Assembly: GCA_007693955.1 (NCBI GenBank)
Contig: RECR01000038.1
Coordinates: forward strand, 1-37,588
Reading direction: 5' to 3'
Source: Gloeocapsa sp. DLM2.Bin57
GTDB lineage: Bacteria; Cyanobacteriota; Cyanobacteriia; Cyanobacteriales; Gloeocapsaceae
Length of the DNA: 37,588 bases
The notes under the pieces were generated by a model, which saw nothing but the letters and a program-made list of their open reading frames with translations, ran no database searches and was not told the DNA's origin. A program made the position numbers and the translations under genes. This document shows, piece after piece, positions 1-37,588 of this stretch (its first letter is position 1; every line of letters starts with the position of its first letter).

Positions 1-503
1 CTAAACAAACTAAAGAGTTACAACAACAAAATAAAACTCATCAAGAAGCTAATCAACAACTGCAAGCTAAACTAGACTCTCAAACTCAAGTAGTTAATCA
101 ACTAGAATCAGAAAGAAATCATCTGCAAACAACTATTACTGAGTTACAACAACAAAACCAAACTCATCAAGAAGCTAATCAACAACTGCAAGCTAAACTA
201 GACTCTCAAACTAAACAAACTAAAGAGTTACAACAACAAAATAAAACTCATCAAGAAACTAATCAGCAACTGCAAACTCAATTAGACTCTCAAAATCAAC
301 GAATAAAACAGTTAGAAGGAGTAGAAGAATTCCAACAACGTTTGGTAACAGATACATATCAATATAAACAGCACATAGCTAGTTTACAACAACAATTAGA
401 CCAACAACGGGAATTGATTAATAAATTACAGCAAAATATCTCAGAATCTAGAACTCTAGCGACGATTGGAGAATTATACTTAAATAAATGGCAAAGAAAA
501 TAA
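1..503 (+). CDS. C-terminal part of a glutamine-rich coiled-coil protein (5' end outside window)
   Basis: The reading frame beginning at base 3 stays open until TAA at 501-503, so the window holds only the last 166 codons. The translation is dominated by Gln, Leu, Lys, Glu and Asn with heptad-like spacing, which indicates a long coiled coil. It ends in a less repetitive tail (LATIGELYLNKWQRK). A 28-residue unit (four heptads) recurs three times. No catalytic domain is visible. Such proteins are often structural or scaffold proteins, or the coiled-coil end of a larger enzyme, and the missing N-terminus would decide. The frame is certain; the function is not recognised. Confidence 0.8.
   Translation, partial: KQTKELQQQNKTHQEANQQLQAKLDSQTQVVNQLESERNHLQTTITELQQQNQTHQEANQQLQAKLDSQTKQTKELQQQNKTHQETNQQLQTQLDSQNQRIKQLEGVEEFQQRLVTDTYQYKQHIASLQQQLDQQRELINKLQQNISESRTLATIGELYLNKWQRK
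15..297 (+). repeat. Three near-identical 84-bp-class coding repeats in the coiled-coil gene
   Basis: A block starting GAGTTACAACAACAAAA recurs at 15, 141 and 225. The offsets are 126 and 84 bases, that is 42 and 28 codons, all whole multiples of the seven-residue heptad. Bases 1-30 and 211-240 are identical. The copies differ by only a few substitutions, which points to recent duplication or gene conversion within the reading frame. Confidence 0.85.
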
Positions 504-603
504 CTATCTAACTAAATCGCGCGAGCTGAATCAATGAAAGCAGAAATTAAAAATTTAACTCATTATCATTGGTTAAATTTTCTGTAATTTTTTAGGGGGT
601 GTG

Positions 604-906
604 GCAATCGGATTTAGTATGATAGCATTGGTAATGTCGATAAGAGATTCTTGATCACGAGAACATATATAGTCTATGCTGATTCCAAAATGTTTTTACA
701 TCTTAGCCAGTTTTCACAACGTTTGATCGCTGATTTCACATTAAACCTCGTTTGGCAGTTCGAGAAAAAGTAATTAGAATATCAATATCGCTATCAAGGC
801 GAAAATCTTCCCGCAAAACAGATCCAAATAGAGCAAATTCTGTTATTTGCCACTTTTGACAAAATTCTTGAATTTGCTCCATTGGTATATCTATTTTTGT
901 GATCAT
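604..906 (-). pseudogene. Decayed mntA-hepT (nucleotidyltransferase antitoxin / HEPN toxin) pair
   Basis: On the minus strand the frame from ATG at 904-906 encodes an MNT-type nucleotidyltransferase with the GS-x10-DxD motif (GSVLREDFRLDSDID). It stops prematurely at 736-738. In another frame the sequence continues from 739 as VKSAIKRCENWLRCKNILESA, which looks like the C-terminal part of the same family. It meets an in-frame TAG at 674-676, then reads TIYV. A HepT-like N-terminus (RDQESLIDITNAI) follows from about 666 and soon loses similarity. In the family MntA is an AMP-transferring antitoxin and HepT a HEPN RNase. Here I infer an internal deletion with frameshift in mntA, a Gln-to-stop change, one extra T just after the hepT start, and loss of most of hepT. 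The family assignment of the C-terminal fragments is from memory of the families, not from a search. Confidence 0.75.
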
Positions 907-1018
907 CAAGTATTTTGTGTTGGGGAAATATATTATATATCTTTGACATTGTGTCTTTTGCTTTATTATAGTATTTACTGCCATAATTGCTAACTTAAAT
1001 GGTTAATCTAAGTTAGTC

Positions 1019-1450
1019 ATGAAAAAATACTTTTTGATTCCTTTTATTCTTGGTGTTGCTTTAACTACGGTTGGTGTGAGAGCACATATGCAAGAAGGAC
1101 ATTCTGAGCATCATGAGCATAAAACCGTAATTATCTCTGAGGATCAACCTGTACCTACAATAAATATAGTAGTCCATCGAGACGCTGTTAGAGGCTGGAA
1201 TTTAGAGTTAGTGGTAACTAATTTTGCATTTGCACCAGAAATGATTAATCAAGAAAATGAGTTAAATAAAGGACACGCTCACTTGTATATTAATGGAGAA
1301 AAAATAACCAGAATTTACGGAAATTGGTATTATTTACCAGAATTACCCGTAGGAGAAAATGAGATTAGGGTTACTTTAAATACTAATCAACACGAAGATT
1401 TAATCTATCAAGAGCAAATAATTGAAGACGTGGTACTCATAACTAATTAA
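1019..1450 (+). CDS. Secreted His-rich protein of unknown function
   Basis: The 143-residue protein starts with a signal peptide (MKK, hydrophobic stretch to about residue 20, then VRAHMQ). A histidine-rich segment follows (residues about 23-34, GHSEHHEHK) that could bind metal. The remaining domain looks beta-rich and contains GHAHLYINGEK and YYLPELPVGENEIRV, a pattern seen in small periplasmic Cu-type or DUF proteins of the kind annotated near copper functions. No Cys-His-Met cupredoxin set is evident. It ends two bases before the convergent stop of the DUF218 gene. No clear Shine-Dalgarno sequence precedes the ATG. The export prediction is firm; the function is inferred only weakly. Confidence 0.75.
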   Translation: MKKYFLIPFILGVALTTVGVRAHMQEGHSEHHEHKTVIISEDQPVPTINIVVHRDAVRGWNLELVVTNFAFAPEMINQENELNKGHAHLYINGEKITRIYGNWYYLPELPVGENEIRVTLNTNQHEDLIYQEQIIEDVVLITN

Positions 1451-1451
1451 G

Positions 1452-1997
1452 CTACTTAAATTGTGCACCAGTTTTACCCGTAAATAACCAAAATAGAGAA
1501 CGCAAAAAATCCCGCAAGATAACTAACCAAGATTCTTGACGGGATTGAGTAGAGGGTAAAGAGATAGGTTGAAAAGCAATACCACGACTCCCAAAGACAA
1601 TAACAGCGATCGCCACAGAACGAGATAAATGATAATCTGAAGTTAGTAGATAAACGTAACGAATATTGCGATTTAACAGGATATTGAGTGTACAAGTAAA
1701 ATTAGTAACGGTATCAGTAGGACAAGAATCATAGTAAACTTGGTCTTGATTAAAGCCAATCTTATCTAAAAATCGTTGAATACCCCGACATTGTCTTTCT
1801 CCACAGGAAATCCAGATATCTAATTCAGGGTGTATTTGAGTAAAAGTTATAGCTTCAGCAAAACGTTGTAAATCTCCACCTAAAATAACGATTGCTTGGG
1901 GATTTTGGACTTGATATACCGTTAAAGCTAGTCGAAGTGGAATAATACTAACTAGTAAAACTAAGCATAATAAAAGTATGAACCATCTTTTAATCAC
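1452..1997 (-). CDS. DUF218 / YdcF-ElyC-SanA family membrane-anchored protein
   Basis: The 181-residue protein has an N-terminal membrane segment (residues about 4-25) followed by a DUF218 fold: AIVILGGDLQRFAEA near residue 35, then WISCGERQCRGIQRFL, a TDTVTNF segment and LLTSDYHLSRSVAIA. These match the family pattern of glycine loop, mid-domain Thr/Asn segment and S-x-H-x-x-R. Family members (ElyC, SanA, YdcF) are linked to envelope and polyprenyl-carrier homeostasis, but their chemistry is not settled. Its 5' end overlaps the 5' end of the divergent epimerase gene by 20 bases. No internal ATG offers a shorter start, so either the overlap is real or a non-ATG start is used. Confidence 0.75.
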   Translation of the reverse strand: MIKRWFILLLCLVLLVSIIPLRLALTVYQVQNPQAIVILGGDLQRFAEAITFTQIHPELDIWISCGERQCRGIQRFLDKIGFNQDQVYYDSCPTDTVTNFTCTLNILLNRNIRYVYLLTSDYHLSRSVAIAVIVFGSRGIAFQPISLPSTQSRQESWLVILRDFLRSLFWLFTGKTGAQFK

Positions 1998-2943
1998 TGG
2001 AGCAACAGGTTTTATTGGGAGTCATTTATTACCTATTCTAAAGGAACAAGATTATCAAATTACCGCTACAAGTAGGCAAGAAATATCTCTAAATCAAGTC
2101 AAGATGGTACAAATTGAGGATATAGATGGTTTAACCGATTGGAGTCAACCTCTCCAAGGAGTTGATGTAGTGATTCATTTAGCCGCGCGAGCACATATAC
2201 TTAAAGATACAGCAGAAGATGTAGAAGCAGAATTTTTCAGAGTTAATACCCAAGGAACGATTAATTTAGTCAAACAAGCGATAGAAGTAGGTGTAAAACA
2301 TTTTATCTTAGTTAGTTCCATTGGTGCTATGGGTACATTATCTCAAGAGAAATTGAATGAGCGATCGCCCTGTTATCCCGATACACCCTATGGAAGAAGT
2401 AAAAAAGCAGCCGAAGAGGGGTTAATAGAGTTAGCTAAACAAAGTACCATGGCTTGGACTATTTTACGTCCTACTTTAGTTTATGGTCAAGGTAACCCAG
2501 GTAACATGGAACGTCTGATTAAATTAGTCAAATCAGGTTTACCCTTACCTTTAGGGGGGATTAATAATCGTCGCAGTTTTTTATATGTAGGTAACTTAGT
2601 CGAAGCGATCGCCGTAATTATTAACAATCCTCAAGCTTTTGGGGAAATTTTTTTACTCAGTGATGGACAAGACGTCTCCACACCAGAATTAATTAGTTAT
2701 ATAGCTAAATACTTAGAACAACCTTGTCAATTATTACCCCTTCCCTCTACTCTATTAAGTAGTTTAGGTTGGTTAGGAACAAGTCTAGAATCTTGGACAG
2801 GTAAAACCTTACCAATCAATCAAACAGTAATAGAGCGTTTAATTGGATCTTTAGCGGTAGATAATCAATATATACAATCTACTTTAGGGTGGACATTTCC
2901 CTATACTTTGGAACAAGGTTTAGAAAAAACGCTAAAAAGATGA
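1978..2943 (+). CDS. NAD-dependent epimerase/dehydratase, WbpV/WcaG-like
   Basis: The 321-residue extended short-chain dehydrogenase begins with the NAD-binding motif GATGFIGSHLL (residues 8-18). The catalytic triad is visible as SS at 113-114, Tyr138 and Lys142 (YGRSK). The C-terminal part (LLSDGQDVSTPELI, then a leucine/proline stretch) resembles WbpV-type enzymes that make N-acetylated deoxy-sugars such as UDP-QuiNAc for surface polysaccharide. The stop codon overlaps the start of the following glycosyl-1-phosphate transferase (ATGA), so the two are translationally coupled. The pair mirrors wbpV-wbpL of O-antigen loci: the nucleotide sugar made here is plausibly the donor for the next enzyme. 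The exact substrate cannot be read from sequence. Confidence 0.85.
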   Translation: MNHLLITGATGFIGSHLLPILKEQDYQITATSRQEISLNQVKMVQIEDIDGLTDWSQPLQGVDVVIHLAARAHILKDTAEDVEAEFFRVNTQGTINLVKQAIEVGVKHFILVSSIGAMGTLSQEKLNERSPCYPDTPYGRSKKAAEEGLIELAKQSTMAWTILRPTLVYGQGNPGNMERLIKLVKSGLPLPLGGINNRRSFLYVGNLVEAIAVIINNPQAFGEIFLLSDGQDVSTPELISYIAKYLEQPCQLLPLPSTLLSSLGWLGTSLESWTGKTLPINQTVIERLIGSLAVDNQYIQSTLGWTFPYTLEQGLEKTLKR

Positions 2944-3908
2944 TACCTTTGCTTAGTTTAGTAATCGCTAGTGGTTTACTCGCAGTAGTCATAGTGGGGA
3001 TAATTAGAAATTATCTAGTCTTAGATATTCCCAACGAAAGAAGTAGTCATAGTCAACCAACTCCTAGAGGAGGAGGGTTAGGGTTTGTGATTGCTTTTGC
3101 TATTACTAGCGGGATATATTCCTGGTTAGGTTTGGGTAATTATTGGGGTTGGTGGCTAGTTTTACTACCTTTAATAATTGTCGCTATTATCGATGATTAT
3201 CGAGATTTACCAGCAATCGTGCGTTATTTAGTACAATTAGTCACAGCCTTAGGGGCGATCGCCCTTTTCGGTTACGTTAACCTTCCTGGAGTAAGTAACC
3301 AAGGGTTAGTTGCTAGTTTAGGGGGAATACTGTTAACGATTATCGCCATTACCGCGATGATTAACTTTGTTAACTTTATGGATGGTTTAGATGGATTAGT
3401 GGCTAGTTGTGCTGCAATAGAATTAGGTTGGTTAGCTATTTATCTTCACCAACCAGGATTATGGTTACTAGTAGCTGCTTTATTAGGGTTTCTTTATTGG
3501 AATTGGTCACTTGCTCAAATTTTTATGGGAGATACGGGGAGTACATTTTTAGGGGCGATCGTCGCTTTAGTGATTCTCTCTAGTGGAGAACAACCCTATT
3601 ACCTCTGGACAGCTTTTGGGATGAGTTTACCCTTAATTAGTGATGCTATTTATACCCTAGCTCGTCGTTTGAGTAGAAAAGAAAATATCTTTCAAGCCCA
3701 TCGTACCCATATTTACCAAAGGTTGCAACAACAAGGTTGGTCACATAGTCAAGTAGCGATTAGCTATAGTTTACTTACCTTATTAATGGGTGGTCTGATT
3801 TTTGTCTGGGGGGTAACGGGAGTAATCATCGGTTTAGCCATAATTATTTTAAGCATTATTACAGCTGAATACTATATTCAAAGCAATGGTAAAATAGCGA
3901 TAGAGTAG
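2940..3908 (+). CDS. WecA/WbpL-type polyprenyl-phosphate HexNAc-1-phosphate transferase
   Basis: The 322-residue polytopic protein belongs to the MraY/WecA family, which transfers a sugar-1-phosphate from a UDP-sugar to undecaprenyl phosphate at the inner leaflet. Signatures in order are PNERSSHSQPTPRGGG (about 31-46), the metal-binding DD at 85-86, NFMDGLDG (about 145-152), GDTGSTFLG, and the AHRTHIYQR loop. About ten hydrophobic segments separate them. The start is taken at 2940 because this ATG overlaps the upstream stop; an in-frame ATG at 2889 lies inside the epimerase gene. It likely starts a lipid-linked glycan using the product of the upstream epimerase. Confidence 0.9.
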   Translation: MIPLLSLVIASGLLAVVIVGIIRNYLVLDIPNERSSHSQPTPRGGGLGFVIAFAITSGIYSWLGLGNYWGWWLVLLPLIIVAIIDDYRDLPAIVRYLVQLVTALGAIALFGYVNLPGVSNQGLVASLGGILLTIIAITAMINFVNFMDGLDGLVASCAAIELGWLAIYLHQPGLWLLVAALLGFLYWNWSLAQIFMGDTGSTFLGAIVALVILSSGEQPYYLWTAFGMSLPLISDAIYTLARRLSRKENIFQAHRTHIYQRLQQQGWSHSQVAISYSLLTLLMGGLIFVWGVTGVIIGLAIIILSIITAEYYIQSNGKIAIE

Positions 3909-3913
3909 AAAAT

Positions 3914-3947
3914 AAAGAGAGGAAGTTTTAAACGACTATCTCTCTTT
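3914..3947 (+). terminator. Possible terminator after the glycosyl-1-phosphate transferase gene
   Basis: AAAGAGAG at 3914-3921 pairs perfectly with CTCTCTTT at 3940-3947 across an 18-base loop and is followed by an AT-rich run. The stem is weak and the loop long, so this is only a candidate. Confidence 0.4.
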
Positions 3948-3962
3948 TCAAATTTTAAGTAA

Positions 3963-4946
<984 letters not shown>

Positions 4947-4990
4947 ATAAAGCGAGATTTTGTCAGAGTCGATACTCGTTGATCTAAATA

Positions 4991-5014
4991 ACCTACACTA
5001 TACTGAGTGTAGGT
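4991..5014 (+). terminator. Perfect 9-bp hairpin between por and glgP
   Basis: ACCTACACT at 4991-4999 pairs with AGTGTAGGT at 5006-5014 around a six-base loop, followed by ATTTTA. It may terminate por. Because it ends only six bases before the glgP ribosome binding site (AAGGAG at 5020-5025), it could instead be a leader structure of glgP. Confidence 0.55.
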
Positions 5015-5036
5015 ATTTTAAGGAGTAATTAAATAC

Positions 5037-7565
5037 GTGAATCAAGACAACGATTGTAAACCAGAGATTAAAACAGAAGACGATCGCACAGGAATGAGTC
5101 TAGAAACCCTGACTCGTGCTTTTGCAGATAACCTGTTTTATATTCAATGTACAGATAAAAGCTCAGCTTCAGCCTATGACTATTATATGGCTTTAGCTTA
5201 TACCGTCAGAGATAGACTACTGCACCGCTTTATTAAAAGTGTCCGCAGTTATCAACAGGAAAACGTCAAAGTCGTCGCCTATCTCTCGGCAGAATTTCTC
5301 ATGGGAAGACACCTAGGTAATAATCTAGTTAATCTAGGTATATACGATCAGATGAAGGATGTCATCTCTAACTCCCAACTCAGTTTTGAGTTAGAAGATC
5401 TACTCGAACAAGAACCAGATCCAGGTCTAGGTAACGGTGGTTTAGGTCGTTTGGCTGCTTGTTTCCTCGATTCTTTAGCTAGTCTAGAATATCCCGCTAT
5501 TGGTTATGGGATTCGTTATGAATTTGGCATCTTTCACCAAAATATCATTAATGGTTATCAAGTAGAAATACCCGATAACTGGTTAAAATCTGGTAACCCC
5601 TGGGAAATCGCTAGACCTGATCAAAGCGTCAAAATTAAACTAGGTGGACATACCGAAACCTATCACGATGAAAAAGGACAAGAAAGGGTAACCTGGATTC
5701 CCGATCGCACTGTAATAGCTATCCCCCACGATACCCCTGTACCAGGATATAAAACTAATACCGTTAATCCTTTACGTCTGTGGAAAGCAGAAGCGTCAGA
5801 AGCGTTTAACTTTGAAGCTTTTAGCTCGGGAAATTATGACCAAGCGGTAGCTGAAAAAATGAACGCCGAAACTATCTCTAAGGTACTTTATCCTAACGAT
5901 AATACCCCCGCAGGCAGAGAATTACGTCTCGCTCAACAGTACTTCTTTGTTTCTGCTTCTCTCCAAGATATGATTCGCTTTCATCTGCGCAAAAATCCTA
6001 GCTTGGATAATTTCTTTGAAAAATTCGCTGTCCAACTCAACGATACTCACCCTGCGGTGGCGATCGCTGAAATGATGCGACTCTTAGTAGATGAACATCA
6101 CTATGACTGGGATAAGGCTTGGTCTATTACCCAAAAAACCTTTGCCTATACTAATCATACCCTAATGCCTGAAGCTCTAGAACGTTGGTCTGTAAGTTTA
6201 TTTAGCAAAATCTTACCTCGACATCTAGAAATTATCTACAAAATTAACCACTTCTTCCTCATGGATGTCAGAACCTGGTTTCCTGATGAAGAAGAGTTAA
6301 TCCCCCGACTCTCTATCATCGAAGAAGGTGGGGAACAAAAAGTACGTATGGCTCATTTAGCTTGTGTGGGTAGTCATTCTATCAATGGCGTAGCAGCCCT
6401 ACATACTGAACTACTTAAGAAGGATACTCTCAAAGACTTCGCTAAAATCTGGTCAGAGAAGTTCTACAATAAAACCAATGGGGTAACTCCTCGTCGTTGG
6501 ATCTTATTATCTAATCCTTTGTTAGCTGAATTATTCACCGAGAAAGTAGGTGAGGGTTGGCTGAAAAATCTCGATAAGGTTCGCGATATCGAAAAATACG
6601 TAGATGATGCCGATTTTTGTGCTCGCTGGCGCCAAATTAAGTTAGAAAACAAACGTCGTTTAGCAGCTTATATCCTCAAACATACCGACATCGAAGTTAA
6701 TCTGAACTCTATGTTTGATGTTCAAGTTAAACGTATTCACGAATATAAGCGCCAACATTTAGCAGTACTGCACATCATTACTCTGTATAATCGCATCAAA
6801 CAAAACCCCGATATACACATAGTACCACGTACTTTTATCTTTGGTGGTAAAGCAGCCCCAGGTTACTTTATGGCGAAGTTAATTATTAAACTGATTAACT
6901 CTGTGGGTGATGTAGTTAATAAAGATCCCGATGTCAGAGGACGTTTAAAGGTGGTTTTCTTACCTAATTTTAACGTCTCTATGGCTGAGCGTATCTACCC
7001 TGCTGCGGAATTATCAGAGCAAATTTCTACCGCGGGTAAAGAAGCTTCCGGTACTGGTAATATGAAATTCGCCATGAATGGATCTCTAACCATTGGGACT
7101 CTTGATGGTGCTAATATCGAAATACGTGAGGAAGTACACCCAGAAAACTTCTTCTTATTTGGTTTGACAGCTGAACAAGTATATGAGCTGAAATATCAAG
7201 GGTATAAACCGATTAAATACTACCACAGTAACTCGGAACTCAAACAAGTAATCGATCGCCTCGCTAGTGGGGATTTCTCTCAAGGCGATCGCCATTTATT
7301 TGAACCCATCATTAATTCTCTACTCTATGAGGATCAATGGATGCTTTTAGCTGACTATCAATCTTATCTCGATTGTCAGGAAGAAGTTGGCAAAACCTAT
7401 GAAGATACGGAAAAATGGACTCGTATGTCTATTCTCAATAGTGCTCGTACGGGTAAATTTTCCTCTGACCGTACTATCAACGAATACTGTAAAGAGATTT
7501 GGAAGGTTGAACCAATGAATATCACTATCCCTGAATATAGCCAAGAAAGTAGTGGTTTAGTTTAA
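5037..7565 (+). CDS. glgP: Glycogen phosphorylase
   Basis: The 842-residue enzyme releases glucose-1-phosphate from glycogen using pyridoxal phosphate. The PLP lysine is Lys677 in GTGNMKFAMNG, within the EASGTGNMKF/TIGTLDGANIEI signature. Other family blocks are EPDPGLGNGGLGRLAACF near the N-terminus, QLNDTHPA, and VKRIHEYKRQ. Length is full. Translation starts at GTG 5037, supported by AAGGAG at 5020-5025. A strong hairpin-plus-T terminator follows at 7574. The HAD gene behind it starts beyond that terminator, so co-transcription is uncertain. Confidence 0.97.
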   Translation: MNQDNDCKPEIKTEDDRTGMSLETLTRAFADNLFYIQCTDKSSASAYDYYMALAYTVRDRLLHRFIKSVRSYQQENVKVVAYLSAEFLMGRHLGNNLVNLGIYDQMKDVISNSQLSFELEDLLEQEPDPGLGNGGLGRLAACFLDSLASLEYPAIGYGIRYEFGIFHQNIINGYQVEIPDNWLKSGNPWEIARPDQSVKIKLGGHTETYHDEKGQERVTWIPDRTVIAIPHDTPVPGYKTNTVNPLRLWKAEASEAFNFEAFSSGNYDQAVAEKMNAETISKVLYPNDNTPAGRELRLAQQYFFVSASLQDMIRFHLRKNPSLDNFFEKFAVQLNDTHPAVAIAEMMRLLVDEHHYDWDKAWSITQKTFAYTNHTLMPEALERWSVSLFSKILPRHLEIIYKINHFFLMDVRTWFPDEEELIPRLSIIEEGGEQKVRMAHLACVGSHSINGVAALHTELLKKDTLKDFAKIWSEKFYNKTNGVTPRRWILLSNPLLAELFTEKVGEGWLKNLDKVRDIEKYVDDADFCARWRQIKLENKRRLAAYILKHTDIEVNLNSMFDVQVKRIHEYKRQHLAVLHIITLYNRIKQNPDIHIVPRTFIFGGKAAPGYFMAKLIIKLINSVGDVVNKDPDVRGRLKVVFLPNFNVSMAERIYPAAELSEQISTAGKEASGTGNMKFAMNGSLTIGTLDGANIEIREEVHPENFFLFGLTAEQVYELKYQGYKPIKYYHSNSELKQVIDRLASGDFSQGDRHLFEPIINSLLYEDQWMLLADYQSYLDCQEEVGKTYEDTEKWTRMSILNSARTGKFSSDRTINEYCKEIWKVEPMNITIPEYSQESSGLV

Positions 7566-7573
7566 TTATTTTT

Positions 7574-7604
7574 TCCCTCGCTATGCGGGGGATATTTTGT
7601 TTTT
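7574..7604 (+). terminator. Rho-independent terminator of glgP
   Basis: TCCCTCGC at 7574-7581 pairs with GCGGGGGA at 7585-7592 (one T-G wobble) around a three-base loop. A T-rich tract follows (7593-7604, TATTTTGTTTTT). Confidence 0.85.
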
Positions 7605-7610
7605 AAGTTC

Positions 7611-8282
7611 ATGAGTTTAGAAGCAGTTTTACTTGATTTTAATAGTCTAATTATTAACGATGAAACTATTAGACAAAAAGCCCTAGAAGAGATTATAATA
7701 GGGGAAAATCTCCTCTATGATTCCTCCGATTATCGTCGCTTTTGTTTAGGGAGAAGTCCTCGGGATGGTTTAAATCAATTACTTAGTAATCGTGGTAGAA
7801 TCCTCTCAGAGACTAATTTAACTAAACTAATTGAACGTCAAAGTAAAATTTATTTAAACTATGTAAATGAGATTGAGGATTTAGAGATTTATCCGAATTT
7901 TCAAGATTTTCTCGAGTTATTACAAAGCCATAATCTACGTATAGCAATTGTTACGGGTGCTTTAGTCGCTGAAGTTAATCTAGTGTTAGAAAAAACTGGT
8001 CTTACTCCTTATATTAATCTGATTATTTCTGGAGAACTTGTCCAAAAATCTAAACCAGATGCAGAAAGTCATCTTTTAGCTTGTCAGAAGTTGGGTTTAA
8101 CTCCTAATCAATGTTTAGCTATAGAAACTACTTTTTTAGGTATTAACGCGGCTAAAAATGCTCAAATTCCCGTGGTGGGTTTAGCTAATCTTTATCCTGT
8201 ACATATTCTCCAACGACGGGCTAATTGGGTTGTGGATTATCTCTCGGAATTAGAATTAGAGCGCATTATGTTAAAATATTAG
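7611..8282 (+). CDS. Divergent HAD-superfamily (beta-phosphoglucomutase-like) protein
   Basis: The 223-residue protein follows the HAD subfamily I layout: motif I LLDFNSLIIND, an alpha-helical cap (about 20-90), motif II VTGA, motif III lysine in KSKPDAE, and motif IV AIETTFLGINAAKNA. The nucleophile Asp9 is present. The usual second Asp of DxD is Asn11, and the usual EDS of motif IV is ETT, so metal binding and acid/base catalysis may be altered. I have a weak recollection of the DFN variant in cyanobacterial relatives. It lies between glgP and a tRNA gene. Sugar-phosphate chemistry is possible but unproven. Confidence 0.8.
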   Translation: MSLEAVLLDFNSLIINDETIRQKALEEIIIGENLLYDSSDYRRFCLGRSPRDGLNQLLSNRGRILSETNLTKLIERQSKIYLNYVNEIEDLEIYPNFQDFLELLQSHNLRIAIVTGALVAEVNLVLEKTGLTPYINLIISGELVQKSKPDAESHLLACQKLGLTPNQCLAIETTFLGINAAKNAQIPVVGLANLYPVHILQRRANWVVDYLSELELERIMLKY

Positions 8283-8289
8283 TTGGCCA

Positions 8290-8362
8290 GGGGAATTAGC
8301 TCAGTTGGTAGAGCGCTGCGATCGCACCGCAGAGGTCAGGGATTCGAATTCCCTATTCTCCA
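8290..8362 (+). tRNA. tRNA-Ala, anticodon CGC
   Basis: A complete 73-base cloverleaf folds by eye. The acceptor stem GGGGAAT/ATTCTCC contains the G3-U70 alanine identity pair. The D arm is GCTC/GAGC, the anticodon stem CTGCG/CGCAG closes the loop ATCGCAC (anticodon CGC at 8323-8325), and the T arm is AGGGA/TCCCT with loop TTCGAAT. A discriminator A ends the gene and CCA is not encoded. The HIP1 octamer GCGATCGC spans 8318-8325 and includes the anticodon. It starts seven bases after the HAD stop codon. Confidence 0.97.
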
Positions 8363-8425
8363 TCAAGTAGCAGATGCGGTACATCATCAAAATGTTTAAT
8401 TGTGTACCGCATAACAGTATCAGTA

Positions 8426-8557
8426 CTAATCTTCGTGATCTTCAAAAGGATCACTTAAATCAGCCGAAGGTGGTCCAAAAGCGGTATAGATAGAATAACC
8501 AGTGATAGCGATGACCACAGCAGCCATAGTAATGCTAAGAACTATTGCAGGTTCCAT
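8426..8557 (-). CDS. psbN: PsbN, photosystem II assembly-related small membrane protein
   Basis: The 43-residue protein reads MEPAIVLSITMAAVVIAI, then TGYSIYTAFGPPSADL and a short acidic tail (SDPFEDHED). This is the classic PsbN sequence: one transmembrane helix followed by the conserved GYSxYTAFGPPS motif. PsbN is needed for early PSII assembly and is not a subunit of the mature complex. It is encoded opposite to psbH with 75 bases between the start codons, an arrangement conserved in cyanobacteria and chloroplasts. Confidence 0.97.
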   Translation of the reverse strand: MEPAIVLSITMAAVVIAITGYSIYTAFGPPSADLSDPFEDHED

Positions 8558-8588
8558 AATTTTAATTTATTCTTGTTTATTATTATTC

Positions 8589-8594
8589 TATAAT
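8589..8594 (+). promoter_or_regulatory. Candidate -10 box (TATAAT) for psbH
   Basis: A consensus TATAAT lies 38 bases before the psbH start in the 75-base psbN-psbH divergent spacer. No good -35 box is seen, so activation by a regulator is possible. Confidence 0.4.
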
Positions 8595-8632
8595 ATTACG
8601 TAAAATTAAGAAAATTTAAGTATTGGTGGAAT

Positions 8633-8836
8633 ATGGCACAACGTACCGCTTTAGGTGATCTACTCAGACCTCTCAACGCTGAATATGGTAAAGTTGTCCC
8701 CGGTTGGGGAACAACACCTCTGATGGGAGTCTTTATGTTATTATTTTTCGTCTTCCTACTTATCATCCTTCAGTTGTACAATTCCTCTCTCTTACTTGAG
8801 AATATTGACGTAGATTGGACAAGTATCAGTAAATAA
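8633..8836 (+). CDS. psbH: Photosystem II reaction centre protein H
   Basis: The 67-residue protein has the PsbH stromal N-terminus ([28 protein letters not shown]) followed by one transmembrane helix (about residues 30-48) and a short lumenal tail. PsbH is a PSII core subunit next to CP47 and helps PSII assembly and the QB site. It is full length. It faces psbN on the opposite strand and is followed, 79 bases on, by tatA. Confidence 0.98.
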
Positions 8837-8915
8837 GACTTAGACTGTCTAGTCTGACTATACGGGTTATTAACTTAACCCGTTGTTAATTAACATTAAA
8901 CTAAAAACGAGGAAT

Positions 8916-9146
8916 ATGAATATTTTTGGCATTGGTTTACCGGAAATGGCGTTAATCTTAGTGATTGCTCTTTTAGTCTTTGGACCGAAAAAACTGCCCG
9001 AAATAGGACAGAGTTTAGGTAAAGCTATTCGTGGTTTTCAAGAAGCATCTAAAGAATTTGAAACCGAATTTAAAAAGGAAGCTAAACAACTAGAAGATTC
9101 GGTAAAAATGCAAGCTAAATTAGAAGAAGATAAACCAGAAACCTAA
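8916..9146 (+). CDS. tatA: TatA/E-type twin-arginine translocase component
   Basis: The 76-residue protein has a single N-terminal helix (IGLPEMALILVIALLVFGPKK) followed by the typical amphipathic helix (LPEIGQSLGKAIRGFQEASKEF) and a charged tail. TatA oligomers form the pore-like element that moves folded proteins across the thylakoid or plasma membrane. The start at 8916 is preferred because GAGGAAT lies directly upstream and the TatA core begins there; an in-frame ATG at 8883 would add a non-conserved extension. Its stop overlaps the convergent regulator gene by four bases. Confidence 0.95.
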   Translation: MNIFGIGLPEMALILVIALLVFGPKKLPEIGQSLGKAIRGFQEASKEFETEFKKEAKQLEDSVKMQAKLEEDKPET

Positions 9147-9853
9147 TTATTTAACTCTTCTGAATTAGCAATAAAACTATAACCAATACCCCGTACAGTT
9201 TTAATTAAACAAGGACCATTAGCCTCATTTTCGATTTTGCGGCGAATTTGTCCTACGTGGACATCTACCACCCTTTGTACTCCAAAATAGTGATAATCCC
9301 AAACCTGCTCAATTAACTCAGTCCGACTCCAAACGCGATCGGGGTAACTAGCTAAAAAATATAATAATTTAAACTCTAAATGAGTTAACTCAATCACCTT
9401 ATTTTTTACTTTAACTTCTCTACGAGTAGCATCAATTGTCACATTACCAAATTGGAGAAAATCTGATTTAACAGGTTTTTTCGCGCTACGGCTTCGCTTG
9501 AGAATAGCTTTAATCCTAAACTCTAACTCATTTAAATCAAAAGGTTTAGTTAAATAATCATCAGCACCTTTGGTAAAACCTTTATGTTTATCAGCTAACT
9601 CATTTCTACTAGTCAGCATTAAAATATAAACATTAGTACGCTTCTGCATTTCCTCGCAGAGATTATAGCCTAAAGAATCGGGAAGATTAACGTCGAGTAT
9701 AACTAAATCAGGCTTAAAAACATCAAAAATTTCCAAAGCAGTTTTACCATTATGAGCCTCTTTGATCTCATAACTTCTTAACTTTAAAAAACGTGTTATT
9801 AAATTACAAATAGCCCAATCATCATCAACGACTAGGATTTTAGCACCTACCAT
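9143..9853 (-). CDS. OmpR/PhoB-family response regulator
   Basis: The 236-residue protein has a receiver domain (about 1-120) with the acidic pocket at 10-12, phospho-acceptor Asp54 (VILDVNLPD), Thr81 and Lys103 (TKPFD). A winged-helix DNA-binding domain follows (about 135-228) with the characteristic ending VDVHVGQIRRKIE and TVRGIGYSF. It is intact and should be phosphorylated by a histidine kinase that is not adjacent. It resembles the cyanobacterial OmpR-type regulators, but the sequence is not close enough to RpaA, RpaB or NblR for me to name it. The gene converges on tatA. Confidence 0.93.
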   Translation of the reverse strand: MVGAKILVVDDDWAICNLITRFLKLRSYEIKEAHNGKTALEIFDVFKPDLVILDVNLPDSLGYNLCEEMQKRTNVYILMLTSRNELADKHKGFTKGADDYLTKPFDLNELEFRIKAILKRSRSAKKPVKSDFLQFGNVTIDATRREVKVKNKVIELTHLEFKLLYFLASYPDRVWSRTELIEQVWDYHYFGVQRVVDVHVGQIRRKIENEANGPCLIKTVRGIGYSFIANSEELNN

Positions 9854-9996
9854 GTTTATGATTAACCCGATTTTTTAGCTCAATTGTATCTTAAATCATT
9901 TTGTCATATACTGATAAACCATTATAATTAACGATTAAGGGTATTTAGATCAACCGTTACTAATGTTAAACTAGCATTACTACTAGAATTGCTGAT

Positions 9997-10004
9997 AAAG
10001 GAGG
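9997..10004 (+). promoter_or_regulatory. Strong ribosome binding site fixing the GTG start of the CPP1-like gene
   Basis: AAAGGAGG lies six bases before GTG 10011, which supports GTG as the true start. Confidence 0.85.
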
Positions 10005-10010
10005 TTATTA

Positions 10011-10637
10011 GTGAGCGAGCAAAGTCCCTATGAACAACTAGGAGTAGGCGAAAACGCTTCCTTTGAAGAAATTCAAGATGCTAAAAAACGTCTTACCCTA
10101 GAATATCAGAACGAACCGAAAATCGTGCAAACTATCGAAGCCGCCTATGATAGCATTATCATGGATCGCTTACGTATGCGTCAAGAAGGTAAAATTAAAG
10201 TTCCCGATCAGATTCGCTTTCCGGAGAAATCCTTAGAAAATCTGACTAGTATAGACTCTGAACCTATTCCCACACCTCCTAATTGGCTAAAACGTTTATT
10301 AGATAACCCATCAGTTTCAGAGATAATCTGGCCTGGAGTAATATTTTTACTTTTATCAGTAATCACAGTTTTAGTTAAAACAGACGTCAATTCTCCTATA
10401 TCCTTATTACTAGCTTTTGGGTTTGGGGCTAATATTTACTTTCTTAACCGTAAAGAAAGACTCTTCGGTAGAGCTTTTTTAATTTCTCTTTTAGGTTTAT
10501 GTCTCGGTTTAGGTATAGGTTACGGGTTAGCCAATCTTCTGATTACCCCAAATACAGGTATTATTTTTAATCAAGAACAATTTGCTTGTTTATTTACTTT
10601 TTGTCTGTTTTGGTTAATCAGTAGTTTTATCCGTTAA
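10011..10637 (+). CDS. CPP1-like J-like membrane protein
   Basis: The 208-residue protein starts with a J-like domain (about 5-50: SPYEQLGVGENASFEEIQDAKK) that lacks the HPD tripeptide of true DnaJ proteins. A linker and then four hydrophobic membrane segments follow (about 105-205). This is the architecture of cyanobacterial CPP1-like proteins. Plant CPP1 is a holdase-type chaperone that stabilises POR in light. The cyanobacterial role is less established, but por in the same window is suggestive. It starts at GTG with a near-perfect Shine-Dalgarno sequence and ends three bases before the convergent HAD gene. Confidence 0.85.
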   Translation: MSEQSPYEQLGVGENASFEEIQDAKKRLTLEYQNEPKIVQTIEAAYDSIIMDRLRMRQEGKIKVPDQIRFPEKSLENLTSIDSEPIPTPPNWLKRLLDNPSVSEIIWPGVIFLLLSVITVLVKTDVNSPISLLLAFGFGANIYFLNRKERLFGRAFLISLLGLCLGLGIGYGLANLLITPNTGIIFNQEQFACLFTFCLFWLISSFIR

Positions 10638-10640
10638 TCA

Positions 10641-11336
10641 TTAGGTCATTGCCGGAACAACGGCAGTGATCACCTCCACCGCTTCAGTTAAATTAGCCAC
10701 GATGTAATCAGGTTCATATTTTAACAGTTGTTCGCGATCGCGGATACCTGAAAGAACGCCAATTACTTTGAGATTATGGGTTTTAGCTGCGATGATATCG
10801 GCTTCAGTATCTCCAACCATCCAAGTATCTTTTACCTCGGGTAATTCTTGTAAAGCCTTCCCCATGAGTAAAGGTTTATCTTGAACGTCAGTACTTTTAA
10901 CGTAATCATTAGCTAAACAATAACGTCGATTTTCAGGGAAAAACCCTTCTAAGTTATAACGCCGAAAAGGTTCAAGGAGTTCACTAGTTCGACGCATAGT
11001 CATAACCACTAAATCAATACCGAGATTTTGAATACGAGTTAAAACCTCCCTAGCGTCTGGTTGAATTCGATCATAACCTAAATAAGGTAAACTATGGACA
11101 GTTTTACGACGTAAACGAGCAAAATCTTGAGCTTGAGTGGGTTTTAAACCCGATAAAATGCCAATTTCCTTTTCAGGAATGCGCCCTCGTTTAAATCGCC
11201 AAAAATCAGCTTTACTTAATTCTGTAACCTCTTGATCAGTGTCTTTTACCGTTGCTAAACAAAATTGGTAAACACGATAATAACGCTCAGATACATCCAT
11301 GATTGGACCATCAAAATCAGTAATTAGTCTTAACAT
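10641..11336 (-). CDS. HAD-family phosphatase
   Basis: The 231-residue HAD subfamily I hydrolase has a complete catalytic set: motif I TDFDGPIMDV (DxD at about 7-9), motif II VMTMRR, a motif III lysine around DKPLLMGKAL, and motif IV MVGDTEADIIAA. The helical cap lies between motifs I and II. It likely dephosphorylates a small metabolite; the substrate is not readable. It is followed (minus strand) by the convergent CPP1-like gene and preceded by prxQ, whose terminator separates the two transcripts. Confidence 0.85.
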   Translation of the reverse strand: MLRLITDFDGPIMDVSERYYRVYQFCLATVKDTDQEVTELSKADFWRFKRGRIPEKEIGILSGLKPTQAQDFARLRRKTVHSLPYLGYDRIQPDAREVLTRIQNLGIDLVVMTMRRTSELLEPFRRYNLEGFFPENRRYCLANDYVKSTDVQDKPLLMGKALQELPEVKDTWMVGDTEADIIAAKTHNLKVIGVLSGIRDREQLLKYEPDYIVANLTEAVEVITAVVPAMT

Positions 11337-11366
11337 CTTTATATAAATAAGTAAATAAATGACAGT

Positions 11367-11406
11367 TAGATTTAAATCTCCCTCTCCTAAAATAGGAAAG
11401 AGAGAT
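11367..11406 (-). terminator. Terminator of the PrxQ gene
   Basis: Read on the minus strand, a 14-bp stem (11393-11406 with 11376-11389, two U-G wobbles) closes a three-base loop. TTTAAATC follows. It sits seven bases past the prxQ stop codon. Confidence 0.75.
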
Positions 11407-11412
11407 AGAGAA

Positions 11413-11847
11413 TTAACCTAGGGTAGAGAGAATATCTTGAGCGTGAGTAGCGGTTTTAACATTGTCATCCACAACACTGATTTTGCCTTCAGCGTCGATG
11501 ATATAGGTAACACGTTTAGAATAGCCACCCCCATCAACATCATAAGCTTTAGTAATCGCACCGTCGGAATCTACCAACAATTGAAAAGGTAAGCCATATT
11601 TTTCCTTGAACAGCTTGTGAGAAGCTTGATCATCCATACTTACTCCCAAGACTACCATGTCTTTACCTTGGTATTGGTCATAATTATCTCTAAAGCTTTG
11701 AGCTTCTTTAGTACAACCGGGGGTATCGTCTTTGGGATAAAAGTATAAAACGACGATTTTTCCTTTAAAATCCCCCAAAGAAACTGCATTACCTTGATCA
11801 TCAACGGTGCTAAAATCAGGGGCTATTGTACCTGCGGCTAAAACCAT
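11413..11847 (-). CDS. PrxQ/BCP-type peroxiredoxin with a single cysteine
   Basis: The 144-residue thioredoxin-fold peroxidase reduces peroxides. The peroxidatic Cys45 is in the usual YPKDDTPGCTKEA context. Most PrxQ proteins carry a resolving cysteine five residues later (C-x4-C); here that position is Gln50, and no other cysteine exists in the protein. It should therefore act as a 1-Cys enzyme resolved by an external thiol. Length and the remaining core (VVLGVSMDD, YGLPFQLLVDSDG) are normal. It is a monocistronic gene with its own terminator. Confidence 0.92.
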   Translation of the reverse strand: MVLAAGTIAPDFSTVDDQGNAVSLGDFKGKIVVLYFYPKDDTPGCTKEAQSFRDNYDQYQGKDMVVLGVSMDDQASHKLFKEKYGLPFQLLVDSDGAITKAYDVDGGGYSKRVTYIIDAEGKISVVDDNVKTATHAQDILSTLG

Positions 11848-11949
11848 CGCTTTTGTTCTCCTTTATAGTTATAGTTAGTTAACACTTTACATTAGTTTAC
11901 AATATTTTTTGGTAAGATATGATTATTCTGATTATTAGATACAGTTATT

Positions 11950-12198
11950 ATGAAAATAGAAAAACCTAATCAACAACCACTAACTAAAGAAGATTTACAA
12001 AATCTAGATAAACTCAAAGCATTAATCGAGAAATGCGTATCTGATGGTTATCTCTCTCAAGATGAGATGAAAATGATTAAAGATTTTATCAGAGCAGATG
12101 GGAAAGTAACTACTGAAGAACTAGAATTATGCCAAAAGCTAATCTGGGATAAAATACAATCAGGAGAATTACAATACGACTGGACACCCAAGCATTAA
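11950..12198 (+). CDS. Small helical protein of unknown function
   Basis: The 82-residue protein has no signal peptide or membrane segment. It is predicted to be mostly helical, with a core DGYLSQDEMKMIKDF followed by ADGKVTTEELELCQKL. This alternation of acidic loops and helices is reminiscent of TerB-like or EF-hand-like small proteins, without a clear metal-binding loop. It ends nine bases before the DegT-like gene, so the two are probably co-transcribed. I do not recognise a function. Confidence 0.75.
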   Translation: MKIEKPNQQPLTKEDLQNLDKLKALIEKCVSDGYLSQDEMKMIKDFIRADGKVTTEELELCQKLIWDKIQSGELQYDWTPKH

Positions 12199-12207
12199 TT
12201 ATTCTCC

Positions 12208-13350
12208 ATGGACGAAAAACGTAATATTGCTTTATTCGCTCCAGCAACTGATGTACAAGAATGGGAAGCACTGCGAGAACCTCTACTCAATGGTCATCTG
12301 ATTTCAGGAGCAAGGGTAGAAGCTTTTGAGAGAGAATTTGCGCGAAAACATCGAGTCAGATACGCGATCGCCACTAATAATGGTACTAGTTCTTTACATC
12401 TAATTCTGGTAGCTTTAGGTATCCAAGAAGGAGATGAGGTCATTATCTCCGCTTTTAGTTGGGTATCAGCTATCAACGTTGTCCTCTATTGTGGTGCTAC
12501 TCCCGTTTTAGTAGATATCAACCCTGATACTTTTAACCTAGATATTCAAGAAGTAGCCAATCAAATCGGTAAACGCACTAAAGCTATTATCGTTAGTCAT
12601 TCCTTTGGTTTGTGTGCTAATTTACAAGCTATTGCCGCTTTAGCACCAGAAATCCCCATCATCGAAGACGCTACCTGTGCGATAGGTAGTCAATATGGTT
12701 ATAATTATGCAGGTTCAATTGGGGTAGCGGGAGCATTTTCTTTTCATTCACGTCAAATCATCACAACAGGTGATGGTGGTATGGTTACCACTAATGATGA
12801 GCAAATCGCTGAGAAAATCATGGCTCTACGTAATCACGGTGCTAGTTTGTCAGCAGCTCAACAAAAATTAGGACCAAAACCTTATTTAGCCCCTAGTTTT
12901 AATCTCCTCGGTTTTGATTATCTCTTAAGTGATTTACAAGGAGCGATTGGCTTAATTCAACTACAAAAGTTAGATGATTTGTTAAGTTTTCGCCAATATT
13001 GGGCAGAATATTATTATCAACAACTTAAAGATCTTCCCTGGTTGAAACTACCCCGAGCACCAGAGGGTTATACTCATAGTTGGCAAAAATACGTTTGTTG
13101 TATCAACGAGGAAATCTCCCCTTTATCTCGCAATCAAATCATGGAATTTTTACAAGTACAAGGGATTAGTACTCGTCCTGCTAATTTAGCTATTCATACT
13201 CTAACTTATAATCAAATTAGATTTGGTTTTGAAGAGGCAGATTACCCTACCGCTAGAGACTGCGCCTTAAAATCCTTAACTATTCCTCTACATAATCGTA
13301 TGAGTAGCGCTGACTTTGAGTACGTGGTTAAAAAGTTACAACAAATTTGA
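12208..13350 (+). CDS. DegT/DnrJ/EryC1/StrS-fold protein lacking the PLP lysine
   Basis: The 380-residue protein has the full sugar-aminotransferase fold. It keeps the NGTSSLHLILVALG phosphate-binding region, SWVSAINVV, the pyridine-binding aspartate in IIEDATCAIGS, and TTGDGGMVTT. In the active-site block FSFHSRQIITTGDGG the residue that should be lysine (as in FSFHPRK) is Gln183, codon CAA at 12754-12756. AAA to CAA is one base change. Normal family members aminate keto-sugars; a few relatives with another residue there (ColD, His) are dehydratases. This one is unlikely to be a normal aminotransferase. Its 3' end overlaps the convergent phosphatase gene by 15 bases. Confidence 0.88.
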   Translation: MDEKRNIALFAPATDVQEWEALREPLLNGHLISGARVEAFEREFARKHRVRYAIATNNGTSSLHLILVALGIQEGDEVIISAFSWVSAINVVLYCGATPVLVDINPDTFNLDIQEVANQIGKRTKAIIVSHSFGLCANLQAIAALAPEIPIIEDATCAIGSQYGYNYAGSIGVAGAFSFHSRQIITTGDGGMVTTNDEQIAEKIMALRNHGASLSAAQQKLGPKPYLAPSFNLLGFDYLLSDLQGAIGLIQLQKLDDLLSFRQYWAEYYYQQLKDLPWLKLPRAPEGYTHSWQKYVCCINEEISPLSRNQIMEFLQVQGISTRPANLAIHTLTYNQIRFGFEEADYPTARDCALKSLTIPLHNRMSSADFEYVVKKLQQI

Positions 13351-14760
13351 TTGGACACGCATAATTACTAAGGTCATATCATCAATTATTTTATTACCTG
13401 AACCGATAAAATTATCGACTTCTTGGAATAAATAGTCTAGGATTTCTTGGGGGTTTTCTAGATTTTGACAAGCCCAAGCAAAAGCATGATGAAGATTATC
13501 CTCATCAAAACGTTCGCCATAATTATTAACCGCATCGGTAAAACCATCAGTATAATACATAATCGTATCACCTGGGGCTAGTTGTAGTTGGGAGTATTCA
13601 TATTCAGAATCTGGTACTAATCCGATTAACATTCCTTTGGTATCTAAGGTTTTAATTAAACCCGTGGCGGCTTGCCATAATAAGGGTGGGTTATGGGCAG
13701 CGTTAGTATAGGAGATGATTTGAGTTTTAGGGTTATATTCTGAATAAAATAGTGTAACGAAGCGTCGAGAGTTCTCTAAATCGTCGTACATTACTCTATT
13801 GAGATGTTGCATAATCTGAGCTGGAGAGTGCCGGTTAAGTACTTCTGCTCGTAGCATACCTCTGGTCATAGTCATAATTAAGCCCGCGGGAACACCTTTA
13901 CCCATCACATCACCAATAACGATACTCCAAGGTACAGAATTATCTTGACTATTGAGTTGATCGTAGTTAACGGGAATAAAGTCATAATAATCACCCCCAA
14001 CCCGACTAGCAGTTTTACATTTAGCCGCTAATTGGGCCCCTTTGATTTTGGGACATTGTCTCGGTAAGAGACGCAATTGAATTTCTGAGGCGATTTCTAA
14101 TTCTCGATCCTGTCTTTCTTTAGCCCGTAGTTGTACCGTTAACTCGTGATTGGCGATCGCTACTGCGGTTTGGTCTGATACCAGTTGTAATAACTTGCGT
14201 CTAGTTGAGTTCCACTGATACTCTGAGTGACTACTAAAGATATAGAGACGTCCTCGTTCAGCATTTTTGACTAAAATCGGTGTGCCAAACACTTGAATAT
14301 CTGTTCCTAGTGCTTTACGAATATGTTCATCTACGGCAGCAGGACAAGGTAAGAGTATTTTAGCCATACCTTGGGGGTTACTCGGTGTCAGAGTTAAAGT
14401 CTTGCTGACTTTGGCTAATTTTTGACTAATTTGTTCTCCTTTTTTACTATTATGACAATGGAGTTGTTCTAAACGTATTTGACCTTGAGCATTAAATAAA
14501 ATCAATGCTCCTCCTTCAGCGTCTGTCACTCTAGCTGCCATTAGGGGAGTAAGTTCTAAAAACTGATTGAGGTTATTAAAACTACGCAAAGCAAAACCCA
14601 AAGAACTTAACAGATTTTGGATTTTGTTTTGTTCTCTATACAATCTTGCTACGAGCTCTTTTAATGCTATTACAGGAGTTCCTTCAGAAACAAAATTATC
14701 TTCTTCTGAAGGTTCACTAGGGATAGGCGATACCGTCATTAGCTTTGGGTTTAATTGCAT
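13336..14760 (-). CDS. GAF-PP2C (RsbU/SpoIIE-type) protein phosphatase
   Basis: The 474-residue protein has a GAF-like sensor domain (about 60-205) and a SpoIIE/RsbU-type PP2C domain (about 240-470). Metal-binding and catalytic motifs are present: VGGDYYDF, GDVMGKGVPAG, NAAHNPPLLW, YYTDGFTDAVN and DDMTLVIM. Such enzymes dephosphorylate anti-sigma-factor antagonists in partner-switching pathways. The relatives IcfG and Slr2031 in Synechocystis act in carbon and stress responses. It follows ftsY on the same strand with a 65-base gap. No partner STAS or kinase gene lies in the window. Confidence 0.9.
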   Translation of the reverse strand: MQLNPKLMTVSPIPSEPSEEDNFVSEGTPVIALKELVARLYREQNKIQNLLSSLGFALRSFNNLNQFLELTPLMAARVTDAEGGALILFNAQGQIRLEQLHCHNSKKGEQISQKLAKVSKTLTLTPSNPQGMAKILLPCPAAVDEHIRKALGTDIQVFGTPILVKNAERGRLYIFSSHSEYQWNSTRRKLLQLVSDQTAVAIANHELTVQLRAKERQDRELEIASEIQLRLLPRQCPKIKGAQLAAKCKTASRVGGDYYDFIPVNYDQLNSQDNSVPWSIVIGDVMGKGVPAGLIMTMTRGMLRAEVLNRHSPAQIMQHLNRVMYDDLENSRRFVTLFYSEYNPKTQIISYTNAAHNPPLLWQAATGLIKTLDTKGMLIGLVPDSEYEYSQLQLAPGDTIMYYTDGFTDAVNNYGERFDEDNLHHAFAWACQNLENPQEILDYLFQEVDNFIGSGNKIIDDMTLVIMRVQSNLL

Positions 14761-14825
14761 TGAATAGGTTTTGAACCTTGATCTTATTAAATTTACCAGT
14801 ATAATCTAGATGAGAAAATAATTTC

Positions 14826-16016
14826 TTAATCATTGAGTAAAGCTTCTACGAATTCATAACTAGAAAAGGGGCGTAAATCGTTGATCCCTTCTCCTGCTCC
14901 GATAAAACGAATGGGTAAATTGAGTTGTTGGGATACGGCGATCGCTACTCCTCCTTTAGCGGTACTATCAAGTTTAGTCAGAATTACCCCTGTTAATTGA
15001 GCTGATTCTGAGAAGACTTGGGCTTGACGTAGTCCATTTTGCCCTAGGGTTGAGTCTAAGACTAGCAGTGATTCTACACTAGCTTGGGGTGCTTTCTTAG
15101 TTATTATTCCCCTAATTTTGCTTAATTCTTGCATCAGATTTTGTTTATTTTGCAATCTTCCTGCGGTATCTACTAGTAATAGTTGGATATCTCTAGCTTG
15201 TGCAGCGCTAATCCCATCAAACACTACTGCTGCCGGGTCAGTGTTATTACCAGGGTTAGCAATTACACTAGTTCCACTACGTTCTCCCCAGATTTTGACT
15301 TGTTCTACAGCAGCAGCACGAAAAGTATCAGCAGCGGCGATCAAGCAGCTATAGCCTGATTTTTGGGCTAGATGAGCTAATTTACCAATAGTAGTGGTTT
15401 TTCCTGCGCCATTGACTCCTGTTAATAACCAGATATTGAGTCCTTCTTTTTTGGGAATCAACAGGGGGTTTTCGGTGTTAGCTAGGGGTTTGTCTAGTAT
15501 ATCCCTCATGATAGTTTTTAATTCATTGATTGCTTGTTCAGGGGGGAGGGATTCTGATTTAATTTTGGCTTGCAGATTATTAATAATTAAGTCTGTAGCT
15601 TCTATACCTACGTCTGCTTGTAGGAGTATATCTTCAAGTTGTGAGACTGCTTGTTCGTTAAGAGGACCTTGTCCTGTGATCGCCTTGAGTTGGTTAACTA
15701 AACCACGACGAGTTTTACTCAATCCTTGATTGAGACGTTTTAACCAATTTATCTCTTCTGAAGATATTTCTGTAGGTTTTCTTCCCTGTCTAGCGAGGAT
15801 TTCTGCTGACCAGATAAATTCTTGGTCAAACTCTGGTGGGGTTTCATCCTCGACTATTTCTTCGTTTTGGATATTCTCATAAGCGGACTCTACCCAGGTT
15901 TGAGCATCTTCCGTGGTTGGACTTTCTGGGGTTTCCGTGGGTGGAGTTGCTTGAGTTACTTCTTCAGGTGAATTGCTTTGTTGTGCGCCAAATTGACGCT
16001 TAAACCAATTAAACAT
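14826..16016 (-). CDS. ftsY: Signal recognition particle receptor FtsY
   Basis: The 396-residue SRP GTPase docks ribosome-SRP complexes at the membrane for co-translational insertion. It has an acidic N-terminal A region (about 15-85), the helical N domain (about 85-180), and the G domain with G1 GVNGAGKTTTIGKLA (200-214), DTFRAAAVEQ, G3 DTAGR and G4 TKLD. It ends with the conserved GAGEGINDLRPF. It sits seven bases behind nusB on the same strand, so the two are almost certainly in one operon. Confidence 0.97.
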   Translation of the reverse strand: MFNWFKRQFGAQQSNSPEEVTQATPPTETPESPTTEDAQTWVESAYENIQNEEIVEDETPPEFDQEFIWSAEILARQGRKPTEISSEEINWLKRLNQGLSKTRRGLVNQLKAITGQGPLNEQAVSQLEDILLQADVGIEATDLIINNLQAKIKSESLPPEQAINELKTIMRDILDKPLANTENPLLIPKKEGLNIWLLTGVNGAGKTTTIGKLAHLAQKSGYSCLIAAADTFRAAAVEQVKIWGERSGTSVIANPGNNTDPAAVVFDGISAAQARDIQLLLVDTAGRLQNKQNLMQELSKIRGIITKKAPQASVESLLVLDSTLGQNGLRQAQVFSESAQLTGVILTKLDSTAKGGVAIAVSQQLNLPIRFIGAGEGINDLRPFSSYEFVEALLND

Positions 16017-16022
16017 AAGCTT

Positions 16023-16664
16023 TTATAATAATTCTTTAGAGGCTATTTTATTATGATAGTTAGTTACTTTCCGTAGCACTCCATTAATAAAGCGATAACC
16101 TTCACTATCTGAGTAACGTTTAGCTATTTCTACCGCTTCATTAATAGCTACTTTATCGGGTATATCTAGGTAGAGCATTTCTGCTACTGCTATTTTAAGT
16201 ATATCCTGGTCAATTTTAGCTATTCTACTAAATTGCCAATTGGAGAGGACATTTTCTACGGTTGTTTCTATTTCCTGGTTTCTGCGTTTAACGGTAGTAA
16301 TTAATTCTAGAGCATATTCGCGCACTTCTGCTTGATTAGCTAACTGCATAAACTCTGGTAATTCTACTGCATAACCAAGACGATTGATGGAATTTTGGGT
16401 TAATTCTAAGGCGTCTTGGAGTATAGCTCGCGCACTATTAATATCTGTAGCACGAGTTTCACTACTGAGCAGACGTTCATTAGCCCTTTGAACTTCAGCT
16501 GCTGCTGTTTCAAGGACTTCGTGTATTTCGTTACTGAGGGTACGAATCGCACTCAAAACGAGGGTGCTCAATTCCATGTCGCGAACTTTGTCTTTATCTT
16601 GAATTTGACTCAAACTCAATAGAGCAATTTCACGAGCGACTCGACGTGGTTGTATTTTAGGCAT
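16023..16664 (-). CDS. nusB: Transcription antitermination factor NusB
   Basis: The 213-residue protein opens with the NusB signature [14 protein letters not shown] and ends with [37 protein letters not shown]. It binds boxA RNA with NusE/S10 during rRNA transcription. It is longer than the about 140-residue E. coli protein because of an internal helical insertion (about 25-105), usual in cyanobacteria. The DUF502 gene precedes it and ftsY follows directly. Confidence 0.95.
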
Positions 16665-16690
16665 ATTAGATAATGTTATTAGAGATTAGT

Positions 16691-17392
16691 TTAACTCTCT
16701 TTTTCCCTAATTGTTTCTAGAGCAATGGGAGGACGAATTGGTGTGAGAGTCTTGTTTGTAGAAGGGGGAGAGTCAGGACTGACTATCCCTCCTGAAATCA
16801 GAATTTTAAAAGCGTCTTCAATAGATATGTTAACGGTCATGACTTCTGATTCTGGTATAATAGCATACCACCCCGAGGTGGGATTTGGTGTAGTGGGAAT
16901 AAAAACACTCAAGAGGGGTTGATTGAGATGGGATTGGATTTTAGGAGTTACTATCCCTGTAACGAAACCTAGAGACCAAATACCTTTACGAGGATATTCC
17001 AGCATAACTACCCGTCGAAATTTGGTTTTAGAGTCTTGTAAGAGGGTTTCGAGGATTTGTTTAAGGGTTTTATAAATAGATCCTGCTAAGGGGATCGCTT
17101 GTAAGACTTGTTCTCCTGTCCCTAGTAACCATCTACCTACTATATTACGAGCCATTAACCCGATGATTAAAATAAATAATAGAGGTACGATTAAACCAAC
17201 AAAAAAATTCAGAAGGTTATTTAAAAAGGGATTAAGGGTAAAGGGATTGAGTTGTTTAGGGATACGCGTTAAAAAGTTGATCACCCAGGTGGCGATCGTA
17301 TAGGTTAACCAAATCGTAGTAGCTAGAGGGATAACTACTAAGAGTCCTGCAATCAGGTCATTTTTGAGGTCTTGCTTGAAACGTTGCAGCAC
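16691..17392 (-). CDS. DUF502 family membrane protein
   Basis: The 233-residue protein has two N-terminal hydrophobic segments (about 12-35 and 55-80) followed by a soluble domain with the family features PLAGSIYKTLKQI, FRRVVMLEYPRKGIWSLGFVTG and VFIPTTPNPTSGWYAIIPESEV. The last of these matches the DUF502 signature well. Its molecular role is not established. It heads the nusB-ftsY cluster (26-base gap), an order I recall in other cyanobacteria. Confidence 0.9.
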   Translation of the reverse strand: MLQRFKQDLKNDLIAGLLVVIPLATTIWLTYTIATWVINFLTRIPKQLNPFTLNPFLNNLLNFFVGLIVPLLFILIIGLMARNIVGRWLLGTGEQVLQAIPLAGSIYKTLKQILETLLQDSKTKFRRVVMLEYPRKGIWSLGFVTGIVTPKIQSHLNQPLLSVFIPTTPNPTSGWYAIIPESEVMTVNISIEDAFKILISGGIVSPDSPPSTNKTLTPIRPPIALETIREKES

Positions 17393-17446
17393 AGAGGCTA
17401 AAATCTCCTAGAATTATTTACTAAAACTTAACATTTCTTTTATTGT

Positions 17447-18826
17447 ATGGTAGAAATTAAAGATCTTCTGGATCAATTAATTAGACGTTATGGTCAAAGG
17501 GTAGATTTTTTAGCGATTCGTGTCGAAGAATCTAATGGAACTAATCTAGTCCTAAGAAATAATCAGATCGAAACCCTCAGCGAGGCGATCGCTCTAGGAG
17601 GACAAGTGAGAGTCTGTCATCGCGGTGGTTGGGGTTTTGCTAGCTTTAACGACCTTTCTAGTTTAGCGACTCAAATCGAACAAGCGATCGCTTCGGCTAA
17701 ATTAGTAGGAGATGAAGAAACTATCCTCGCTGAAGTTGAACCTGTGGTGGTTAATTGTTCTTTACCCCTAGTAGGAGTTGCTCCTAGTTTAATCCCTTTG
17801 GTCCAGAAAAAGGAACTGTGCCATCGCTACAACGACATTTTACGCAGTTATCACCATAGTATCACCACTACTTCTGTTGCTTATAGCGATATCAACCAAA
17901 AAGTGATAATCGCTACCTCCGAAGGTGCAATGATTGAACAATCCTGGTCAGATTTAGAGATGCGCTTTACTGCTACAGCCAGAAAAAGCGATCAACTACA
18001 AACTGGTCGAGAAACCACGGGTTCACGTCTTGGCTATCAAGACTTAGAAAGCCTTGATGATCAAGTCCGTAGCGCTGCTGATCGCGCCGTAGTAGCCCTT
18101 GATTTACCCTCAGTACGGGGAGATACCTATAACGTGGTTATTGACCCTATTTTAACGGGATTATTCGTTCATGAAGCCTTTGGACATCTTTCTGAAGCGG
18201 ATATGCTTTATGAAAATCCCGACTTACTCGAAGTCATGACTCTAGGTAAAAAATTTGGACCACCTGAACTACAAATCCTTGATGGGGCTTCACCAGTTGG
18301 ACATCGAGGCAGTTATTATTATGATGACGAAGGTACACCCGCTACTACTACTCAATTAATCCAAGATGGAGTCTTAGTAGGACGTCTGCACTCTCGGGAA
18401 ACCGCAGGAAAATTAGGAGAAAAACCCACAGGTAACGCGCGCTGTCTGAATTATCATTATCCCCCTATTGTGCGTATGACCAATACCTGGATTGAACGAG
18501 GTAAAACACCTGTTGCTGATTTATTTAGTGACATTAAAACTGGTATATACGCTCGTAACTGGTTAGGGGGAATGACTAACGGAGAAATGTTTACTTTTAC
18601 CGCGGGAGAAGCTTGGATGATTCGTCAGGGTAAAATCGCTGAACCGGTTAAAGATGTCACTCTCTCAGGTAATGTTTTTAAAACTCTAGCCCAAATTGAA
18701 GCCATTGGGGATGATTTTTATTGGGATGAGTCGGGAGGTTGTGGTAAAGGTGGACAAAGTGGACTAGCTGTAGGTTGTGGTGGTCCTAGTCTGCGTATTC
18801 GTGATGTAGTTGTTGGTGGAGAGTAG
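17447..18826 (+). CDS. tldD: TldD-family metalloprotease
   Basis: The 459-residue protein matches TldD/PmbA family proteases. The zinc motif HExxxH is at 242-247 (HEAFGHLSEAD). Other family features are GHRGSYYYDDEGTPA, HSRETAGKLG and a C-terminal GGCGKGGQ-GLAVGCGGPS block. In bacteria TldD acts with TldE on unfolded or modified peptides, for example processing of ribosomally made peptides and CcdA degradation. No TldE partner is in the window. The gene is divergent from the DUF502 gene across 54 bases. Confidence 0.93.
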   Translation: MVEIKDLLDQLIRRYGQRVDFLAIRVEESNGTNLVLRNNQIETLSEAIALGGQVRVCHRGGWGFASFNDLSSLATQIEQAIASAKLVGDEETILAEVEPVVVNCSLPLVGVAPSLIPLVQKKELCHRYNDILRSYHHSITTTSVAYSDINQKVIIATSEGAMIEQSWSDLEMRFTATARKSDQLQTGRETTGSRLGYQDLESLDDQVRSAADRAVVALDLPSVRGDTYNVVIDPILTGLFVHEAFGHLSEADMLYENPDLLEVMTLGKKFGPPELQILDGASPVGHRGSYYYDDEGTPATTTQLIQDGVLVGRLHSRETAGKLGEKPTGNARCLNYHYPPIVRMTNTWIERGKTPVADLFSDIKTGIYARNWLGGMTNGEMFTFTAGEAWMIRQGKIAEPVKDVTLSGNVFKTLAQIEAIGDDFYWDESGGCGKGGQSGLAVGCGGPSLRIRDVVVGGE

Positions 18827-18860
18827 CGATCTCTTTTCTGATAGAGGAGAGAGCAAAAAA

Positions 18861-19069
18861 ATGACAGACAATTAACTGAAGATATCCCTAAGTTTAATCT
18901 CAAAAAAGGTAGCGTTGGGGTAATTGTTGAACATTATTCCATGTCTCAAGGAGAAGATGGATACAGTGTCGAAGGTTTAATTGAGCAAGATACCGTAGAA
19001 GTTACTGAGCCTCAAATTAAATTACTTAAGGTTGAACAAACATCAGAAAAAGCCACATTTTTTAATTAA
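18861..19069 (+). pseudogene. DUF4926-like small gene with a start-proximal frameshift
   Basis: An ATG at 18861 opens MTDN and stops at TAA 18873. In the shifted frame an open stretch from 18872 to TAA 19067-19069 encodes LTEDIPKFNLKKGSVGVIVE and about 45 further residues. It resembles the small DUF4926 family (LPE..LKKGxVGTIVE). That frame has no start codon before the conserved part. Restoring one T (AATTAACT to AATTTAACT) would join the two. I infer a one-base deletion, or a sequencing error. Confidence 0.6.
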
Positions 19070-19099
19070 TGACAGCCCAAATTAGAGGTTTTCTGACAA

Positions 19100-19780
19100 T
19101 TATAATCCTACTTTATCTAAAAATATTTCAGGTGTAGGTAAACTAGCAATTGCCCACCAGGGGTTATGTTGCTCTAATTCTACTAGAGAATAAGCTCCCG
19201 TAGCCACAGCGATCGCTTTTCCTTGAATAGCTGCACAACAATCGATATCATGGGGAGTATCCCCAATCACAAACAAGCGGTCTAGATTAACCTCACCGAC
19301 GATGTCTTTAGCTAAATCTACTGCTTGTTGGGCGATCGCTCTTCTTTCTTCGTTAAAGTCAGCAAAAGCACCATGAGTAAAATATTCATCTAAACCATAA
19401 TAACTTAATTTAGCTTGAGCACCTTTAGAGATATTCCCCGTTAAGAGAATTGATAAGACATCGGAACGAGATTTTAACTGTTCGAGGATTTCTCTAACTC
19501 CTTCTAATACCTTACCTTGACGACGGGGTAAACTTCTAGGTAGATAACTAGCGTATAATTCAAGTAACTGGTCTATTTTTTCCTGATCTGGATCGATACC
19601 AGCTTGTTTAAAGATATTAGCTGCTATCAGGCGATCGCTCATTCCTGCGGTAGGTAATTGGGAGAAATCCACCGCTTTACCGATTAACTCTTTGGCTGCG
19701 TCTTCTAAAGCGAAAATACCCGCTCTAGCGGTAGTTAAAAGAGTTCCGTCAATATCCCAACATAAAATAGTTGTCATCAA
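19100..19780 (-). CDS. HAD-family hydrolase (phosphoglycolate phosphatase-like)
   Basis: The 226-residue protein has an intact HAD subfamily I set: WDIDGTLLTT (about 9-18) with both Asp residues, LLTGNISKGAQAKL (motif II), and FVIGDTPHDIDCCAA (motif IV). The helical cap starts at about residue 20. Gph-like enzymes remove the phosphate from 2-phosphoglycolate or similar small molecules; the true substrate is unknown. It follows the GT4 gene on the same strand with a gap of 32 bases, so they may share a transcript. Confidence 0.85.
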   Translation of the reverse strand: MMTTILCWDIDGTLLTTARAGIFALEDAAKELIGKAVDFSQLPTAGMSDRLIAANIFKQAGIDPDQEKIDQLLELYASYLPRSLPRRQGKVLEGVREILEQLKSRSDVLSILLTGNISKGAQAKLSYYGLDEYFTHGAFADFNEERRAIAQQAVDLAKDIVGEVNLDRLFVIGDTPHDIDCCAAIQGKAIAVATGAYSLVELEQHNPWWAIASLPTPEIFLDKVGL

Positions 19781-19812
19781 AAAAACTAGCTCTCAAATAT
19801 GGTAATTTTAAC

Positions 19813-20994
19813 TTATCTAGTGACATTTACTTGCAGAGTTAAATCATATACTTTAGCTGTTTCTTGTGCTAATTGAGACCAATTAAACCGATTAAATAAA
19901 TCTATAAAAGCATTTTCTGTTAAAAACTTCCCATACTCAGGATTTTTCAAAATCGTTAAAATACCTTCAGCTAGAGATTCAGCATCGTTAGCTTGAGTGA
20001 CTATTCCTGTTTCTCCCTGTCTGACCACTTCTGGCAACCCCCCAGTATTTGATACAACTACAGGTACTAAAGCCGCAAAACTTTCTAAAGCTACTATCCC
20101 AAAAGGTTCGTAAAGACTAGGAAAAACAGCACAATCAGCTACGGTTTGAAACTTATCTAAATCTGCATCTGACATAAACCCTGTAAAATTACAAAAATCC
20201 CAGATACCTAAATTCCAAGCTTGTTGTTTGAGATTCTGAGTTTGACCTTCTCCAATTAAAATAAACTTAACATTGCCTTCTAATTCTGCTATTATCCTGG
20301 GTGCAGCGTTAAGCAGCACAAAAACCCCTTTTTCATGAGTCATACGTCCTACGTAATAGACGAGTTTTTCTTGATCTCTTGCAAATAGACGGCGAAAAGC
20401 GAGATAATCGAACTCAGGGGAATGTTGTTTTTTCTCGGGACGAATACCATTATAAATAATATTCATTTTATCCCAAGGAACATTCAGTACCCTTTCTACT
20501 TCATGACGCATATAATTAGTACAAACAATAATGCGTTGAGCGTGTTGAGCTAGATATTTTTCTTTACCGTGAATATAATCGTGAGTTCTGTTGTGAATAC
20601 CGTTATAACGACCATATTCTGTAGCGTGAATAGTGGCAATTAGGGGAATGTGAAAATGATATTTAAGAGCGATCGCCGCATCTCCTACCAACCAATCATG
20701 AGCGTGGATTAAATCAAAGGGCTCTTGTTCAATTATGAGCTTACCCCCATAATGACCCATACTCTCATTCATATTAGCTACCCAATGAAAAAAATCGTGT
20801 CCAGGGGCAACAGGCACGCGGTGAACATGAATACCTTCGACAATTTCGTAGTTAGGAGCATTAGCAACCTCTACCGTGATTAAATGAATAGTATGTCCTA
20901 ATTTCACTAGCTCTGGATATAATTCGGCAACATGGCGAGAAATACCCCCAATCAGACGGGGAGGAAACTCCCAAGCTAAGACCAGAATTTTCAT
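19813..20994 (-). CDS. GT4-family (GT-B fold) glycosyltransferase
   Basis: The 393-residue enzyme has two Rossmann lobes. The N-terminal lobe begins MKILVLAWEFPPRLIGGISRH, a glycine loop typical of glycogen-synthase-like GT4 enzymes, and contains LIHAHDWLVGDAA. The C-terminal lobe contains YVGRMTHEKGV and the E-x7-E nucleotide-sugar motif in SLYEPFGIVALESFAA. No membrane segment is seen. It could extend an alpha-glucan or a surface polymer; I would not call it GlgA, which is longer. The HAD gene follows it. Confidence 0.88.
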   Translation of the reverse strand: MKILVLAWEFPPRLIGGISRHVAELYPELVKLGHTIHLITVEVANAPNYEIVEGIHVHRVPVAPGHDFFHWVANMNESMGHYGGKLIIEQEPFDLIHAHDWLVGDAAIALKYHFHIPLIATIHATEYGRYNGIHNRTHDYIHGKEKYLAQHAQRIIVCTNYMRHEVERVLNVPWDKMNIIYNGIRPEKKQHSPEFDYLAFRRLFARDQEKLVYYVGRMTHEKGVFVLLNAAPRIIAELEGNVKFILIGEGQTQNLKQQAWNLGIWDFCNFTGFMSDADLDKFQTVADCAVFPSLYEPFGIVALESFAALVPVVVSNTGGLPEVVRQGETGIVTQANDAESLAEGILTILKNPEYGKFLTENAFIDLFNRFNWSQLAQETAKVYDLTLQVNVTR

Positions 20995-21061
20995 GTGCTC
21001 CTACTCCACGAAATTACATAATTATAATGCTATATTATAAGAATCTTGTTATTTAAGTACA

Positions 21062-22363
21062 ATGGCTGAAATAGGAGAAACCCATCTCAATCAAGCTCGC
21101 GCTAGTTTACAACAAGCTTTATCCTGGTATTCTAGTTTCCGTCGTCATTGGAATTATCCACCAGATGCTGAATTACAAGCAGCGGTGCGCAAGGATTTAC
21201 AAGTTTTACAGTCATCTTTAGATAAACTCGAACAAACAGTCATCAAAATAGCCACCTTTGGGTTAGTTAGTCGAGGTAAATCAGCGGTAGTTAACGCTTT
21301 AGTTGGACAGAAAATCTTAGCAACAGGGCCAATTCATGGTGTTACCCAATGGCCCAAATCCGTGCGCTGGTCTCCTCCCTCTGGTAAAGTCCAGATGGAA
21401 TTAATCGATACACCAGGTTTAGACGAAATCTCAGGTGAAATAAGAGCCCAAATGGCGAAAACTGTAGCCCTAGAAGCAGATTTGATTCTGTTTGTAGTGG
21501 CAGGAGATATCACCAGAACTGAGTATGCAGCATTGTGTGAACTACGTCAAGCTCAAAAACCCCTAATTCTAGTCTTCAATAAGATTGACCTTTACCCTGA
21601 ACAAGATCAACAAACCATTATAGCACAACTGCAAGCACTTGGGGGAATTTCTCTAGAAGCGATCGCTCTAGTAGCAGCTGAGCCTCAACCTGTACCAGTT
21701 AAGGTAAAATGGACAGATGGAACTATTACCCAAGAATGGGAAACCCCACCACCGCAAATTAATCAACTCAGAGAGAAAATTTTAGACATTCTTAACCGGG
21801 AAGGGCGATCGCTTCTCGCTCTTAACGCTCTATCTCAAGCTAAAATAGCAGCAACTAACATCGCCACTAAAACCATTACCCTTCGTCAAGAACAAGCAGA
21901 AACAATTATCTGGAACTACGCTAAGTATAAAGCCCTAGTCGTAGCTATTAATCCCTTACCTATCTTAGATATACTAGTTGGTAGTCTAACCGATTTATTT
22001 TTGATTCGCTCCCTAGCTCGTTTATATGGTCTCCCCATTACTAATTATCAAGCTGGTAAACTATTAAAAACTATCTTAACTAGTACAGGAGGACTATTAC
22101 TCGGAGAAACTGTTACTAGTACAATCTTAGGAATGGGCAAAATAACCATCTGGAATAATCCCACAGATTTTACCATCTATAGTGGAACAGCTTTAACTCA
22201 AGGAGCGATCGCCCTTTATGGTAGTTATATCATTGGTAAATCTACTCAAGTATATCTTAAACAAGGCTGTACTTGGGGACCTTTTGGACCTAGTACCATT
22301 ATTCAAGAAATCCTAACTCAAATCGAACCTGATAGCATTATCGCTCGTGTACAATCTACCTGA
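21062..22363 (+). CDS. DUF697-type dynamin/Era-like membrane GTPase
   Basis: The 433-residue protein has an N-terminal helical region (1-60), a GTPase domain with G1 GLVSRGKS (67-74), G3 DTPG (from 116) and G4 NKID (173-176), and a C-terminal helical, partly hydrophobic domain. That last domain starts at NPLPILDILVGSLTDLFLIRSLA and matches the DUF697-like tail of cyanobacterial GTPases. Such proteins are membrane-associated and resemble bacterial dynamin or YcjF/EngA relatives; the role is unknown. An 11-base gap leads to the aldo/keto reductase gene, suggesting an operon through anmK. Confidence 0.85.
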   Translation: MAEIGETHLNQARASLQQALSWYSSFRRHWNYPPDAELQAAVRKDLQVLQSSLDKLEQTVIKIATFGLVSRGKSAVVNALVGQKILATGPIHGVTQWPKSVRWSPPSGKVQMELIDTPGLDEISGEIRAQMAKTVALEADLILFVVAGDITRTEYAALCELRQAQKPLILVFNKIDLYPEQDQQTIIAQLQALGGISLEAIALVAAEPQPVPVKVKWTDGTITQEWETPPPQINQLREKILDILNREGRSLLALNALSQAKIAATNIATKTITLRQEQAETIIWNYAKYKALVVAINPLPILDILVGSLTDLFLIRSLARLYGLPITNYQAGKLLKTILTSTGGLLLGETVTSTILGMGKITIWNNPTDFTIYSGTALTQGAIALYGSYIIGKSTQVYLKQGCTWGPFGPSTIIQEILTQIEPDSIIARVQST

Positions 22364-22374
22364 GTAAATCAATT

Positions 22375-23325
22375 ATGAAAACTTTAGCATTAACTAATCA
22401 AGATACCATGCCTATGTTTGGCCTAGGTACGTGGAAATCACCACCAGGTGAAGTCTATCAAGCAGTCAAAACCGCCCTAGCTATAGGTTATAAACATATA
22501 GATTGTGCACCAATTTATCGCAATGAACCAGAAGTGGGTCAAGCAATCCAAGAAAGTTTAAGCTCAGGAATAGTTAAACGTGAAGAAATCTGGATAACCT
22601 CAAAACTCTGGAATAACGCTCATCAATCTCCTGAAGTTATACCCGCACTTAAACAAACCCTCAAGGATTTACAGTTAGACTATCTAGATTTATGCTTAAT
22701 CCATTGGCCCATAGCTCTAAAAAAAGGTGTATTATTTCCCGAAAAAGCCTCAGACTATCTAACTTTAACAGAAGTACCCCTAATAGAAACGTGGTCAGCA
22801 ATGATAGCAGCATCCGAGCAAGGATTATGTAAACATATAGGAGTGAGTAATTTTAGTCAGCAAAAACTCGCTGATTTAATCGCACAAACAAGCTATAAAC
22901 CCGAAGTAAATCAAGTAGAATCTCACCCCTATCTACAACAAAACGACCTGTTAGCTTATTGTCAGAGTCAAGGAATTGTGTTTACTGCTTATTCTCCCTT
23001 AGGCTCGAGCGATCGCGCTCAGGTTTTTAAAAAAGCAGATGAACCAAGTTTATTAACCCATCCTCTTATCCTAGACATAGCAGCTAAACACTCTCTTACT
23101 CCCGCACAAATATTAATAGCTTGGGGAATTAATCGCAATACCGTAGTTATTCCTAAATCAGTCAATCCTGAGCGTATAGCTGAGAATCTCGCCGCTAGTG
23201 AAGTAAACTTAACCTCTGAAGATATGCAAGCGATCGCCACTCTGGAGCTTAATTATCGTTACGTTGATGGCAGTTTTTGGGAAATACCAGGCTCTCCCTA
23301 TACAGTAGCTGAACTTTGGGATTAG
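22375..23325 (+). CDS. Aldo/keto reductase
   Basis: The 316-residue TIM-barrel oxidoreductase reduces aldehydes or ketones with NADPH. The catalytic tetrad falls at Asp43, Tyr48, Lys77 and His110, the same positions as in human aldose reductase. Further signatures are the strand GVSNFS and [13 protein letters not shown] near the cofactor phosphate. Length is normal. It follows the GTPase gene by 11 bases and precedes anmK by ten. Confidence 0.93.
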
Positions 23326-23335
23326 CCACAATAAT

Positions 23336-24505
23336 ATGGTCAAAGTAATCGGTTTAATGAGTGGAACATCCCTAGATGGCATAGATGCGGTTGTAGTTGA
23401 GATAGTAGGAGAAAAACTCAATCTAGAGGTATCTTTACTCGCTAGCGCTATTTTTGAGTATCCTCATGGTTTAAAACAACGAATATTAGCAGTAGCCGAA
23501 GGTGAAGCTATCTCTGTGGCAGAATTGGCTAATTTAGACGATGAAATAGCTATTCAATTGGCGACAGCAGCACAGGAATTAGCCCAAAAACAATCATTAA
23601 TCGCCCTAATTGGCTCTCATGGTCAAACTGTTTACCATCGTCCCCCGGGAAATCTTCCTCAAAATCTTGGCTATAGCTTACAATTGGGAAGGGGAGAATT
23701 AATCGCTAATCTCACTAACATTCCTACGGTAAGTAATTTTAGAGCCGCAGATATCGCCGCTTATGGACAAGGAGCACCTTTAGTACCAAAAGTAGATGCA
23801 GCTTTACTATCTCATCCTAATAAATGTAGATGTATTCAAAATATCGGCGGTATCTCTAATCTTACCTATTTACCCTCTAGGGAAACCCCAGACTGGGAAA
23901 ATAAAATCTCGGGTTGGGATACAGGACCTGGAAATATGCTCCTGGATTTAGCTGTAACACAGTTAACTCAAGGACGTCAAACCTTTGACCAAGACGGTAA
24001 ATGGGCAGCTCAAGGTCAACCTAATCAAACCCTCGTTAATGAGTGGCTCAAGGATGATTTTTTTAGACAACCTCCCCCTAAATCCACAGGAAGAGAATTG
24101 TTTGGTCAAGAGTATCTGACTCGTTGTGCTCAACAAGCTGATTCTTGGGGATTGAGTACAGTTGACTGGTTAGCAACCCTGACAGAGTTGACAGTAGCTG
24201 CTATAGAGAGTAATTATCGGGCTTTTTTACCAGAAATGCCCTCGGAAGTCTTACTCTGTGGAGGTGGAAGTCAAAATTTATACCTTAAGCAACGTTTACA
24301 GTCTAGATTAGGGGAAAATATAGCCGTTTTGACTACAGCTGTGCTGGGGATTAACCCTAAGTTTAAAGAAGCGATCGCTTTTGCGGTATTAGCTTATTGG
24401 CGTTATTTTGTAAGTTTTCCAGGGAATTTGCCTCAAGTTACTGGAGCAAAACAACCAGTTTTACTTGGCTGTGTTTATTTGCCTTTTGGGAGCAACAAGG
24501 AGTAA
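23336..24505 (+). CDS. anmK: Anhydro-N-acetylmuramic acid kinase
   Basis: The 389-residue enzyme opens rings of 1,6-anhydro-MurNAc and phosphorylates it in peptidoglycan recycling. It has the typical [14 protein letters not shown] (7-20), [59 protein letters not shown] and LLCGGGSQN blocks. Length is normal. It is closely followed by the small unrecognised gene, whose TTG start lies four bases past its stop. Confidence 0.96.
24497..24502 (+). promoter_or_regulatory. Ribosome binding site deciding the TTG start at 24510
   Basis: AAGGAG is seven bases before TTG 24510, inside the end of anmK. Confidence 0.7.
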
Positions 24506-24509
24506 AATT

Positions 24510-24953
24510 TTGACTCACAGTTTTTTAGTAGAAACAGGACAATGGTTAGTTAATGGTAGTTGGTTTGAACGTAATCAAACACCTTTGACGGTAAATGGAT
24601 CTATTGATATTCGTTGGAGTGAACAAAATTGGTTTACAATGAATTTAGAGTTGAGTTTTCCAGGTAGCGATCGAGAGGATATTATTAGCAAGTATCGGGG
24701 TCATTTTCACGAAGCTGCTTATCAATATACTTATGTGTTGAAACAGAATTTATTGGGTAAAATAGAAGGTGAAGGTTGGATCGCTTTTGATTCCATTGTC
24801 CAACGCTATTGGGTGATAGGCGATCGCCAAAGACGAAGTGGCTTTGAAACTTTTTATCGGATTAATTCCTCTAGTTATCATCTCTCGGGAGCGATTATCA
24901 CAGGTGCTTTTATCAGTAGCACAATCGAAGCGACACTAGAACGTCAAAGTTAA
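24510..24953 (+). CDS. Unrecognised 147-residue cyanobacterial-type protein, TTG start
   Basis: The protein starts LTHSFLVETGQWLVNGSWF (M at TTG) and contains FPGSDREDIISKYRGHF, GEGWIAFDSIVQRYWVIGD and RQRRSGFETFYRIN. It is beta-rich with no signal peptide, membrane segment or known motif. I recall similar proteins in other cyanobacteria but no function. The TTG at 24510 is chosen because AAGGAG lies at 24497-24502, and an upstream in-frame ATG at 24465 lies inside anmK. It is part of the GTPase-AKR-anmK run. Confidence 0.75.
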   Translation: MTHSFLVETGQWLVNGSWFERNQTPLTVNGSIDIRWSEQNWFTMNLELSFPGSDREDIISKYRGHFHEAAYQYTYVLKQNLLGKIEGEGWIAFDSIVQRYWVIGDRQRRSGFETFYRINSSSYHLSGAIITGAFISSTIEATLERQS

Positions 24954-24994
24954 CAACGGATTTGGGAAATTTATGGAACTGGAGTCGAGAGCAG

Positions 24995-26521
24995 ATGAAT
25001 AGCGATCGCAATCTTAACCGCATCATTGCCAAACGTTATCGTCTCGTAGAGTTAATCGGGACAGGTGCTATGGGTCAAGTATATCGTGCTGAGGATAAAG
25101 TACTCGGCAATGCCACTGTAGCTGTTAAGTTCCTTTCCCAAACTCTACTCAATGACAAAATGCGCGAAAGATTTGAGCGAGAAGCGACTATTTGTGCTAA
25201 CTTGGCTGAAAAAAGTATTCATATCGTGGGTGTTCGAGACTATGGCATCGATGAGAATAAAGTACCTTACTATATCATGGAATTCCTGCAAGGTCGCGCT
25301 CTTAACGATATTATCCAAGAAGAGGAAATCCTCCTACCTCGCTTTTTATCTTTAACTCGTCAAATTTGTTTAGGTTTAGACTGTGCTCATAAAGGGATAA
25401 TTTTTAAAGGCAAACATTCTCCCATTATTCATCGTGATATTAAACCAAGCAATATATATGTGTTACAAGACCCCACAATAGGAGAACTAGTTAAGGTTTT
25501 AGACTTTGGTATTGCCAAATTAATTCAATCAGATCGCTCCCAAACCCATTCTTTTATGGGTACTCTCGCTTATTGCTCTCCCGAGCAAATGGAAGGAAAA
25601 GAGTTAGATAATCGAAGCGATATTTATAGTCTCGGTATCATGATGTATGAGATGTTAACCAATGAGATGCCCATACTTCCTGAGACATCTTCTTTTCCAG
25701 GTTGGTATAAAGCCCATCACGAGTTTCCCCCTAAATCTTTTAACCCTAGACTACATATTTCTCAAGATTTACAGAATGTAATTCTCAAATGTCTAGCTAA
25801 AAAACCAGAAGCTAGATTTCAATCTGTCGGTGAAATTATCCCAATTCTCGAAAAAATCCCTCATCAAGAGCAACAAAACCACTACCCCGAGAAACCATCA
25901 GCTCCAAAACCTCCACAGTTAGGCTCTTTTCCCAGTCAAGTAACCCAAACCCCCACCATTATCTCTAAGGTAGATGAATTTTACCTACAAGCTTCTTGGC
26001 CCATGGATAAACCCCAACAAAAAATAGTGTTTCCCAAAACCATGAATGTGGGAGATGGTATCTATCCTACTCTCTGGGTAATGTTGGAGCAACAAGACAT
26101 TATTAATCGTATGTCTAGTATCCGTTATAATCAATTTCTTTATCTAGGCTCACCCCATCCCATGGTTTTGTGGATTACCGTGTTATACCACCAAGAACAT
26201 GGTCCACGTTGGTTGCCCTGTTATTTAGACTTTAAAACAGATAGTGGGTTACAAATAGGACGTTTATTATCAGATATAGGGAATTATGCTATTTTATTCT
26301 TTGGTTTAAATGAACCGCAAAAATGCAGACACGTCATGAAGAGTACTATAGCTCCCCATCAACGTGATTTATTAAAACAATGGTCTCAAGGAGCTAGTGG
26401 AGTCAAACACTATGGTAAACCTCAAATCAGTAAACGTCTGTTAAAACAAGAATTTGAGAAACTCAAACCCAAAATAGTTGAAAAGCTCGTTAAACTGAGA
26501 GCTTCTCAACAATCTCGCTAA
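24995..26521 (+). CDS. Hanks-type Ser/Thr protein kinase with an uncharacterised C-terminal domain
   Basis: From ATG 24995 the protein is 508 residues. The kinase domain (about 14-290) is complete: P-loop GTGAMGQVY (22-30), Lys45 in VAVKFL, HRDIKPSN (catalytic Asp148), DFG Asp170, and CSPEQM activation segment. A Pro/Gln-rich linker (about 293-325) leads to a roughly 180-residue C-terminal domain beginning near VDEFYLQASWPMDKPQQ, which I do not recognise and which lacks a membrane segment. It resembles the SpkC-type kinases of cyanobacteria. An in-frame TTG at 24962 is a possible alternative start. Its stop overlaps that of the convergent stress-protein gene by four bases. Confidence 0.92.
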   Translation: MNSDRNLNRIIAKRYRLVELIGTGAMGQVYRAEDKVLGNATVAVKFLSQTLLNDKMRERFEREATICANLAEKSIHIVGVRDYGIDENKVPYYIMEFLQGRALNDIIQEEEILLPRFLSLTRQICLGLDCAHKGIIFKGKHSPIIHRDIKPSNIYVLQDPTIGELVKVLDFGIAKLIQSDRSQTHSFMGTLAYCSPEQMEGKELDNRSDIYSLGIMMYEMLTNEMPILPETSSFPGWYKAHHEFPPKSFNPRLHISQDLQNVILKCLAKKPEARFQSVGEIIPILEKIPHQEQQNHYPEKPSAPKPPQLGSFPSQVTQTPTIISKVDEFYLQASWPMDKPQQKIVFPKTMNVGDGIYPTLWVMLEQQDIINRMSSIRYNQFLYLGSPHPMVLWITVLYHQEHGPRWLPCYLDFKTDSGLQIGRLLSDIGNYAILFFGLNEPQKCRHVMKSTIAPHQRDLLKQWSQGASGVKHYGKPQISKRLLKQEFEKLKPKIVEKLVKLRASQQSR

Positions 26522-27399
26522 CGTTTAGGAGAGAACAATAAAACAGGATACCAACTCCGATGCAAGATATCATTAGCAAAGCTAGAAACAGTCCAATCTA
26601 AGGGGTTAGTCTGATAATCACTAGCAATGACAATCGCGCTAATATCAGAGTGTAAAGCCGCTTTTAAGGTTTCAGCAATAGGATCACCTTCTCTGACTTC
26701 TGTATTAACTTCTAAAGCCACCCCTTCTAACTGTTTTTGCACTTCAGCTAGCTTAGCTTGAGCTTGTGACATTTTGCTCTCGGTTAACTCTTTAGATCTT
26801 CTGACCTCTTCTACTACAGTAAGAAGCATACATTTTTTGATTGTGGTTTCAGGAAAACCCTCTACGTGTTCTTTGAGACGTTTAACACAGTAGTGAGAAT
26901 TTTCTCCGTCGTCATAGGGAATTAACAAATAGCGTAGCAAATGCTGACAACGTAGAGATAATTCTTCTCTAGTGTAAGTAGAAATCAACTGAGGACGAAT
27001 AATTAGAATAGGGGATTCAGTTAATTTAGCAATTCCTGTACTGGTACTACCAAAGATCGTCTCTTTCCAACCGCTACGGATAGGAGTTCCTACAATAACT
27101 AGATCTACGTGATACTTATCTAAAATCCTTTTTACCCCTTCTACGGGATTTCCTGCATATACTTCTACAGATACTTTTACCCCTTCAGGTAACCCTAATA
27201 AGATAGCAGATCCTAGTTTAGCTTCAGCCTCTTTAATAGCTCGGGAATCTTCCCGAGGTACTTGTCCTTGTTTTTCTAAAGATACGCTATGAAAAAAAAT
27301 AACGTGTGTAAGATTGCTCTGAGCTAAATCAGGTACAAACTCTGTTAAACGCTCTAAACCATCTGTAAAATCTGTGCAGATTAAGCAAGTTTTTGACAT
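26518..27399 (-). CDS. Tandem universal stress protein (UspA domains)
   Basis: The protein (293 residues from ATG at 27399; ATG 27405 adds two) contains two UspA folds. The first (about 1-140) has the motif VDLVIVGTPIRSGW followed by GSTSTGIAKLTESPILIIRP, the family's ATP-binding C-terminal loop. The second (about 155-290) ends ISAIVIASDYQT and a shorter LHRSWYPVLLF segment, whose ATP loop is degenerate. A helical insert (KELTESKMSQAQAKLAEVQKQ) lies between strands. Such proteins act in stress survival. It converges on the kinase gene. Confidence 0.9.
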   Translation of the reverse strand: MSKTCLICTDFTDGLERLTEFVPDLAQSNLTHVIFFHSVSLEKQGQVPREDSRAIKEAEAKLGSAILLGLPEGVKVSVEVYAGNPVEGVKRILDKYHVDLVIVGTPIRSGWKETIFGSTSTGIAKLTESPILIIRPQLISTYTREELSLRCQHLLRYLLIPYDDGENSHYCVKRLKEHVEGFPETTIKKCMLLTVVEEVRRSKELTESKMSQAQAKLAEVQKQLEGVALEVNTEVREGDPIAETLKAALHSDISAIVIASDYQTNPLDWTVSSFANDILHRSWYPVLLFSPKR

Positions 27400-27553
27400 A
27401 TACAATCATAAATACTTTTCTTCTAGATTAACACTTATTCTAGAGAAAATAATGGTTACAAACCCCAACCACCCCAGTTTTTTTATCAACAGCTTATAAA
27501 CCAAGGATAACCCAACCAGAGAAGGAGGTAGTAACTACCTATTGATTACGCTT

Positions 27554-27751
27554 TTACATCAAGGGCTGATCCTCTAATCCCCATTGATGTTTAAGAAACT
27601 CCTTGTACAAATTTTCTCTAACCATCATCTGCTCGTAAAGTTGAATCAAAAATTCTTGAGCTTGTTGATGACTCATTTGTTGTACCTGACTTTCAAAGGA
27701 ACGTAAGCTAAACTGTTGTTCTAGAGATAGATTAACTGATTCTGACATCAT
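27554..27751 (-). CDS. nblA: Phycobilisome degradation protein NblA
   Basis: The 65-residue protein has the NblA core: LSLEQQFSLRSFESQVQQMS, then QAQEFLIQLYEQMMVRENLYKEFL. NblA is a small helical adaptor that brings Clp protease to phycobiliproteins when nutrients are short. An AGGAG lies just before the start; the second ATG (27748) is the alternative. A good promoter lies upstream (27783-27811). It is monocistronic and divergent from rbp. Confidence 0.95.
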   Translation of the reverse strand: MMSESVNLSLEQQFSLRSFESQVQQMSHQQAQEFLIQLYEQMMVRENLYKEFLKHQWGLEDQPLM

Positions 27752-27782
27752 TAACTCCTAGGTTGGTGATTAGTTATTAAAT

Positions 27783-27818
27783 AATATAACAATTGTTTGA
27801 CAAAATGTCTATTGTTTG
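27783..27818 (-). promoter_or_regulatory. Predicted nblA promoter with a CAAACAAT direct repeat
   Basis: On the minus strand a -35 TAGACA (27806-27811) and -10 TATATT (27783-27788) are separated by exactly 17 bases, 32 bases before the start codon. Two CAAACAAT copies, at 27811-27818 and 27792-27799, lie 19 bases apart, one at the -35 edge and one in the spacer. They could be a regulator site for the starvation control known for nblA. Confidence 0.6.
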
Positions 27819-28183
27819 CATATACAAGTCAACTAACCTTAACTTTTTCAGAAAGCTGAGAAAACTGTGGTAATTTCTGATACCATTAGAATTGCAGGGA
27901 AAAAATAAACTAAGTTGGGAAATTGTGTAAAGATTCTGTAATAATTAAAAAAGAGTTGAGTAAATGTTCTCAGCTTCTAGAGATGGGCTGATTTAACTTT
28001 AAGTCAATTGGCTACATCAGGAACTTCTCCTGCCTAAGTGGAGATAACGTCAACTTAGAACAACATAACTAATCTTGTGAAAAAATCGGTAATCTTTGCA
28101 CAATCTAGACAGAATAGAGGGTTAGCAATATATCCCTGTGTAAAGAATCCCTTTAATCATCAGTCTTTAATCAATCTATTATC
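27812..28183 (+). other. Long nblA-rbp intergenic region, no gene seen
   Basis: The 447-base spacer between nblA and rbp has no credible coding frame. It contains several short inverted repeats: TCAGAAA/TTTCTGA (27848-27854 with 27874-27880), CAGGA/TCCTG (28018-28022 with 28028-28032) and CTAAGT/ACTTAG (about 28034-28058). They could be parts of a structured rbp leader or of a small RNA. Cold-regulated rbp genes of cyanobacteria are known to have long control regions. I cannot identify a promoter with confidence. Confidence 0.4.
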
Positions 28184-28198
28184 AGGAGGAATGTAAAT

Positions 28199-28678
28199 AT
28201 GCCTGTTCGTCTTTATGTAGGTAATTTACCAACCAAGCAACCCATTGAAAGAGAAGATCTTAAATCTCTTTTCGCTGAATCTGGAGAAGCAGTCTCTACC
28301 CCCAAAGTACCCAAAGATCGCAAAGGTAACTGTAAGGGATTCGCCTTTATTACGGTTGCTACCGATGAATTGGCGACAGAAATCATCGAAAAATATAACG
28401 GTCAAGAATTCATGGGTAGTGTCATTAAAATCGAAAAAGCCCTACCTAGAGAGAAAAAAGAACCGGGTGAAGGTGAAGAAACAACGGCTACTACTACTAA
28501 TACCTCAGAAACAGCTAAACCAGTTAAACGGAGTAGTCCTAAACGCAATCGTAAGGATTCTCAACCTAAGAGCGCGGTTAAATCTGATTCTAGCAGTTCC
28601 GTACAACCAGATCCACGTTGGGCTCAAGAATTAGCCATACTTAAAGAAAGACTAGCAACTCAAACTAGTAATTCTTAA
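28199..28678 (+). CDS. RRM-type RNA-binding protein (Rbp family)
   Basis: The 159-residue protein has one RNA recognition motif (about 1-82) with RNP2 LYVGNLP (5-11) and RNP1 KGFAFITV. An acidic, Thr/Ser/Lys-rich low-complexity linker (about 85-140) follows, then the C-terminal motif DPRWAQELAILKERLA. It lacks the glycine-rich tail of short Rbp proteins and matches the longer Rbp3-like type, for which roles in cold response and in placing thylakoid-protein mRNAs have been reported. AGGAGGA at 28184-28190 serves its start. Confidence 0.9.
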   Translation: MPVRLYVGNLPTKQPIEREDLKSLFAESGEAVSTPKVPKDRKGNCKGFAFITVATDELATEIIEKYNGQEFMGSVIKIEKALPREKKEPGEGEETTATTTNTSETAKPVKRSSPKRNRKDSQPKSAVKSDSSSSVQPDPRWAQELAILKERLATQTSNS

Positions 28679-28685
28679 AACAATT

Positions 28686-28733
28686 CTTGTGGTGTTAGCC
28701 CCGTCGTTAATTTGTCGGGGTATAAACCACAAG
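28686..28733 (+). other. 48-base stem-loop between rbp and rpiA
   Basis: CTTGTGGT at 28686-28693 pairs with ACCACAAG at 28726-28733, and inside it CCCCG at 28699-28703 pairs with CGGGG at 28716-28720. No T tract follows, so it is not a classic intrinsic terminator. It could stabilise the rbp mRNA end, mark processing, or act as the rpiA leader. Confidence 0.55.
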
Positions 28734-28763
28734 CAAATAATGACTATTACATAAGGAGTAAAA

Positions 28764-29474
28764 ATGTCTCAAGACGCGGATGTAATTAAACTAATGAAAC
28801 AAGAAGTAGGTAGAATCGCCGCTTCTAGAGTAAAATCTAACTCAATTGTCGGACTAGGTACGGGTTCAACTTCAGCTTATGCGATTGAATATATCGGCGA
28901 TCGCCTCAAATCTGGAGAGTTAGAAAATATTGTCGGTGTACCTACTTCCTTCCAATCAGAAGTTTTAGCCAAAAAATACGGTATTCCCCTAACTACTTTA
29001 GACGCTATCGATCGTATTGACTTAGCTATTGACGGAGCTGACGAAGTAGATCCCCAAAAAAACCTGATTAAAGGTGGTGGAGCTGCTCACACTCGTGAGA
29101 AAGTAGTTGATAGTTTAGCAGAATTATTTATTGTAGTTGTAGATAGTAGTAAAATAGTAGATGAACTCGGTTCAACCTTTTTATTACCAGTAGAAGTAAT
29201 TCCCATGGCTGTTGCACCTGTAACTAGAGCTTTAGAGAAATTAGGGGGACAACCAGAATTACGTATGGGTATTAAAAAAGATGGTCCTGTAGTCACAGAC
29301 CAGGGTAATCTAGTTTTAGACGTTAAGTTTAATAAAATCGACAACCCCGCTCAATTAGAACAAGAAATCAACAATATTCCAGGAGTCTTAGAAAATGGTT
29401 TATTCGTTGGTTTAGCCGATATAATTCTTGTCGGGGAAATCAAAGAGGGAACACCCAAAGTACGAGAATTTTAG
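28764..29474 (+). CDS. rpiA: Ribose-5-phosphate isomerase A
   Basis: The 236-residue enzyme interconverts ribose-5-phosphate and ribulose-5-phosphate in the Calvin and pentose phosphate cycles. Signature blocks are [42 protein letters not shown] and the C-terminal [18 protein letters not shown] lies just before the ATG, and a hairpin terminator follows at 29484. Length is normal. Confidence 0.97.
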
Positions 29475-29483
29475 AGTTTAACA

Positions 29484-29514
29484 CCCACGACTGCAGCCGT
29501 GGGCTTTGTCTTTT
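29484..29514 (+). terminator. rpiA terminator
   Basis: CCCACG at 29484-29489 pairs with CGTGGG at 29498-29503 around a loop containing the palindrome CTGCAG. CTTTGTCTTTT follows. It lies between convergent rpiA and rpsD and may also block rpsD read-through. Confidence 0.8.
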
Positions 29515-30121
29515 AAACCTTACGAGAATAGTACTCAACCACGAGTAACTCATTAATTTGTAGAGGGACCCATTCTCTCTCCACTTTTCCGTTGACTTTA
29601 CCAACCAAGGTGCTTTTGTCAAACTCTAGGTGACTAGGTAAATTAGCTAAGCCAGGATATTGCATATTCGCTTCTACTAGCTTGCGAGAACTTTCTTTAT
29701 TTTTAACCGCAATCACGTCACCAGGACGACATTGATAACTAGCAATATCAACTATTTTACCATTAACTGTAATATGACCATGATTAATAAGTTGACGAGC
29801 ACCGGGGATTGTTCCCGCCATGCCTAGACGAAAAACTGTGTTATCAAGACGCATTTCTAGAAGTTGTAACAAAGATTCTCCTGTAGATCCAGTAGCGCGA
29901 CGAGCTTGACGTACATAACGTACTAGTTGTTTTTCGGTAATGCCATAGTTAAAACGCAGTTTCTGTTTCTCCTCTAGACGGATAGCGTATTCTGAACGTT
30001 TTTTTCTGGCTTGACCGTGTTGACCAGGTGGATATTGACGACGAGGACTTTTACGAGTTAATCCTGGTAGTTCACCAAGACGACGAACAACGCGTAAGCG
30101 AGGACCTCTATATCTGGACAT
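29513..30121 (-). CDS. rpsD: 30S ribosomal protein S4
   Basis: The 202-residue protein begins [20 protein letters not shown] and contains the S4 RNA-binding domain (about 90-150) with [30 protein letters not shown]. It binds 16S rRNA early in 30S assembly. It is the usual cyanobacterial/plastid type without the zinc cysteines. It is a stand-alone gene, not in the alpha operon, as usual in cyanobacteria. Confidence 0.98.
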
Positions 30122-30200
30122 TCATTAATCTCCTTTATTAATTATTTTAGACCCAAAACTATTATTATACTATTTATTGGGTCATTTATTCTAGATTGAT

Positions 30201-30521
30201 ATGAAACAAATTCAAGCCTTTCGCAAATGGCATCGCACCCTTGCTCCCATTGTTTTGTTACCATTATTGGTGACAGTATCTACAGGGGTTAGCTATCGTT
30301 TAGCTAAAGATTGGTTCGGATTACCTCGTGACCAAGTACATTTTTTAATGGGTATTCATGAGGGAGAGTATCTAGGTAAAACACTAGAACCATTTTATGT
30401 CTTACTCAATGGTTTAGGTTTACTCTGGATGTTGGTAACAGGAGGTGCGATGTTATGGCAAAATCTACGGCGATCGCTGTCTCAACTTAAGAAAGCCCCA
30501 ACTGACCCCAAAAACCCGTAA
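30201..30521 (+). CDS. Small PepSY-TM-like membrane protein
   Basis: The 106-residue protein has two membrane segments (about 14-32 and 65-88). It begins FRKWHRTLAPIVLLPLLVTVSTGVSYRLAKDW, which resembles the first helix of PepSY-TM proteins with its conserved RxxH-like start. A middle loop contains HFLMGIHEGEYLG. The function is unknown; PepSY-TM relatives act in iron reduction or protease control. Its 3' end overlaps the convergent radical SAM gene by 35 bases. Confidence 0.7.
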   Translation: MKQIQAFRKWHRTLAPIVLLPLLVTVSTGVSYRLAKDWFGLPRDQVHFLMGIHEGEYLGKTLEPFYVLLNGLGLLWMLVTGGAMLWQNLRRSLSQLKKAPTDPKNP

Positions 30522-31080
30522 AAATCCTCGTTCCGTCTTTGAGAATATGAATCTCTATCTGATCTGAAGCCCAATTAATCTGATCTTTTAAAGCGGGATT
30601 AAAAATATGTACCCTTTGGTTACGGGAAGATACGGGAGAATCGGGACTATGGATAGCTTGAGACTCTACAAAAGGACCATCAATCAAGATATCTAACTCA
30701 GCTAATAATAATTTAGCCTCTGGTGGGGCTTTTGCTGATTGTAACTCTTCTAAGGTAAAACCACTAAAAGACATTACATTTAAACCCTCTGCTTTGAGTT
30801 TTTTAGCTAGTAAACTTAACCCGTTAGCTTGCCAAAATGGCTCACCACCAGAAAAAGTTACCCCCTGATTGCGTTTATTGCTAAGTATTTTAGTTGCTAA
30901 TTCCTCAATACTGATTAACTGATTGGTTTCAAAAGACCAAGACTCGGGGTTAAAACAGCTTGGACATTCTCTTAAGCAACCCTGTACCCAAACTACAGCA
31001 CGACAACCAGGACCATTGACTTCTGATTCATCTACATAACCCATTATATTGAGATATCCTGGGGGTATATTTTCGTTCAT
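30487..31080 (-). CDS. NrdG-like radical SAM (4Fe-4S) activating protein
   Basis: The 197-residue protein has the radical SAM cysteines C35-x3-C39-x2-C42 (GCLRECPSCFNPESW), then FSGGEPFWQ, the SAM-binding GGEP motif. The layout matches anaerobic ribonucleotide reductase activating proteins, which make a glycyl radical on NrdD. No nrdD is in the window, and many cyanobacteria have such a single-domain protein without one, so the target is unknown. The C-terminal part (LIDGPFVES, then QRVHIF) is family-typical. Confidence 0.88.
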   Translation of the reverse strand: MNENIPPGYLNIMGYVDESEVNGPGCRAVVWVQGCLRECPSCFNPESWSFETNQLISIEELATKILSNKRNQGVTFSGGEPFWQANGLSLLAKKLKAEGLNVMSFSGFTLEELQSAKAPPEAKLLLAELDILIDGPFVESQAIHSPDSPVSSRNQRVHIFNPALKDQINWASDQIEIHILKDGTRIFTGFWGQLGLS

Positions 31081-31125
31081 ATTTCTTTACCTCTCTAGAA
31101 TTAAGAATAAGGCACTCTTGGAGGA

Positions 31126-31183
31126 CGGGGAGACGGGAATGTAGAATGAGCGAATGTGCGAAAAAATAATTAATTCGCGCATT
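31126..31183 (-). repeat. Dispersed repeat, copy A (inverted relative to copy B)
   Basis: Bases 31138-31183, read on the minus strand, match 37415-37459 on the plus strand at about 44 of 46 positions. The stretch folds as a hairpin (AATGTGCGAA with TTCGCGCATT, one wobble). A purine-rich GAGGACGGGGAGACGGG lies at one end. Terminal repeats like those of copy B are not visible. Confidence 0.75.
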
Positions 31184-31188
31184 TGGAA

Positions 31189-31223
31189 TAACACCTAACA
31201 CCTAACACCTAACACCTAACACC
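31189..31223 (+). repeat. Five tandem TAACACC heptamers
   Basis: Five perfect copies of the 7-bp unit TAACACC occupy 31189-31223. The last base enters the aqpZ stop codon (CTA at 31223-31225 on the plus strand). Confidence 0.95.
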
Positions 31224-31999
31224 TATACTTTCTCATCCTCTGATGATAATTCTTCATAAATGCGATCGTAGGCTAATCCTGCTAAGACTCCTCCGAGAAT
31301 AGGTGCAACCCAAAATAACCAAAGTTGTGCGATTAATTCTGTACCAGCAAACAGAGCAACACCAGTACTACGAGCTGGATTAACAGAAGTATTGGTAATG
31401 GGGATAGCAATTAAGTGAATCAGAGTTAGGGTAAAACCAATGGCTAAAGGTGCAAACCCTTTGGAAATGCCCCGAGAGGTAACACCTAAGATAGTAAATA
31501 AGAACATAAAGGTCATGATTACTTCTACCAAAAAAGCACTCAACAGATTGTAACCATTAGGAGAATGAGGACCATAACCATTGGTAGCTAGAGGATTAGT
31601 CGCGTTAGGATCTAACGCAAAACCAGGTGCACCCGAAGCGATAACATAGATAAGTCCTGCTGCTATAATGGCACCAACAACTTGAGCGATAATATAAGGT
31701 AAGAGTTCAGATCCAGGAAATCTCCTGGCAGCAAACAAACCAACAGAAACCGCAGGGTTAAAATGTGCTCCCGAAATGTTAGCAAAAGCATAAGCCCCAC
31801 TTACTATAGTTAACCCGAAGGCGATCGCTACCCCTAAAACCCCAATCCCTGTAGTAAAAGATAGTTCTACTTCGCCTCCACCCCCTTGAATTGGGGTATC
31901 AGTATAAGCGGCGGAGATAACAGCACTACCGCAGCCTCCAAAAACGAGCCAAAATGTGCCTATTAACTCGGCTACATATTTTTTGATGTTACTACCCAT
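31223..31999 (-). CDS. aqpZ: Aquaporin (MIP family, AqpZ-like)
   Basis: The 258-residue protein has six membrane helices and both pore motifs: HFNPAVS in the first half and VNPARSTG in the second. The arginine after the second NPA belongs to the selectivity filter. Other family blocks are [11 protein letters not shown] at the start and [11 protein letters not shown]. It is a water channel, the usual cyanobacterial aquaporin, with a longer first loop. The stop codon abuts a heptamer repeat array. Confidence 0.95.
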
Positions 32000-32063
32000 T
32001 TATTAAACTCCTCATGGTAAATATTTATGTCAATTAATAATATAGTAATTTTGGTTAAAATGA

Positions 32064-33026
32064 TCAACTATTATATTTAATACGCGGATCGAGAAGATGA
32101 TAAAATAAATCAGCGATAAAATTACAAATAACAATCAAAACCGCGTAAATAAAAGTTATCCCCATCACCACTGGGGTATCACTACGATTGATTGAATCGA
32201 TTAATAATGCGCCAATTCCAGGAACACGAAAAATTTGTTCTGTAACTATTGCCCCAGTAAAAATACCAGGAATATCTAAAGCGATAAGAGTAACTAAAGG
32301 AATCAAAGCGTTGCGCAAAATATGTTTAACTACAACTTTAAATTCAGATAGTCCTTTAGCATAGGCTGTACGTACATACTCTTGATACAATTCTTCTAAG
32401 ATAACAGTACGAATAAAGCGAATTAAGATCGCAGCTTGGGCTAAAGCTAACAGGGTAATCGGCATTATTGATTGTCTGATTTGGTTAATAAAGCTATTTA
32501 AATCCGTAACTTTTAGAGTACTTTGATAGATAAAGGGAAACCATTTAAGTTGAATACTAAAGATAATAATTAAAATTAAACCAGTAAAAAAAGTCGGTAA
32601 AGATAAACATAAAAAAGCAAAAATATTAATCAAAATATCTAGCCAAGAAGAACGTCTCACTGCTGCGATTAACCCCAAGGGAAAAGCGATGATAATAGCG
32701 ATTATATAAGCTGTTCCTACTACCCAAATAGTTGTTGGTAACCGTTGTAAAATTAAACTACTAACAGGAGTTAAGCTAACAAAAGAATAACCAAAGTTAC
32801 CTTGTAATAAAGCTGATAACCACTGAAAATAACGTAAATAAATAGGTTGATCTAGTCCTAGTGCTTTACGCATATTTTCTCTAATTTCTGGAGTAATAGC
32901 AGGATTAGTCGCAAACTCTCCGAGAGGATCTCCTGGGGCTAGAGATAAGATTAAATAAATAACTAGACTAATAGCAATCAGGGTAATAATAGCGATACAA
33001 AAACGTTTTAATAAATAAATATACAT
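32064..33026 (-). CDS. ABC transporter permease, DppB/OppB family
   Basis: From ATG 33026 the protein has 320 residues and six membrane helices. The family's N-terminal part is LAPGDPLGEFA..., then LGLDQPIYLRYFQWLSALLQGNFGYS. The EAA-type loop with YVRTAYAKGLSEFKVVVKHILRNALIPLVT is complete. It would be the first permease of a peptide- or nickel-type importer, but no DppC, ATPase or binding protein is adjacent. The upstream ATG at 33089 would overlap the divergent permease gene, so 33026 is preferred. Confidence 0.88.
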   Translation of the reverse strand: MYIYLLKRFCIAIITLIAISLVIYLILSLAPGDPLGEFATNPAITPEIRENMRKALGLDQPIYLRYFQWLSALLQGNFGYSFVSLTPVSSLILQRLPTTIWVVGTAYIIAIIIAFPLGLIAAVRRSSWLDILINIFAFLCLSLPTFFTGLILIIIFSIQLKWFPFIYQSTLKVTDLNSFINQIRQSIMPITLLALAQAAILIRFIRTVILEELYQEYVRTAYAKGLSEFKVVVKHILRNALIPLVTLIALDIPGIFTGAIVTEQIFRVPGIGALLIDSINRSDTPVVMGITFIYAVLIVICNFIADLFYHLLDPRIKYNS

Positions 33027-33076
33027 AGAAAAGTTATGATAAACTCGATCAAGAATAAATCCAGGGTGGAGGAGTG

Positions 33077-34396
33077 ATGAGTACAACAACAGAAAATAAC
33101 CGTCTAGTGGGATTAGTGACGGCTATTTCTTTAGTCATGGCTAGTATGGTAGGAACAGGTGTTTTTACTAGTTTAGGTTATCAAGCTATAGGAATCAACT
33201 CTACTTTTGCCTTGTTATTTCTCTGGTTTATCGGGGGAATTTATGCTCTCTGTGGGGCTTTGTCTTATGGAGAGTTAGCAGCAGTAATGCCTCGTTCAGG
33301 TGGAGAATATCAATACCTGTCCAAAATATATCATCGAGCGGTAGGCTTTCTCTCAGGTTGGCTGTCTGTAACCGTAGGTTTTGCAGCCCCTATCGCTTTA
33401 GCAGCGATCGCCCTAGGTCAATATACTAATATAGTTATACCAGTAATACCAGCCAAAGCGATCGCCCTAATTACGGTAATCAGCGTTTCTTTAATTCATA
33501 CCCGTAACCTCAAGATGGGTAGTAATTTTCAAGATATTTTTACCATTCTCAAGATAGCATTAATCGCTATATTTATTGTTTGTGGTTTTTTACTAGCCAC
33601 ACCCCAACCAGTAGATATCATCCCTGATAACGATGGTATTGATCAGATTTTTAGTTCTTCCTTTGCGGTGTCTTTGGTTTATGTTACTTACGCTTATTCA
33701 GGGTGGAATGCTGCGATTTACTTAGCAGGAGAGATCAAAAATCCCGAAAAAAACCTACCACGCTCTCTGTTTGTGGGTACAGCGATCGTCATGGTACTAT
33801 ATTTACTGGTAAACTTTATCTTCCTTTACGCTACACCGTTTAGCTCAATCCAAGCTTTAGAAGACAAAGAAAAAATAGCAGCATTAGCAGCAGAGTATAT
33901 TTTTGGGGAAACAGGAGGCAAAATCATCAGCCTTCTCATCGCTTTTGGGCTTATTTCCACGATTAGCGCCATGGTTTGGGCAGGACCTCGGGTAACTCAA
34001 GTAATTGGCGAAGATATCCCCTTTTTTGCGCTTTTAGGCAAGAAAAATAGTCGTGGCATACCCTATTATGCTATTCTGTTGCAGTTATTTATTGTCTTGG
34101 TGCTGTTATTAACTTCTAGTTTTGAAGATGTGATGACTTATCTAGGATTTACCTTGATTCTATCTTCCTTTTTCACGGTGTTAGGATTATTTATCCATAG
34201 ATGGAGATATCCTCATCTAACTCGCCCCTATAAGACTTGGGGTTATCCTCTCACTCCAATTGTTTTTCTAGGGATTAGTCTTTGGGTATTAATTTATGTC
34301 TTCACAGATAAACCCTTTCAGTCTGTAGCTGGTTTAACTACCATTATGATCGGTTTACCCATCTATTTTCTTGCTTCTAAACAAAAATTAGCCTAA
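33077..34396 (+). CDS. APC-superfamily amino acid permease
   Basis: The 439-residue protein has about twelve membrane helices. It starts with the APC signature LVTAISLVMASMVGTGVFTSLG (helix 1 break GTG) and has YAYSGWNAAIYLAGEIKNPEKNLPRSL near helix 6. The first few residues are ambiguous: ATG 33077 (chosen) and GTG 33074 both follow GGAGGAG. It is an amino acid/polyamine importer or exchanger of unknown specificity. It is divergent from the DppB-like gene and followed 11 bases on by the exported protein, with which it may be co-transcribed. Confidence 0.92.
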   Translation: MSTTTENNRLVGLVTAISLVMASMVGTGVFTSLGYQAIGINSTFALLFLWFIGGIYALCGALSYGELAAVMPRSGGEYQYLSKIYHRAVGFLSGWLSVTVGFAAPIALAAIALGQYTNIVIPVIPAKAIALITVISVSLIHTRNLKMGSNFQDIFTILKIALIAIFIVCGFLLATPQPVDIIPDNDGIDQIFSSSFAVSLVYVTYAYSGWNAAIYLAGEIKNPEKNLPRSLFVGTAIVMVLYLLVNFIFLYATPFSSIQALEDKEKIAALAAEYIFGETGGKIISLLIAFGLISTISAMVWAGPRVTQVIGEDIPFFALLGKKNSRGIPYYAILLQLFIVLVLLLTSSFEDVMTYLGFTLILSSFFTVLGLFIHRWRYPHLTRPYKTWGYPLTPIVFLGISLWVLIYVFTDKPFQSVAGLTTIMIGLPIYFLASKQKLA

Positions 34397-34407
34397 TTTT
34401 AACGAAT

Positions 34408-35574
34408 ATGTATCAATCAAAAGTTTTTAAACTGATTTTAGCTACCCTTACTGCTGTTTCCTTGTCAGAATTGGCTACCAATCATCTAGTTACTGCTAAT
34501 CCGCAACCAACCCAACCACTGGTAATTACTGCTAATCCCACAGAATTTGACCAAAATCAAGCTAGACGTTGGACCGATAGTGCTAAATTTATGGCAGGTA
34601 TAGCAGTAGAATCAGATAGTCATCTCTATCAATTGCAACAGACTCAAGCGTGGCAAAATCATCAGAATTTTCTTAATAATGCTTGGAATCAACTAGAAAC
34701 ACAACAACTCAGTAAAGTTAGAAATTGGAGTGATAGTGAATTAAGCAATATTAATCAAGGCAATCCTGTTGTCTTTTATCCTTTCAGTGGTCCTGATTTT
34801 TTATACGCTTATTCCTTTTTCCCTACAGGTAGAGAATATGTTTTAATTGGTTTAGAGCCTATAGGTTGGATTCCCCCTTTTACTGAGTTATCCCCAACAG
34901 AAAATGACGCTAAACTTACTCAATTAAGAGATTCTCTCCAGGCTATCCTACAATGGAGTTTTTTCCGCACCAATGATATGAAGGTAGATATGGCTCAACA
35001 AGGAGTATTACCCTATATCTTTATGTTTATGGCGCGAACTAATAATCAAATTCTTGATGTTCAATACGTAGGGATAGATACCAATGCAACTATACAACCT
35101 TTTACCGAGGGAATGATTCCTGGAGTGAGAATTATTTTTCTTCCCCAAGGAGAATCAGAAACAAAAACTCTCTACTATTTCTCTACAGACTTATCTGATG
35201 GTGGGTTAAGTGGTAATCCTCAATTTTTAGAATATATTAAAACCCTGGATTCTCCTGTAACTTATTTAAAGGCTGCATCTTATTTAATGCACTATGATTA
35301 TTTTTCTCTGATTCGTAACGCTATTCTCGCCCAAAGTGAGTATATCTTACAAGATGATTCGGGAATGCCTGTAAGATATGTTAATAATGGGGAATGGGAT
35401 TTACAATTTTATGGGACTTATACAGGACCTATTTCTTTATTTTCTAATATGTATCAACCAGATTTGCGAGAAATTTATCAAAATAATCCCAATATTCAAC
35501 CTCTCGATTTTGGTGTAGGTTATAAGTTTGGTGTCAATGAGTCCAATTTAATGTTAGGCACTCGTAAAGAATAA
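34408..35574 (+). CDS. Exported protein of unknown function
   Basis: The 388-residue protein begins with a signal peptide (MYQSKVFKLILATLTAVSLSEL). The mature part contains ARRWTDSAKFMAGI, YPFSGPDFLYAYSFFPTGREYVLIGLEPIGW, YFSTDLSDGGLSGNPQFLEYI, and a terminal DLQFYGTYTGPISLFSNMYQPDL and GVGYKFG segment. I do not recognise the family. The aromatic and Gly/Pro-rich C-terminus looks like an extracytoplasmic domain. It is 11 bases behind the amino acid permease, but no functional link is evident. Confidence 0.75.
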   Translation: MYQSKVFKLILATLTAVSLSELATNHLVTANPQPTQPLVITANPTEFDQNQARRWTDSAKFMAGIAVESDSHLYQLQQTQAWQNHQNFLNNAWNQLETQQLSKVRNWSDSELSNINQGNPVVFYPFSGPDFLYAYSFFPTGREYVLIGLEPIGWIPPFTELSPTENDAKLTQLRDSLQAILQWSFFRTNDMKVDMAQQGVLPYIFMFMARTNNQILDVQYVGIDTNATIQPFTEGMIPGVRIIFLPQGESETKTLYYFSTDLSDGGLSGNPQFLEYIKTLDSPVTYLKAASYLMHYDYFSLIRNAILAQSEYILQDDSGMPVRYVNNGEWDLQFYGTYTGPISLFSNMYQPDLREIYQNNPNIQPLDFGVGYKFGVNESNLMLGTRKE

Positions 35575-35593
35575 ACAGTTGACGCTCATCGCC

Positions 35594-35955
35594 CTAAAAG
35601 TGCGGTGATTCTTGGTTCATTGTAGATACTTGCTCTGACAGAATTGCTTCAATCAAAGTAGAGGTTTCTACTCCCCAAGCTTGATTTAAAGATTCCCTGC
35701 GCCGGTACTTAATCCCTTCTTGAAAATGTTGATTGCTGCGTTGACATCTCTATCTGCTATATAGCTACAATGTGGACATTTATGGGTTCTAGTGGATAGA
35801 GACTTTTGAACCTTTTTCCCACAATTAGAACAGTTTTGACTCGTGTTATGAGGAGTTACAGCTATTACGGCTTTTCCATATTTATAGGCAAAATATTCTA
35901 ACCAGCGTCTGAAGGTTGTCCAAGCAGCATCATTTATACTTTTGGCTAGTAAAGC
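35594..35955 (-). pseudogene. C-terminal remnant of an IS200/IS605-type TnpB
   Basis: On the minus strand an open stretch from about 35955 encodes LAKSINDAAWTTFRRWLEYFAYKYGK, a TnpB-like helix-rich segment. The zinc ribbon NCSNCG...KCPHCS and the third RuvC motif DRDVNAAINIF follow. A frameshift after GAGNL moves the last part (LNQAWGVETSTLIEAILSEQ, ending ESPHF) into another frame. The N-terminal two-thirds with the other RuvC motifs is missing, and the remaining part ends 18 bases before the histidine-kinase-like gene. It cannot encode an active nuclease. Confidence 0.88.
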
Positions 35956-35972
35956 TCACCACACTCCCCGCT

Positions 35973-37322
35973 CTATTCCCTTTTCCCTGCTGTTTTGAAT
36001 AAAACCCGAAAAACTGAACCTTTATTCACTTGACTATTAACAGTAATTGAACCTTGACAACGGTCTAATAATTGTTTAACAATACTTAGACCTAATCCTG
36101 CTCCTTTATTTTCTTCTCCTAAGTAATTTTTACCGCGATAAAAACTCTCAAAGATTTTATTTAATTCGTTCCCATTAATACCTACTCCCGTATCGCTAAA
36201 GGATAACTCTACTCCTCTTGAGGTTAATATGGCTTCTACAGCTACTCTACCCCCTTCGTCTGTAAATTTCAGACTATTATTTAATAGATTTAAAATGATT
36301 TGTCTTACCCATAATTGTGAACAAGCAACTAAGGGAATTTCTGGATATATTTTTGAGATTAATTCAATATTTTTTTCTTTGGCAATAGGTTGATAAGTAC
36401 TGATAATACCTGGCAAGATTTCTTTGATATCAGCAGTCTGACTTTGTTCTAGAGAGGATAAATGATCTAGATGAACTAAATCTAATAATCCTGTTAATAG
36501 GTCATTTTGTCTTGACCATTCTTTATGTAATAATTCTAGATAACGTTCTCTTTGACTGATTTTTAGGTATTTTGACTCCAACAGACAGATTGCTGTTTTC
36601 ATGTTAGTTAGGGGTGGACGTAATTCTCTACTGAGTTGGTCAATAAATTGTTCTTGTAATAATAAAGATTGATTGGTTATATTACCGTGAGACTTGGTAT
36701 AATCAGAGCTTGTTGATGATAGATTCAAATTATCTGTATGTTCTAGTTCCTTAAATAATAGTTTAAGTAGTAAATTAGCACTAAGGGTGTTTCCTGTAGG
36801 TAGAGATAAATCTGTGGGGAAATTTTTAGAGTCAGAGTCATCTAGATCAAGATTATCTTTGAGTTGTTGTAAAAATCCCTTAATTACTTGTGCATCAACA
36901 GAACAAAATACTTTAAACTGCAATACTGATGGTCTTCCGGTTAATTTAGTGGGCATTGTAGAGATGGGTTGTTGCTGGGCTAAAATTAACACAGAGAAAT
37001 CAGTTGAGATAACTAAGACGAAAAATTCTCGTTCTAAATCAGCCGTAGTTTGTAATTTAATCGGAAGTAGTTTTCCTCGTTTAGTTTTATTTAAATCTTT
37101 TCCTGCAAAAGTTTGACACCAATATGTCTGAACCACTTTACCTTCATTGAGATAGCGATCAATTTCCTCCATCCAGGTAGTTGCAGGTTTTACCCAGACA
37201 GTAGTAGTCAATTGTTGTTCAAGCAAAACCTCCATCAAGGAATTAACTAACCCTTCAACGCTAGAAGGACTCAATAAGCAACCAGAAGACTCAAACTCGG
37301 GGACTATAGGATATAAAGACAT
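35973..37322 (-). CDS. Histidine kinase-like protein lacking the phospho-accepting histidine
   Basis: The 449-residue protein has an N-terminal region of about 220 residues that I do not firmly assign (possibly a DICT-type sensory domain), a dimerisation/H-box region, and an HATPase_c domain (about 320-445). The ATP-binding part is intact: N box LLNNSLKF, DTGVGI and GAGLGLSIV. The H box reads LSRELRPPLTNMK: the canonical His of SHELRTPL is Arg232, codon AGA at 36627-36629. It should bind ATP but not autophosphorylate in the usual way. No membrane segment is present. No response regulator is adjacent. Confidence 0.85.
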   Translation of the reverse strand: MSLYPIVPEFESSGCLLSPSSVEGLVNSLMEVLLEQQLTTTVWVKPATTWMEEIDRYLNEGKVVQTYWCQTFAGKDLNKTKRGKLLPIKLQTTADLEREFFVLVISTDFSVLILAQQQPISTMPTKLTGRPSVLQFKVFCSVDAQVIKGFLQQLKDNLDLDDSDSKNFPTDLSLPTGNTLSANLLLKLLFKELEHTDNLNLSSTSSDYTKSHGNITNQSLLLQEQFIDQLSRELRPPLTNMKTAICLLESKYLKISQRERYLELLHKEWSRQNDLLTGLLDLVHLDHLSSLEQSQTADIKEILPGIISTYQPIAKEKNIELISKIYPEIPLVACSQLWVRQIILNLLNNSLKFTDEGGRVAVEAILTSRGVELSFSDTGVGINGNELNKIFESFYRGKNYLGEENKGAGLGLSIVKQLLDRCQGSITVNSQVNKGSVFRVLFKTAGKRE

Positions 37323-37369
37323 TTTATTAGCAGTTAGGACAAAAGACTATATCTTGATTTTAGTAAAAC

Positions 37370-37507
37370 TATAGCGCTATGGGCTCTGGAATAGGGGAGA
37401 CTTCGGAGATGGGGAATGCGCGAATTAATTATTTTTCGCAGATTCGCTCATTCTACATTCTTCATTTCCCTCTCCCCCTCTTCGTTCCCTTGGAAAGTAT
37501 CGCTATA
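37370..37507 (+). mobile_element. Possible MITE-like element (repeat copy B)
   Basis: A 138-base stretch is bounded by TATAGCG (37370-37376) and its inverse CGCTATA (37501-37507). Inside are inverted purine-/pyrimidine-rich arms and the core shared with copy A (37415-37459). It contains no gene. It lies upstream of the histidine-kinase-like gene. Confidence 0.55.
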
Positions 37508-37588
37508 CCTTAAACTAATAAGCAAAACTTATAATTAATATAAGTAAAAACTAAGTTAAAAAGCTTTACAAAACTTTAAAAAAGGGTT
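37508..37588. other. AT-rich end of window, nothing identified
   Basis: No open frame, RNA gene or clear promoter is seen. A short inverted repeat (CTTATA...TATAAG around 37528-37544) is the only structure. Confidence 0.4.

Follow-up and report, generated by a model that had tools for sequence, protein, structure and literature searches.

The sugar aminotransferases of the DegT/DnrJ/EryC1/StrS family are dimers that share their active sites across the two chains (PMC5936713). In Spr1654 the cofactor PLP is contacted by an Asp at the ring nitrogen, by Ser and Thr at the phosphate, by an aromatic ring and by the Schiff-base Lys, while a further residue, Lys257 in Spr1654 and Lys241 in ArnB, holds the carboxylate of the amino donor and is an Asn in PseC and perosamine synthase (PMC5936713). 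Five strictly conserved contacts, Thr60, Asp156, Ser180, Lys185 and Asn239, are shared by Pcryo_0638, PglE and DesI (PMC8040287). Proteins that keep a PLP fold without the lysine are already a known kind, represented by the ColD/E1 dehydratases (PMC8987622) and by Rv3778c (PMC12910592). Here we describe a gene of Gloeocapsa sp. DLM2.Bin57, lying within a window of 37,588 nucleotides (the whole stretch of DNA that was analysed), whose product belongs to the DegT family by descent and carries a glutamine in place of the lysine.

The protein and its active-site contacts

The gene occupies positions 12208..13350 of the forward strand, begins with ATG and encodes 380 aa with zero internal stops. 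The product matches the Pfam family DegT_DnrJ_EryC1 (PF01041) over residues 15-378 with 326 bits, its AlphaFold model has a mean pLDDT of 95, and a Foldseek search returned GDP-perosamine synthase and ArnB as the nearest solved folds (TM about 0.9). Residue 183 is encoded by the codon CAA (12754..12756, forward strand), inside FSFHSRQIITTGDGGM, and the same column is occupied by Lys in both GDP-perosamine synthase (3dr7) and ArnB (1mdo) and by Ala in the engineered K186A mutant (3dr4). That this column is the PLP lysine is beyond doubt, and the replacement by Gln183 proposed in the first-pass annotation was borne out. The surrounding motif also departs from the family through P181S and, within the subfamily, E189D.

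The remaining contacts were placed by homologue alignment and published contacts. Asp154 (12667..12669), which contacts the pyridine nitrogen, and Ser178 (12739..12741) and Thr60 (12385-12387), which contact the phosphate, are all encoded on the forward strand and kept, as the first reading had said, and Trp85 is kept as well (compare the aromatic PLP contact in Spr1654). What that reading omitted is the change of Asn237 to Asp, along with the wider set of substitutions described below. At Asp237-Tyr-Leu239 (12916..12924, forward strand) every homologue row reads N-x-R, N-x-K or K-x-N, and D-x-L is unique to this protein; position 237 itself is Asn in nearly all relatives and Lys in a few. Its equivalence to ArnB Lys241 was read directly in the alignment, and that to Asn239 was inferred from the numbering, which is shifted by 2 throughout for the Asp, Ser and Lys. 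Exactly two of the five contacts of Pcryo_0638, PglE and DesI are therefore lost, the Lys and the Asn. As for the features of an aminotransferase by activity, the Schiff-base lysine and the Asn/Lys contact to the external aldimine or donor are absent, and the Asp and Ser/Thr contacts are present. As judged from the alignments, the losses at 183 and 237 are of the residues most tied to transamination, and the ring and phosphate contacts stay.

The Lys column was then counted over 140 homologue rows longer than 330 aa. Lys is present in 136 of them and Ala in one; His occurs in three rows, which represent two genes because one is included twice, and no row has Gln. These genomes were sampled from larger groups, so the missing Gln members are not proof of absence. 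The His-bearing genes are ColD/E1-type 3-dehydratase-like paralogues from the same genome (L003/L140, G000:C94:387-1388) and from a same-genus genome (L130, G002). The Ala lies in an uncultured bacterium MAG at a contig end (L042:5463-6449), within FSFSPNATLGAYGDAG, and this gene keeps the Asn-x-Arg loop. Another homologue, which bears Lys, is broken by one TGA (L112, G290:C1:2012204-2013217). No second Gln183 member was found in the genomes sampled and no Gln-bearing DegT protein in the open-access literature. The nearest six homologues (52-57% identity) all have Lys, which argues against a conserved Gln subfamily. With no second member in the genomes sampled, such a subfamily is not supported, and a new one is not claimed.

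Relatives, rate of change and retention of the reading frame

The six best homologues (L113-L116, L133 and L134) all come from the cyanobacterial phylum and all carry Lys in FSFHPRK. They are followed by a protein of a deltaproteobacterial Smac51 plasmid (L135) at 43% identity, and identity elsewhere is about 42% or less. No close homologue was found in the sets searched, two same-genus genomes holding distant DegT paralogues only. In the tree the protein is nested inside the Lys clade of seven rows with support of 100/98, so that loss of the lysine is derived, and its end branch of 0.86 is 2-5 times longer than those of its sisters (0.16-0.41). Relative-rate counts with L135 as outgroup agree, with 62-76 changes unique to this protein against 24-31 per sister (chi-square 14.7-24.5). 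Across the 181 columns that are invariant in the six nearest relatives 45 are changed (25%), compared with 2-12 for each sister (1-8%, leave-one-out), and when 15 relatives are used the figures are 20 of 71 invariant columns (28%) against 0-12%.

The changes are dispersed along the whole protein and are significantly enriched neither at published contacts (Fisher p = 0.06) nor within three residues of a contact (p = 0.12). A general relaxation of constraint thus accounts for this pattern no less well than a focused new function would, and the proposition that the whole active site was remodelled is weakened by the same tests. The altered motif NNGT at 57-60 is also present in active enzymes, for example perosamine synthase.

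None of the signs of a pseudogene (stops, frameshifts, lost codon-position bias) is found in 12208-13350. GC at the three codon positions is 0.525/0.393/0.253, which resembles the neighbours, and codon usage is host-like. The earlier statement that decay is absent elsewhere in the gene therefore stands for the reading frame and falls for residue conservation, given the 45 changed invariant positions. In a neutral simulation the chance of acquiring no stop was 0.30, 0.10 and 0.0025 at 20, 40 and 80 replacements, and this protein has an excess of about 36-50 replacements going by raw counts and of more going by branch length. Neutral evolution may therefore have lasted for a short while, but a long period free of all constraint is unlikely, and selection probably acted during part of the branch. 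We lean somewhat towards the gene retaining a non-catalytic role over its being on the way out.

Genomic setting and loss of the sugar cassette

The four relatives whose loci were read at length (L113-L116, loci L136-L139) show a common order of an NAD-dependent epimerase/dehydratase, the DegT gene and an AsnB-type amidotransferase, the last following immediately or a few genes on, and L133 and L134, with shorter flanks, agree. Several of these nucleotide-sugar cassettes also include genes for a UDP-sugar dehydrogenase, an oxidoreductase and a hexapeptide transferase. On the Smac51 plasmid the DegT gene lies between a gene labelled molybdenum cofactor protein and asnB, followed by a methyltransferase. 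In the genome studied here (3.45 Mb, 138 contigs, 99.95% complete) no close relatives of the two cassette partners tested were found, the best matches being 33% for the epimerase and 38% (partial) for AsnB.

In place of a cassette, the gene sits between two conserved blocks. The left block ends with a bcp-type peroxiredoxin (11413..11847, reverse strand) and is followed by an 82-aa conserved cyanobacterial ORF (11950..12198, forward strand), which lies 9 bp upstream of the DegT gene on the same strand. The right block, SpoIIE-FtsY-NusB, begins with a SpoIIE-type phosphatase (13336..14760, reverse strand). The same-genus genome G001 has a tatA-like gene, a response regulator, CPP1, HAD, bcp and the 82-aa ORF collinear with the window, then an ABC ATPase gene, and has SpoIIE-FtsY-NusB on another contig, followed by argH. 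Because the two blocks lie apart in G001, the DegT gene is placed exactly at their junction. It may have come in by transfer or have stayed behind at this spot, and its patchy occurrence would favour transfer. A phage or plasmid origin was rejected, as relatives there are only distant, and a defence gene was rejected for want of a PADLOC match.

The 82-aa ORF has matches in 119 out of 391 genomes in the order, falls below the Pfam cut-offs (DDRGK, DUF533) and belongs ancestrally beside bcp rather than beside the DegT gene. A functional pair of the ORF and the DegT gene was rejected, since the ORF occurs widely across the order and adjoins bcp in G001 with no DegT gene beside it. In several other genomes the match carries an in-frame stop. 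Promoter-like sites showed no excess over shuffled sequence. The RNA features of the window are only a tRNA-Ala and a psbN-type UTR, both unrelated to the DegT gene; the latter, at 8674-8734 on the reverse strand, was identified in this cyanobacterial genome by its match to Rfam's psbN 5' UTR RNA family of plastids. The window also encodes a CHAPERONE-LIKE PROTEIN OF POR1-like gene.

Interpretation and comparison with known lysine-less proteins

The residue losses, the nesting among Lys enzymes, the acceleration and the loss of context are all read from sequence, and together they suggest that the protein is very probably unable to transaminate. Absence of Lys183 would leave no internal aldimine and no proton transfer for transamination, and Asp in place of Asn or Lys at 237 would bind the glutamate donor poorly as well. 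Since the fold is preserved, as are the contacts to the pyridine and the phosphate, PLP/PMP or a nucleotide sugar may still be held non-covalently. The reading we favour, and consider probable, is that of a catalytically dead pseudo-sugar aminotransferase, derived from an active Lys-bearing cassette enzyme and stranded without its cassette; a dead former aminotransferase is most likely, rather than a new enzyme family. There is a modest chance that it is instead a selected, stand-alone DegT protein, acting as a non-catalytic sensor of nucleotide sugar or PLP or as a PMP enzyme with new chemistry, which would have lost the Lys and the donor residue after leaving the cassette. The three first suggestions (a non-aminotransferase, a regulator, a recently inactivated gene) hold in part: that of a non-aminotransferase is supported, and that of a regulator found no support, neither a DNA-binding domain nor a conserved partner being present. 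A PLP/PMP enzyme that catalyses a new reaction, in which Gln183 stands where ColD/E1 have His and the cofactor is held non-covalently, would agree with the kept pyridine and phosphate contacts, with a frame open over a long branch and with the ColD/E1 precedent, where the Lys column and the reaction changed together (PMC8987622). However, Gln, unlike His, offers no acid/base, Asp237 argues against regeneration of PMP from glutamate, no pathway partner lies nearby and the searched genomes hold no second Gln member, so that only a small probability is attached to it. A ColD-like dehydratase in particular, raised at the outset, is disfavoured by the missing His and by Asp at 237, where the His-bearing ColD-type paralogue of the same genome keeps Asn, which speaks against a ColD-like reaction.

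The remaining explanations are weaker. Lys-less subunits exist among PLP enzymes, for example in serine palmitoyltransferase, and the shared active sites of DegT dimers would similarly allow a non-catalytic subunit to pair with an active paralogue from the same genome. This is very unlikely, as those paralogues are only distantly related (at most about 32% identity across most of the protein) and lie on other contigs, and the changes hit loop 237-241. An error in sequencing or assembly, or one very recent mutation of an otherwise working aminotransferase, would need just one transversion, AAA to CAA, and the first-pass annotation had named all-Lys homologues as its sign. The nearest homologues are indeed all Lys, but 44 further subfamily-invariant positions are changed, including N237D, R239L and P181S, and the cassette partners are absent; with relatives only 52-57% identical and acceleration elsewhere, a sequencing error is not sensible and we regard the whole explanation as extremely unlikely. 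More remote still is an active aminotransferase whose Schiff base moved to another lysine. Lys220 and Lys224 are predicted to lie in a mobile loop near the site and would be candidates, but the donor-binding position is lost too and we know of no such relocation in the DegT family.

Compared with known systems, the protein shares its subfamily and clade, EDAxC and the FSFHxR frame with the DegT enzymes of the epimerase-DegT-AsnB cassettes, which differ in having kept the Lys, the Asn-x-Arg, the RPGTHA loop and the cassette itself; it is a clean case of a sugar-pathway gene parted from its cassette and a warning for annotation, in which an automatic pipeline would label it an aminotransferase. 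ArnB and GDP-perosamine synthase (1mdo, 3dr7), its nearest solved folds, are natural enzymes with Lys where it has Gln. The Lys-to-Ala forms K188A (4oca) and K186A (3dr4), crystallised with sugar ligand, were made in the laboratory, whereas this protein is a natural counterpart that has lost the Lys and donor contacts but still has those to the pyridine and phosphate. The ColD and E1 (RfbH) 3-dehydratases likewise have a DegT fold with the Lys replaced, but they use His as the catalytic base, with Asn at 237 in the ColD-type paralogue examined, in place of Gln and Asp. Rv3778c of Mycobacterium tuberculosis is similarly an intact, lysine-less PLP-fold gene, expressed and judged noncatalytic, although its kin are cysteine desulfurases and not DegT proteins (PMC12910592).
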